Of a stretch of 64,000 bases of DNA, positions 1 to 64,000 are shown piece by piece. The notes beneath the pieces are model-generated. The model saw nothing but the letters and a program-made list of their open reading frames with translations, made no database searches and was not told the DNA's origin. Position 1 is the first letter of the stretch. The number at the start of each line of letters is the position of its first letter. The DNA comes from Sodiomyces alkalinus F11 (Eukaryota; Ascomycota; Sordariomycetes; Glomerellales; Plectosphaerellaceae), in NCBI RefSeq assembly GCF_003711515.1, contig NW_021167079.1, positions 6,256,385 through 6,320,384 of the forward strand, given 5' to 3'. Both the position numbers and the translations under genes were made by a program.

Positions 1-787
1 GCGCCGGCTAGTCCGTTAGTAATAGTTAAGGCCTTAGCCCTACGATAGGCCGGGGCTAAATTCTAGTAGTCCTTAGGAACCCCTATAGATACTATATAGT
101 CCCAGATAAGTAGGTGGACCCTTATTAGCACTATCTAAATCCTCCACTAGTCTGGGAGCTCGCCCGGTAGTTCTGACTTTAGGGCTTCCCACCGTTATAT
201 AAACTTAGCGTAGGACTCGCCCTCTCTCTAAAATAAGATAGACTCGCTCTGGATTTATACCGCTACCTCTTATAGGCGGGTGTTATTATCGTCGACCTAA
301 TAAGATAACTAGGCTTATAGGGCGGCCTAGCTAACTCTATTAGAATTGCTATTATACTTATATTGTAGTTTAGCCTGCTAGCGCTCCTTAAAGTGATAGG
401 GGAGACACGATATAACGAAGTAGTTCTTCGTAGCGTCCGTGGGAAAAGACTAAGAATCTAGGTTAAACCGTTGATTTATTTCCTAAATAAACGTGCGATA
501 CTTAGCCTAGGATACGCTATCGTATTTTAGAAGAGGAAAATTAAACTTAGCCTATATAGCGGATCCGTGTATAGATAATATCGTGGATATATTATAAGTA
601 TACTAGAATCCCGATAGGGTTATAATAATATGACGCCGAGGTTCGGCTATATAATAGTAGGTGATATCGGCTAGGCTAGGATTAATAGTAGGATTAATAG
701 TAGCGGCGGCGGCGGTAGTAATAGCGGCGGTAGTATCCGCTTCTAGCTGAGTAAGGTACACGAGCTTACGCTTATAGTGGTTCTATA
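1..787 (-). mobile_element. Element F (Ty3/gypsy), left part: gag remnant
   Basis: This stretch is the reverse complement of the gag region of element A (about 7335-8100), so it is a second copy of the same family lying on the minus strand. It continues at 60476 after element A, which is inserted at the CTATA target (783-787 and 60471-60475). The coding frame is broken by many TAG/TAA codons of RIP type. The element's 3' half lies outside the window on the left, so its full length and TSD cannot be seen. It is the oldest layer of the nest. Confidence 0.85.
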
Positions 788-1137
788 TATTAGGTGCCTG
801 CAGCAGTGGTTATAATAGGTCCCTAGTGTAAATCTATAGGGGTCCAGGTATGCCTAGTCTAAGTCTCCTCGAGGTATAAATAAAGTAAGATTATATAGTA
901 AACAGAATAATCCCTCGAAGTAAGTAATATAGCCCTTAAGGAAGTAAATAAGCAGTCCTCGAGGAGTAGAGCGTAGCCTTAAAGAGCGAGGAAGCCTCTC
1001 CTTTAAAAGGGGAGGCCAGCGATTAATCTGATTCTTTAGTTACACCCACGTTCTAACTCTATTATAATCCTATCGTGATTATACCTGGTTCCTTACTTAA
1101 CCCTACCTTTTCACTCTTTACGACTACCTATTTAATA
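788..1137 (+). repeat. LTR A1 (5' LTR of element A)
   Basis: It matches 60119-60470 and, in reverse, 60918-61272. Ends are TATTAGGTGCC and CTATTTAATA, from an original TG...CA changed by transitions. TSD CTATA precedes it. The segment AGCGATTAA at 1018-1026 is complementary to the primer site just outside the LTR. Confidence 0.93.
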
Positions 1138-1139
1138 TT

Positions 1140-1148
1140 TTAATCGCT
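1140..1148 (+). promoter_or_regulatory. Primer binding site of A (self-priming type)
   Basis: TTAATCGCT, two bases after the LTR end, is the exact reverse complement of AGCGATTAA at 1018-1026 inside the LTR. No tRNA 3'-end match (TGG start) is seen. The arrangement is that known for Tf1/sushi-type self-primed elements. Confidence 0.7.
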
Positions 1149-1186
1149 CTACCATTAAGGGCGCGAAGACCATTCAAGAGAGTCAC

Positions 1187-1539
1187 TAATACGCCCCACA
1201 GCGCACTATAGGAACCGCCCCTTACGGGGGGTATACCGCGGATACTAGGTACCACGGGGGTATACTATAAGAACCGTGTTCTACGGGGGTATACCATAGA
1301 ACCGATATACCACGGGGGTACCTGGTAGAAACCAGGTATTACCGGGCCACGGTTAGGAAGCCGGAGTATCCCCGGGGTTTCCCTGTGGATATATTAGTTT
1401 AGGGCTTCGCCCCTTAGTTTAGTACAGATATCATTATTACACCGCATTTTCTATACCTAAAGGTCACCCCTCGAGAAAAAGCCTGGCTTATAGGTCCTAT
1501 AGTACTAGCTAGCCAGGGATTTACCGGTTAGGTATATTA
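1187..1539 (+). repeat. LTR B1
   Basis: It is 353 bp and matches 6477-6945 throughout. It contains fewer copies than B2 of a GGGGGTATACCGCGG-like tandem unit, which explains the length difference. Confidence 0.9.
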
Positions 1540-1574
1540 AATAGTAGTAACTAAGCTTTTAGGTAAGGTTCGCG

Positions 1575-2390
1575 TACCGCCGCCCGGCGCGAACTATATA
1601 TGCTAAGACTAAATAGACATATAGTTTACTAGCGAATACTAGCGTGCTAGGCGTAGCCGCCCTCGAAGGCGCGAACTACATAGGCTAAAACTAAATAGAT
1701 ACGCGGTATACTAGTAGTCGCCGTCACGGACTACGTATACTAAAACTAAACAGGTATATAGTATACCGGCGGATACGACCGCTCGCGCTAGGCGAAGACG
1801 CCTCCCCTTTAATAAGTCTAGGCATAGAGTAATAAAGGGAACTACCGTTAAGCGTAGGAATAGCGACTATACTAACCTATACTAGCCGTAGAACCCGAGC
1901 TTTAATACCGCGATAACCTTCCTAATAATCACTAGTCGGCGTAGACGATTATACTAACCTATACCGATACTAACCGTTCTTAATAATCGCTAAAGGGCGT
2001 AGGATAGCGCCTATACTATCCTATATACTAGCGTCCTCTGTAGAACCAGAGTCCCGATAAAAACACGGAGCACTAACCTAATCGCCTCCCCTTTACTAGG
2101 TTTAGGCGTGGAGTATACTAAGGATTCTATAGTCGCTAAGTAAACGCAGGAATAACGCCTATACTACCGGCACTAATACCCACTATAGATCCCTAGCTCT
2201 AGCATAATACTAATCTTTCTAATGATCGCTAGTTAGCGTAGGCGACTATACTAACCTATACTGACGCTAACCGTTCTAGATCACAAAAGGGCATAGGATA
2301 GCGATTACTATCCTATATACTAGCGTCCTCCGTAGAACCCGAGCTATAGTAAAGAACCACGGGGCGTACTAATTACCCCCCCCTTTTTAC
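1575..2390. repeat. Tandem repeats inside element B
   Basis: About 1575-1790 holds three imperfect units of roughly 85 bp around GCGCGAACTA...CTAAAACTAAATAG. About 1798-2380 holds two units of roughly 285 bp that start at CGCCTCCCCTTTA and include GTAGGATAGCG and TATATACTAGCGTCCTC in both. No coding sense is apparent. Confidence 0.7.
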
Positions 2391-4369
2391 TGTAGTATTA
2401 AGCTACTCGATAATTTCCCTTCCCCCCCCCCCCTTTACCGTGGCACTAAGCTACTCGATAATTCCCCCCCCTTTTTTCTTTCCCCTTTTCCTGTAAAGTA
2501 TAAGGGGAGCTAGCCTCCCCTTACCATAACCTTCCCTTTACTTATACTTCGCGGAGAACGTTTTCCTCCTAGCGTGGCTCGCCTTTATCCGACTAGCTAA
2601 ATATACTAAGAATATCCGAGGCTAGCGGCGTAATAAGCCTAACAGGAAAAGCGTAGAACTAGTATCCATGTAAGAGGCTATATATCCTAAGGCTTAGGGG
2701 GTATATCCTAGCCTTTATCGGATTTACCCGAGGCCCCTTAGTTATCCTCCCTATTAGAGGGAGAGCTTCCTCTTATTCTACTAGCCTTTATCGGGTTTAC
2801 CTAAGGTTCCCTCGGCTTTCCTCCCTATAAAAGGGAGGGCTTCCCTATAATAGAGTCGCCTTTAACCGTGACCGATAAGTTTACTAAGGCCCCCCGGCCT
2901 ATCTACGGACTATAGCACGTATACTACCGTGTTTATCGTTTCCGACCAGGACCCTAAGCTCCCCCCTAAGCTCCTCGCGGATTTAGGGATAACGCTATAG
3001 AAGGCCGTGGTATCCCCGGATAACTAGACGGTAGAGATCTCTACTCGCCTTAATACCGGCTAAGGATCCGAATGGGGACCCGTTCCCCGGGCGAATATCG
3101 TGGCTTACTATTAATTCCTTACATCTGCCCGTGGTATACCGCTACGTCCTCGTTTTATATCGTAATTCACCGTCTCCCCCTTATATATCTCCGTCGTTTT
3201 ATAACGTATATTCCTTTCCTCTTATTTACTTTACCCCTTTTTACTCCTTTCCCTTTTTCCTTTCCTATTTTATTCTATTCCCCTTAGCGCTCGCTAAACG
3301 CTCCTTATCGCCACCTAGCAATTCGCTTCTTTCCTTTCCCTTTTTTCCTTTCCCTTCTTTCCTTTCCGTCGTGAATACTATCGCCGCTAAAGGACGCCCG
3401 CGGGACGTAGGGCTTAGGTTACCCAGGGCAGATACTCAGAGATATTAGGTCGTGGACGTTAGGTTATAGACTATTAGTAGTTTTATATTAGTCTACTATT
3501 AGAACGCTAGTTCGTGGACTATCTATAGTTCCACGTTAGTCTATTATTAGAACGCTAGTTCGTAGACCTATAGTTCCACGGTGGTCTACTATTAGAACCG
3601 TTAGATTCGCGGACTATTAGTAGGATACGGACGGGCACTATACCGTCGCGTAATTATAGGGGAGCCGTGTAAAAGGCGTTAAATAACCTTTGTAAAGCGT
3701 TAAAGAAGTAAACGCCTAGATAACCGCGAATAGTAGTAGATACGCGTTAAAGAAGACGGAGGCGCTAAAGGCCGCTATTCTAGGCGACGGCTAGATAACC
3801 CTAAATAGTGGTAGATAACCCGGAATAGTAGTGGATATCTAAAGAATACTATAATAACCTATAAGGCGGTTAGGAGGTATAAAACGAGACGTATTACCCG
3901 GAGTATAGAGGAGGAAGGACTAGAAACACCGGAATATACTCGTGACCGGACTATCTAATCTTTTCGCCGTAGTTACTATAGCGCTCTATAAGAACGTAAA
4001 ATAATAACTAAACACGCTCGTAAAGCCCTATTATCACCGTCTTACTATAACCCCCTAAGTTTTCGTATTATATCGTTTTTCTATAATTTACTATAGCTTC
4101 CTGAGTTTTAGTATTATATAATTTCCTTTCTAACGATTTATAGTAAACTCCTTTATAGCGCTAAATCGGTTTACTAACCGCCTATATTATAGTAAGTTCC
4201 CGTAGTCACTACGTTACTATAACCCCTTATAGCTTCCGTGTTATAATAAACCGTCTCGCCGTTCTCACATAGTTACCTAGATCGTAGTAAGTTTACTAAT
4301 AAACCACCGTAGTATATATAACGGTGATTTACTAGTAGGTAAATAAAGCACCGCGATTCCCGATAGTTT
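2391..4369. other. Untranslated-looking part of element B
   Basis: It holds C-rich runs (about 2380-2480), a pyrimidine-rich stretch (about 3140-3370) and three short direct repeats of CTATTAGAACGCTAGTTCG type (about 3495-3600). Short open frames at 3072-3448 are products of the pyrimidine bias, not genes. No element-type coding motif was recognised. Confidence 0.5.
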
Positions 4370-6157
4370 TACGTAACTCCCTTTATTCCTATTAGTATTT
4401 ATAACCACTAGCCGTATAACGCTTAGTAGATTAACTAGTAACACGCTAAGTTAGCCGGTATTATATCGACTAACCCTAGCTAGCTTTAGTTCGCGGCTTT
4501 AGAGCTATCTAGTAACTAGAAGTTAAAGGACGACGTCTATAAGGATACCTTTAAGAATATATTCCGCGGCCGCCGCCGCGGCACCGCCTTAGAGGTTAAC
4601 AGTTACTTCCGCGCCCTTTAGCTATACGGCGGAGAGAAACTAATCGTTAACGGGCTCCTAGCCGTTAGCCGTAAGTTTAACAAATAGCGATAGCGTAACC
4701 CTGCTTAGATTAAGTAAATACGTGGTAAGGTCACGTACCGCGAGTATAATAGCCTGTATACCCGGGGCTTAAAGAGAACTATCTACGTGCCTCCCGAGTA
4801 CCCCTACGTATCCTATACCGTGACTAAGGAAACCACATATACTCTAGTATACTAGTACCCCTAGCTATAGTAGCTATTTACCGTAAACGCCGAGGTCGCC
4901 GGTTAGACGCGGCCGGAGTAAACTTTCGATAAGTACCTTATTCTGCCTACCCCTAGCCGTAACTCCGCCGGGCAGTTTACTAATACGACCCCTTACACGC
5001 TAGCCCGCCGCCGATCCGCCTATATTACTATAGACGGTTCGCCTATACCCCTAAGTACTTAAACCCGCGTTACCTTCGCTAACGCCACGGAAAACACCGG
5101 TACGAGTAGTAGCGCCCGGGCTAGTATTAGCGAAGCTATAACTATTAGCCCGCTGTAGCTTATCGGTAACACCACTAAAGCGGTTAACCTTATTACCGCG
5201 GATATACCGGCCTCCCCCTTATATACTACTATAACGCTTAACGGGGAACTCCTAGATAAGCTAGAGGAGTATACGTTAGAATACCATATTATCTTTAGTA
5301 ATATCGCGGCCTTTAACTAAGGCGATATCGATAGTCGTGAATTCCTCTGCCTTACCGCTATAGCCGCCGACAATACTAGTAGATAAGCTAAAGATATCTA
5401 TCTATTCCTTATCCAGATACGCTATAATAATAGGACTAACCCCTTAACTATATAAGAACTCGTGGATACTATAAATAACACTAGTGCTAGCTTTACCCGC
5501 GCTAAGCGCCGGGCGGAAGACGATAGCGGAGTATTAGCGCCGAAAAGAATAGTAGTATTATCCGGTAAACTAAAGGTGTAGTAGGACCTAGCCCGTAATA
5601 TCGCCTCTAGAGTCCTTAATAATAACGCGGGAGTTTAGTGCTACGATCTTACGCTATAGGGCGGATAGAGTATCTCGCTCCGAGGATAGCGGGGCTACGC
5701 TATTGGAATACCGGTAGTAACGGCTAGGTTCGCTAAAGACTAAATTAAGAACTATATCTCTAAGGACCTTATACAAAGCGCGGCGGATTAGTAACTACTC
5801 GTTAAGCTATAGCGTCTACACGCCTTTATCTAGCTAGCACTAATAGAGGCTAGCGGTAACGACTTTACCCTTACGCACTGTAAGAGGCTAGCCGATCGCC
5901 TAACAGATAATCGGGAATTAGCGGAAAATATTGTGAAGCACTATATAGTCCTTTACTACTACTACGACTAATATAAGAAACACGGACTATTAATATCCTA
6001 TAATATTACCGTTACCGAGATTACCGAGTAGCGCGACGCGATATCGCTAAAGGACGCCGTAAGTATCTTCAGCGTTAACGTAGGAGCGCTTAGTCTACCC
6101 TATATAACGCTGATAGACTTAGATAACGACTCCGACGCAGTGGATATAATAGACTAA
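4370..6157 (+). pseudogene. Long damaged ORF of element B, function not recognised
   Basis: One frame (codons starting at 4562 modulo 3) stays readable for about 595 codons, interrupted only by TAG and TAA codons of the kind RIP makes from CAG, CAA or TGG. It ends at TAA 6155-6157. Readable segments include FKNIFRGRRRGTALEVNSYF near 4550-4610, a basic patch KRIVVLSGKLK near 5540-5575, and an acidic C-terminus DLDNDSDAVDIID. I see no zinc knuckle, protease DSG, RT YxDD or integrase DDE motif. The lack of frameshifts suggests a protein-coding gene at the time of insertion. It could be a divergent gag-like protein or a captured gene; the sequence does not decide. Confidence 0.6.
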
Positions 6158-6476
6158 TAGTGGAACACGGAAAGGTCCCCGCTAGTATACCTCCATGAGG
6201 ATATAGCCGGAGAATTAGTTAATATTAGAATACGCGGTTTATTTTACTTCTTTTTATAGTTATCCCCTTTTATTCTATTATACTTAGCGCTATCCTATAG
6301 TATTAATAGCGGTCGCTACTAGGGCACCGCACCTTATTAGCATTAGGTAATTTTCTTTTATTCTCCCCCTATTACGCCGCCCTAACGGGATACCTACTAT
6401 AAGTCTATATTCTAAGCGGAATATACTATACCGGCGTAGAGCCCGCGGGACGCAGGGCTCTCCTGCCCCGGGTATA

Positions 6477-6945
6477 TAATACGCCCTATAGCGTACTATA
6501 GGAACCGCCCTTTAAAGGGGGTATATCGTGAGAACCGCGTTCTACGGGGGTATACCGCGGGCACTAGGTACTACGGGGGTATACTATAAGAACCGCGTTC
6601 TACGGGGATATACCGCGGATACTAGGTACTACGGGGGTATACTATAAGAACCGTATTCCACGGGGGTATACTATAAGAACTGTATTCCACGGGGGTATAC
6701 CGTAGAACCGATATACCACGGGGGTACCTAGTAGGAACTAGGTATTACCGGGCCATGGTTAGGAAGCCGGAGTATCCCCGGGGTTTCCCCGTGGACATAT
6801 TAGTTTAGGGCTTCGCCCCTTCGTTTAGTAAAGATATCTTTATTACACCGTATTTTCTGTACCTAAAGGTCACCCCTTAAGAAAAAGCCTGGCTTATAGG
6901 TCCTATAGTACTGGCTAGTCAGGGATTTGCCGGTCAGGCATATTA
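6477..6945 (+). repeat. LTR B2, expanded by internal tandem units
   Basis: It is 469 bp against 353 bp for B1. The extra length lies at about 6500-6720, where a unit of roughly 45 bp (ACGGGGGTATACCGCGGATA followed by CTAGGTACT) is repeated. It is followed by the TSD GTTAC. Confidence 0.9.
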
Positions 6946-6950
6946 GTTAC

Positions 6951-8605
6951 TAAGATATCTAATTATCACGAAATAAACGATCCTACTTTCGATTTTAATA
7001 AGGCCGCTAGTTAGTTTAAGCGATAGCTCCGCGATAGCGAGACCGCCTTTATAGGAGACGACCCCGCTAATAAAGAACACGACGGGAACACGCCGGGAAC
7101 TAATACTACTCCTCTACCCGTTACTGTACCGGCACCTATCCCTACGGCTACCACCGTTTCTATCCCTATCGCTAGTATTATCTCTACTACTGCCTTTACC
7201 CCTATTACCGTCCCCGTCCCTCCTATAACCACGACGGGACCCGCGTATAACCCTAACCTGCCCCCGTATATAAATATTAACCTAGCCACGCTAATAGAGG
7301 AATAACTAGACGAACGCGTTAAATGGATAAAGGTATAGAACCACCGTAAGCGTAAGCTCGTGTACCTTACTAAGCTAGAGGCGGATACTACCGCCGCTAC
7401 TATTACTGCCACCGCCGCTACTAATTCTAACCTGGCCGATACTACCCACTATCGTATAGCCGAACCTCGACGTCGCGTTATAACCCCGGCGAGATCCTAG
7501 TATACCTATAATATATCCATAACGTCGTCTATACACGGATCCGCTACCTAGGCTAAGTTTAATTTCCCCCTGCCTAAATAGGATAGTATATCCTAGGCTA
7601 AGTATCGCACGTTTATCTAGGAGACTAACCAGCAGTTCGACCTAGATTCTTAATCCTTTTCTACGGACGCTACGAAGAACTACTTCGTTATATCGTGCCT
7701 CCCCCACTACCTTAAGGAACGCTAGCAGGCTAAACTACGATATAAGTACGATAGCGACTCTAATAGGGTTACCTAGGCCGCCCTATAGACCTAGCTATTC
7801 TATTAGGTTAACGATAATAATACCTGCCTAAGGGAGGTAGTAGTATAGATCCAGAGCGAGTCTATCTTATCCTAAAGATAGGGAGAGTCCTACGCTAAGT
7901 TTACATAACGGTAGGAAGCCCTAGAGTCAGAACTACCGGGCGAGCTCCTAGACTAGTGGAGGATTTAGATAGTGCTAATAAAGGTCCTTCCACCTATCCG
8001 GGACTATATAGTATCTATAGGGGTTCTTAAGGACTACTAGGATCTAGTCCCAGCCTATCGTAGGGCCGAGGCCTTAACTATTACTAATAGACTAGCCGGT
8101 ACTCGGACAGACTTCTAGTCCGCTACCTAATAACGCCGCCACCGCTCGCGTGCCCCTCCTTATGCCCCTCCTTATGCCCCTGCTTCTATCCCTATTTCTA
8201 CGTCTACCCCTACGCCTATACTAGCCTCTACCCCTAGCTACCCTATATGCCCTGGACCGTTATCGTACCTTAACTCTATCACTTACTATAATTATAACTA
8301 AAAAGGGTATTACGCTACTACGTGCCTTAGCCCTCGGGTATAGCGCTTAAGTAATAGTAACCCGAATACCTAACTGGTATCCACCTCTCGCCCTATAGTC
8401 GGCCGTGTTACGGGCGAGGTGCCCTAGGAATAACACCTACCTCGAGTAACCCCCTTTACTACTACTATACCGGTAAAGGCACGCGTTTCCCTTCGCTAAG
8501 GTAGGGAATAGGTATAGATATCGGCTCTCCTTAACGGAGGTGCCGATATTAACGTTTTAGATCGGTCCCTCTTAGGACCCAGTTAGGTTCCTAAGGGGTC
8601 CTTAG
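6951..8605 (+). pseudogene. Gag and protease start of element A
   Basis: After a short leader the frame reads as a gypsy Gag with a Pro/Thr-rich segment (about 7100-7260) and a Pro-Ala-rich hinge (about 8150-8240). A CCHC zinc knuckle at 8284-8325 reads Y-x2-Y-x4-Y-x4-C. The Cys and His codons are TAY in place of TGY/CAY, and only the last Cys (TGC 8323-8325) is intact. A protease-like segment NGGADINVLDRSLLG follows at about 8530-8575. The frame is cut by element C at 8605 and resumes at 29547. Many TAG/TAA codons make it non-functional. Confidence 0.85.
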
Positions 8606-8888
8606 TATCGTATAGGCAGGACCACGATATAGTCTATAGGGGATCCAGGGGGGATCCACTCTATAACTAAGGGCTCCGGATATCGGGGACTTCGGGTATT
8701 AGAATATAATAAGGGTAGATACCGGAAAGGACCGGATAGGATCTAGATAATATAGTACCTATAATAGAGTCTTTACCACCTAAATTAAGGGTATAAGAGA
8801 CTCTCCTAGATATAACTTAATATAATATATACACACGAGATTTCGGCTCTACTAAGTTAATTATTTAAGTGCCTTTTAACGTGCGATA
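8606..8888 (+). repeat. LTR C1 (5' LTR of copia element)
   Basis: It equals 29259-29541 in length and matches along its whole length, differing by transitions. Ends are TATCG and CGATA, from an original TGTCG...CGACA inverted pair. Confidence 0.93.
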
Positions 8889-8899
8889 GTTATAAGCCC
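8889..8899 (+). promoter_or_regulatory. Primer binding site of C, initiator Met-tRNA half-molecule type
   Basis: GTTATAAGCCC directly abuts the LTR. With one RIP transition reversed (TA to TG) it is complementary to the anticodon arm of initiator Met-tRNA (GGGCTCATAAC). Copia-class elements are known to use this internal tRNA site. Confidence 0.7.
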
Positions 8900-9059
8900 G
8901 GTTTATAACGCCTAAACGATAGATATTAATAAGGCTACCCCTATTCCACTATAAAAAAGTAATCACGTCTATATAAGCACTCTTAAATAACTACTATTAA
9001 CCTAATCAGAGTACTTAAGAGATTAATTAACCTACCTATTAATTAACTAACCGATAAAC

Positions 9060-10450
9060 GATAATCTAGTAAAGATATCTTCTAACGTATCTAACACCGA
9101 ATAGAAGGCGGCCGCTACCACCCTCGTTAACTAAAGGGATTAGGCAGTTTAGGAGCACGCCGTACGCGGTAAATCGGCCTCCTACTAGGATAACTACTTT
9201 AATCTAAAGCTAAGCAATAAGGAGGCTAACGCCTATCTCCTCCCTATACCTATACCCCCTAATATTCGTAAATACGAAGCCCTTACCGCGGACCCTAACG
9301 CGGAGGAGGCCACGGCCACTACTATCACGGCTACTCTATCTTCTACTATCACGCTAAAGGGCGACGAGGCCACGGACGCCACGGACGCCGTTACTACGGC
9401 CGCCGGTAAGAGGAAGACGGCCGCTCGCCAGAAGGTTACGGCCGTAACAAAAGAACCACTAACCAGGATACCCACGTTTATCGACGACCTCTCTAAAAAG
9501 GGGCGTACGCGCTACCTATAAGATCGCCGTATATACCGCGAGGAAAAGGCAGACTACGACGCGTAGTGAAAGGAGTTTAACGAGGTACGCTCCTATATCG
9601 AAGGGACTATATACACTATATTATGTAACTTCCTCGCCTAGCTATAAGATAACACCGTAAATAACCCGCGGGCCTGGATTACTCTCCTACACGCGCACGC
9701 AGGACCGATACCTATAGACCTCCGTAAGGAAGCCTTAGTCCTATACCGACGATACACCACGCCTATAAAGGCTATACCTAAGAATATAAACACCTAGGTA
9801 GTAAGCTGGAAAATAGCGATAATGCACTGTAAATATATAGGCGTTTTAGAACTATTAAGCGTAGACCGTTAGGCAGAAGACGCGTTAAAAGCCGTTAGAC
9901 CTATTACCTAGGAATAGAGTAATAACTACCTGGTAATTAACTACGATAAGATTACGGAAAACAAACTAACGATTAACGACTTCGTAAAGGCTTTATGGGC
10001 AGTTCTTAGTAATATAAAGAGTCTATAATCCACCGCTATAAAGCCTAGAGTTAAGAGAGGCACCTTTAACACCCTTAGGAACCTCCCCGATACTAAGAAT
10101 ACTGCTAATAACGATAATAATAAAAAGCGCCCTTGTAGTAATACGTCCGTAAAGGCTATCCCTCCCGTAACGAGGAGGCCTTACGAGATATATAAGAATA
10201 CCTATACCACCGCCGCCTATTAGTACGTAAGGCCGGATATACGCCCGTATACCTAGCATGGCCGTGAAGATATTATAAAGGTCGCGGAAAAGAAGATACG
10301 TATTTATAGTTTTAAAAGCCGCGTAGATACCGCGATATAGAAGAGGCGGGAAGCAGTAGCTACTACCGCTAATAAGATAAAGGAAGTCTAGGAAGATTAA
10401 CTCTATAATACTACGCCTACTACTACTATAGTTTATAAAGACCTGTCCGT
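9060..10450 (+). pseudogene. Copia Gag (element C)
   Basis: One frame reads through the region with RIP stops. It contains an Ala/Thr-rich segment (about 9290-9400), a basic AAGKRKTAARQKV segment (about 9400-9440), and a conserved-looking helical core around YLVINYDKITENKLTINDF (about 9925-9985). A Lys/Asn-rich tail follows. No zinc knuckle was clearly readable. The assignment rests on position between the 5' LTR and the protease. Confidence 0.7.
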
Positions 10451-12058
10451 TACCGTGATAGGGAGACTAAGAGCCCCCCTAACCTACGGGGTAGCGCGTT
10501 ATCGTATAACGATACTATTAAGATTATAATAAGAATAGGAGATATCCCTTTCTATTAACTAAGCTAGAGCGCTATTACACTACACGATCCTAGACTTAGG
10601 ATCGTTAATCTGTATCTTTAATAATTAAGGCCGTTTTATGGCTATTAGACTACCCATGGTTAATTTATTAACGTTTTAGGTGGGTACTTATAAGGCTCCT
10701 ATCCTCGGATACGGAGACGTTAAGCTACGTGTATAATCTCTAGCGGGCACGAAGAGGCTACTACGCCTCCGTGACATCGTATACTATAAGGAATTCGTAA
10801 CTAATATCGTCTCGGAACGCTAGCTACGCCTATAAGGTTACTGCTAGGATACCATAAACGATACTATTATTAGCTCCGCCGATAACCGGCCTATCTATAG
10901 GCTATTAGATATCCACAGCTAGTATATAATCGAGCGCGCGGAAGCTATAGCCGCCACCGCATTCGCGGTCTTAGTAAGGCACCCCCGCGATAACCCGTAT
11001 AGAAGATCACGATAACCGCGGTAACCGTAGAAGACCACAGTATAACGGTGGTATAAACGCCTCGGCCACTACGGCACCGATACTCTTATAAAGATCGTCG
11101 ACCCCACTTAGGGGATAAAGATAAAGGGACTACGTATAACGGACTATAACGCGTATAGATAATTGTAAATACCTGCGTAGATCCGGCGGATACTATCCCT
11201 TTACCCGTTAAAGCCTGGAGAGGCCCTAGCTATTAATTTTCACGATCTAAAAGAGGCGGAGTAGTTAGCAGGCGGACTATATAAGTCTATTATATTCGTT
11301 ATAGACGTGTATATAGGTTATACGTGGGATTACTACCTATAGAAGAGAGGCTAAGACTTTATCCTATACGCTCTAAAGGACGTTTTTGCCCTGCTTAAGA
11401 CCTAATTCGATATTAGGCCACGCGTTCTACGGCCGATTCTAAGATATTTTAGCACCTAGAAGTCGTTGCTTTCCTCGCTGCTAAGAGGGTAGAAGGCTAG
11501 CCGTCGGTACTATATTTATAGGATTAGAACGGCGTTATAGAACGGATTAGAGGTATCGTTAAGAGAAGGGCGAGGGCTATAAGGATTAGAGCTAATCTGC
11601 CTATATCTATCTAGCCTAAGATCTTTAAGACTGCTATATATCTGTATAATAGGACGCTATAATATATTAACGACTGGCGAACGCTATATAAAGGCCTGCG
11701 CGGCCGTTAACCTAACCTTACGCACCTACGAGCTTACTGCTATAAAGCCTTTATAAAAACGCGCGATACCTAAGCTAAAAGGAACCGCCTATAAAGGCTA
11801 GAACCGAAGGTATGGATTGGTTATTATATCGGATACTAATTCTTGAATAGCTTCCGTATTTAGCTACTATACCTAACGGATACTATTACCACGAGAGACG
11901 TGGTCTTTAACGAAGATAAGATATTTAACGGTAGGATTAAAACGCTATAAGCTATAGCTTCCGCTAAGGAAATCGGGGAACGCCTATAATCTATCCGTAT
12001 TACCTAATCTAATAAGACCGCGAATAGGCTACTACTAAGGGGTATAGCCGTAGACGTA
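10451..12058 (+). pseudogene. Copia protease and integrase (element C)
   Basis: The aspartic protease site reads as LDLGSLICIFNN near 10590-10625, where copia elements have LDSGxxxH. A GAG-pre-integrase segment reads W-Y-KRLGHYGTDTL at about 11050-11090 (family pattern WHxRLGH). The integrase core follows, with FHDLKEAE near 11240 and IIFVIDVYIGYTWDYYL near 11290-11340, and a C-terminal part with YNRT-like and WIGY segments up to about 11830. Stops of TAG/TAA type are frequent. Confidence 0.8.
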
Positions 12059-12084
12059 TTAGATCTTAAGTCGGAAGACTCTAA

Positions 12085-12475
12085 TGCTACCGCTATTACT
12101 ACGGGTAAAGACGACGCCACCGCTATTACTACGGACGAAGGCGAGGCCGTCGCTATTATTATAAGAGAGGCTATTACTATTACTATAGACTATACCGCTA
12201 TTACTACGGGCACCGCTATTACTACGGACATTACTATTACTATAGGAGAAGATTATACTACCGCTATTACTACTGGTAAAGGCGACGCTACCGCTATTAC
12301 TACGGATAAAGGCGAGGCCGTCGCTATTACTATAAGAGAGGCTACTACTATTACTATAGACGAGGTTCAAAATCTATAGCCTAATAACTAGACTATAGAT
12401 TTAGAACCTCGTAACTCTAACGCTACCGCTATTATTACGGGAGAGGCTACCGCTATTACTACGAATACTTCACGG
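12085..12475 (+). repeat. Coding minisatellite between integrase and RT of element C
   Basis: A unit with GCTACCGCTATTACTACGG, variously extended by GGTAAAGGCGACGCTACC and GGCGAGGCCGTCGCTATTAC, recurs across the stretch. Two longer units of about 105 bp (12087-12195 and about 12265-12365) are near copies. It translates in the pol frame to Thr-Ala-Ile-Thr-Thr repeats. The Ser/Asn-rich open frame on the other strand is its shadow. Confidence 0.8.
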
Positions 12476-12954
12476 TTTACTACTACGAGGTTTAAACCGT
12501 TTCCCACGCCTCTAATATCCCCGGAAGATCCCGCACGCGTGTTCCTTATAGCGTTAGCGGTGGTTAGGGGAATTAAGGTAGAAGAATACGATAACCACTA
12601 ACGGATAGCCGCGGATACCCCTAGGGGGTGCCTGTCGGCCGTACGCCCGTCGGCCGCGCGCCTATCTATCGCGAGAACTATTATAAGTCTATACACGACT
12701 AAGAAGGTCTAGAACGATAATGCCTAAAAGGCGTTCTTTAACGCTAGCAGGACTTATAACCCTATACGCACGAGGAAGTAAGCTATTAACGATAACGATA
12801 TTGGTGCTATGGATTCCTCTTATACCTCCTAGCCGCTATCGCTATCGTATATAACCCGCGAGGATCTCCCGCCTCCACTAAACTACCACCGCGATATACG
12901 CCTCTATCCGTTACGGGAGTGGTGGTTATAGGCCGAGGGGGAATACCTTAAGGG
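12476..12954 (+). pseudogene. Copia linker and RT start (element C, first part)
   Basis: The frame leads into HRDIRLYPLREWWLQ-like sequence at about 12880-12930, the position of the HPxWxxAxxxE segment that opens copia RT. It is broken at 12954 by element I and continues at 20185. Confidence 0.75.
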
Positions 12955-13169
12955 TATAAACGACTAGTCATAGGTCGTGGCACTAAGTGAGATCGTAATA
13001 ATAGATTATCTAGAACTAAGGAGGGAAAAGGGAAAAAGGAGAAAAGTCTACGGCGTTAGGCTAGCTATAAGGTAGTGATGACTTAGCGATATGGGTCCGT
13101 TGACTAAGCGCGTAGTTAGGAAGATCCGGAGTATAGCCGGATCCTCTATATTAGGGTTAACCCGTAATA
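12955..13169 (-). repeat. LTR I1 (3' LTR of element I)
   Basis: It is 215 bp and matches 19965-20179. Plus-strand ends are TATAAACGAC and CCCGTAATA, from an original TG...CA. Confidence 0.92.
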
Positions 13170-13195
13170 CTATCCCCCCCCTCCCCCTCTAGGGG
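13170..13195 (-). other. Polypurine tract of element I
   Basis: The plus strand has TATCCCCCCCCTCCCCCTCT directly next to the LTR. Read on the minus strand this is a G/A-rich tract immediately 5' of the 3' LTR, and it fixes the element's orientation. Confidence 0.75.
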
Positions 13196-13599
13196 TTATA
13201 TAACCGCACGTTACTATCGTGGTTTAGCTTCCCCTTATATCGCGGTAATAAAGGAATAGTTATATCCTTTTATCTTACCTCGCCCTTACCTCGATATTAA
13301 AGAAATCTTAGGTCGCCTACTAATCTTTATTTACGTGCCTAAAATAATAATATAGGCCCCCCTCGCGTAGATACTATCCGTAGATATATCGGCCCCGTTT
13401 TCCTCGTAGGCCCTCTCTTCCTTTATTCCCCTCCCCACCTTTAATAATAACAATAATAGTAATAGCGGTTCCGTATATATTCGTTCTTCCTTATAGCGAC
13501 GAGTCTTCTAACTTCTTCTATCCTCGGACGATATTAGTAATACTTAATTAGTTTAAGAGTTCTCCGTCTAAGGTAAGCCGTCTCTTACTCGCGATCTAT

Positions 13600-14904
13600 T
13601 ATAAGGAAGCCTCCGCTAACTTATATTATTTTATAGACGGCGCTAGCCCCCGGCAATAATAAGGGTAATAATAGTAGTAAGCGAGCTACTAATAACGATA
13701 TAGGTATAATACTCTCGCGCTTCGAAGCGATACTAATTATATAATAGTTCGCGTTATCGCCCTCGCCGCCGCCTAAGAAGAAGAAATTAACGGGTAGTCG
13801 GCCTCCTAAGCACCCTCCCGGTAGCGTTTATACTAAGCCGTGCCTCCTTTACACGCGCGATATCGCTGATAGGAAGTACAAGCGCCTCTATCGTAGCTAG
13901 ACTAGTCGGGGGAAGAAATACTATATATACTCTGCGAAGATATACCGGTATACTCCTCTCCTAGCGTACCTTAAAGGCTACGCGTAGAGGTTATTCGAGA
14001 TAGCTACCCTTATTAGCGACGATAACGAGAATGCCCTTATAAGGCCTCCTCCCCTTCTAAGGTTATAACCGCTTCGCTAACCTTCTCCTAGGAGTAAGAA
14101 CTATATCTTAACGCCTACGCCGCGTTCTAGGATACCCTTATAGCTAGGGAAGCGATAACGACGATATCACCTATAGCTATATATCCCGCTAAGGCTCTCG
14201 GTATAGTAATTATGTTAGCCCTTTCTCCTCCTTAGGAGGTCTAAGAAAAGGTAGTATTATAGTTAGCCTCGCTACCTTTTCCTAAGGTTATTAATAAGGT
14301 GACTAAACCAGCCTTATTTCCTCCGGTAATAGAGGTCGCTAGTAAGGTGGTTATACTAGTCTTTTCTCCTCCCTTAAAGGTTATAGAAGAGATAGTATCG
14401 GGACTAGACGTGTTATTTCCGGAGGAGGTCGTTATTAGGGCGGAATAGCTAGCCTTATCTCCTCCGTATAAGGTTATAGGTAAGGTAGTAGTTTCGGGCC
14501 TAATCCCTCCTAATATCGTAGCGGAAAAAAACGCCTATCCTACTACTCCTACTCCTTTATCGGGGTCGACGTTATCGGACAAAGACTTTAGGCGCCTTAG
14601 TCTTATAGAGCTAAGGGAGTATACTCGGCTATTTAGGGAGATACTCGTACTTAGTCGCGCTAATATTATAATCTCCGAATTCTAATAGTACGCGGAGTAT
14701 AGGCAGGCTTTTACGCTTATAGGTATAACCGTCGCTAGCGTGGTCGTGATCCCCAATAACGATAATAACGACGAAAACGACGATAAGATTAAGGAGATAG
14801 ACTCCGACCTATAGCGGGGCGATAAGGGTAAGACTTTTACGGAAGTCGATAATCCTAAGGATAGCGATTTCGAGGCCGAGGATATCGATCTAGACTTACG
14901 TTAA
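13600..14904 (+). pseudogene. Antisense ORF of element I (cysteine-pattern N-part, acidic C-part)
   Basis: It runs opposite to gag-pol between the chromodomain and the 3' LTR. The N-part frame reads a basic PPPKKKKLTG segment (about 13765-13790). A Tyr-for-Cys damaged cysteine pattern follows (about 13835-13950), in which the last three positions keep Y-x2-Y-x6-Y. The frame shifts by one near 14040. After it come Pro/Val/Lys repeats of FSPPxKVI type (about 14220-14490) and a helical LIELREYTRLFREILVLS segment (about 14600-14660). An acidic tail ends at TAA 14902-14904. The function is not recognised; comparable antisense genes occur in A, D, E, G and H. Confidence 0.6.
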
Positions 14905-14929
14905 GCGTGACTAGGGCGCGGGGCCTATC

Positions 14930-17900
14930 CGGCCTAAACTAAATCTAACTCTTACCCCTTTCCGATTATCGCGATACGATCGCTTATATATCGATTCCTA
15001 TATCGTGATAGCGTAAAGGTATCGAATAGGCTATTATTCGTTATTACTAAGCCAAATTTCCTTTCAAACTTATTAAGTGCCTGTATTTACGCTAATAGTT
15101 CTAGCGGTTCCTATATAGGCTTATAGTATCTTACCTATCGCACTAATACCTTACGTCTTAATCCCCTACTTTACCTTTTCGTCCTCGCGTAGAGGATTTC
15201 CTCGACTTCCTATTCTTTACTATCGGTCGCCTCTTAAATAAGCAGTGGTTAAGGGTTATCTACTATTATCCCGGAAAGGGGCTATCGCCCGCGCGATGTA
15301 ATAGGTTTACGTGGAATCGGGGGTAGATTTATAATAGTATAGCGAGCTTAACTATATATAGGCTAATTACCTTTATAACTCGGTATTTACGATAAAGCTA
15401 ATTAAGCTTACGGGATAGTCGTGGAGTTGTGTAATTAGCTAATAATAGCTAGACTAAGTTATTAACTTTAAAACGCTTAGCCGGTATACGATATTAGTTA
15501 GTAGACTCCTTATTCCAGAGCTATATTAACATGATCGCGGCCTAAGCAAACTCGGTCGCTTCCTATAGGCGTTATAGTAGATTATAGGCCGCTAATACTC
15601 TAAGTTCCGTAGGGGGCTTTTCGGTTGTCTAGATCGGGTTAATATAGTAGCCGTATTCTAAGAACAAGGGACTAAACCCTGTTATAGAGCTCTCGCGATT
15701 ATTTAGGGCTAGTTATACTATAGGTAGTAGGCGATTCTAGTTATCTTAGGCGTAATAGATAAAAGCTTGTAAATAGGCTTATACTTCTTAGTTTATATAT
15801 TCTATTACTCTATTAGTTTAGGGGTAGTATACTATACTAAGCTTACGCGATATTCGTATAAGCTCGTAAAAATACTTCTAAAACCTACTTATCCAGTTTA
15901 AGCCTCGGTTACTAATAATCGACCTAGGTATCCCGTAGAACCGGAAGTAGTAGTATAAGAACCGTTCCGTGTAAGCTTTGGCTTTTATTATTTTTATTAC
16001 TTCTAATATTATAGGCTTAGTTAGACGGTCTATAATAACCTAGAGGTAGCGCGCCTTCTTCTCGCCGGCTAGTAGTAAGTCCGTTATAAAGTCTATCGAT
16101 AGGTCGCTCTGTATTCGTTCTAGTACTGGGAGGGGGCGTAAAGGGCCTTATTTCGTATTTCTTTATATATACCCCTTTCCGTAGATATTATAGTTCCGGA
16201 TAAATCGTCGGATATCCTTATTTATCCTCGGCTAAAAGAAGCGACACGCTACTAAAGCGATAGTGTTTTCGTGTCCGGGGTATCCTCCGATTACCGAGTT
16301 ATAAATTAACTAGACGATCCTCCTTTATAACGTTAACCCTTTAGTGGACCCGGGCACCTAAATTCGGTCGCGGAATAGTAGTAACCCGGTTATAAAGACT
16401 AAGCACTCGGCTATTTATAGCTATAATTCTAATAATAGTAGGAACTATTATTCTTCTTTAGTGACCGCGGATAGGGCTCCTTAATACTATTTATCGGTCG
16501 TAAGCGTCTTATCCTATAGTCGCTATAACTCTTAGTCCACCTTAAAGATTATTTAACCGCTATTAATATAGCGAATACTAGGTAGAATCACGGTATCGGG
16601 AATTAATTAAATATAGCGAGATTACTCTTATTTATCCGTTATATCTTAGGGCTTATCTTACTATCGACGCGAGAGGGCGTCCGCTATCGCGTTATTCTTC
16701 CCTTTCTGATATTTAAGTATAAAATCGAACTATATAAGCTTATTAGCCTATCGGCTTTATTATTCGGTAAGCGTTCGCTTTATTATAAAGTACTCGAGGG
16801 CTTTATAGTCGGAGAGGACTATAAACTACTTATAGCTAATAAGCTCGGCCCGCCACGTTACTAGATAGCTTATAATCGCTAGTATCTTTTTATCGTGGAT
16901 TAAGTAGTTATATTCTACTCTATTAAGTTTATAAGAGTAGTATACGACCACGTAGCGATTTCCGTCCGTATTTTCTTACGTTAGGCTACCCCTAAGGGTA
17001 AACCCCGAGTAGTCTATCTCGATAAATATCTTATTTACTAGGTCTTACTATCGTAGTATTAGTCCTTCTTAAAACCTCGTCTTTAGCTCGCGAAAGGCCG
17101 TTTCTTTATTAGGACCCTATTAAAAGGCGTAGTCCTTTTTACTAAGTACTATTAACGGGGCGGAGATCCCTAAAAAGTCCTTAATAAAGATCCGGTAGTA
17201 ATTCGTAAACCCTAGGAAGCTTCGTACGCCTTTAACCGTTAAGGGCGCTTCCTATTCGCGGATAGCTCGTAACTTCTTTAGGTTATAAAATACGCCCTTC
17301 CCCGCGGTGACTATAAATCCTAGGTACTTTACTATCTTTACGCTAAACTCGCACTTCGACGGATCTAGGTTTAGACCGGCGTCCGCGAGCGCGCGGAGTA
17401 CCTACTTTACCTTCGCTTTATAGTTAGCCCGACTCCCGCTAGAGTAGACTAAGACGTTATTAATGTAAGCGGTAATGAAGTCGTTTAGGAAGCGCTATAG
17501 CATTTTATTAATATATTGCTAGAATATTATAGGGGCTTTACTTAAGCCGAATAGATAGATAAGCTATTCGAAAAGCCTAAGCCGGGTTCGGAACACGGTC
17601 TTATATTCGTGTCCTAAGGCTATCCTAATCTTATAGAAGGTAGCGATTATATTAAGCTTTATAAACTATTTCGCTTAGCTTAGCTTTTATAGTGTCTTAG
17701 CGATTAGAGGGAGTAAGTAGCGGTCTTACTTAGTAATCGCGTTTAGCACTTAGTAGTTATAATAAAAATAAAGTCCTCCACCTAGCTTCCTTATAAAGAG
17801 GATAGGAGCCGCGGCTTCTAAACCACTAGCACGGATAAACCTCTTATCTATTAGGTCGGTAAATATTTTCTATAATACTAGGAGTTCTTCTCTCGATATA

Positions 17901-19953
17901 TTATAGAGCGGCCCCTAAGGGAGCGATAGTTCCTTACTATCGCTTCCGGGTATAAGGTTTACCTTATAGTTAACTCCTAATCGGTATAGCGATAATTAGT
18001 TAGCCTTATCGGGCGTAAATAAGTCGCTAAATTCTTATAATAGCTCTTTAGGTATAAAGTCCTTTAGGCCCGCTGGTTACTTCTTATATAACGCTTTTTC
18101 GATATCCCTTAAGCTTACTCCCTAGACTAAGACTTTTTCGCCCTTCCGTCGTAATCGTCTAATAATACCTATAAACACGGATCCGGTAATTAAATAGGCG
18201 TCGCGAATAGCTTATACTCTAGTAGGTTCCTTTTCGTGGTAAAGTCGTATATTTAATCCGGCCGCTCTATAGTAAAGCCGTTTATCCTTAGCGTAGTATA
18301 TTATATCGTTTTTTTCTATCTAGGGCTTCCCGAGGAATACGTCTTAACTAAGCCCTAGCACTATATATACGAATATCCTTTATAGGTAGCCGCCGATCTT
18401 AAGCTCGTAGACGGCGATCCCTACGCTATCAAGAGTCCTAGTAGCTTCCGAGAAGCTATTTAATAATCAATTCGTCTTATCGACTAATAGTAATTAGAGT
18501 CTTTAGGTAAACTATTTATTTATAGCGGTATAGTAGTTATAACTAGTATTAATAAGGGCGAGGATATGCCGTTTATTCACTCTAACTACTATAAGTGCCG
18601 GGTCACTACTAGCACGTACTCTAGACGTCTCTTACTCCCGCCGTATCGCGGCTATCGGCTCTAATACCCGTTTTCGTATTAGAGCTATTCTTTTTCCGAG
18701 TCGTCCTTATTAGTCGACTTATCCCCGCTCTTATTATAATCCTTTACGCGGTTCTCCTTAACCTTCCGGACCGTATCTTAGTATTCTTTCGGCTTTTTAT
18801 AGTTCCGCGCGATATACCCCTTCTTATCATAGTTATAGCACGTCCGAGTCTTTTACTTCGCCTTTCTATCGCTAATATAGTTTACTCCGCCTATCTTCGT
18901 ATCGCTATTGGTATCCTTCTTCGTGGTTACGTAGTCTTAAGCCTATTTATCGTAGTTCCGTTCGAACTAATAACCTTCGAATTTCCCGGCAATCTCTTAT
19001 ACGCCGTTAACCCACGTAGTATAGTAGTTAGTAGGAATACAGGCGGAGATAAGCTTATCCCTAAGTCGCGAGGTAATTACTCCTTCGAGGAATAAAATCT
19101 ATACGGTAGCTTTCTATTTAGTACCGCCCGTAAGGGCGATCTATCTTTTAAAATAAGGCAGGAAAGCGGTAAACGACTTATCGATTTATTAGCGAATCGT
19201 GTATAAGGCTTAGATAGCCCGCGATTATTCCGTGGGATTAGAGTAGGTACGATCGAGGTATGCTATAAAGTTATTAGGGCCTATAAGCTTACCCGGCCCG
19301 TTACTTTTATAAAAGGCTAATACGACCTATTATACTTCGGGCCCTAGGTAATTATAGATTATATACTAAGCTCGTATATTATTCTAGAATAAGTCGCTAT
19401 CGATTATAAGCTTTTACCGTATCGCGTAGGCCTATACGCCGTAGTATACTCGCTTCCCCGAGAACTTCGCCGGGCTATCGATAGTCTTACGGGGTACCGC
19501 CGTTAAGGTTAGGGCGACTACTATTATTATTAGCTATAGCGCTAGCGATAAAACCGGTAATAGGGTAGACTCTACTAGTATAAGGATTATCGGGGTCTAC
19601 GAGGGAGCCGGAATATTTAAGTTAGGCGGTATAGGGTTCTACGGGGCAGGCGATCCTAGGAGCCAGGCTATAAGCTATTCGACTAACTAGCGTTATCGCT
19701 CGTTAGCTTCTTCACTCGCGCGTTATCGGTCTATAAACTAGCGTATTTCCGAGTAATATTCTTATATCACAGCGAGCCTCGAGTTAATATCGGTATATTA
19801 TTTATAGAGAGGGCCTAGCCTTACGTTTAGGGCTCGGTTATTTTCTTCGAACCGTTAATTCGTCCACTCTACGACCTATTTAATTCTAATAGGTTACTAG
19901 GCGGTAGCATTAGAATCTTAATCTATCGCTAGCGTAGCGCGTAGGTATCGCTA
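14930..19953 (-). pseudogene. Gag-pol of element I
   Basis: Read right to left: gag with a zinc knuckle near 18800-18850 (CYNYDKKGYIARNY, Cys and His changed to Tyr), protease, then RT with a FIRASGLEAAAPILF-like segment near 17790-17840. The palm motif FITAYINNVLVYS near 17440-17480 stands where the family has YIDDVLVYS. RNase H, integrase and a chromodomain follow (VEEILYARTKR, about 15190-15230, with RYYKPxxEPLELL downstream). Stops of RIP type occur throughout. Confidence 0.85.
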
Positions 19954-19964
19954 AGTTCTAGATA
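19954..19964 (-). promoter_or_regulatory. Primer binding site of I (self-priming type)
   Basis: The plus-strand AGTTCTAGATA directly left of the 5' LTR is the exact reverse complement of TATCTAGAACT at 20017-20027 inside that LTR. Eleven paired bases are the longest such match in the window. Confidence 0.7.
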
Positions 19965-20179
19965 TATAAACGATTAGTTATAGCTCGTGGCACTAAGTAA
20001 GGTCGTAATAATAGATTATCTAGAACTAAGAAGGAAAAAGGGAAAAAGGAGAAAAGTCTACGGTATTAGGCTAGCTATAAGGTAGCGATGACTTAGCGAT
20101 ATAGGTCCGTTAACTAAGCGCGTAGTCAGGAAGATCCGGAGTATAGCCGGATCCTCTATATCGGGGTCAACCCGTAATA
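19965..20179 (-). repeat. LTR I2 (5' LTR of element I)
   Basis: It is 215 bp, the pair of 12955-13169, followed by TSD AAGGG at 20180-20184. Confidence 0.92.
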
Positions 20180-20184
20180 AAGGG

Positions 20185-21543
20185 GTACCGATAGATAGGC
20201 TACTAGTAGGAGGTAGGTAGTGATTAGACTAATAAGTAATAAGTCCTCGCCTATAGATAGATATACACCTATAAATTTAATAAGAAGGGTACCCTCCTTA
20301 TGTATAAGGCACGCCTTATAGTCCGAGGGGATTAATAAAAATAGTTAGAGACTAAAGATAACTACGCCGTAACGCTAGCCTCGCGGTCTTTCCGTATACT
20401 AATAGCGATCGCCGCCCGATTTAACCTAGAGATAAGGTAGTTCGATACCATTAACGCGTTCGTTAACGCTAGCCTTAAAGAAGAGGTGTTTATAAAGATA
20501 CCGTAAGGCTACGAAGTACTAGGTAAGGTCCTGCTACTACGGAAAGCCCTCTTCGGTTTAAGGGTATCGCTACTGCTATAGTAAGAGGAATTCAGCAGCA
20601 CGCTATAGAGGATAGGCTTTATGGCCGTCCCTAATAACCCCTATATTATAATCCGCGACGGTTTAATCCTATTCTTCTACGTTAATAATATCGGACTTAT
20701 ATACTATAGAGACCGTAAGATAGACGCCGACGACTTAGAGTCTGCCCTTAAGCGAAGCTATAGGTTATTAGAAGGCGAAGAAATCCGTTAGTTCCTAGGA
20801 ATTAAGGTCCTGAGGGATAGAGCCACCCGTAGATTATAGGTGTTATAATCCTCCTACGTGGAGAAGATTACGGTTAAATACTATATAGATATACTCTGCC
20901 GAAAACCACTAAAGGTCCTATTATCTACGGAGCCGGTAATACCCCGAGACGGCACCCGCGCGTCAATTCCCGAGGTCCGTTAGTATCAGGGAATAATCGG
21001 TTCTATCCTATACGCCGTTATCGTGATAAGACCCGATATCGCGTTCGCCTACTCGAAGCTTTCCTATTATAACGTTAACCCCTCCTCTAACCACCTTAAA
21101 AGGGCTTAATAAATGCTGCTATTCCTATACTACACAAGACACTACTACCTAGAATTTAGCGGGGATAGGCTCTTCCTAATAGTAAGCGACGTGTCCTTTA
21201 GGGATAATCCAGACCGTAAGAGTTCGTAAGGATATACGATAAAGCTCTTCGGCGGTACCGTTAACTAGAAAGCGGGTAAATGACTAACGGTCACGACGTC
21301 GTTAATAGAATCGGAACTACTCGCTCTTATAGAGGCCGCTAAAAAGACGTTATTCGTTAGCCGGATATTAAGGGATTTAGAGCTTCGGCTAGACTAATAA
21401 TAGCTATAGCTATACTACGATAATTAATAGACTATTGACCTTATTAATAAGAAGGCATAACGCCTGTGAATAAGGCTACGGTATATCGATATATATAACT
21501 AGTGGGCGCGCTAGTCAGTATAATAAGGTCTCTTTAAGGTTAC
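20185..21543 (+). pseudogene. Copia RT and RNase H (element C, second part)
   Basis: The frame continues from 12954 into KKGTLLMYKARLIVRGD at about 20280-20330. It then reads DTINAFVNASLKEEVFIKIP and the palm motif FFYVNNIGL (20672-20695), where copia has YVDD. KALFGLR-type and SSYVEKI segments come before RNase H with SLIESELLALIEAAKKTLF at about 21300-21350. The last helix of RNase H is interrupted by element G at 21543 and resumes at 28843. Confidence 0.88.
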
Positions 21544-21646
21544 TGTTACGGCCGGCCGCCTAACATGGACCAACCCCATGGGTACACTAGTGTATATCCC
21601 ACGGGACGGCCCTAGACGGGGAACAGCACAGTGTGACTCGGGGAGT

Positions 21647-21664
21647 CACGTGCTAAGTCACGTG
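21647..21664. promoter_or_regulatory. Paired CACGTG boxes in U3 of LTR G1
   Basis: CACGTG at 21647-21652 and 21659-21664, spaced by six bases, lie in the part upstream of the TATA-like site. The same pair occurs in LTR H1 (37259-37264, 37271-37276) and, with different spacing, in solo LTR J (38853-38858, 38865-38870). CACGTG is the palindromic E-box bound by fungal bHLH factors; use here is inferred. Confidence 0.5.
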
Positions 21665-21817
21665 TCATTAGGTACAGAGGTACTTAGTATACTATCCGGG
21701 ACGGACCGGGGTCGATTACTCCGACGAAGTGACTAATAAGTAATCGGTCACGATAGAATCACCTAGGCATAGCGACCACGTAAGGAATAGTCACTATAGG
21801 TAAGGAGGCACTATCAC

Positions 21818-21825
21818 TATATAAA
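21818..21825 (+). promoter_or_regulatory. TATA-like box of LTR G1
   Basis: TATATAAA lies about 40-50 bases upstream of the segment ATCGATTAA (21866-21874) that pairs with the primer site. This fits a transcript beginning near 21860, as self-priming would need. Confidence 0.45.
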
Positions 21826-22081
21826 CTAGAGTATTCTAGGTCTTACTTCTATTAGAGAATAAGATATCGATTAATCTAAGTCTTTACCTAGACTATTAGT
21901 CTACGCCTGACTCTACCTTATAAAGAAGACGCCTAGTCTTTACGACGTAATCATAATTAGACACTACGAATAATAGTTACTACTCTTTAGTTAGTATCCT
22001 CTTCTTATTTTAAACTAAAACCTTAACGCTAGTCCCTTATCGTCCGTTATACTATAGAGGACCGGAAGCCGTTATAATATT

Positions 22082-22090
22082 TTAATCGAT
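22082..22090 (+). promoter_or_regulatory. Primer binding site of G (self-priming type)
   Basis: TTAATCGAT, two bases after the LTR, is the exact reverse complement of ATCGATTAA at 21866-21874. Compared with A (TTAATCGCT pairing with AGCGATTAA), one base differs on both sides, so pairing is kept. Confidence 0.72.
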
Positions 22091-22119
22091 CCTGTTCGGT
22101 AAGCTAACCTTAATAGCTA

Positions 22120-24250
22120 ATAAGCAGTACGCCCGAAGCAGAAGCTACTTCGCCTAAGGAAGAAGAAGTCACTTTATCTGAAGAAGAATCATCGTCTGAA
22201 GAATCCAGTTCCTCCGACGAAGAGGAAGGACCAGAATAAACTTAATAAGACGACGAAGTAGCCAGCAATCACTCTTCTAATATATCGAATAATAATAACC
22301 GTACCACGAACGCTATAAGCACCGTAACGCCTACCACTACCACTAAAGGGAGTAACGACCTTTAGCAGATTCGCGATATAATTACTTAGCTTTAGGGGGA
22401 GAACACGACCCTAAGAGCTTAGCTAAACTATCCTAGAATCGGGGCTAAGTATAGATACCCTATACCCCCTAAGTACGACGGGACTTAAGGATAGCTTTAG
22501 AGCTTTATTACTTAGCTTAAAGGCTATCCCCTATTCTACTAGGATAGTATCTGTACGGAAGAAACTAAGGTACTCTATACAGCGGCACTCCTTATAGGAG
22601 ATATACACGAATAGTTCGAGTCTATCTATAAAGACTACCTAGAGAATATAGGAATAGAGATCCTAAGGAAGCCCGGGACCACGGTAATCTTCGAGAACTT
22701 CGACGTATTCGTTAAGAGACTTAACGCTATCTTCGGCTAGCCCGATAAGGAAAAAGTCGCGGCCGAACAACTAAGCTAGCTATATTAGACTAAGTTAGCT
22801 ACGGATTATACTATAAGATTCTAATAAATCTCGTTAAAGCTTAGCTACCCGGATAAGCCCCTTATAAATCGGTACTACTAAGGACTTAAGGAAGAAGTAA
22901 AGAACGAACTATACCGATTAGACTAACCTAAGACGTTTAGCGAATACACCGCGATAGTAATTCGTATCGATAACCGGAACTATAAATAACGCCGTTAGAA
23001 AAAGTATTAAATAAGCGTTCTATTCTACACGGTTAATTTAAAGAAGAAATAATCACACCCACGCTAGTTCGGAAATACCTTATATAGATATTATAGTAAA
23101 CCTATAAAGCTCGATAATATTAACCGATAGAGCGATAAGCAGGGTAAAAGGGATATAATAAAAGTTAAGTATTATAACTACGATAGGCTAGGTTACTACG
23201 CACGCGACTATTATAAGCCTAAGAAAGAAAGACCCTAGAAGGAAATTAACGCTATTAAATACCTGGAAATTTATAGGGATAAAATACTATACGTAAACCT
23301 CTATTAGGTAACCTACTACGATAACTATTATCTAGCACACTAATTAGGGAAAGACAAAGCTAGGTATTACCCTAAAAGACCCTAGAAGATACTCGTTATA
23401 GTATCTAGTAACGAGTACGATAATAATTATAGCCTTAAAATCCCCGACTAGGATAAGGATAAACTAGCTTTATAAACTATCGTAGAAATCCTTTAAAAAT
23501 ACGGATAAATAAAAAAAGAGGCTAAGGAATAGAAGCAGATCTTAGAAATCCAGGAGGGAGAAGATCGTGCCCGAAAAAGAATCGCTAAGCTCGAAGAGTA
23601 AGATTAGGAAACGGAGTCCGACGGAATCCCGGATAATAACACGAACTTCTAGTATTAATGTATAAAAGCAGCCGACCTAGTCGAGGAGGAAGCTATCTAG
23701 CTACGGATACTTAACTAGCTCGCGGAAGAACTATTAGGATAAACCCACTAAGTCTATTTTACTAAACTTAACCTTAGTAAAGCTTACCGTATAATACCAA
23801 TAAATACTAGCGGGAGATAGTAATAAGCTATACGCTAGCGACCTTACCGCGCTTAGGAAAACTAAGACACTCTTACCGACCTAATAACAAGCCTACGAGG
23901 ATCGGACGATTAACCACCTAGGCATAATTACTATAAGCACCGGTTAGACGAATACGATACTACTAGCTACGTAATACACGCTTCTAAGAAAATCCGATAA
24001 CTAGGATAAGACTAAAAAGCTTAGGAATCACGCTTCTAGACCCTCGATAAGCGCCTACGATAGATAGAACGGCTCTTAATCCAGTACGGGTTCTTAGATA
24101 AGGAAATATCCCTCGAATACCGAGCTAAACAGGTAAAAAACTAGGAGTATACTATTACTAGGAGTATATAAGAGGCACTTAATAGATATACTCTATAACA
24201 CGTAGTAGTATAGGGCACTATTATATTAGAATACGACTTAACGAATATTA
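22120..24250 (+). pseudogene. Gag of element G
   Basis: The frame probably starts at ATA 22120 (from ATG, followed by SSTPEAEATSPKEEE). It begins with a long acidic Ser/Glu segment (22160-22250). The capsid-like part follows, including RIGAKYRYPIPPKYDGT near 22440-22490 and KPGTTVIFENFDVFVKRLNA near 22670-22730. A zinc knuckle YYNYDRLGYYARDY (23170-23212) has all Cys and His positions turned to Tyr. A Lys/Glu-rich tail extends to about 24250. Frame is kept without indels; only RIP stops interrupt it. Pol follows in the -1 frame. Confidence 0.85.
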
Positions 24251-27200
24251 GATAAATATACTATTAGATATAGGCGTAGTAGGAAACTTTATCTTACTAG
24301 TAGCCGTGAGAAAGTTCTTTATTCCCTAGGTTAGAAAACACCTAGAAGAGGAGTATAAGATTACTCCGTATACGGGAAAGAACTAGTCCTACGAAGAAGT
24401 CGTTATTAACTAGGAGACTATACACCTTTAGGTTAAAATCTAGAATAAGACTAGAATAATAAAGTTCGATATATACGATATAGGTTATAAGGACGTTATC
24501 CTTAGTAAATTATAGTTTAACGAATAGAATCCCGATATAGACTAAAAGCTTAGCTAGCTCCGGTAGAGATTAGAGAGTAAGTAGGAGACTATAAAGGAAA
24601 CCTTACCCGATCCCGATATCCGTCGAAAATAGTAGAAAGACTTACCGATAAAGGAGCCTTAGGGAGACTTAGATAGCCGCTAGAAGTCAGAGACTAAGGC
24701 GAAGGAAGTACGGAAGACTTTAAGACAGTAGCGATGGCATAACTACTAACGCATAACTAATATTATTAAAGGAATCTACTAGATTATCTAAGCAGAAAAA
24801 GGACTAATAATAAGCGATTAGAATAGACTCGCTAAGGTATTACCAGAATACCGTAAATACGGAAAGCTATTTACCGAAAATCTAGAGACCGGATTACCGA
24901 AACACCGATACTATAATCATAAGATACCCCTAAAGGAAAGGATATACCTAAAATTCTTTTTAATTTACGGGCTAAACTAGAAAGAATTAGATACCTTAGA
25001 AGAATACCTCGAAGAGATACTAGTAAAAGGCTATATCAGAGTATTATAATTACCGGCAGGATACCCGATCCTATTTATACTAAAGAAAAATAGTAAACTA
25101 CGACTATATATCGATTATCGATAACTTAATAATATAACTATTAAGAACCGTTACCTACTACCTCTTATCTCGGAGATATAAGATTAGCTAGTTAGAGCGT
25201 AATAGTTTACGGCACTCGACTTAAAAGGAGCCTATAACTTAATTAGGATTAAGGAAGGAGAAGAGTAAAAGATAGCGTTTCGGATAAAGCGAGGATATTT
25301 CGAGTACCTTATTATACCTTTTAGACTAATAAATACGCCGGTATCATTCTAAACACTTATTAACAACGTCCTAAGGAAGTATCTAGACTACTTCGTTATA
25401 GTATACCTAGATAATATCCTAATCTTCTCTAAGATACTCGAAGAATACCGATAATATATTCACACAATCCTATAACTTCTATAAAACACCGACCTATTAG
25501 TTAAACCAGAGAAAGTTTAATTCTATATATAAGAAGTTAACTTTTTAGGTTATACGATACGACCGAATAAGATCTATATAGATAAGGCGAAAGTCTAATA
25601 CGTCTCTAAGTAGCCGCGACCCTAGAATATTCGTGATATTTAGTCCTTTCTCGGACTTATTAACTACTATTAACGATTTATTAAGGACTATAGTAAGATT
25701 ACTATTCCTTTAACTAAAGTAACTAAAAAGGGGCTCGACTTCGAATAGAATAAAAGAATAGAAGAAGTATTCTAAGCTCTTAAAGGAAGGGTTACCAGCG
25801 AACCTATCTTAGTAATACTAGACCCTAATAAAGAATACGAACTCGGAACAGACGTATCCGACTAGGCTCTAGGAGTATAACTCGGATAGCGCGACGTAGA
25901 AGGAAGACTACACCCTATAACCTTTATATCCAAGAAACTTAGTGGACTAGAACTTAGCTATTAAATCCACGACAAAGAGCTAATAGCTATTATCGAAGCC
26001 TTTAAAGAATAAAGACCGTATCTGTCAGGGATAAGACACCCGGTATAAGTCTACACGGATTATAAGAACCTCGCGTAATTCACCACTACTAAGGTTCTTA
26101 ATAAACGATAAATCCGATAAGCAGAATTCCTAGCCGAATTCAACTTCTATATTCAGTATATAAAAGGGAGCGAAAATAATCGTGTAGACGCACTCAGCCG
26201 ACTAGGGATACCTGACGAATCACCTAAACCGTAAGCTATACTCTAATAGGAAGGAGAAGCTCTTACTCTAAAGGACAGAGAGGTAAATAGTATTAATCGG
26301 ATAACCGATACTATATTTAAAGAAGCACACGCCTCGCCGATATATAGATATTAAGGAGTTTATAAAATATACCACCGATTACGATAATAATACGGCTATA
26401 CAGGAACTAAAGAACGAGTTAGGGACTTTATTCGTAACTACGATATTTACCAGAAAGTAAAGAGCAGCCGATATAAACCTTATAGACTACTAAAGCCACT
26501 ACTAGTAGTAGACAGACTATAGAAATCGATTATAATAGACTTCGTGATAGGATTTCTAGTATCTAAAGACCTAGTAACAGGAACCGCCTATAATAGTATA
26601 TTCGTAATCGTCGACCGATTCACGAAATATACTCTTTATATTCTATATATTAAAAACACTATAGCAGAAGAACTAGTAAGTATCTTTATCAACCGCCTAA
26701 TTAGGGATCACGGTATACCGAATAAAATTATCACGGACAGAGATAAGCTCTTTACTAGTAATTTCTGGAAAGCAGTTATAAGCCAGCTAGGAATAAAATA
26801 TAAGTATTCGATAGCGTTTCACCCTATAACGGACGGATAAACCGAAATCATAAACTAAGTCCTAGAATAGTACTTACGATACTACGTAGGGTACGAATAA
26901 GATAATTAGGTATAATACCTACCACTTATATAGTTTATATATAATAGCTTATTAAACGAGTTAATAAAGAAAACACTATTCGAAGCAAATTACGGATATA
27001 CCCCGATAGTATTTAGAAAACCTTTAGAAAGACTAGACGCACTAAGAGCGATAAAAATAGTTAAAAGCATAAAAAAACTACACGAAGAACTATAAACCGA
27101 CCTAGAGATAGTCAGAACACGAATAAGCGGATACGTAAATCAATCGAGGATTAAGGGACTAACCCTTTTAAGGGGGGACCGCGTCTACCTTATTCGTAAA

Positions 27201-27602
27201 AACATTAAAATATAACGACTAAGCGATAAATTGGATTTTAAAAAGTTAGGACCGTTTAAAATCCTAGAGAAAAAATCAGATACGAACTATATTCTATCAC
27301 TACCTCCGATAATACGGATATATAATAATTTCTATATTTCACTACTTAAACTAGCACTAAAAAACATAAAAATAATATAAGATAGAATCGTAGTCGATAC
27401 TAGCGATATATATAAAGCAGAACGAATCCTCGATTACCGAGAGACGCTAGACGGCACCGAATATTTTATAAAATAGAAAAATTACGACCACGGCGATAAT
27501 ATATAAGAACCTAAAGAAAACCTGATTAATTATAAGTAACTCCTAAAGTAATACCGATAGAATATTATTAGGACCCAGAACCGGACGCCGCGGTCTACGT
27601 AA
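24200..27602 (+). pseudogene. Pol of element G: protease, RT, RNase H, integrase, chromodomain
   Basis: It overlaps the gag end in the -1 frame. The protease site LLDIGVVGNFI is at 24261-24293 (family D-[ST]-G). RT includes KLRLYIDYRQLN-like sequence (about 25085-25125) and the palm IVYLDNILIFS (25398-25430, YLDD with Asp to Asn). RNase H reads TDVSDxALGV (about 25850) and TDYKNLA (about 26060). Integrase holds the best-preserved open stretch (26544-26840) with VIVDRFTKY, ITDRDKLFTSNFWKAVIS and FHPITDG. The chromodomain reads YKAERILDYRETLDGTEYF at about 27410-27470 with EPKENL after it. The frame ends at TAA 27600-27602, overlapping the antisense gene's stop. Confidence 0.9.
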
Positions 27603-28198
27603 AATTAATATCCGAAAATTCACCTATATCCTACGCTATTACCTAATTCTAATTAATTATATTAATAGCACTAGTAGCTTATATAGTGGCCACCGCCTCT
27701 GACTCGACCCGGCGGGCCTTTTCTTCCTCCTTCTCCACCTTCTCGAGCTCCTCTATATCGGTAAGGTCCTTACGAACTATTTCCACCCCCTTCTTCCGTA
27801 GTAAGCGATGAGTTCGACGAAGGCGGGATAAGCGGGCGAGGGCCTTGTGGAGTATCTCCTTAGTCCGCTCCTCCTCTTATTCGAGGCGCTTTAGCTCCTC
27901 GTTTATACGACCCGCTAGGAAGACGAGGGGGTAAGTAAATAGAGACTGAGCGGGAAGGCGAGGGCAGGAGCGTACTAGAAGATATTAGGATTCTAGCACT
28001 ATTATAAGAACAACCTAAGCGGAAACACGCCTAATAGCGAGCGATATCGTCTAGAACGAAGCACGGTACGTTCTTACAGGCATAACGGGTATAGGGGACG
28101 ACCTCGTAGCCTTAATCAGCGATAAGGGCAGAAACGGTTAATCGGTTTTTAGCGGAACGAGATTTAGGATAAGACGATTTCTGGACACGGTCGGATAT
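27595..28198 (-). pseudogene. Antisense spliced gene of element G: Zn2Cys6-like cluster plus coiled coil
   Basis: Exon 1 runs 28198-27976, from ATA read as a lost ATG. Its cysteine pattern at 28093-28004 has the spacing C-x2-C-x6-C-x8-C-x2-C-x6-C, where four of six positions are TAT (Tyr, from TGT) and two are still Cys. A predicted 61-bp intron (27915-27975) has donor GTACGC, a branch-like ACTTAC and acceptor TAG (CAG changed by RIP). Exon 2 (27914-27595) reads GRINEELKRLEx then LARLSRLRRTHRLLRKKG and DLTDIEELEKVEKEEEKA, a coiled coil, and ends at TAG 27595-27597. Spliced length is 181 codons including stop. Zn2Cys6 clusters bind DNA in fungal regulators; the role here is inferred. Damaged, so not functional. 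Confidence 0.65.
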
Positions 28199-28301
28199 AA
28201 TAGTTAGTAATAAAGAAGAAGAAAAACCTAAGGAACACTAACTAGGGAAAAGCGACCTATTTATACGACCGCTAGGATAACGCTTAGAAGGAGGGAGGTA
28301 A

Positions 28302-28837
28302 TATTACGGCCGGCCGCCTAATATAGACTAACCCTATAGGTATACTAGTATATATCCCACGGGACGGCCCTAGACGGGGAATAGTATAGGGTAACTCGGG
28401 GAGTCACGTGCTAAATCACGTGTTATTAGGTATAGAGGTACTTAGTATACCGTCCGGGACGGACCGGGGTCGATCACTCCGACAAAGTAACTAATAAGTG
28501 ATCCGTTATAATAGAATCACCTGGGCATAGCGACCACATAAAGAACAGTCACTATGGGTAAGGAGGCACCATCATTATATAAACCAGAGTATCCTAGGTC
28601 TTGCTTCTATTAGAGAATAAGATATCGATTAATCTAAGTCTTTACCTAGACTATTAGTCTACGCCTAACTCTACCTTATAAAGAAGACGTCTAGTCTTTA
28701 CGACGTAACTACGACTAGATACTACGAACGATAGTTACTGCTCTTTAGTTAGCATCCTCTTCTTATTTTGAACTAAAACCTCGACGCCAGTCCCCTATCG
28801 TCCGTTATACTATAGAGGACCGGAAGCCGTCGTAACA
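28302..28837 (+). repeat. LTR G2 (3' LTR)
   Basis: It is 536 bp and the pair of G1. It ends CGTAACA with intact CA and is followed by TSD GTTAC. Its 3' half is less RIP-mutated than that of G1, the reverse of the 5' half. Confidence 0.94.
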
Positions 28838-28842
28838 GTTAC

Positions 28843-29258
28843 TTACATTAATACGAAGGAGATAATCGTAGACGGATTAACGAAGGTATTGTCGGAGGCG
28901 GGGATTAAAAGACTATAGTAATAGCTTAATTTAACTGATTAAAAGAATCGTATCGAGTAGTCTAAATAACTATACGAAGAGATTAAACGCGCTAAAGCGG
29001 CCGTAACGAAGGCCCCTGAGGGCGTGGTAGATCCGATGGATATGTATCTGATTAATTAGATCCGGCTAATCAGGATCAAGGAACTAATTAAGATAGAATT
29101 AAATTAAACGGTTAAATAGGGCGGATTTAGATCCCTTTTACGAGGGCGTTTTCCCTTGACTGTTGATTTTACGATGAAAAAGTTAAGAGCGTTTAGTTTA
29201 AACCGAAGCCTCTACTTGGTTAGTTAACCTAGAAAGACCCACCTTAAATAAGGGGGTA
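28843..29258 (+). pseudogene. End of copia RNase H and 3' tail of element C
   Basis: The frame cut at 21543 resumes with INTKEIIVDGLTKVLSEAG (about 28850-28905), the conserved C-terminal (A/V)DGLTK segment of copia pol. The remaining 300 bases are the untranslated 3' part, ending in a purine tract at about 29245-29256 beside the LTR. Confidence 0.85.
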
Positions 29259-29541
29259 TGTTATATAGACAGGACCACGATATAGTTTATAGGGGATCTA
29301 GGGGGGATCCACTCTATAACCAAGGGCTCCGGATATCGGGGATTTCGGGTATTAGAATATAATAATGGTGGATACCGGAAAAGACCGGATAGGATCTAAA
29401 TGATATAGTACCCATAACAGAGTCTTCACCACCTAAATTGAGGGCATAAGAGACTCTCCTAGATATAACTTGACATAATACACACACACGAGATTTCGGC
29501 TCTACTAAGTTGATTATTTAAGTGCCTTTTGACGTGCGATA
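29259..29541 (+). repeat. LTR C2 (3' LTR of copia element)
   Basis: It starts TGTTATATAGACAGG with TG intact, is 283 bp, and is followed by TSD CTTAG at 29542-29546. Its 3' part keeps CACACACAC and TTGAC where C1 has TATACAC and TTAAC. Confidence 0.94.
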
Positions 29542-29546
29542 CTTAG

Positions 29547-29782
29547 TCCCGGTATCCTGGATTACGGAAGGATAAACGAAGATAACCCTTAGGTCCCTCT
29601 ATAGAATTATTATCGCTACCGACTACTAAGGACGTAAGAGGGTATAACGTGCCGAGTTCTATATTATAAACCTTACGGGCGTAAAATTTATCCTAGGGAG
29701 GCCGTGGCTTATAACCGTTAACCCTAGCGTTAATTAGCAGTATAGCATGTAGACCTATCCCTTAACCTATATAGAGCTTAGT
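29547..29782 (+). pseudogene. Protease segment of element A between insertions C and D
   Basis: It rejoins the frame left at 8605: VPKGSL then VPVSWITEG across the junction. ILGRPWL-like sequence at about 29690-29710 is the usual C-terminal segment of gypsy proteases. It is cut at 29782 by element D (TSD TTAGT). Confidence 0.82.
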
Positions 29783-30474
29783 TATTAAAGGTGTCTTCGT
29801 ATAGAGTGGTATAATAGTAATTGACCGATACGTCCTAAGTGAATAGTAGTTCGTCTATAGGTAAGGGGTCTTAGAATGCTTAGATTATTCGTTGCCCGCC
29901 TTAAGAAAGAGGTCCTTAAGGCGCTCCTTTTATAGCTATCCGGGGTCTAACTAGAATTCTCCTATCTCTCCCCGGCTAACTCCCTTAATATAAGACTATT
30001 ATACCTGATATCTTAACCTTTATCCTCCTGTTAACTCCTAGTAGTCCTACCTCTAACTTCCTATAGCCTAATATCTAGGAATCTGGATATAGCCTCGGCC
30101 CTTCTAGGTCGTGGTGATATCCCTTATAGATGCTATCCCTTAGCTGTATAATAGCGAGACTATAGCGACGACCTGTTAATTCTAGATATACCTGCTACTG
30201 GATAGGCCGTTCTAGATCGTGGACCTAAGTCGTATAGATACTATCCCTGAGCTATATAATAGCGAGACTATAGCGACGACCTATTAATTCTAGGTATACC
30301 TGCTATTAGATAGGCCTTTCTAGGTCGTGGATATAAGTCTTATAGATACTATCTCTTAGCTATACTATCGAGATAGTGCTATATTAATAACCGGTTAGTC
30401 TGTGATATATCTGCTATTATTAACCCGATAAGCTAAGTATATCTTATCGTCCCTTACTTAGTATATCCGTGATA
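29783..30474 (-). repeat. LTR D1 (3' LTR of element D) with tandem units
   Basis: It is 692 bp. About 30077-30390 holds successive degenerate units of roughly 108 bp around TAGCGAGACTATAGCGACGACC and TCTAGGTCGTGG. The partner LTR has one unit less (584 bp). TTATTCGTT at 29885-29893 pairs with the primer site at 45527-45535. Confidence 0.92.
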
Positions 30475-31257
30475 TAATACCCCTCCGTGAAACGCCTATC
30501 CTTAGACGGCTATTAGATAAAGGGGGAATCTGGTAATTATAGTAGGCTATACAGCGTTTAGTTAATAAGTGATTTATTCACGAATAATAGCATTCCCTTC
30601 GAAATAAGAAACTATTATGGGTTAGTAGTTATCCCGTTATAAAGCACCTTAAAGGTATCTGGTTTAAAATCCTTTATTAATTTATCCTCTTAACTAAGAG
30701 TATTATTTATATCTTAAAGAGTTATAAGGCTTTGTTAGTTGAATAGTCTATAAATAATAGCCTTTTAGTAATTATCGTATAGGTGGTTAATACCTTAGCC
30801 CCCTTTATTCTGTGAATATAGTAACTCGGGGAGGTAAGTGCTCTTACCTATTACTTAATAAGATAAAATAGAAGACACGGCGGCCCTATAGGCCGTAGAT
30901 ATTATCCTATACCTTCTAAACCCTTACGATTCTTTTCCTATTCTTCTTAAGCTATTATAATAACCTTAGTTTTTAGGTTATAGTAGGTAAGTTAAATCCC
31001 GGCTATAACGCTATTAATCTTCCGTCGCTTCGAGCGTTAACGAAGATTAGCGCCTTTACGTTTCTTAGTTATAAACTCGGCGTTATATCTATCGTTAATA
31101 GTTAGATATTAGCTAATAGCTGTTAGGGATACCCTTAGGTGACTAATTCTCTTTTTATAATAGTATAATTCCTCCTATAAGGCCTCCTTTACCTTTTCTA
31201 CGCTTTTATCTTTATCGGGAGACTAACGATTCTATAGCTCGCCGTTAATTCGTTAAT
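30475..31257. other. 3' untranslated part of element D
   Basis: It lies between LTR D1 and the antisense ORF. It is AT-rich and RIP-mutated, with no coding frame or repeat recognised apart from the purine tract at the LTR edge. Confidence 0.5.
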
Positions 31258-32427
31258 ATACCTCCTAAAACGGCTCTAAAGAATACCGCCGCTACTACCG
31301 CTAGTAGTAATGCCCCCGCCGCGGGTAGTAAGCGAAAGGCTAGGGGTGCTATTAAGAGGGCCCCTAAGCGCGCGAAGACTACCGGCGGTAGTGCTGCTAT
31401 TAGCGGTAGTGGCGGTGGTATAACGTTATCGCCCGCTAGTTTCTTAGGAACTAATAATAACTCCACTACTTCTATTCTTACCGCTCCTAAGATAGTTTCG
31501 ACGCCTATCCCGCCCCTAGCTCCCCCTATTACGCCTCCTACAGCTCCTCCTACTACTCTATTAACGCTTAGTAGTCCGATAACTACTCCTCGCCCCGTTA
31601 TTCGCGGAGATATAAAGGATATAGGTTATAACGGTCCCCTACGGGAACTATATAACCGTTACGCCCGCTATTAGTATACTAAGACTAATTTCACTATTAC
31701 CCCTATCGTTTTCCGCTTATACCACTTTACTAAAAGTAAAATAACCCTTTAGTAGTTCCTTAGCGAGCGATAGCTAATATAACTATATTCGTAAAATAAT
31801 CCGCTAAATATAATTACTGCTAGACGTAAGGCAGTAAGCCTTATAACGAGGTAAGCCCTATATCCCTTTCCTACTATAACCGCTCCGCGGCCGACTAACG
31901 AGTTATAGTTACTTATTAATACTCGTAAATTAGCTCGATTAATATAAAATAATATTATAAGAGTTTTTAATAAAAACCGTAGCTTTATACTAGGTAAACG
32001 GCGGTTATTAACGGAAGCCCGGGCTCGGCTTAGGGTACTTATAGCTAATTAGAGCGAGGCCCGTAATTAAATTCCCCGGGCCGAGCGGTTAGTTTATCGG
32101 TAGCGCGAGGTTAAAGCTAACTCGTAACTAGAAGCTTCTAAGGATCGTAACCACCTCTTAGGCCGCCTTATAGTGGCTATAGAATAACATGTTATAGAAA
32201 GTCGTACGACTAATAGTTTATTATAAGAGTTAGTTTAAAGTAATAAGGATTTAGTTAATAAGTTAGCGGTCGTCGTTGATTAATCTAGCGGTAGTAATAA
32301 GGAGGTGGGCGGTAATAGCTAAGGCGGCGGGTTAAATACGGGGGTTAAACTGGATAATCTCCTAGCTACTATACCGGCTTAAAGGAATGTGGTTTAGACG
32401 TAGTTAATTCGGGGTTAGCCGCTTTAG
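31258..32427 (+). pseudogene. Antisense ORF of element D
   Basis: One frame (codon start 31258, ATA from ATG, then PPKTALKNTAATTASS) runs about 390 codons opposite to gag-pol, with RIP-type stops only. The N-part is Ala/Ser-rich with a strongly basic segment SKRKARGAIKRAPKRAK (about 31330-31380), resembling a nuclear localisation signal. A Pro/Thr-rich stretch follows (31490-31600). The C-part is helical and charged (GKRRLLTEARARLRVLIAN, about 31993-32050). A T-rich run at 32446-32490 lies just past the end. The function is not recognised. Confidence 0.6.
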
Positions 32428-32559
32428 TCCCCCTTTTATATAGTGTTTTTTTTTTTTTTGCTTCTGTTTTGTATTTTTGCTTTTTTAGGGATAATAATAA
32501 GGAGAGGCCTATTAGGTAATAGAATAAAGGACTTTTTTATGCGGAAATCAATTATAAGT

Positions 32560-35500
32560 CGGCTGGTTCCTAATCGCTGACTGGTTATATATTCTATAGT
32601 AGTAGCGATCGAGAAGATTATTCGGTAAATTCCTTCTCGGTTCCTATATATTTTCCTTATTGCCGTAGTCCGCCTACTAAATAAGATACTATCAGCGACT
32701 ACTATTATAATAATAGACGAGGATATCTTCGACCTTATACTTATCTGACTCTTATAGTTCGATATTCACGTCCTTAGGGACCGGCGATTTACTATTACGG
32801 GACCGCTAGGGTTCTAATAGAGAAACTAGAAATACGTTATGGATCTTTAATTTTAGTGGTAAGTTTAGTTTATATACTAGGCCGTGCTAGCTAATAACCT
32901 TAGCGACACGGTAAGGTCCTAAGAACTTATCGGATAGTTCACGATTAGGCCACCGCTAGCGAATAGGTTTAGCGGAGAGTAGTATATACTTATTCCTATT
33001 AAACCGTTTATAAACGCGGCCCTTATTATAATAGCGCTCGTATATAGCCTATACCTTCCGAATCAGGGCGTTTATTACTTCGCGGTTACTTAATAAGTAT
33101 CGAACTTATTATTCTATAGCAGCTAATTTAGACTCCCCTTTTAGCTAAGATTATAACTTATATAGCCCGCGTGGATTATAACCTATATGTAAGACGGCCG
33201 GCGTATTATTCGTGGTTAAGTGCTAGGAGGTATTCTAGACGAACTAGGCGAGTAGGAGCTTATCCACCTAGTCGTTTTACTTAAATATATAAAACGTACG
33301 TAGGTAGTGCTCAAGACTCTGGTTTTAGCGTTCCGTCTAACCGTCCGTTTATAGGTGCTAGGCCGTTAATAGCCGTCTATCTACCCCGAGGTATATATAG
33401 AGTGTTTTCTAGAACCGGCTTATAAATAGTAATCCTTAGTCGGAGACGATACTATCGGGTAGACTATACTTACTAAAGATATATATCTATAGGATATCTA
33501 CTAGCCTATCGGCGGTTAATTTGCTACTAGTTAGTATATAGATAGCGTACTTAGTATACCTGTATACCGCTACTAAGATAGTATCTCGCTTATATCCGTT
33601 ATCGGTAATTAGTAGAAGACCGGTAATAAAGTCGATAGATATTTCTTAGAATAGTCGGCGTGGGATAGGTAAGCTCTATATTATACTATATAGTTTATAG
33701 TACAGGGCCTTTATACGCTGATATATAAGATAACTAGGGATAAACTTCTTAATATCGCGTTATAAGTGGTCCTAGTAGTAGACGTCTTAAATACATTATA
33801 TAGTCTTAGTAATGCCTGGATAACTAGTAGTTAGACTATTATAGAAAGCCTATAAAATAGTATCTCGTAAACCCGAATAGTTAGGGACGTAAAGACGATT
33901 CTTAAAATAAAGGACCCTATTATTATCCTCGGACCACGGGTTCCGTAAAGCTAGGCCGGGCGGTTCTATAATAGCGAGTTTATTATAAAAAAGATCCTCC
34001 TTTTATGCCTTAACGACCTAGGACCGTATGTTAGTTTATAGTTAGCTATTATCGGCGCTTATATTAGCGATAAAACGTTAGGTTATATACGTAGTTAATA
34101 TACCGAGGGCGAATTTATAAGTAGATGCCTCTACTAGCTTAGCGCGTTTAGCGTTTAGGGCCGCGGTATCGGGTGCGAACTAGGGTTTACGGGATAGACT
34201 ATCGGCCGGATTATAGATACCCGGTTAATGCTTAATCTCGAAATCGTAGGCGGCTAGTTCCTTAAGCTATCGTATATATTAGGCTTTAATACGTGGTTTA
34301 TCTAAGAGATAGCGGTAATTAAGATAGTGCGTTAAGACTTCGATATAAAACCGACTATAGGCTATATAATAGCGCTAAGTGCGGAAAGCTTCGTATATAG
34401 CTATTAATTCGGTGTCTAGCGTCGTGTAATTTAACTTAGCTCCCTTAAGCTTACGCGAAAAGAAGGTAATTAGGTTCTAACGGCCATTCTCTAATTAACT
34501 AATTACTACTCCTAAGGCAAAGGTAGAGGTATCTGGCTTAACGCGTATAGGAAGAGTTAGATCGAAGTACCTTAGGACGGGCGTATCTTAGAACCGGTTA
34601 TAGAGTTCGACGAATATAGCTAGTTAGTCGTTAATTAAAGTAAAGGTGTCGGTTAGCCTATCGCCTTTTAATAAGTCTGTAAAGGATACGATAATCTTAG
34701 AGTAGTTTTTAATAAATCGGCGGTAAAAACCCGTGAAGCCTAAGAAGACTTAAATCTTATATATCGTATTAGGGGGCTCTTAGTCTCGGATTACTTTAAT
34801 ATAAGCGGGGTCTATATAGACACCGGTTAGACTATAGATAAATCTAAGAAACTCGACTTCGGATATCTTAAAGGTATATTTTTCTAGGTTTATAAATAGG
34901 GACTATTCTTTAAGACGTTATAATACCTGACGGATATATAGTCGGTAGGTGGTTATATCCAAACTATTAATTAAAATATCGTTAAGGTAAATAATATAAA
35001 TAGTATCTACTAGACCCGCTAAAGTATAGTTAATATACTTCTAAAAACTAGCAGGTGTATTATAGAGGCTAAACGGTATAATAAGGTATTTAAAATAGCC
35101 GTATTTTATTCGGAACGCCGTCTTCCATTCGTCGTCTTCCCGTATTCGTAGGCGATAGTACGTATCTTTAAGGTCTAATTTTATATAGATAGTAGAAAAG
35201 GCTAATCGATCTAAGATCTTATAGATTAAGGGTAATAGCGTGCGGTCTTTACGTGTAATACGGTTAAGTGCCCGGTAGTTAACGCAGAGTCGAAGTTTGC
35301 CTCCTTTTTTTAGTATAAATAAAACGAGCGCGCTTATAGAGTTACTAGATAACCTAAGCCACCCTTTCTCGGTAGCCTCGTGGATATATTAGTATAAGAC
35401 TGCTACTTCCGCTACGGCTAACGAGTAGATTAGTCTAGGGGGTAGCGTTTTATTATCTTATAGCTTAATAGGGTAGTCCTACTTATAGTGGCCTAGTAGT

Positions 35501-36250
35501 TAGCTAGCTCGTGCGGCGTAAAAAACGTCTGCGTAATTAAGGTATTAGGGGGGTAGTTATACTAATAACCGCGTTAGTTAAGGCCCTTCTTCTTATACGT
35601 CTATATAACCTAATTATAACGTCGATCCTTTATAAGGTTGGTCGGTGGTTAGCGTTAAAATAGCGATTAACTCCTATACGGTCTTCTTTAATTACTTCCT
35701 TAAATTAACTAAAGCTAATTCGTATCGTTTAATTCGATATATCTAGCTACTATCTTACTAGTTAATAGTTAGGTTAATTATAGAGAGCTACGGGCGGCCG
35801 AGGATAATTCGCGGCCCCTTAGAGTTAAGGTCTAATACGTGAAATTCGGTTCGGCGTATCTTAATACGTCCCTAACTATCGGTTAACCGAAGAAGGCTAG
35901 CTATTATTCTATATGTAGATATAGTCCTATCCTTTACTAACCAGGAAACCTAGGGCGAAGGCCTATCCGATACCTATCCTTCCCGTAAGGTAGATCGATC
36001 TACGACGTTCATATCCGCTCCTTTATTAAGGATAGCCGTGGTATAGACTTACCGCCCGCCTTACCTTAACGCTATAGGAGCTTTGATTAGCCTATAGCCC
36101 GAGGGCTTAGTATAAGGCGGGGCGTTTTCCTATTATTAAGACTAGTTATTAGATTAGGTATAATTAATATTTAACCGTGTGCCGGCCACGGGTTATTAGT
36201 TAGGGTTTAAGGTAGAGGTATTAAAACCGCTATTACTATCCTTTAATTCC
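32560..36250 (-). pseudogene. Pol of element D: protease to chromodomain
   Basis: Read right to left: protease (about 36050-35850), then RT with AFRIKYGYFKYLIIPFSLYN near 35110-35050 and the palm IIYLNDILI near 35000-34965 (YLDD with Asp to Asn). RNase H (about 34500-34200), integrase and a chromodomain follow, the last reading DKYKVEDILVYYYNSSR at about 32750-32700 with NKENIxEPRRNLPN after it. Stops are of RIP type. Confidence 0.85.
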
Positions 36251-37153
36251 GGGTAATTATTACGAAGATATCCCTTTTAGTGATAGTAGTAGCACTCTAT
36301 ATCCGCTAAACGGCGTCTTTTCGGTTAATTCGGGGTTATCTTTATCTAGTGGAGGTTTACGTATCTTCTAGGGACGGGCTTCTTTTAGAACTACTACCGG
36401 CTTAGTTTATAGCTGCCGAATACTTAGACCGCCGCGATTACGAAGCCGATACCTTATCCTTATCTTCCGCCGTGTCTTTATTTCGAAGTGTCTTAGCCTT
36501 CTATACTATTAAATAAAGTTCGGTGTAAGTTTTAGGGGGTCTCTTAGCGATTATATAGTCGTGAATAGGCCGTTATAGCTTAATAATTATAAGCTATATA
36601 CGCTAGTTATCTTTAATAAGTATAGGGATCTTATTAAAGAATCAATTAATCCGGTTAAGAAATCAGTTATATTTCTCCTTATCTTTTTACTTAGTAGAGT
36701 TACTAAATAGTTAGTCCGCGGCGGTTAATATACGGGTGTTATCGTCGATAATGTATCCCGAAAAGAAGTTCTTTATTTCCTGCCACGTCGCTATAGAAGC
36801 TTTAGGCGTAGTAATTAACCGTTATTAGGCACGCTACCGCGACCTAATGGCCTAAGGAAGAGTATTACTAGCGAAATACACTTTCGTCTTATCGTTCTAA
36901 AAATTACCCGAATTAAGGTAAAAACGCTTTTCTAAGTCCTCGATAAACGTTTAGTACTAATCCTAGGATTAGCTATCCTATTTAGGGATAGGGTAGTCTA
37001 TCTTAGCTTAGTCGTTACGGGTTAGCGGTTAGTTACCCGGGTCTTATAGTATATCCGCGGTATTACTACTATCTTATAGAGCTTAGAGTTATCCGGCTAG
37101 GTAGTATCGCTCCTAGTCTAACCTAAAAGCTTTAACCTATTCTCGTAACTATA
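36251..37153 (-). pseudogene. Gag of element D, C-terminal part
   Basis: It contains a zinc knuckle near 36310-36260, reading ECYYYHxKGYLRNNYPELK, with Cys/His positions partly turned to Tyr. It is cut at 37153 by element H (TSD CTATA) and resumes at 45015. Confidence 0.78.
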
Positions 37154-37683
37154 TATTACGGCCAGCAGACCTAATATACACTAAGGATATACTAGTGTGT
37201 AACGTACTAGGGCGGTCAGCACACCAGGGCGTAACCAGAAGATGACTCAGGACGATATCACGTGCTAAGTCACGTGATGGATAACCGGTATAGTGTGCAC
37301 CCGCACAGGGAACCTATTAGCATAGGAGGATCACTAGGATCACTAAGGGTTACTTAGTCCGAGAAGTGATCCGGCGTGATCCCGGACCAGGAGATCACTA
37401 GGATACCCGTGATCCCGTAGGTATATATACCAGTATATCCTAGGTCTTACTTCTATTAGAGAATAAGATATCGATTAATCTAAGTCTTTACCTAGACTAT
37501 TAGTCTACGCTTAACTCTACCTTATAAAGAAGACGCCTAGTCTTTACGATATAACTACGATTAGATACTATAAATAATAGTTACTGCTCTTTAGTTAATA
37601 TTATCTGCTTATTTTAAACTAAAACCCCGACGCTAGTCCCTTATCGTCCGCTATACTATAGAGGACCGGAAGCCGTCGTAATA
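37154..37683 (+). repeat. LTR H1 (5' LTR)
   Basis: It is 530 bp. It shares the 3' portion from about 37432 (TATCCTAGGTCTTACTTCTA) with LTR G, while the upstream U3 part is different. Paired CACGTG boxes lie at 37259-37264 and 37271-37276. ATCGATTAA at 37470-37478 pairs with the primer site at 37686-37694. Confidence 0.94.
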
Positions 37684-37685
37684 TT

Positions 37686-37694
37686 TTAATCGAT
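37686..37694 (+). promoter_or_regulatory. Primer binding site of H (self-priming type)
   Basis: TTAATCGAT lies two bases after the LTR, with the same spacing and pairing as in G. Confidence 0.72.
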
Positions 37695-37723
37695 CCTGTT
37701 CGGTAAGCTAACCTTAATAGCTA

Positions 37724-40430
37724 ATAAGTAGTACGCCCGAAGTAGAAGCTACTTCGCCTAAGGAAGAAGAAGTCACTTTATCTGAAGAAGAATCATCGTC
37801 TAAAGAATCCAGTTCCTCCGACGAAGAGGAAGGACTAGAATAACCTTAATAAGACGACGAAGTAGCTAGTAACTACTCTTCTAATATATCGAATAATAAC
37901 CGTACCACGAACGCTATAAGCACCGCGACGCCTACTACTACTACTAGAGGAAGCAACGACCTTTAGCAGATTCGCGATATAATTACTTAGCTTTAGGGGG
38001 AGAATACAACCCTAAGAGCTTAGTTAAACTATCCTGGAATCGGGGCTAAGTATAGATACCCTATACCCCTTAAGTACGACGGGACTCGGGGATAGCTTTA
38101 GAGCTTTATTACTTAGCTTAGAGGCTACCTCCTATTCTACTAGGATAGTATCCGTACGGAAGAAACTAAGATACTCTATACCGCGGCACTCTTTATAGGA
38201 GATACGCACGAATAGTTCGAGTCTATCTATAGGGACTATTTAGAGAATATAGGAATAGAGATCCTAAGGAAGCCCGGGACCACGGTAATCTTCGAGGACT
38301 TTAATATATTCGTCGAGAGACTTAACGCTATCTTCGGCTAGCCTGATAAGGAATAAGTCGCGGCCGAATAACTAAGCTAGCTATATTAGACTAAGTTAGC
38401 TACGGACTATACTATAAGATTCTAGTAAATCTTATTAAAGCTTAGTATTATAACGGCTTCCGGTCCTTTATAGTATAGTGGACGATAGGGGACTAGTATC
38501 GAGGTTTTAGTTTAAAATAAGAAGAGGATATTAACTAAAGAGCAGTAACTATCGTTCGTAGTGTCTAGTCGTAGTTACGTCGTAAAGACTAGGCGTCTTC
38601 TTTATAAGGTAGAGTTAGGCGTAGACTAATAGTCCAGGTAATGACTTAGATTAATCGATATCTTATTCTCTAATAGAAGTAAGACCTAGGATATACTAGC
38701 ATATATATCTACGGGATCACGGGTATTCTGGTAATCTCCTGGTTCGAGATCACGCCGGATTACTTCTCGGACTAAGTGACCCTTGGTGATCCTAGTGATC
38801 CTCCTATGCTAATAGGTTCCTTATACGGGTGCACACTATACTGGTTATCCATCACGTGACCCGGCACGTGATATCGTCCTGAGTCATCTTCTGGTTACGC
38901 CCTGGTGCGCTGACCGCCCTAGTACGTTATAACCAGTATGTCCTTGGTGTATATTAGGTCTGCTGGCCGTAATACTTAGCTACCCGGATAAGCCCCTTAT
39001 AGATTATTACTACTAAGGACTTAAGGAAGAAGTGAAGGATGAACTATACTAATTAGACCGACCTAAGACGTTTAGCGAATACACTATAATAGTAATTCGT
39101 ATCGATAACCGGAACTATAAATAACGCCGTTAGAAGAAGTATTAAATAAGTATTCTATTCTACACGGCTAATTCAAAGAAGAAATAATTATACCTATACT
39201 AGTTCGGAAATACCTTATATAGATACTATAGTAGACCTATAGAGCTTGATAATATTAACCGATAAAGCGATAAGCAGGGTAAAAGGGATATAACGAAAGT
39301 TAAGTATTATAACTATAATAGGCTAGGTCACTACGCACGCGACTATTATAAGCCTAAGAAAGAACGACCGTAACGATAAGCAAATACGATTAAGAAAGAA
39401 AGACCCTAGAAGGAAATTAACGCTATTAGACACCTAGAAATTCATAGGGACGAAATACCACACGTTAACCTCTATTAGGTAACCTGCTACGATGATTATT
39501 ATCTAGCACACTAATTAGGGAAAGACGGAGCTAGGTACTACCCTAAAAGACCCTAGAAGATACTCGTTATAGTATCTAGTAACGAGTACGATAACGATTA
39601 TGGCCTTAAGATCCCTGACTAGGATAAGGATAAACCGGCTTTATAAACTATTGTAGAAATCCTTTAAAAATACGGATAGACGAAAGAAGAAGCTAAGAGG
39701 CAGAAGCAGGTCTTAGAAATCTAGAAGGAAGGAGATCGTACCCGAGGGAGAATCGCTAAACTTAAAGAATAAGATTAGGGAACGGAGTCCGACGGAACCC
39801 CGGATAATAACACGAACTTCTAGTATCAGCCTATAAAAGTAGCCGACCTAATTAAGGAGGAAACTATCTAGTTACGGATACTTGACTAGCTTACGGAAGA
39901 ACCCCTTAGATAGACCTACTAAGTTCGTTTTACTAAACTTAACTTCGATCACGCCTACTATAGGACACCCACGAATACTAGCGGGGAATAGTAGTAAACT
40001 ACACGTTAGCGACCTCACCGTGCTTAGGAAAACCGAGATACTCTTACTAACCTAATAATAAGCCTACAAGGATCGGATAATTAACCACCTAGGTATAACT
40101 ACTATAAGTGCCGGTTAGATAAATATAATACTACTAGCCGCGTAGTATACGCTTCTAAGAAAATCCGACAACTAGAATAAGACTAAGGAGCTTAGGAGTC
40201 ACGCTTCTAGACCCTTAATAAGCGCCTATAATAGATAGAACGGCTCTTAATCTAGTATAGGTTCTTAGATAAGGAAATATCCCTCGAATACCGAGCTAAA
40301 TAGGTAAAAAACCAAGAGTATACTATCGCTAGGAGTATATAAGAGGCACTCGATAGATATACTCTATAACACGTAGCAGTATAAGGTACTATTATATTAG
40401 AATACGACTTAATAAATATAAGATAAATAT
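37724..40430 (+). pseudogene. Gag of element H, interrupted by solo LTR J
   Basis: It opens with ATA 37724 and SSTPEVEATSPKEEE, as in G, then the acidic segment and capsid-like part. The solo LTR with its duplicated target occupies 38446-38979 (534 bp, a multiple of three, so the downstream frame stays in register). The zinc knuckle YYNYNRLGHYARDY at about 39305-39350 keeps its His (CAC). Pol follows in the -1 frame near 40400-40440. Confidence 0.84.
38446..38974 (-). repeat. Solo LTR J (H-family), inserted in gag of H
   Basis: The 529-bp sequence is the reverse complement of an H-type LTR, with TSD CTTAG at 38441-38445 and 38975-38979 and no internal element sequence. The empty target is visible in G at 22840-22844. 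It keeps many CA/TG dinucleotides and both CACGTG boxes (38853-38858, 38865-38870), so it is one of the least mutated pieces of the nest. LTR-LTR recombination is the usual origin. Confidence 0.93.
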
Positions 40431-43400
40431 ATTATTAGATATAGGCGTAGCAGGAAACTTTATCTTACTAGTAGCCGTGAGAAAGTTCTTTATTCTCTAA
40501 GTCAGAAAACACCTAGAAAAGGAGTACGAGGTTACTCCGTATACGGGAAAGAACTAGTCCCACGAAGAAGTTATTATTAACTAGGAGACTATACACCTTT
40601 AGGTTAAAATCCAGAATAAGACTAGAATAATAAAGTTCGATATATACGATATAGGTTATAAGGACGTTATCCTTAGCGAACTATAGTTTAATAAATAGAA
40701 TCCCGATATAGACTAGAAGCTTAGCTAGCTCCGGTAGAGATTAAAGAGTAAGTAGGAGACCACGAAGGAAACCTTACCCGATCCCGATATCCGTCGAAAA
40801 TAGTAGAAAGACTTACCGATAAAGGAGCCTTAGGGAGACTCAGATAACCGCCAGAAGTCGGGGACTAAAGCGAAGGAAGTATAAAAGACTTCGAGATAGT
40901 AGTAATAGTATAACTACTAACGCGTAACTAATATTATTAAAGGAATCTACTAGATCGTCTAAGCAGAAAAAGACTAGTAATAAGTAATCACGATAGACTC
41001 GCTAAGGTATTACTAGAATACCGTAAATACGGAAAACTATTTACCGAAAATCTAGAAACCGGATTATCGAAACACCGATACTATAATCACGAGATACCCC
41101 TAAAGGAAGGGATACACCTAAATTTCTTCCTAATTTACGGGCTAAACTAGAAGGAATTAGATACCTTAGAAGAATATCTCGAAGAGATACTAGTAAAAGA
41201 CTATATTAGAGTATTATAGTTATTAGCAGGATACCTAATCCTATTTATACTAAAGAAAAACGGTAAACTACGACTATATATTAATTATCGATAACTTAAC
41301 GATATAACTATTAAGAACCGCTACCCACTACCTCTTATCTTAGAAATATAAGATTAGCTAGTTAGAGCGTAATATTTCACGGTACTCGACTTAAAAAGAG
41401 CCTATAACTTAATTAGGATTAAGGAAGGAGAAGAGTGGAAGATAGCGTTTCGGACGAAGCGAGGATATTTCGAGTACCTTGTTATGCCTTTTAGACTAAT
41501 AAATACGCCGGTATCGTTCTAAACACTTATTAACGACGTCCTAAGGAAGTATCTAGACTACTTTATTATAGTATACCTAGATAATATCCTAATCTTCTCC
41601 AAGACACTCGAAGAATACCGATAATATATTCACACGATCCTATAACTCCTATAAAACGCCGACCTATTAGTCGAACTAGAAAAAGTTTAATTCTACACGT
41701 AAGAAGTTAACTTTTTAGGTTATACGATACGACCTAATAAGATCTGTATAGATAAGGTAAAAGTCTAATACGTCTCTAAGTGGCCACGACCCTAGAATAT
41801 TCGCGATATTTAGTCCTTTCTCGGACTTATAAACTACTATTAACGATTTATTAAGGAGTATAGTAAGATTACTATCCCCTTAACTAGAGTAACTAAAAAG
41901 GGACTCGACTTCGAATAGAACGAAAGAATAGAAGAAGTATTCTAAGCTCTTAAAGGAAGGGTTACTAGCGAACCTATCTTAGTAATACTAGACCCCGATA
42001 AAGAATACAAACTTAAAATAGACGTATCCGACTAGGCTCTAGGAGTATAACTTAGATAGCGCGATATAGAAGGAAGACTATACCCTATAGTCTTTATATC
42101 TAAGAAACTTAGTAGACTAGAACTTAACTATCAGATCTACGATAAAGAGCTAATAGCTATTATCGAAGCCTTTAAAGAATAGAGACTATATCTATCAGGG
42201 ATAAGACACCCGGTATAGGTCTACACGGATTATAAGAACCTCGCGTAATTCACTACTACTAAGGTTCTTAATAAACGATAGATCCGATAGGCAGAATTCC
42301 TAGCCGAATTTAATTTCTGTATTTAGTATATAAAAAGGAGCGAAAATAGTCGCGTAGACGCACTTAGCCGACTAGGGATACCTGACGAATCACCTAAACC
42401 GTAAGCTATACTCTAATAGGAAGGAGAAGCTCTTACTCTAAAGAATAGAGAGGTAAATAGTATTAATCGGATAACCGATACTATGTTTAAAGAAGTATAT
42501 TCCTCGCCGATGCATAGATATTAAGGAATTTATAAAATATACCACCGATTACGCTAATAATACGGCTATATAGGAACTAAAGAACGAGTCAGGGACTTCG
42601 TTCGTAACTACGATATTTGCTAGAAAGTAAAGAGTAGCCGATATAAACCTTACGGACTACTAAAACCACTACTAATAGTAGATAGACTATAGAAATCGAT
42701 TATAATAGACTTCGTGATAGGATTTCTAGTATCCAAAGATCTAGTAATAGGAACCGCCTATAATAGTATATTCGTGATCGTTAACCGATTCACGAAATAC
42801 ACTCTTTATATTCCATATATTAAAAACACTATAGTAGAAGAACTAGTAAGTATCTTTATTAACCGACTAATTAGGGATCACGGCGTACCGAATGAAATTA
42901 TCACGGACAGAGATAAGCTCTTTACTAGTAACTTCTGGAAAGCAGTTATAAGCTAGCTAGGAATAAAATATAAGTATTCGATAGCGTTTTACCCTATAAT
43001 AGACGGATAAACCGAAATTATTAACTAAGTCCTAGAATAGTACCTATAATACTACGTAGGGTACGAATAGAATAATTAGGTATAATACCTACTACTTATA
43101 TAGTTTATATATAATAGCTCGTTAAACGAGTTAATAAAGAAAACACCGTTTAAAGCAAATCACGGATACACCTTGATAGTATTTAGAAAACCTTTAGAAG
43201 GACTAGACGTATTAAGAGCGATAAAAATAGTTAAAAGTATAAAAAAACTATATAAAGAACTACGAACCGACCTAGAGATAGTTAGAATACGAATATGTAG
43301 ATACGCGAATTAATTAAGGATTAAGGGACTAACCCTTTTAAGGGGGGACCGTGTCTACCTTATTCGTAAAAACATTAAAATATAACGACTAAGCGATAAA

Positions 43401-43772
43401 TTGGATTTTAAAAAATTAGGACTATTTAAAATCCTAGAGAAAAAGTTACATACGAACTATATTCTATTACTACCTCCGATAATAAGGATATATAATAATT
43501 TCTATATTTCACTACTTAAACTAGCACTAAAAGACGTAAAAATAATATAAGATACGATTATAGTCGATACTAGTAACGTGTATAAAGCAGAACGAATCCT
43601 CGACTACTAAGAGACGCTAAACGGCACCGAATATTTTATAAAATAGAAAAACTATAACCACGGCGATAATATATAGGAACCTAAAGAAAACCCGATTAAT
43701 TATAAGTAACTCCTAAAGTAATACCGATAGAACACTATCAGGACCTAGAACTAGACGCCGCGGTCTACGTAA
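40400..43772 (+). pseudogene. Pol of element H: protease, RT, RNase H, integrase, chromodomain
   Basis: The motifs are those of G: protease LLDIGVAGNFI (40432-40464) and RT palm VYLDNILIFS (about 41570-41602). The integrase open stretch is at 42714-42956 with VIVNRFTKY (Asp to Asn) and IITDRDKLFTSNFWKAVIS. The chromodomain is at about 43575-43690. The frame ends at TAA 43770-43772, three bases after the antisense gene's stop (43765-43767). All damage seen is of transition type. Confidence 0.9.
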
Positions 43773-44339
43773 AATTAATATCTAGAAAATCACCTATATC
43801 CTGCGATAGGATTAGATTCCAGTTAATTATATTAACCGCACCCGCCACCCGCGCGTCGACTACCGCTTCGGACTCCTCGCGATCCGCCGCCTCCAAAGCA
43901 TTAAGGGACTTAAGGCTATAGGCCACTATAGTCACACCCTTAGAACGAAGAGACTCCCTCTAACGACGGATTCGGGCTAGACGGGCTAAAGACTCAGAAG
44001 CTTCCTTCTATACCTTCTCCAACGCGCGATAAGCAGATAGAAGGGAAGCCTCGGTCACCTCCTCCTCCGCTTTAAGACGCTCTATTTCCTTATTAATACG
44101 TGTTACTAGGGAGAGCGGTTAGTAAGAAGAAATAGCTCGCGGAGAACAGGAAAACACCTATAAGAAGATAAAGGGATACCTGAATTATCGCACGAGCGAC
44201 CACGATAAATATATTCCTTATAACGAGAGATACTCTTAATTATAAAGCACCGGAGGCCTTTCGACTCGTAAAAGGAATAAGGTATAACTTCTACTCTAGA
44301 AAGCTTAATAGTACGCGATAACTTAATTCGATACTACAT
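43765..44339 (-). pseudogene. Antisense spliced gene of element H: Zn2Cys6-like cluster plus coiled coil
   Basis: Exon 1 is 44339-44180 with an ATG still present (cat on plus, 44337-44339). EVIP precedes the cysteine pattern at 44279-44190 with the exact spacing C-x2-C-x6-C-x8-C-x2-C-x6-C. Codons are TAT, TAC, TGC, TAT, TAT, TGC, so two Cys remain and four are Tyr by G-to-A change. A predicted 74-bp intron (44106-44179) has donor GTATCC, the branch point TTACTAACC, and acceptor TAG. Exon 2 (44105-43765) reads VTRINKEIERLKAEEEVTEA, then LARLARIRR and SLKSLNALEAADREESEAVV, ending DIGDFLDINFT before TAG. Spliced length is 167 codons including stop. Splicing joins the two frames exactly, as in G. 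The product's role is unknown. Confidence 0.7.
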
Positions 44340-44484
44340 CTTACAAGAAAGCTACAACTTCTATATACAACCAGATATAATAATTAGCTATAAGAGAAAA
44401 GAAAAAAACCCGGGGGGTTATAAACCCGGGGTAGGCGACCTATTTATACGACTACTAGGATAGCGCTTAGAAGGGGGAAGGTAA

Positions 44485-45014
44485 TATTACGGCTAGTAGA
44501 CCTAATATACACTAAGGATATACTAGTATATAACGTATTAGGGCGGTTAGCGTACTAGGGCGTAACCAGAAGATAACTTAGGACGATATCACGTGCGAAG
44601 TTATATAATAGATAACCGGTATAGTGTGCACCCGTATAGGGAACCTATTAGCATAGGAGGATCACTAGGATTACCAGGGGTCACTTAGTCCGAGAGGTAA
44701 TCCGGCGTGATCCCGGACTAGGAGATTACCAGGACACCCGTGATCCCGTAGGTATATATACTAGTATATCCTAGGTCTTACTTCTAGTAGAGAACAAGAC
44801 ATCGATTAATCTAAGTCTTCACCTAGACTATTAGTCTACGCTTAACTCTACCTTGTGAAGAAGACGCCTAGTCTTTACGACGTAACTATGACTAGACACT
44901 ACGAACGATAGTTACTGCTCTTTAGTTAATATCCTCTGCTTATTTTAAACTAAAACCCCGACGCTAGTCCCCTATCGTCCGCTATACTATAGAGGACCGG
45001 AAGCCGTCGTAATA
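44485..45014 (+). repeat. LTR H2 (3' LTR)
   Basis: It is 530 bp, preceded by the purine tract AGAAGGGGGAAGG and followed by TSD CTATA. The first CACGTG box is intact and the second is destroyed. Its 3' half is better preserved than that of H1. Confidence 0.94.
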
Positions 45015-45526
45015 CTATACTACTATTAAATAGCTAACGCCCGTAATAATATTAGGGGGGCGATATCTAGTATTCGATACCGATTAGGCGGGTTTATTTA
45101 CCGATAGTCCTTAATAAGACGGGATATATAGCTAGGTCGTCTAAGGTTAGTTAGTGGTTATTTCCGCCGTAAAGGTCTATAAGGTAGGCTTATACTATAG
45201 GGGGGGTCCGCTCTATAGCACTTAGGTTCTTAGTTCCCGGAGCGGTACCGATAAGTATCTTAGCACTACGATCTATAGTAGGCTAAGTGTTAGCCACCTA
45301 TTAGACTATTTAAGGTGCGTTACCTTACTCGGCGCGTAGCTCGTTCTGCTTTTACGGCTACGGCTAAGGATTCACCTCGCTATTACGGCTAGGCTCGGTA
45401 TCTCCTATCTCGAACTCGGGAAGTAGTTAGTACGGTGACGATATACCGAGAATAACTAATTAGTTCTCCGCTTAGGTAAGTAGGGCAGAAACTTTACACC
45501 GGTCTATACACCTAGGTAAGGTAGAG
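45015..45526 (-). pseudogene. Gag of element D, N-terminal part and leader
   Basis: This is D sequence between H and LTR D2. It continues the gag broken at 37153. Only a generic Gag assignment by position is possible. Confidence 0.6.
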
Positions 45527-45535
45527 AACGAATAA
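45527..45535 (-). promoter_or_regulatory. Primer binding site of D (self-priming type)
   Basis: AACGAATAA on the plus strand, two bases outside LTR D2, is the reverse complement of TTATTCGTT at 29885-29893 in LTR D1. In D2 the same LTR segment has decayed to TTATTTATT by transitions. Confidence 0.65.
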
Positions 45536-45933
45536 AATATTAAAGGTGTCTTCGTATAGAGTAGTATAATAGTGATTAACCGATACGTCCTAAGTGAACA
45601 GTGGTTCGTTTATAGGTAAGGGGTCTTAGAATACTTAGATTATTTATTACCCGGCTTAAGAAAGAGGTCCCTAAGGCGCTCCTTTTATAGCTATCCGGGG
45701 TTTAACTAGAATCCTCCTATCTCTCCCCGCCTAACTCCTTTAATATAAGACTATTATACCTAATATCTTAACCTTTATCCTCCTATTAACTCTTAGTAGT
45801 CCTACCTCTAACTTCCTATAGCCTAATATCTAGGAATCTAGATATAGCCTTAGCCCTTTTAGGTTATAGTGATATCCCTTATAGATACTATCCCTTGGCT
45901 GTATAATAGCGAGACTATAACGACGACCTATTA

Positions 45934-46156
45934 TATAAGGAACGGAGTGGCACTATGGATTAGCACTATATGGGATCGGAGATACGCTCGGATCGCCGAG
46001 CACTCGACGAGACTAAACTACCACGTTAGCACGGAGGGGGAAAAGTCTTCTTTTCCTCCTTAAGTTAAAGTCTTAATAATATATAACTATTAAGTCCGAA
46101 TAGTAGTATCCGTTACGGTGTATCTTTTCCCTGGTATTATAGCCTATTCCTTAATA
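45934..46156 (+). repeat. LTR E1 (5' LTR)
   Basis: It starts TATAAGGAACGG (from TG) and ends CCTTAATA (from CA). AAGTTAAAG at 46062-46070 pairs with the primer site. Confidence 0.94.
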
Positions 46157-46160
46157 AATT

Positions 46161-46169
46161 CTTTAACTT
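46161..46169 (+). promoter_or_regulatory. Primer binding site of E (self-priming type)
   Basis: CTTTAACTT, four bases after the LTR, is the exact reverse complement of AAGTTAAAG at 46062-46070 in the LTR. The pairing sequence is unrelated to those of A, D, G/H and I. Confidence 0.62.
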
Positions 46170-46179
46170 CTATATCTAT

Positions 46180-47480
46180 AAGGTTACCGGGCCGAAGATA
46201 CTACTAAAGCGGACTTTACGAAGCACTGCCGACGCCGAGCGGGCGGATACGGGCGTGAAATAAGGAGAGCCTATTCGAGGTATCGAAGAGCGTTAGGACC
46301 GATAGAATAATAATAACGATACGGCCTTATCGTTATCCTTTAGTTCGGTACGAACGCGGATATTATCCGTGGATAATCGTCCACGGAGACTCGATATCGA
46401 ATAAGCGAGGAGCGCTAAACGGTCGGCGAGCTACGCGTCTTCCGACCGTATAGGGGAATTATCCCCGATAACTACTAAGAACCTATTCACTCTGCTAACG
46501 TGTTAGGTATAATAGTAGTAAGAGTTTAACTAGTAGATATAAAGGCAGAATGAAGCTATCCTATAGAGGCTCGTCGAACGTCTAGCGATAAAGCACGAAT
46601 ACGAGAAGCCACTAGTCTATAACTATAAGACCTTAGGAGAGAACGCGACTATTACTAAGATTAATAATTAGGTATCCGAGGCCGAGACCGGGAACCGTTT
46701 TTGGGCAGAGGCCCCTATACTCTAGCGAATTAAATAGGCTTTAACTAAGCTAGAACGCTCCTATTAGATATCGTGGCGGAGCTATAAACGGAAGCTCTTA
46801 TCGCCTATATAGGACGATTTTAAGGCGTTCGTTTAGCGAGAATACCTATCCCGTGACTTATAGCACTTCTACTTCTAGGAGGAGCTATATAAGTTATATA
46901 TTATCGGCGAGATAACGCTAATAAAGTTATTCGAATAATAGGATAACTATTATTGCCTATTAAGGTAAAAGACGTATAGTAGCGAAAAGCGTGCGTATAA
47001 CTATTTTTAACGATTACCTATATAGTTCCGTGATAAGCTTCGCGAATAACGGGTTAAGCTTAAAAAGGCTCGCACGGTAGCGTAGGAGGCGTAGTTACTT
47101 TAGGAGACGTGCTCCCCGAAAAATAGGTCTAATAGCCGGAAAAGGTCTTACTCCTACTACTAAAAGGATAATCTATTATAGAGGGGACGGTATCTATCCG
47201 CTAAACGGTCGGAAAGCACCTTAAAAGGGTAGTAATAAGCGATAAAATCTTTATCGTCGACGACCACGCCTAGTGCCTAGAAGACCTCTAGGTTAGATAA
47301 ACTCTTTAATAGGGAGTGCTATAACTATAGTAAAAGGGGATACCGGTCTAAGGACTATTATAGTAAAGACCGTAAGGATAACGGTAAGGGCTTAGCGAAG
47401 AAAAGCGCTAATATAAGTAATATTTAGGTTTAGGGGAAATTAGCCCTTAATAACGATATACGGATTACCGAGATCCCTAA
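46180..47480 (+). pseudogene. Gag of element E
   Basis: A charged N-part is followed by a capsid-like region (about 46500-47050) and a basic segment. The zinc knuckle CYNYSKRGYRSKDY at 47317-47358 keeps its first Cys, while His and the other Cys are Tyr. Stops are of RIP type. Confidence 0.8.
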
Positions 47481-50400
47481 TAACCCGAGAAACGGATCGG
47501 CGTAGTATAGGGGGTAAGTATTACGTCCATAGAAGCTCCGAAATAGGTCTTAGTCAGTAAAGTCGCGCGAGGAGTTATATACGTTATCCGAGAAGGGCGC
47601 GAGGTTAAGCTTAGCGTTAACCTTAATACGGGTATATAAGTCGATATTATTAGCCCGGTATTAGTAGAATAGTTAAAGTTATAGCCGTTAGGCGGAATCT
47701 AGGCCCTGGCTCTAGAAGGTTTTAATAGCCGAGCAGTAAATAGCCGCGGAGTATATAGCTTAGCCTTCTATTTAGTGGACTCTAAAGGAAGGCCCTGACT
47801 CTTAAAGAGAGTGTTTATATACACGGACTAGCCGAAGGGTTTAGGTTATTTACTATTATCGAATAATAGTATAGGTTAGGAGAGTATCCTAATCGACACG
47901 GTTAGCCGAATATTCGGCTTTAGACTACTCTTTATCGCGGAACCCGAGGCCTAGGCCTAGGAGGTAGTAGAGTAGAGGGCGAAGTCGTACGTTATATACG
48001 TTATTATAGCTACCGCTATAACGGGTAACGCCCCGGATATAACGATTCTATTTATAGACGACGATAAACCACGACCTAAAGGCGTGTATTTACCTTTAAG
48101 TCTAGAATAGTTCGAAGATATATTTTCGGAATAAAGAGCGAAGGAACCATTTTTATTAGAGGACGCAGAATATTCTATTAACCTATAAGAGGGGAAGGAG
48201 CCTCCGTTTAGGCCCTTATACCCACTATTACCTATATAACTTAAAGAGCTAAAAAAGTATATCGCCGAAGGTATAGCGAGCGGTCGTATTTAGAAATCGA
48301 TTAGCCTAACGGGGTTATTAGTCCTATTCGTGCCGAAAAAGGATAGTAGTCTCCGCCTATATATTAACTATTATAGGCTAAACGCTATCACGATTAAAAA
48401 CCGGTACCTACTGCTACTAATTAGGGAACTACTAGATCGCCTTTCGGACGCTTAGTATTTTTCGAAGGTCGATATCCGAGATACCTAGTATAGGATCCGG
48501 ATTAAGAAAGAGGCCTAATAGAAAACTGTATTTAGAACGCGGTATAGGTATTTTAAGTATACGGTTATACTATTCGGGTAAATAAACGCGCCCGCGATAT
48601 TTTAGGTATATATTTACCGAGTACTCGCCGGTTTACTTAATATCTACTATGTCGTATACCTTAACGATATCCTAATCTACTCCCGTACTAAGGAGGAATA
48701 TATAAAGCACCTATAATAGGTCCTTAAAAGGCTACGGCGTTACTAACTATATACCAAACTACCGAAATACGAATTTTATAGGGACCGGGTAGACTTCTTA
48801 GGTTTTATAGTAAGCCGCGAGGGTATCGCGATAGACTTAGAGAAAGTATAAGCGGTAGCCGACTAGCCGGCGCTAGAGTCTTTTAGGGACGTGTAAGTCT
48901 TCCTAGGATTCGCGAATTTCTATAGGAGATTTATTAAGGGGTACTCGAAGGTTATAATACCCCTATCTGCGCTGCTAAAGGATAGTAAGGCCAGCGTAAA
49001 GAAAGGGCTATTCTATTTTCCGCTAGAGGCTTAAGAAGCTTTTAAAAGACTAAAGGTCGCCTTTAGCTTAGTGCTTATTCTATGCTATTAGAACCCCGTA
49101 CTAGACTCTAGAGTTAAGACGGACGTGTCGGATAAAGTAGTATCCGGAATTTTAAGTTAGAAGCATAACTCGTAGTAACGACTAGTCGTCTATTATTCGC
49201 GAAAACTCACCGATATAGAATAACGGTAGGCTATAGAATAATAGGAGTTATTAGTTATCGTGGAAAGCTTAGAGTACTAGAGATATTACCTTAAAGGTAT
49301 AGGGTAGGCGTTTACGGTCCTAATAGACTATAAAGCCCTAAAGGGCATGCTACGGGCGTTAGCGCGGGACCTTCGCGGAAGGCTTACTAAATAGGTGTAT
49401 CGGCTTATATCTTTCGATTTCGAACTATAGTATCGCCCGGGAAAGATAAACCTAGCGGATAGTCTATTTAGGAGGCTAGACTATATAGGGGGGGAAATAT
49501 CCTATAGCGATATCCTCCCTATTCTTTTTAGTAAGCTAAGTCTAATTAATAATATATAGACGAGCGTTCGCCGATAGATTATATAAATCCACGCTACCGT
49601 AAAGAAGGCGGTTCTTTTCGTATACGTGTAGGCCGTTAGGAGGTCACTTTAGGAGAAGGACCTTAGACCTAAAAGATAACGGGTCGCTCCGCTAAACGAA
49701 GACGTCGCGCAGCTAAGCTTTAGAGCAGGGCGATAAGGGTAATAGCTACCTTTAAGCCTAAAGGATAGCACCTGGTGTATCGTCGTCGTAGCGATTATAT
49801 GGGCTAAGAAAACCCGCGCTAATAATATAACGGCTTAACGGGCCTCCGCTAACTATACGCCGGAGGAGGAGACTAAGGCTAGGGTTACTATAAACCCGGA
49901 TTAGTATATCCCACGCTTTATAGTATAGGAGCTTACTAAGGGCGAAACGGTAAATTATCTTATATCCAGCGAAGAGTTTAAGTAGTTAGTTAAAGGGCTA
50001 TAGACTAATAACGCCGACTATATATCTTTAACGGCTAATAGTCGATAAAAGACCGGAAAGAGAGCGGGGTACTCTATAGAGGAAAATAGTATACTACGTT
50101 ATAGGAGAAGACTAGTAATCCCCGAGGAGGTAATAATTAGGACGGAGATCCTATGCTAATATCACGATAATCTCTATACGGGATATATAGATGTAAATAA
50201 GATATTAGAACTAGTATCGAGGAAATTTTATTAGGTTAACCTAGCGTATAACGTTCGCGAATACGTCGCTATATACTTAGCTTATTAAGGCGCTTAGGTA
50301 TTAAGGTATAAACGGCACCGATAACTTTAGTCGCTACTACTATTATCGTACCCGTTTTAAGAAATCGCTATAGATTTTATTACGGGTTTTTTACCCGTGA

Positions 50401-51430
50401 AGGGCAGGGACGGCTAAACTTATAACGCCGTACTAGTAATCGTTAACCGCTTAACGAAGTATATACTTTTCGTACCGATCTATAAGATACTTATAGTACC
50501 CTAGTTAGCTCTATCCTTTATAATAAGGTTAAGTGTTGTTTCGGAAGCCTAGAGGGAATTATAAGCGATAGGGATAAACTTATTATAAGTCGGTTTTAGG
50601 AGGAGTTCTGCCGAGAAAGGGCGACTACTTACCGACTATCCACCGTATTCTACCCCTAGACGGACGGGCAGACCGAACGGATATACTAAACACTACTTAA
50701 GTTCCTAAGGATAATAGGGGCGGAGGCCGCTAATTACTAGCTAATCTGGTTATAAGAGGCTAAGTTCGCGTATAATAATAGTCTATATAGTTCTATTAGA
50801 GTATTACTATATAAGGCACTCTACAGGTATTACCCGAGGATAGTAGAGTACGTTAAACCTAGAGATAATACCACGGTATAAGGCGTTAGGGAACGCGTTA
50901 AACGGTTAGCGGATATCCGCTAACGGGTCCGCGCCTATTAGGAGGCAGCGGTTAAGACCTAGGCTAAGCACTATAATAAGAGGTATAAGCCTAGGAGTTT
51001 TAAAAAGGGAGAATTTATAGGGCTAGCCACTATTAATTTCCTATTTAAGGCCGGCTTAAAACTTATACCGCGTTATATCCGGGTAGAGATTTTAGATTGA
51101 ATCGGCGAGCTAGCGTATAGGGTTCGCCTACTACCGTAGTACTTAAGGATATATAACGTGTTTTCGGTATCACTATTAGAACCGTGGAAAGACGGGCTTA
51201 TAGCGGAGGGTTCGGCGAATAACCTACTACTGCTTATAGAAGAGTAGGATAAGTAGGAAGTCGAAGATATTATAGCCTATAAGGAGGAATAAGGACGGAA
51301 GTTCTACCTTGTAAAGTGGGCGGGCTAGCCCGTGGAGTATAATACCTAAGAGCCCGAGGACTACTTAGAGAACGTTCTAGCTATCGTAAAGCGTTATTAG
51401 AAGTAAAAGAAATATATATATAAGAAGTAG
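47481..51430 (+). pseudogene. Pol of element E: protease, RT, RNase H, integrase, chromodomain
   Basis: RT reads PPFRPLYPLLP (about 48205-48240), LTGLLVLFVPKKDSSLRLYI (about 48307-48370) and the palm VVYLNDILIYS (48651-48683, YLDD with Asp to Asn). RNase H reads TDVSDKVVSGIL (about 49120-49155). Integrase includes AIDFITGFLPVKG (about 50370-50405) and VNRLTKYILFVPIY (about 50440-50485). The chromodomain reads YKVEDIIAYKEE with KFYLVKWAG, which keeps an intact Trp, at about 51245-51330. Damage is by transitions. Confidence 0.87.
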
Positions 51431-51628
51431 GATAACTACTAGCGCCGAATAGCCGGTATATAGAATTAAACCACGAGTAAGAAATTAATACTATCTTATA
51501 TAGCGGAATAGTAAATAAGGTAAGGGAAAGCTATATATAGGGGGTAATAACGCTAAAAGGCGACTATAAGATAACCGACCCCTAACGCTATTAATATAGT
51601 GCCTACAGCTACTGGAAAAATCTATCCT

Positions 51629-52512
51629 TTAGTTATCGAAACCTTTAAAGGAGTCGTTATCGCTGCTAATAACGATAACCTCCTTTAAGGGATTAGTATC
51701 CTCTATCTTAATATTATCGGAGTCGGGCTTAGTACCCTCCTCCTTTATCTCCTCCTCCTCCTTAAACGGGGCGGTTACGAGCGATAGCTCGACGCTAACT
51801 TTAGGGCTATTAGCGGTAATAGGCGAGGCGATAGGGGAAGCGATATTAGCGGTAGGGGAGACGATACTAGCGGCGGGAGAGGCGATACTAACGGCGGGGG
51901 AGGCGATACTAACGGCGGAGGAGGCGACGCTAGCGGCGGGGGGCGGCGATTACTCGGCGATATTCTCCTTATTATTCGCAAGGACGTAAATTTAGGGCTT
52001 ATAGGTAGTAGTACGGCGGCCGGCGAAGGCGGCGGATATAAGGGGGCGATAGTAAGGCTCGCTAACGTTTACGAGGGCGGCGGCTAGACCCTGTAGGCGA
52101 GGGAACGTATTTATACCGTGCTAGTTAAGGCCGGCGGCTTAAGCCGCACGCTTATCGGGATATTCTTCGACGTCCGCGCTACGGAGCTCGCGGACGGCAC
52201 GCCGTAGCGTAATAAAGGTGATAAGGCTATAGTCCGTAAAAGGCGTAACTATTCCTATAAGGGAATAGGCCTTATCGACCTAAAGGTTATTAACCTAGAA
52301 GAGGTTAGTATAAGCCGACCGAACAGCGAACGATAAGTATAAACCCGTATTATTAGGTTAATAGTTAATAAAGACCGAATTAACGATAGCTCGTTAAGTA
52401 TAAGGCGGTTAGTAGTAGCGGCGGCAGGGGGATAAGTAGCTTTATCTAAAGCCTTACGGAATTATTTATATACGGCCTAAAGCCGTAAATAGAAGTAGCG
52501 CCGACTAGTCGG
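51629..52512 (-). pseudogene. Antisense ORF of element E
   Basis: One minus-strand frame stays readable from about 52512 to TAA 51629-51631 (about 290 codons), with RIP stops only. It has a helical charged part (TLRRAVRELRSADVEEYPDK, about 52215-52130) and an Ala/Ser/Pro repeat part (about 51945-51800). An acidic, Glu-rich tail ends with ISSDNDSFKGFDN. No cysteine cluster is seen, unlike G and H, so it may be a different antisense gene type or an N-terminally eroded one. The upstream limit is uncertain. Confidence 0.55.
51820..51945. repeat. Short tandem repeat in the antisense ORF of E
   Basis: A unit of about 24 bp (GGGGGAGGCGATACTAACGGC type) is repeated about five times. It encodes the Ala/Ser/Pro repeat of the antisense ORF. 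The proline-rich open frame in another phase is a shadow. Confidence 0.75.
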
Positions 52513-53455
52513 CGCTAATTCCTTATTAGCCTTTTTTTAGAGAATGCTAGTGGTGATATTCTAAATAGTCTAGGCAGCTCCTAGAAGGCTATCGGGAATC
52601 TAAAAACGCTTTAGAAGCCGAACGTTCGGCGAAGGTAAGGATAAACTTATAGATATACACGCCTAGTATAAGCGTAGATAGACGACGCACCTATATATAT
52701 TAGAACTAAAATAGTTAATATAATCTATATAAATATCGGTAGCTAAGGAGGCTACGTAACGACTATAAGGCGGATTATTAGAAAACCTTCCTAGCTATCT
52801 ATCGCCCGTATTATAAGGTATACGGCGTAACTCACGTATAACGCCGAGTAAAAAAGATATATTAGCGATTAGTCGATATTAGGAAATAAAAAGAATATCA
52901 TAGCGATTATTTGGCTATAATATAGATATAAATATAAATATATAGTAAACTAAAACGTAATATAAAGAATAAAGATTACGTGAGGAAAAGGAAGAAGAGA
53001 AGAATAATTACGGGGGAGCTATAAGAACTATTATTCACGAGGCGAATAATTGCTTTAGTTACGAATCTAGCCAGAGAGGGAGTAAGTATAAAGAACGGTA
53101 AGAATAAATTTAGTAATACTATATACCACGATAATAAAGGAAGGTATAGCGACGAGCGCGATATTATAAAACGCGGCGAGTAATCGCCGGCTATTACGCG
53201 GGATACTAGAAAAGGGAATAGTATTTAGTAAGCGAGTCGGCTATATAATTACCGCCGATAGTTTACTGATTACCTAACGATACGTAGAAGGAAGTCGTGA
53301 TATTTAGAAGGAGGTATATAGCCTTACCGGTGCTGACTAAGTATAAGCGCTAACCGGACGGCGGAGTTTATATAAGGCTAGAGTTATACGCACGTTCCGC
53401 TCGGTAAGGGGAATAGAACGGGCCTAAGGGACTAACCCCGTTAAAGAGGGGGTAG
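52513..53455. other. 3' untranslated part of element E
   Basis: It is A-rich and RIP-mutated, with no readable protein motif. It ends in the purine tract beside LTR E2. Confidence 0.5.
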
Positions 53456-53678
53456 TATAAGGAACGGAGTAGCACTATAGATTAGCACTATATAGGATTA
53501 GAGATACGCTCGGATCGCCGAGTACTCGGCGAGACTAAACTACTACATTAGCACGGAGGGAGAAAAGTCTTCTTTTCCTCCTTAAGTTAAAGTCTTAATA
53601 ATATATAACTATTAAGTCCGAATAATATTATCCGTTACGGTGTATCTTTTCCCTAGTATTATAGCCTATTCCTTAATA
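53456..53678 (+). repeat. LTR E2 (3' LTR)
   Basis: It is 223 bp and equals E1 except for transitions. It is followed by TSD TATTA (53679-53683). Confidence 0.94.
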
Positions 53679-53876
53679 TATTAATTCTAGGTATACCTAT
53701 TATTAAATAGGCCTTTTTAGATCGTGGATATAAGTCTTATAGATACTATCCCTTAGCTATACTATCGAGATAATACCGTATTAATAACCGGTTAGTCCGT
53801 GATATATCTACTGTTATTAACCCGATAAGCTGAGTATATCTTATCGTCTCTTACTTAGTATGTCCGTGATATTAGT

Positions 53877-56800
53877 ATAGTTATATTACCGAGAGAACTA
53901 TATAGGGTAGTTAGATAAGCTAAGTCTATCCTTACTCTATCCTATATAGGTTCTACGCGGGGCCTATATATCGGCCTTATGGGCTATATCGGCCTAATAA
54001 AAAGCCCTTTAGTAGGATATAGAGATAAATTCCCGGAAAACGGGGCCTACCCGGGCTTAGACGGGAACCCCGCCGCTATTACGCTACCGGAATAGTATTA
54101 AGATTTCGCTAATATCTTTAACGTCGAAAACGCCGGACGGCTACTAATATACTAGTAGTAGGACCACGCTATTAAGATTAAGGAAGGGAAGAAGCCTCCC
54201 TACGGTTCTATTTACCCCCTCGCCGTATAAGAGCTCGAGGTACTACGCTAGTACCTATAGGACGCCGTTATAAAGGGCTGGATTAGACCGTCTACTAATC
54301 TAGCCGGTGCCCCTATCCTGTTTATCCCTAAAAAGGGTGGTAAGCTACGCCTCTATATTAACTATAGAGGGCTAAATAAGGTGACCGTTAAGGACCGTAC
54401 CCCCTTACCCCTTATCCACGAAATCTTAGATCGGTTATCTTTAGCGTAGTACTACACTAAGCTGGATCTTAAGGACGTATACTACCGATTACAGGTTCGG
54501 GAGGGCGGTAAGTGGAAAACGGCGTTCTGGATAAAATACGGTCACTACGAGTATCTCGTGATGCCGTTCAGTCTTATAAACGCCCCCGCGAGCTTCTAAC
54601 GCTATATTAACCAAGTATTATCCGGCCTTATCGATACTATCTATATAGTATACCTCGATAATATTCTTATCTATAGTAAGGGCTTAGTTACCCACTGCGT
54701 ACACGTCCACGAGGTCCTTACTAGGCTTAGGCAGTAGTCCCTGTATACTAACCCTAATAAGTGCGAATTCGAGACTCAAGACGTTAAATTCCTCGGTTTT
54801 ATTTATAGCCCTAATAGGGTACGTATAGACCTATCCTGCGTTAAGGTAATCCGCGACTAGGAGCTTCCTAATAGTGTTAAGAAGATATAGGTCTTCCTAG
54901 GCTTTACGAGTTTTTACAGGCGCTTTATTAAGAACTACTCTAAAGTGGCCGCCCCTCTTATAGACTATCTTAAAGGGGGCTATATAGGGGGCCCTACTAG
55001 GGGCCACGCCGGGGTTCTTATGCTTTCCTAGCAGGCCTAGGTCGCGTTCGAAGAAATAAAGCTATTATTTTAGAAGGTACCGGTCCTACGGTATTTTAAC
55101 CCTGCTCTGCCTATACGAATTAAGCCAGACGCTTCCGCTTTTATAATTAGGGCCGTTACTAGTTAGCTTAAGGATAGGCTATAGAGGTCTATTACGTTTA
55201 TATCCCGTAAGCTCTGCGGCGCCGAGCTTAATTATAGTATACCCGATTCTAAGCTTATAGCTATTATTAAGTCTTTTCGGATATAGCGGCACTACATGGC
55301 TTATAGTTAGAGCCCTATAGTGGTCCTAATAGACTATCTAAACCATCGCCACCTACTGGATAAGCCGAAGCTTAAGGGGTAGCACGTGCGGTGGCTTAAG
55401 GAGCTCGCCCCGTTTAATTTTAAGATCCGGCACCGCCCGGGAACGTTGAATCCCGCGGATAGGTTATTAAGGAAGCCCTAACACGCGCCCTATAAGCGCG
55501 CCCTAGTTACTAACCGGGCTAAGGCGGTAGAGTCTTTTTCTAAGCGTTTTATAGGCTATATTGGGAACTAGCGTGGTTCCCGTGCTACCCTAGTTTCTAT
55601 TCCCGCTCTTAACTCCCCTTTACCGGAAAAGGTAATAAAGGCGTAGGCGGATAATCCCTCTTTAGAGTCCTTCTCGAGGCATCTTATCTTAGGCTATATC
55701 GGGAACTAATATAGTTCTCGTAATAGCCCCGATTATAATTTTCCCGCTCCTCTTACTTTAGTAGTTAAGACGTAAGCAGATAACCTTTCTTTAGAGCCCG
55801 CTCCTCCTATCTTAGTAATAGAGGTATAAGCGGATAATATTTCTCCGAAGCGCTCTGCCTTAGGCCTATATAGGACCTAGGATAGTACCCGCGTTATTCT
55901 CGCTCTTAACCCCCCCTTACCGGAAAAGGTGGTAAAGGTGTAAGTGGATAATCTTTCCTTAGAGCCCTTATCGAGACGCCTTATTTTAGGCCTTATCGGG
56001 AACTAGCGTGGTTCCCGTAATACCCCTGAGTCTAACCCTATTTTTCCCGCTTTTAATTCCCTTACCTTACTAAAAGAGGTGGTAGAGGCGTAAGCGGATA
56101 ACCCTTTTTGTATTAGATAGCGTAGGGCCTATAGTAATAATACTATATACAGATACTAGTCTAGGAGCGGTGGTATCCTTTATTTTAAGAATCGCGTTTT
56201 CGTGCTACACCAATCTAGCCTCTAATAAAAGGTTCTATAGTATTTCTATAATAAACCTAGTATAGGATACTATGGAGTTATAAGGACTATTAAGAGGATT
56301 TCGGACTTCTACTTTTAGAATTATTTACCTAGGAATATATGTTAATTTATACCCACCTATAGCGTGTGTTAACGTACTAAGCCGCGGTATTATAAGTCTT
56401 ATAGTAAGCTAGCGAGTCTCCTAATATCCTAGCGCCCCTTTATAAAGATATCTATTAACTTTATCACGGGGCTACCGCCGGTCTATAGCCTAGGCCGTAA
56501 AAGGGATACTATCCTCGTAGTAGTATACCGTCTAATAAAGTATTCTATTTCTATCCCTATAAGTAGTGCCCTAATAGCAGAAGGACTTGCTAAGTCCCTA
56601 TAGTATCACGTTTGTCGCAATTTTAGCCTGCCTAATGGTATTATATTAGACCGAGGCTCGCTATTTAGAAGCCATTTCTAGGCAACGCTATATCGATATT
56701 TAGGTATAGCCAGGCGCCTATCTATAGCGTAGTACCCGTAAACTAACGGATAAACGGAGCAGCAGAACCAGAACCTTAAGCACTATCTTTGCGTTTTCTG

Positions 56801-57560
56801 CTTACAGGAATAGGATAACTAGGTTAATCGGCTACCGTTAGCAGAGCTCACCTATAATATAGCGTAGTATTCTACAATACGTTATACCCTATCCGATACC
56901 CTAATAAGCTATAACCTAAGGGGACCTAATAAAGTATAGCTTCCGAGGGCAGGCGAGGTCCGCGCCGCTAAAGCCGAGACCCGGGCGGAATACCTTATAG
57001 CCTAGCGCCGGTCTATTTCGGATCTTATTAAGAAGGCGCAGGCCTCCTACGAATAGTATTATAATAACGGCTATGCCTAGCGGAGGTTTAAGGTAAACGA
57101 GTACGTCTTACTATCCACGAAGAATATCCGATAGAAGAGGCCCTCCTAAAAGCTTAGCGATAAGTTTATCGGACCTTATAAGGTAACTAAAATCGTCGGC
57201 ACATATAGTCTAGCCTACTAATTAGACTTACTAAAGGGTATAAGAATTCATAACGTCTTCCCGGTTTCCCTGCTAGAACTATAAAGGTTCCGCGATAGGT
57301 TATAACCGAAACCACCTATAGTCGACGTTGAACTAGATTCGGATAAGTACGAGGTTAAAGCCGTCCTAGACTACCAATACTAAGGAAAACGGCGCTAGTA
57401 TCTAATTAAATAGGCGGGCTATAGTAACGAAGAGAATACCTAAGAGCTAAAGCGAAATATCCCCGACGAATTTATCGACGCCTACTTTAAGACGAAACTT
57501 ATAGGGAACTATATAGGATTATACATTATTCCCACGGGAGACCTTATAGACACGATATAA
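53877..57560 (+). pseudogene. Pol of element A: RT, RNase H, integrase, chromodomain
   Basis: It resumes after element D. RT is the easiest to read in the window: KPPYGSIYPLAV (about 54192-54230), [20 protein letters not shown] (about 54308-54370), [20 protein letters not shown] (about 54510-54570) and YLDN at 54651-54662. RNase H includes SITFISRKLCGAELNYSIPDS (about 55185-55255). A repeat-rich linker (55530-56110) precedes integrase, which has NFITGLPPVYS (about 56455-56490), ILDRGSLFRSHF (about 56645-56680) and the GPYKV segment (about 57170). The chromodomain reads DKYEVKAVLDYQY with AGYSNEENT and ELKRNIPDEFIDAYF at 57340-57490. Stops are of RIP type. Confidence 0.9.
55530..56110 (+). repeat. 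Tandem repeats in the linker between RNase H and integrase of A
   Basis: Units of roughly 130-160 bp recur, each with TCGGGAACTAGCGTGGTTCC-like sequence followed by CTTTACCGGAAAAGGT and GCGGATAATCCTTC-like sequence. Several units are complete or partial and stay in the pol frame, giving a repeated GYIGN-x-RGSR and ADNxSLE peptide. Confidence 0.75.
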
Positions 57561-58244
57561 GCACGTTATCCTATCTTCCCTCCTTCTTACGGATAATAAG
57601 GCTTACCAAGAACTAAGCGGGCTTACGCACTATTCCCGTAGGGGACCTAATAGAGATAAGGAACTATAAATCGGCTAGATCAACCTAGTAAAGCCCTTTA
57701 GTAGGTCGCGGAGATTAATTCTTAGGCAGGGACCCCCCCTTAATCCAGAAGGGGACTCTATAGGCGTTACCGCCTCGGTTACTATATTCCCCCTTTTAAG
57801 CGTTTTAGTCTTATCTTAAACGCGACGCCCCGACCCCGTTCCTATTCTTCTAGTATAATAGCTTATCGCCTCGAGCTCTACTTTCCTCCCTACTTAACCG
57901 TTATAATAGAGACACGATTATATTATAATAGAAGTATAGTTAGGACTATTAGGGTTACAATAGGAATACTCTAAAGCTGGTTAAAAAAAAAAGAAAAAAC
58001 CTAACCCGAAGACTAGTAAAAAACCTAAAAAAAAAAAACCGTTCCTCTATATATACTATCACGGCCCCTTTATGGTGTCCTTAAACCCTACTAACTCGTT
58101 ATCTAAAGGGGTAGACTCACGTCTAACCACCTCGTTATCCTCTATATATACCTAGCTCTGCCCCACGGCAGCAGCTATTACCCCCTTTTACCTACTACCC
58201 GCAGATAGCGTCGAAGGATAAAAAGATAGTGGCGTCTTCGCCTA
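57561..58244. other. 3' region of A between pol and the antisense ORF
   Basis: No gene is readable here. Two A-rich runs lie at about 57985-58000 and 58025-58040. It includes the tail of the plus-strand frame after the chromodomain, where no domain is recognised. Confidence 0.45.
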
Positions 58245-59576
58245 CTACCTCTTCTTCTTCTTCCCTGATAAAGGAGTTAAGGGCGTTAGAGCCTTCTTCC
58301 CCTTACCCTTCTTCACTAATAAGGTCGGCACTATAATATTATTATTAGGCACTTTATAAGGATCCGGGGGACCCTAAGGACCTTACGGTATAAAGTCTTA
58401 AGGTTACATAGGGCCACTATTACTAAATATATTATCATCTATAAAGCTAACCCCCGCGGGGGCTAAGGCAGGCCCTAAAGGTATAGGCAGGTCTCCCTAA
58501 GCCTAGGCTAGGTTAAGAGCGGCTATCTGCTTAAAAGTAATAGCCGTCCGCTCCTAGGCCGCGAGGTCGCGCTCGTATGACGTAAGGCGTTATTATTTAA
58601 TATTAAGGCGTTTCTACTCGACGGCTAGACGCTACTGCTATAGCCCGACGAATTACTTAAGGATTAACTCTATACTATTAAGCCTTTTATGGATATCTTC
58701 CGCCGTTTTCTAGCGGGCGTCGGTAACTTCCTTAGCTTAATGCCGAGTAGCTATAGCTTTCTTAGCAGATAACCGGTTAACCTTTAGCGTCGCTTAACCT
58801 AAAGCCTCTTTAAAGATAACCTAGTATCGAACTACTATAGCCTAGTACCGTATAGAATTAATAAGGGGACACGGTTAGTAATACTTACGCGATAACTCTT
58901 ATTCAGGCCACCTTTATCGATAGCGATAACTAAAACCTTTTAAAGCTGCTCGGTAGTATTCTTACCGGCGATAGGAAGCTGCTATATGTGTTAGACTAAT
59001 AGGACCACGGAGTAGTCTATAAAGGGAGGGGCTATAGGGATTAAGTGATAATAAAGATATATAACTTACCACGCGGCACTTTAGGCTATTATACTTAGAG
59101 TAGTAGTAGCACTTATTTATACGCCGACCATTATCGGCGTGTTAGTAGGTCACGGCCTTAATAGTATATATCTTCTCCTTAAAGTTAATCGTTACTAACT
59201 TACCCGTATAACGTATATAGGGGGCCCTTAGATCCCCGCCTATACCGATATCTACTATCCTCTAGTATAGAGCGACCGACGGTGTAGTAGTCGATATTAA
59301 AGGCGTAGCCGTAGTGGGAGTAGGAGGCTCTAGCGTAGCCGGCTACGGGGCGGACTGCTTAGCGGACTACGAGGACGATACCGTAGCCGTAGTCTTAAGC
59401 CTCTTAGAGGCCCGTGTTATACTCGTAGGAGTAGCGGCGTGTTTATTATTATCGTCCTAGGAAGGTATAGTGACTACGCGTAGTTAGCTAGTATTATAGA
59501 CTAAAGACGTTTAGAAGTACTTATAAGACGGTAGTTATTTAATTAATAGAGACTATAAGTCGTTAGTACACGATAT
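58245..59576 (-). pseudogene. Antisense ORF of element A
   Basis: A single minus-strand frame of about 444 codons runs from 59576 (ATA, probably a lost ATG, then SCTNDLQS-like) to TAG 58245-58247, interrupted only by RIP-type stops. It has a basic segment ASKRLKTTATVSSS (about 59430-59385) like a nuclear localisation signal, and a Thr/Pro-rich stretch. A cysteine/tyrosine cluster around NKCYYYSKYNSLKC lies at about 59120-59080. A long helical, coiled-coil-like part (KRLNSIELILK and following, about 58690-58520) precedes a Lys-rich end (KKGKGKKALTPLSGKKKKR). The function is not recognised. The same position and orientation are used by antisense genes in D, E, G, H and I. Confidence 0.62.
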
Positions 59577-60118
59577 CTTAGATTAAGGGGAAAAACTCAC
59601 GAAGAGTAGCACGATCGAAAAATTAAGTAAAGAAGAGGAAGAAAAGGAATAGGAAGAGGGAGTAATAGCAGGTTATAAGATATCCCCTATAACGGTTATA
59701 TGGCACCTATTTTTAGTATAAAGAAGGAAGCTACGAGTTCGCGGAAGGAGTAACGTTAGACCTCACGTGACACTAGCTTAGGAGCCTTTATAGATAAATT
59801 AAAGGGATAACCTAGGAGGATAAAGGGGCAGGTCTAAAAGGCTTTTAGGGGGGAACCACCCTAGAACCTATTAGGGTCCAGGCTAGGATATTAGCTTAAG
59901 TAGTTTAGTCGACGAAATATACCCGGGTTAGGGCTATAGCCAAGGAAGGCTCCGTATAGGAACTAGGCGGGGACCCGTTAGGGTCCTATCGTGGGAGGCT
60001 TTAGTTCGGGGTATCGGGGAATTTAGAGATAGACTCGGAGGCTAGGCTTTCGGGGGAGCCGAGGGGCCAGTATAGATCGGGCGCTCCTAAGGATAGGAGT
60101 ATCTGGGGGAGGTCGCTA

Positions 60119-60470
60119 TATTAGGTGCCTATAGTAGTAGTTATAATAGGTCCCCTATGTAAACCTATAGGGGTCCAGGTATGACTAGTCTAAGACCCCT
60201 CGAGGTATAAATAAAGTAAGTTATTATATAGTAAACAGAATAGTCCCTTAAAGTAAATAATATAGCCCTCGAGGAAGTAAATAAGTAGTCCTCGAGGAGT
60301 AGAGCGTAGCCTTAAGGAGCGAGGGAGCCTCCCCTTTAAAGGGGGAGGCCAGTGATTAATCTGATTCTTTAGCTATACCTATGTTCTGACTCTATTATAA
60401 TCCTATCGTGATTACACCTGGTTCCTTACTTAACCCTAGCTTTTCACTCTTTGCGACTACCTATTTAACA
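60119..60470 (+). repeat. LTR A2 (3' LTR of element A)
   Basis: It starts TATTAGGTGCC and ends CTATTTAACA (CA intact), followed by TSD CTATA at 60471-60475. A purine-rich CTGGGGGAGG lies just upstream. Confidence 0.94.
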
Positions 60471-60475
60471 CTATA

Positions 60476-61272
60476 CCTTTATCTAGTTAACGCGTTTATC
60501 TAGTTATTCCTCCGTTAGCATAGCTAGGTTAACGTTCGTATACGGGGGCAGGTTAGGGTTATATGCGGGTCCTATTATGACTATAGTCTAGGGAACGAGG
60601 ACGGCGATAGGGGTAAAGGTAGCGGTAGAGGTAGTGCTAGCGATAGGAATAGACGTAGTAGTAGATATAGGGATAAGTGCCGGTGCGGTGGTAGATACGG
60701 GAGCCATGTTAGTTCCCGGCGTATTCCCGTTATATTCCTTATTAGCGGAGTTATAGGCGTCTTCTATAAAGGCGGTCTCGCTATCGCGGAGCTACCGCTT
60801 AAACTAACTAGTAGCCTTATTAAAATCGAAGGTAGGATCGTTTGTTTCGTGATAGTTACATATCTTAGTAACTCTCCTTAACGGTCTTCGCGCCCTTAAA
60901 GGGTAAAGCGATTAAAATATTAAATAGGTAGTCGTAAAGAGTGAAAAGGTAGGGTTAAGTAAGGAACCAGATATAGTTATAATAGGATTATAATAGGGTT
61001 AGAATATAGGTAGAGCTAAAGAATCAGATTAATCGCTGGCCTTCCCCTTTAAAGGGGAGGCTCCTCCGCTCCTTAAGACTATGTCCCGCTACCCCTTAAG
61101 GACTACTTATTTACTTCCTTAAGGGCTACCTTATTTACCTCGAGGGACTATTCTATTTGCTATGTGATGACTGCTTTATTTATGCCTTAAGGGGTCTTAG
61201 ACAGGGACACGCCTAGACCTCTACGGGTTCACACTGGGGACCCATTATAACCACTGCTACAGGCACCTAACA
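60476..61272 (-). mobile_element. Element F (Ty3/gypsy), right part: gag start, leader and 5' LTR
   Basis: On the minus strand this reads LTR, leader, then the N-terminal half of gag, matching A at 788-1186 plus 6951-7334 without element B. It therefore shows the empty site GTTAC (60868-60872) of B and continues into 1-782. The self-priming pair of A is also present here (61029-61037 in the LTR, 60907-60915 outside it). Confidence 0.9.
60918..61272 (-). repeat. LTR of element F (5' LTR)
   Basis: It is 355 bp, the reverse complement of the A LTRs. It ends in CCTAACA on the plus strand, that is TGTTAGG with TG intact at the element's outer edge. It marks the right border of the retrotransposon nest. 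Confidence 0.92.
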
Positions 61273-61274
61273 GG

Positions 61275-61618
61275 CGCGATTTCGACGTTATACGCCTTTT
61301 AGCCAGCGTCCGTAAGGTCGAGATATTATATAGGGGTACGCCTAAGCGTTATAGAGGGGAAAGAGTCGTAATTCGGTATTATAGGCTCCTCGGGGGCTTA
61401 AGTCGGATCGACTAGGCGGAGAAACCGCTATACGTTATTATAGGAAATAACCGATTCGTATAGGTATCGCTAGAGCTCCTAATCCTTATAGGTTTTATAT
61501 ATAAGAGGGCTAAGATACGATATCTTAACGGTTATATAATAGGATTATAAATAGTTATAAGGTGTTATAAAAAGGTTATAGTATAGACTCGCTATATCGG
61601 CGCGGCTAGATAGCTCTT
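61275..61618 (+). pseudogene. RIP-damaged coding remnant outside the nest
   Basis: The frame starting at 61275 is open for about 115 codons apart from a few TAG/TAA codons of RIP type: RDFDVIRLLASVRKVEILYR, then RVVIRYYRLLGGLSRID, then LELLILIGFIYKRAKIRYL. No motif identifies it. It may be the edge of an older element into which F inserted, or a host gene caught by RIP spreading from the nest. The 5' end is cut by the F LTR. Confidence 0.4.
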
Positions 61619-62072
61619 TAATCGGTAGTAGTAAAGGTAATAGGGTAGGTAATTCACTTAGTAAGTAAGACTCTGAATTATCAGATAAAGCGTAGTCAAA
61701 ATCGTCACAAAATAGGTCAAAATTAATGAAGGCAATTATATGTTATTATAACTGTGTCAGACCGTCAGGGAAACGCTGCCACCGTATATTATATGGTGCA
61801 GATTCTGTAAGCGTCCACCCGGATTATACTCTTAGTAATCCGGCCTATTACGTAACCGAAAAGACTGTGGTCTGTTCGATATATACCGCGTAGACTTTTC
61901 CTTCCCTCCTTTCCTTATTTCGAATAAACTATATTTTCGGCCTTAATACGTGAACAACTTTTAACAAGCCGTCATATAATCTAAAACATTGTCGAGCGAG
62001 TGGACACAATAACTTCTTGCATAAGAGGCAGATATCCTTTACGCCTAAAAAGTGGAAAGCTTCATAACTATA
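61619..62072. other. Transition from RIP-mutated to ordinary DNA; 3' flank of the host gene
   Basis: From about 61680 onward CA and TG dinucleotides return to ordinary frequency. No gene is seen. The last part is probably the 3' untranslated region of the minus-strand gene that ends at 62073. Confidence 0.55.
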
Positions 62073-63747
62073 TTACGCTCTAAAGATCAGCTGCACTAGT
62101 TGAGCCACCATGTTACTGAGTTCCGAATCCTCCAGTCGGGCCAAATGCTTCTCGCGAAGAAAGAATCCTAGGACCAAAGCACCGGAGACCGTCATCAGTA
62201 AGCACAAAGCGAGCCAAGAGAAAACTCGTGCGAAGCTGACTACAGCGACAAGCCTCGGGCCTGCGGGAAACGCTCTGAACTCGCCCTGGGTTTCATTGAA
62301 GTTGCGGCTGAGCACGCTCCATGCGCCCAGGTAGCTCTGGCGGAGCAGGCCGTGGGTGTGGTAATCGATGTTGTCGTGCGAAGGCAGCTGAGACGCATTG
62401 GTGATGGCGATCATGGTCATCATGTCTGGCAGCAGCCAGATGGCCTCGCGGACCCACGGGTCCGGCGCGAACTCGACCTCTTCGATCGGAGTCTGGTCTT
62501 CAATGACGCGTCCGTTGATATACCTTGCACGACGACTCGTCGTCACGCCCGCGGTGAAGCTAACTCGTCCGATCAGGAAGCAGTTCTCGCTCGAGCCAGT
62601 AGCTCTAGCTCGTGGCTTGTAATAGGGCAGCGCGTCCATGTCGCCGAATATGGTGTTCGTCAGCTCCCTACACGGAGGGTCTGTAGCCTCATGGCGATCC
62701 AGCAACACTACGACCGTCTTGTTGCCCGAAAACCTGTACGGTGGCGGCGGCTGCTCCCAGTTGCTAGGAGCAGAACGTATGTCTGATCCGTTGTAGACAA
62801 AGCTGACTCCAGACGTGTAGTAGAAAAAGGGGTCGTCATTCACTAATGACAAGTCCCCGCCATTGAGCTCGTCCCACTCTTCTGCGCCCATCTCGTCCGC
62901 GGAACGGTACCAATGTATCCCGTGAATATCTATGCACGGCATAAGAACATTCACGACCACCGAGTCAGGGAGCAGACCGTCGTCATTCATGATATGGCGG
63001 CATCCGTTTCCAGTTACCGACCTGCCGTGTGCGTCCATGGTAGAAGGATCCGCCCAAGCAAGACCAGCCAACCCAACGCCGGTCCTGAGATGTGGTCTCT
63101 TGTCAAAAGATCCTTGGGCGTTATACCAATACCAGGCGCCGAGACTACCCGGACCGGGGGTGGTAGCAGAAACTGCGTTAACGGAGAGCCGAGACCCCGA
63201 CGTCCAGTTCACGGAACCAGTCAAGAGAGGGCCCGTGAAGGCTTGGATGAAGATAACGATAGTGAGAAGCGATATCATCAAGCTGTCTCGGCGAATTTCG
63301 ACTCCCAGTAGCAGCTTCCACCGAAGCATAGACGACACGCGCTCGAGCGTCAGGCTAGTAGGCTCTTTGGATAGCATATAGCGGGCGCAGCCCCAGAGGA
63401 CGGTGGCAGACCAGGTGCCAGCGACAGTCTTGATGACCACCAGCGCCACGGAGACGAGTGTCGTGATATCGCTGACTTTGAATAGCAGCCTGCCTTCTGT
63501 AATCCGTGAGCTGGTCTCATCTCCAGCACGATATCCGTGCAGTGCTAGGGCTATACAGAGCGCCACTGCAACGCAGCAACTTGCATGAACAGACAAGAGA
63601 AGCCACGCCCGCGAGATCTGGGTTAAAAACCACCGGTTGGTTTTTTGGGTCTGGCTGCAGACTAAGCGCCGTCACCTCCTGCTGTTGTTTTTCTGATTGC
63701 TGCCTCGAGCGAACGCTGTCTCCGTGGGGTTTCTGGCCTTCTGTCAT
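62073..63747 (-). CDS. Predicted fungal membrane protein with large extracellular loop, one intron
   Basis: The main open frame (63617-62073, stop TAA 62073-62075) has no ATG near its 5' end. An ATG at 63747 opens exon 1 (24 codons, MTEGQKPHGDSVRS...QQQE, 63747-63676). A 58-bp intron (63675-63618, donor GTGACG, acceptor ...TTTAACCCAG) joins it in frame to ISRAWLLLSVHASCC, giving 538 aa. Hydrophobic segments lie at about residues 26-52, 74-103, 135-156 and 481-511. The 320-residue loop between the last two has five N-glycosylation sequons (NWT, NGS, NKT, NAS, NET) and several Cys, so it is probably outside the cell or in a lumen. A short cytosolic C-tail is charged. I do not recognise the family; it resembles lineage-specific membrane proteins of ascomycetes. 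Codon use is ordinary and no RIP is seen. The intron model is a prediction: the donor is not the consensus and the branch site is close to the acceptor. Confidence 0.72.
63618..63675 (-). other. Predicted intron of the host gene
   Basis: It is 58 bp, phase 0, with GT donor and CAG acceptor. It is needed because the exon-1 frame and the main frame differ by one; the length is typical of ascomycete introns. Confidence 0.5.
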
Positions 63748-64000
63748 CTTGAGGGTTGTGGTATATTTCGTCGAGGTATCGTGGAGTGGGAAGTAAGGAG
63801 TACTGTTAGCCGATTCGATGCTGAGCTATGGCTACATATATCGTACTTGCTTAGCGATCAAGTCAACATTTATTTAACCCTCGTTCATACTGCTGCGTCT
63901 CAACCCTGCGTTCTGGGCTGCATCATCGGTCGCTCTGACTTATCATAATTCGTCGTCTCAGCTCTGTGGTGTGGCGTGCATGTGGTTTAGTTCAAATGTT
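63748..64000. other. Upstream region of the host gene
   Basis: This is ordinary, non-RIP DNA that should hold the promoter and 5' leader of the minus-strand gene. I see no further gene; short open frames on the plus strand are overlaps of the exon-1 region. Confidence 0.45.

What the first reader, a model, noticed from the sequence alone, without database searches (positions are those of the whole stretch)
43765..44339. Antisense spliced gene in chromoviruses G and H: Zn2Cys6-spaced cluster, intron, coiled coil
Seen: on the strand opposite gag-pol, between chromodomain and 3' LTR, both elements have a cysteine/tyrosine pattern with identical spacing C-x2-C-x6-C-x8-C-x2-C-x6-C (H 44190-44279, G 28004-28093). 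All missing cysteines are TAY codons, the product expected when RIP hits TGY. The cluster frame and the coiled-coil frame differ, by a different offset in each element. A phase-1 intron (74 bp in H with branch point TTACTAACC, 61 bp in G with donor GTACGC) restores the frame exactly in both. Known: this spacing is that of fungal Zn2Cys6 DNA-binding domains. Inferred: the elements encode a small nuclear DNA-binding protein from an antisense transcript, perhaps acting on the element's own LTR or on target choice. I know of no formal description, but could not search.
Basis: partly seen in the sequence, partly recalled or inferred. Interest (0 to 1): 0.93.

Follow-up and report, generated by a model that had tools for sequence, protein, structure and literature searches.

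The report
Retrotransposon antisense regulator with matching promoter
Decayed fungal jumping genes carry, on their back strand, a small spliced gene for a likely zinc-cluster DNA-binding protein that has been swapped between copies together with the neighbouring promoter, which suggests a lock-and-key control of the element over itself.

Summary
Both elements carry an antisense gene (H 44378-43738, G 28198-27568): a Zn2Cys6-spaced exon, one phase-1 intron, a coiled-coil exon. Between 8 representative copies all 60 exon gaps are multiples of three (intron: 10 of 49), and RIP context explains which cysteines became tyrosine. Relatives with an intact cluster exist in other fungi, and a model of one shows zinc-cluster helices plus a coiled coil. 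In H the intron is 56 bp, not 74, and the stop lies 27 nt further on. An antisense extra gene (brtn) was reported for Botrytis Boty in 2011, so the kind is known. New here: G and H are one backbone (about 0.5% transversions) with exchanged cassettes of antisense gene plus U3 (20-25%). Gene and U3 similarity go together (rho 0.78, 25 copies), independently of pol. In 36 of 78 copies the U3 beside the sense TATA box holds a repeated 7-mer, differing between most cassette types (controls 0-1 of 78, pol 1 of 29). Best reading: a self-encoded dimeric regulator with cognate sites in its own LTR, in logic like HTLV HBZ or phage immunity regions. Expression, binding and sign are untested; no array was found in the G types (0 of 26).

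The parts
44441..44448 (-). H: TATA box of the antisense gene (TATAAATA), between PPT/3' LTR and the start
   Evidence: TATAAGTA in 30 and TATAAATA in 27 of 60 copies; read in the window
44162..44378 (-). H: exon 1, from the start column (ATA here) to the donor; holds the cluster
   Evidence: all 23 exon-1 gaps between 8 representatives are multiples of three
44190..44279 (-). H: six-Cys cluster (2 Cys left, 4 Tyr by RIP)
44106..44161 (-). H: intron, 56 bp, phase 1; donor decayed to AT, acceptor TAG, branch-like TTACTAACC
43738..44105 (-). H: exon 2, coiled coil and tail, stop TGA 43740-43738
   Evidence: 37 of 37 gaps multiples of three; transversion columns 27/98, 21/99, 53/99 by codon position; stop column
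44484..45014 (+). H: 3' LTR; GGATCAC sites at 44659 (+), 44707 (-), 44740 (-); CACGTG at 44590
37153..37683 (+). H: 5' LTR; GGATCAC sites 37328 (+), 37337 (+), 37366 (-), 37376 (-), 37409 (-), then sense TATATATA 37422-37429; CACGTG pair 37259/37271
43461..43760 (+). H: chromodomain end of pol (sense strand), tail-to-tail with the antisense gene
   Evidence: Pfam Chromo E 3e-4, 21.1 bits, below the cut-off of 25.1
28258..28265 (-). G: TATA box of the antisense gene (TATAAATA)
27976..28198 (-). G: exon 1 (cluster 28093-28004)
27915..27975 (-). G: intron, 61 bp, phase 1, GTACGC...TAG
27568..27914 (-). G: exon 2, coiled coil, stop TAA 27570-27568
28304..28830 (+). G: 3' LTR; CACGTG pair 28405/28417; U3 of another type than H
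21546..22073 (+). G: 5' LTR; CACGTG pair 21647/21659

Best explanation
The antisense gene encodes a roughly 190-200 residue homodimeric Zn2Cys6/coiled-coil protein that binds repeated sites in the U3 of its own element and regulates the sense (gag-pol) promoter. Gene and U3 form a cassette that is exchanged as a unit between otherwise near-identical elements. SHOWN by sequence: conserved spliced reading frame; cluster spacing and predicted fold; co-inheritance of gene and U3 against a common pol; arrays of a repeated 7-mer just upstream of the sense TATA box in several cassette types. INFERRED: transcription from the conserved antisense TATA, splicing, dimer binding to the array, and the sign. 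I lean to repression (about 0.4 of the whole probability: sites abut the sense TATA box and no activation or Fungal_trans domain was seen in the Pfam scans) over activation (about 0.3: zinc-cluster proteins are often activators, recalled, and the C-terminal tails are acidic and aromatic). Exchange would follow from one template switch near the end of pol plus the normal first-strand transfer at R (inferred).
Against: No RNA or binding data. G1 and G2 show no array (0 of 26 copies). H copies make up 19 of the 36, so the copies are far from independent. Motifs of H (GTGATCC) and Q (ATGATCC) are nearly alike although the genes are unlike; K, M and W share GTGAATA. Recurrence of site positions across types is not significant overall (1875 of 20000 random sets reach it). 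Gene and U3 are neighbours, so co-inheritance alone needs no functional match. Pfam Zn_clus stays below its cut-off in the 10 proteins whose bits were shown.
Confidence: 0.7

Rival explanations
1. The protein is a DNA-binding factor with another job (for example integration targeting, capsid or RNA handling, or control of host genes); the U3 arrays bind host factors, and gene and U3 travel together only because they are adjacent at the 3' end of the RNA.
For: Adjacency (gene and U3 lie within about 100-300 bp). All six U3s inspected share CACGTG-N6-CACGTG, likely a host factor site (motif meaning recalled). G types have no array. R-U5 follows neither module clearly (pol 0.20, 44/1000; gene 0.16, 78/1000).
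Against: Arrays differ between cassette types although the host is the same, and sit beside the sense TATA box; P and R keep the sites while the rest of U3 has diverged.
Confidence: 0.22
2. The region makes a functional antisense RNA (silencing trigger); the protein is secondary.
For: Antisense transcripts can feed small-RNA silencing, as discussed for plant elements in PMC7264820 (passages).
Against: Frame-preserving gaps, codon-position bias, conserved splice sites and conserved protein across many fungi.
Confidence: 0.05
3. Chance pattern or RIP artefact without any gene.
For: RIP makes many TAY codons, and four of six positions are Tyr in all 15 H1 copies.
Against: Copies with all six Cys, relatives with intact clusters, frame conservation.
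Confidence: 0.02

Closest known systems
brtn, additional antisense gene of Boty-like chromoviruses of Botrytis cinerea (Zhao et al. 2011, Virology 417:248; not held, seen only as cited in PMC7264820, PMC8365987, PMC4227169)
   Same: Antisense gene between pol and 3' LTR of a chromodomain Ty3/gypsy element of a filamentous fungus. A B. cinerea protein (P0020, on 12 contigs) is a relative of ours.
   Different: I could not read whether brtn was described as spliced, zinc-cluster or tied to U3, and could not test that P0020 is brtn. Cassette exchange and arrays were not mentioned in the passages seen.
Antisense aORFs of plant LTR elements (Grande gene23, RIRE2, Retand, PvRetro13; PMC7264820, passages)
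   Same: Position and orientation; at least Grande has its own upstream promoter and a nuclear protein.
   Different: That review states no clear similarity to other proteins and unknown function; here a zinc cluster and coiled coil are recognisable.
HBZ of HTLV-1 (PMC3736048, abstract start in a listing; the rest recalled)
   Same: Works like: spliced antisense gene from the 3' LTR side, nuclear dimerising factor that tunes the sense LTR.
   Different: bZIP, not zinc cluster; no homology claimed; no known exchange of HBZ with LTR types.
Immunity regions of lambdoid phages (recalled)
   Same: Works like: regulator gene and its operators exchanged as one cassette on a common backbone.
   Different: No shared ancestry; repression and heteroimmunity are not shown here.
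Fungal Zn2Cys6 factors (GAL4, LAC9, PUT3)
   Same: Cluster spacing and predicted fold, coiled coil after the cluster.
   Different: No Fungal_trans domain in the scans; short protein; sites found are GTGATCC- or ACGCTCC-like, not simple CGG pairs.

Membership tests
Zn2Cys6 binuclear cluster (PF00172) | C-x2-C-x6-C-x5-12-C-x2-C-x6-8-C (recalled) | tested here: met
   Window: C or Y at the six places. Relatives: 82 of 126 with x8-10, 58 with x8 exactly.
Zn2Cys6 binuclear cluster (PF00172) | Pfam profile at or above its cut-off (21 bits) | tested here: inconclusive
   24 of 63 relatives match at E <= 0.1, best 1.7e-4, bits not shown. In the ten with bits shown none reaches 21 (best 18.1). Window-family exon 1: no hit. 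Seven of the 120 listed relatives bear the UniRef name Zn(2)-C6 fungal-type.
Zn2Cys6 binuclear cluster (PF00172) | Two helix-loop halves wrapping two zincs | tested here: inconclusive
[quoted passage not shown]
   Orientation and place; 24 H-type and 29 G-type long matches in the genome.
brtn of Boty | Sequence homology to brtn itself | not testable with these tools
   Paper and sequence not held. P0020 of B. cinerea is a relative, identity with brtn unknown.
Chromovirus (Ty3/gypsy with chromodomain) | Integrase followed by chromodomain, two LTRs | tested here: inconclusive
   Chromo E 3e-4 and Integrase_H2C2 E 2.5e-5, both just under cut-off in decayed pieces; the RT piece gave no hit in three frames. 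LTR pairs present.
HBZ-like antisense regulator (function, not homology) | Antisense product changes sense LTR transcription | not testable with these tools
   No expression data.
Immunity cassette (function) | Regulator and cognate sites exchanged as one unit | tested here: met
   Exchange as a unit. That the sites are cognate is inferred.
Immunity cassette (function) | Resident copy represses newcomers of the same type only | not testable with these tools
   Needs an experiment.

The most novel reading that the evidence does not exclude
A eukaryotic retrotransposon family runs a heteroimmunity system: each element carries a zinc-cluster repressor on its antisense strand and matching operators beside its sense TATA box. 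Resident copies silence newcomers of the same type, and elements escape by swapping in another repressor-operator cassette through template switching, so that several deep cassette lineages coexist on one backbone.
Probability: 0.3. Interest if true: 0.93.

Novelty: new variant of a known kind. Interest (0 to 1): 0.82.

Why it matters
The function of antisense extra genes in LTR retrotransposons is called unknown in a 2020 review (PMC7264820, passages). Here comparative evidence gives one such gene a domain, a mechanism and candidate target sites, so the question becomes a simple binding test. If the cassette logic holds, a retrotransposon shows the modular regulator-plus-operator exchange known from temperate phages, with consequences for copy-number control and for how element subfamilies arise.

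Tried and rejected
Rejected: TAG 43767-43765 as the stop (CAG in 12 of 60 rows). CGG/CCG pairs as a general site: no excess over a first-order Markov expectation common to the types. Conserved positions of the sites across types: not significant. R-U5 following pol as the template-switch model predicts: weak (rho 0.20, 44 of 1000). Relatives with genomic context: none in viral contigs (11 pattern matches, none confirmed) or genome contigs (25, none confirmed), so it is not shown that the relatives in other fungi lie in LTR elements. Profile of 63 relatives against solved sequences: only coiled-coil chance hits. Foldseek against PDB could not be run. In the first flank fetch I took the two sides the wrong way round, so only about 0.5-1.1 kb of pol is compared for those copies. 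Paper searches for prior art; beyond brtn and its citations I saw nothing on fungal antisense zinc-cluster genes or U3-gene cassettes in the listings; the library lacks most subscription papers.

Rows dropped: 4 of 64 copies from the 60-row alignment; 5 of the 20 loci L101-L120 (L107, L110-L113, another backbone, pol transversions about 0.15) and the copies without a fetched pol flank from the 25-copy test; 4 of 84 without a complete U3 in the fetched stretch and 2 with U3 under 200 nt from the array test.

Full report
THE OBSERVATION. On the minus strand, H 44279-44190 and G 28093-28004 read C or Y at six positions with spacing 2-6-8-2-6. The genome in which the window lies (43.4 Mb, 22 contigs) holds 24 long matches to the H region and 29 to the G region, and more distant lineages; protein queries from other fungi find 142 and 148 scored places, exons counted apart. 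I fetched 64 copies around these and aligned the 60 that match the C/Y pattern. Cys counts at the six columns are 15, 4, 50, 7, 31 and 20 of 60, the rest Tyr. Survival of Cys follows the RIP context: 95 Cys to 4 Tyr where the opposite strand reads CAC, 10 to 159 where it reads CAA, in line with CAC being the least depleted CA triplet in both elements. Against the reading: in H1 four of six positions are Tyr in all 15 copies, and G1 has no Cys at position 2 in 26. The H2 copy L024 and the J copy L069 have all six Cys.

THE GENE. Between 8 representatives (28 pairs, not independent), exon-1 gaps are multiples of three in 23 of 23 and exon-2 gaps in 37 of 37, intron gaps in 10 of 49. Columns with any transversion (blind to RIP) by codon position: exon 1 33/73, 27/72, 39/72; exon 2 27/98, 21/99, 53/99; intron 32/53. 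Exon 2 is clearly constrained; exon 1 is much less so between lineages, but within a lineage it is (G1 against G2 0.001, 0.002, 0.024; intron 0.174). H1 against H2 shows the same trend in exon 1 (0.007, 0.005, 0.042) but its intron is low too (0.015), so that pair is weaker evidence. Splice columns: GT 51 and AT 9 of 60; AG 58 of 60; a branch-like motif in 53 of 60 introns. The donor homologous across lineages puts the H intron at 44161-44106. Three gene models from other fungi read through an intron at the same place (P0007, P0008, P0012), and 7 of 126 proteins show the SSL-S/T-K/R-I/V junction expected from splicing there. The stop is TGA/TAA in 58 of 60 rows. A TATAA[A/G]TA box lies 67-70 nt before the start column (57 of 60 rows have one of the two forms).

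THE CASSETTE. G and H compared in 200-bp bins show transversions of 0.000-0.016 through gag-pol (one bin 0.035), then 0.20-0.25 across the antisense gene, 0.11 over the PPT/TATA strip, 0.24 in U3 and 0.01 in R-U5. Within each element the two LTRs match over their full length, 531 bp at 91.0% and 529 bp at 90.2%, so the difference predates insertion. Nine further copies with pol flanks differ from G by 0.4-2.3% in pol, apart from the truncated L068 (5.4%), and by at most 2.0% in R-U5 of the same LTR for the copies tested. Among 25 copies (300 pairs) gene similarity and U3 similarity correlate (rho 0.78, 0 of 2000 permutations) while gene and pol do not (-0.03) and U3 and pol do not (0.02); 52 pairs have pol under 1% with gene similarity under 0.25. 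At least four mutually deep lineages (H, G, P = L114, Q = L116) share a pol with 0.28-0.65% transversions; L115 and L116 differ by 0.09% over 1078 nt with gene similarity 0.07. The divergent stretch begins at the upstream edge of the sense TATA box and ends near the 3' end of the antisense gene; the PPT and antisense TATA between U3 and gene stay alike.

THE ARRAYS. In the 130 nt of U3 next to the sense TATA box a 7-mer occurs at least three times, both strands counted, in 43 of 78 copies, and in 36 of these with at most 2 of 100 dinucleotide shuffles reaching it; the same criterion gives 1 of 78 (distal U3), 0 of 78 (R-U5), 1 and 1 of 78 (gene) and 1 of 29 (pol). Nineteen of the 36 are H copies. 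Motifs: GGATCAC in H1/H2 (six sites in L024; 0 of 300 shuffles), GTGAATA in K (five in L077; 0 of 300), ACGCTCC in P and R (four each; 0 of 300), ATGATCC in Q L116 (five; 0 of 300) with an RIP-like ATAATCC in L117, GTGTTTA in L109 (four; 0 of 300), GCTTACC in J (three; 9 of 300). In the H 5' LTR five GGATCAC sites run from 37328 to 37415, six bases before TATATATA at 37422. P and R share the exon-1 loop FRNNKA; three sites are at the same place and identical, 21 of 21, while outside the four L114 sites 38 of 92 bases agree, and the fourth L114 site is not kept at its place in L120. H2 against H1 (L011): 40/42 inside sites, 56/78 outside. K against M and W show no such excess (13/35 against 33/85; 17/35 against 29/85). 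G1 and G2 show no array (0 of 26). Six inspected U3s hold CACGTG-N6-CACGTG, as do the G LTRs and the H 5' LTR; I take this for a host site (recalled E-box).

INTERPRETATION. Shown: an antisense spliced gene under selection, coding for a zinc-cluster/coiled-coil protein, that moves as a unit with U3 on a shared backbone, and repeated sites beside the sense TATA box in several types. Inferred: that the protein binds those sites and controls gag-pol transcription. The faster change of exon 1 between lineages, together with constraint within a lineage, fits a change of DNA specificity along with the sites. Repression is my lead (position at the TATA box, no activation domain recognised); activation remains open.

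KNOWN AND NEW. The kind, an antisense gene between pol and 3' LTR, is known from plants and from Boty (brtn) (passages; Zhao et al. not read). Not seen in my searches (listings only): the zinc cluster, the intron, the exchange of gene and U3 as a cassette, and the arrays. Zhao et al. may hold the first two.

Noticed in passing
window 38443-38931: An inverted LTR-like copy lies inside H, 91-92% complementary to both H LTRs.
   Followed up: no
window 4-625 and 7478-8099: 622-bp inverted repeats, 86% complementary, 6.9 kb apart; 29-bp tandem GGGGGTATAC units at 1227-1349 and 6488-6755 between them.
   Followed up: no
window 62073-63671 (-): 532-codon stop-to-stop open frame in higher-GC, not RIP-depleted sequence; no Pfam family at E <= 5.
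   Followed up: partly
L116, L117: Cassette Q seems to lack the intron: cluster and coiled coil are in one frame, and the last Cys spacing is 7.
   Followed up: partly
L114, L115, L118, L120: Cluster variant with nine residues between Cys 3 and Cys 4.
   Followed up: partly
L107, L110-L113: Related antisense genes on another, diverged backbone (pol transversions about 0.15); L107 and L111 also have U3 arrays (GTAAGCA x5, GTGAATA x3).
   Followed up: partly
L094 41-520: A second LTR with H-type U3 lies on the pol side of the truncated G2 copy L068.
   Followed up: no
window 22074-28303 and 37684-44483: RIP here spares CAC (23-24% kept) compared with CAA and CAT (2-4%).
   Followed up: yes
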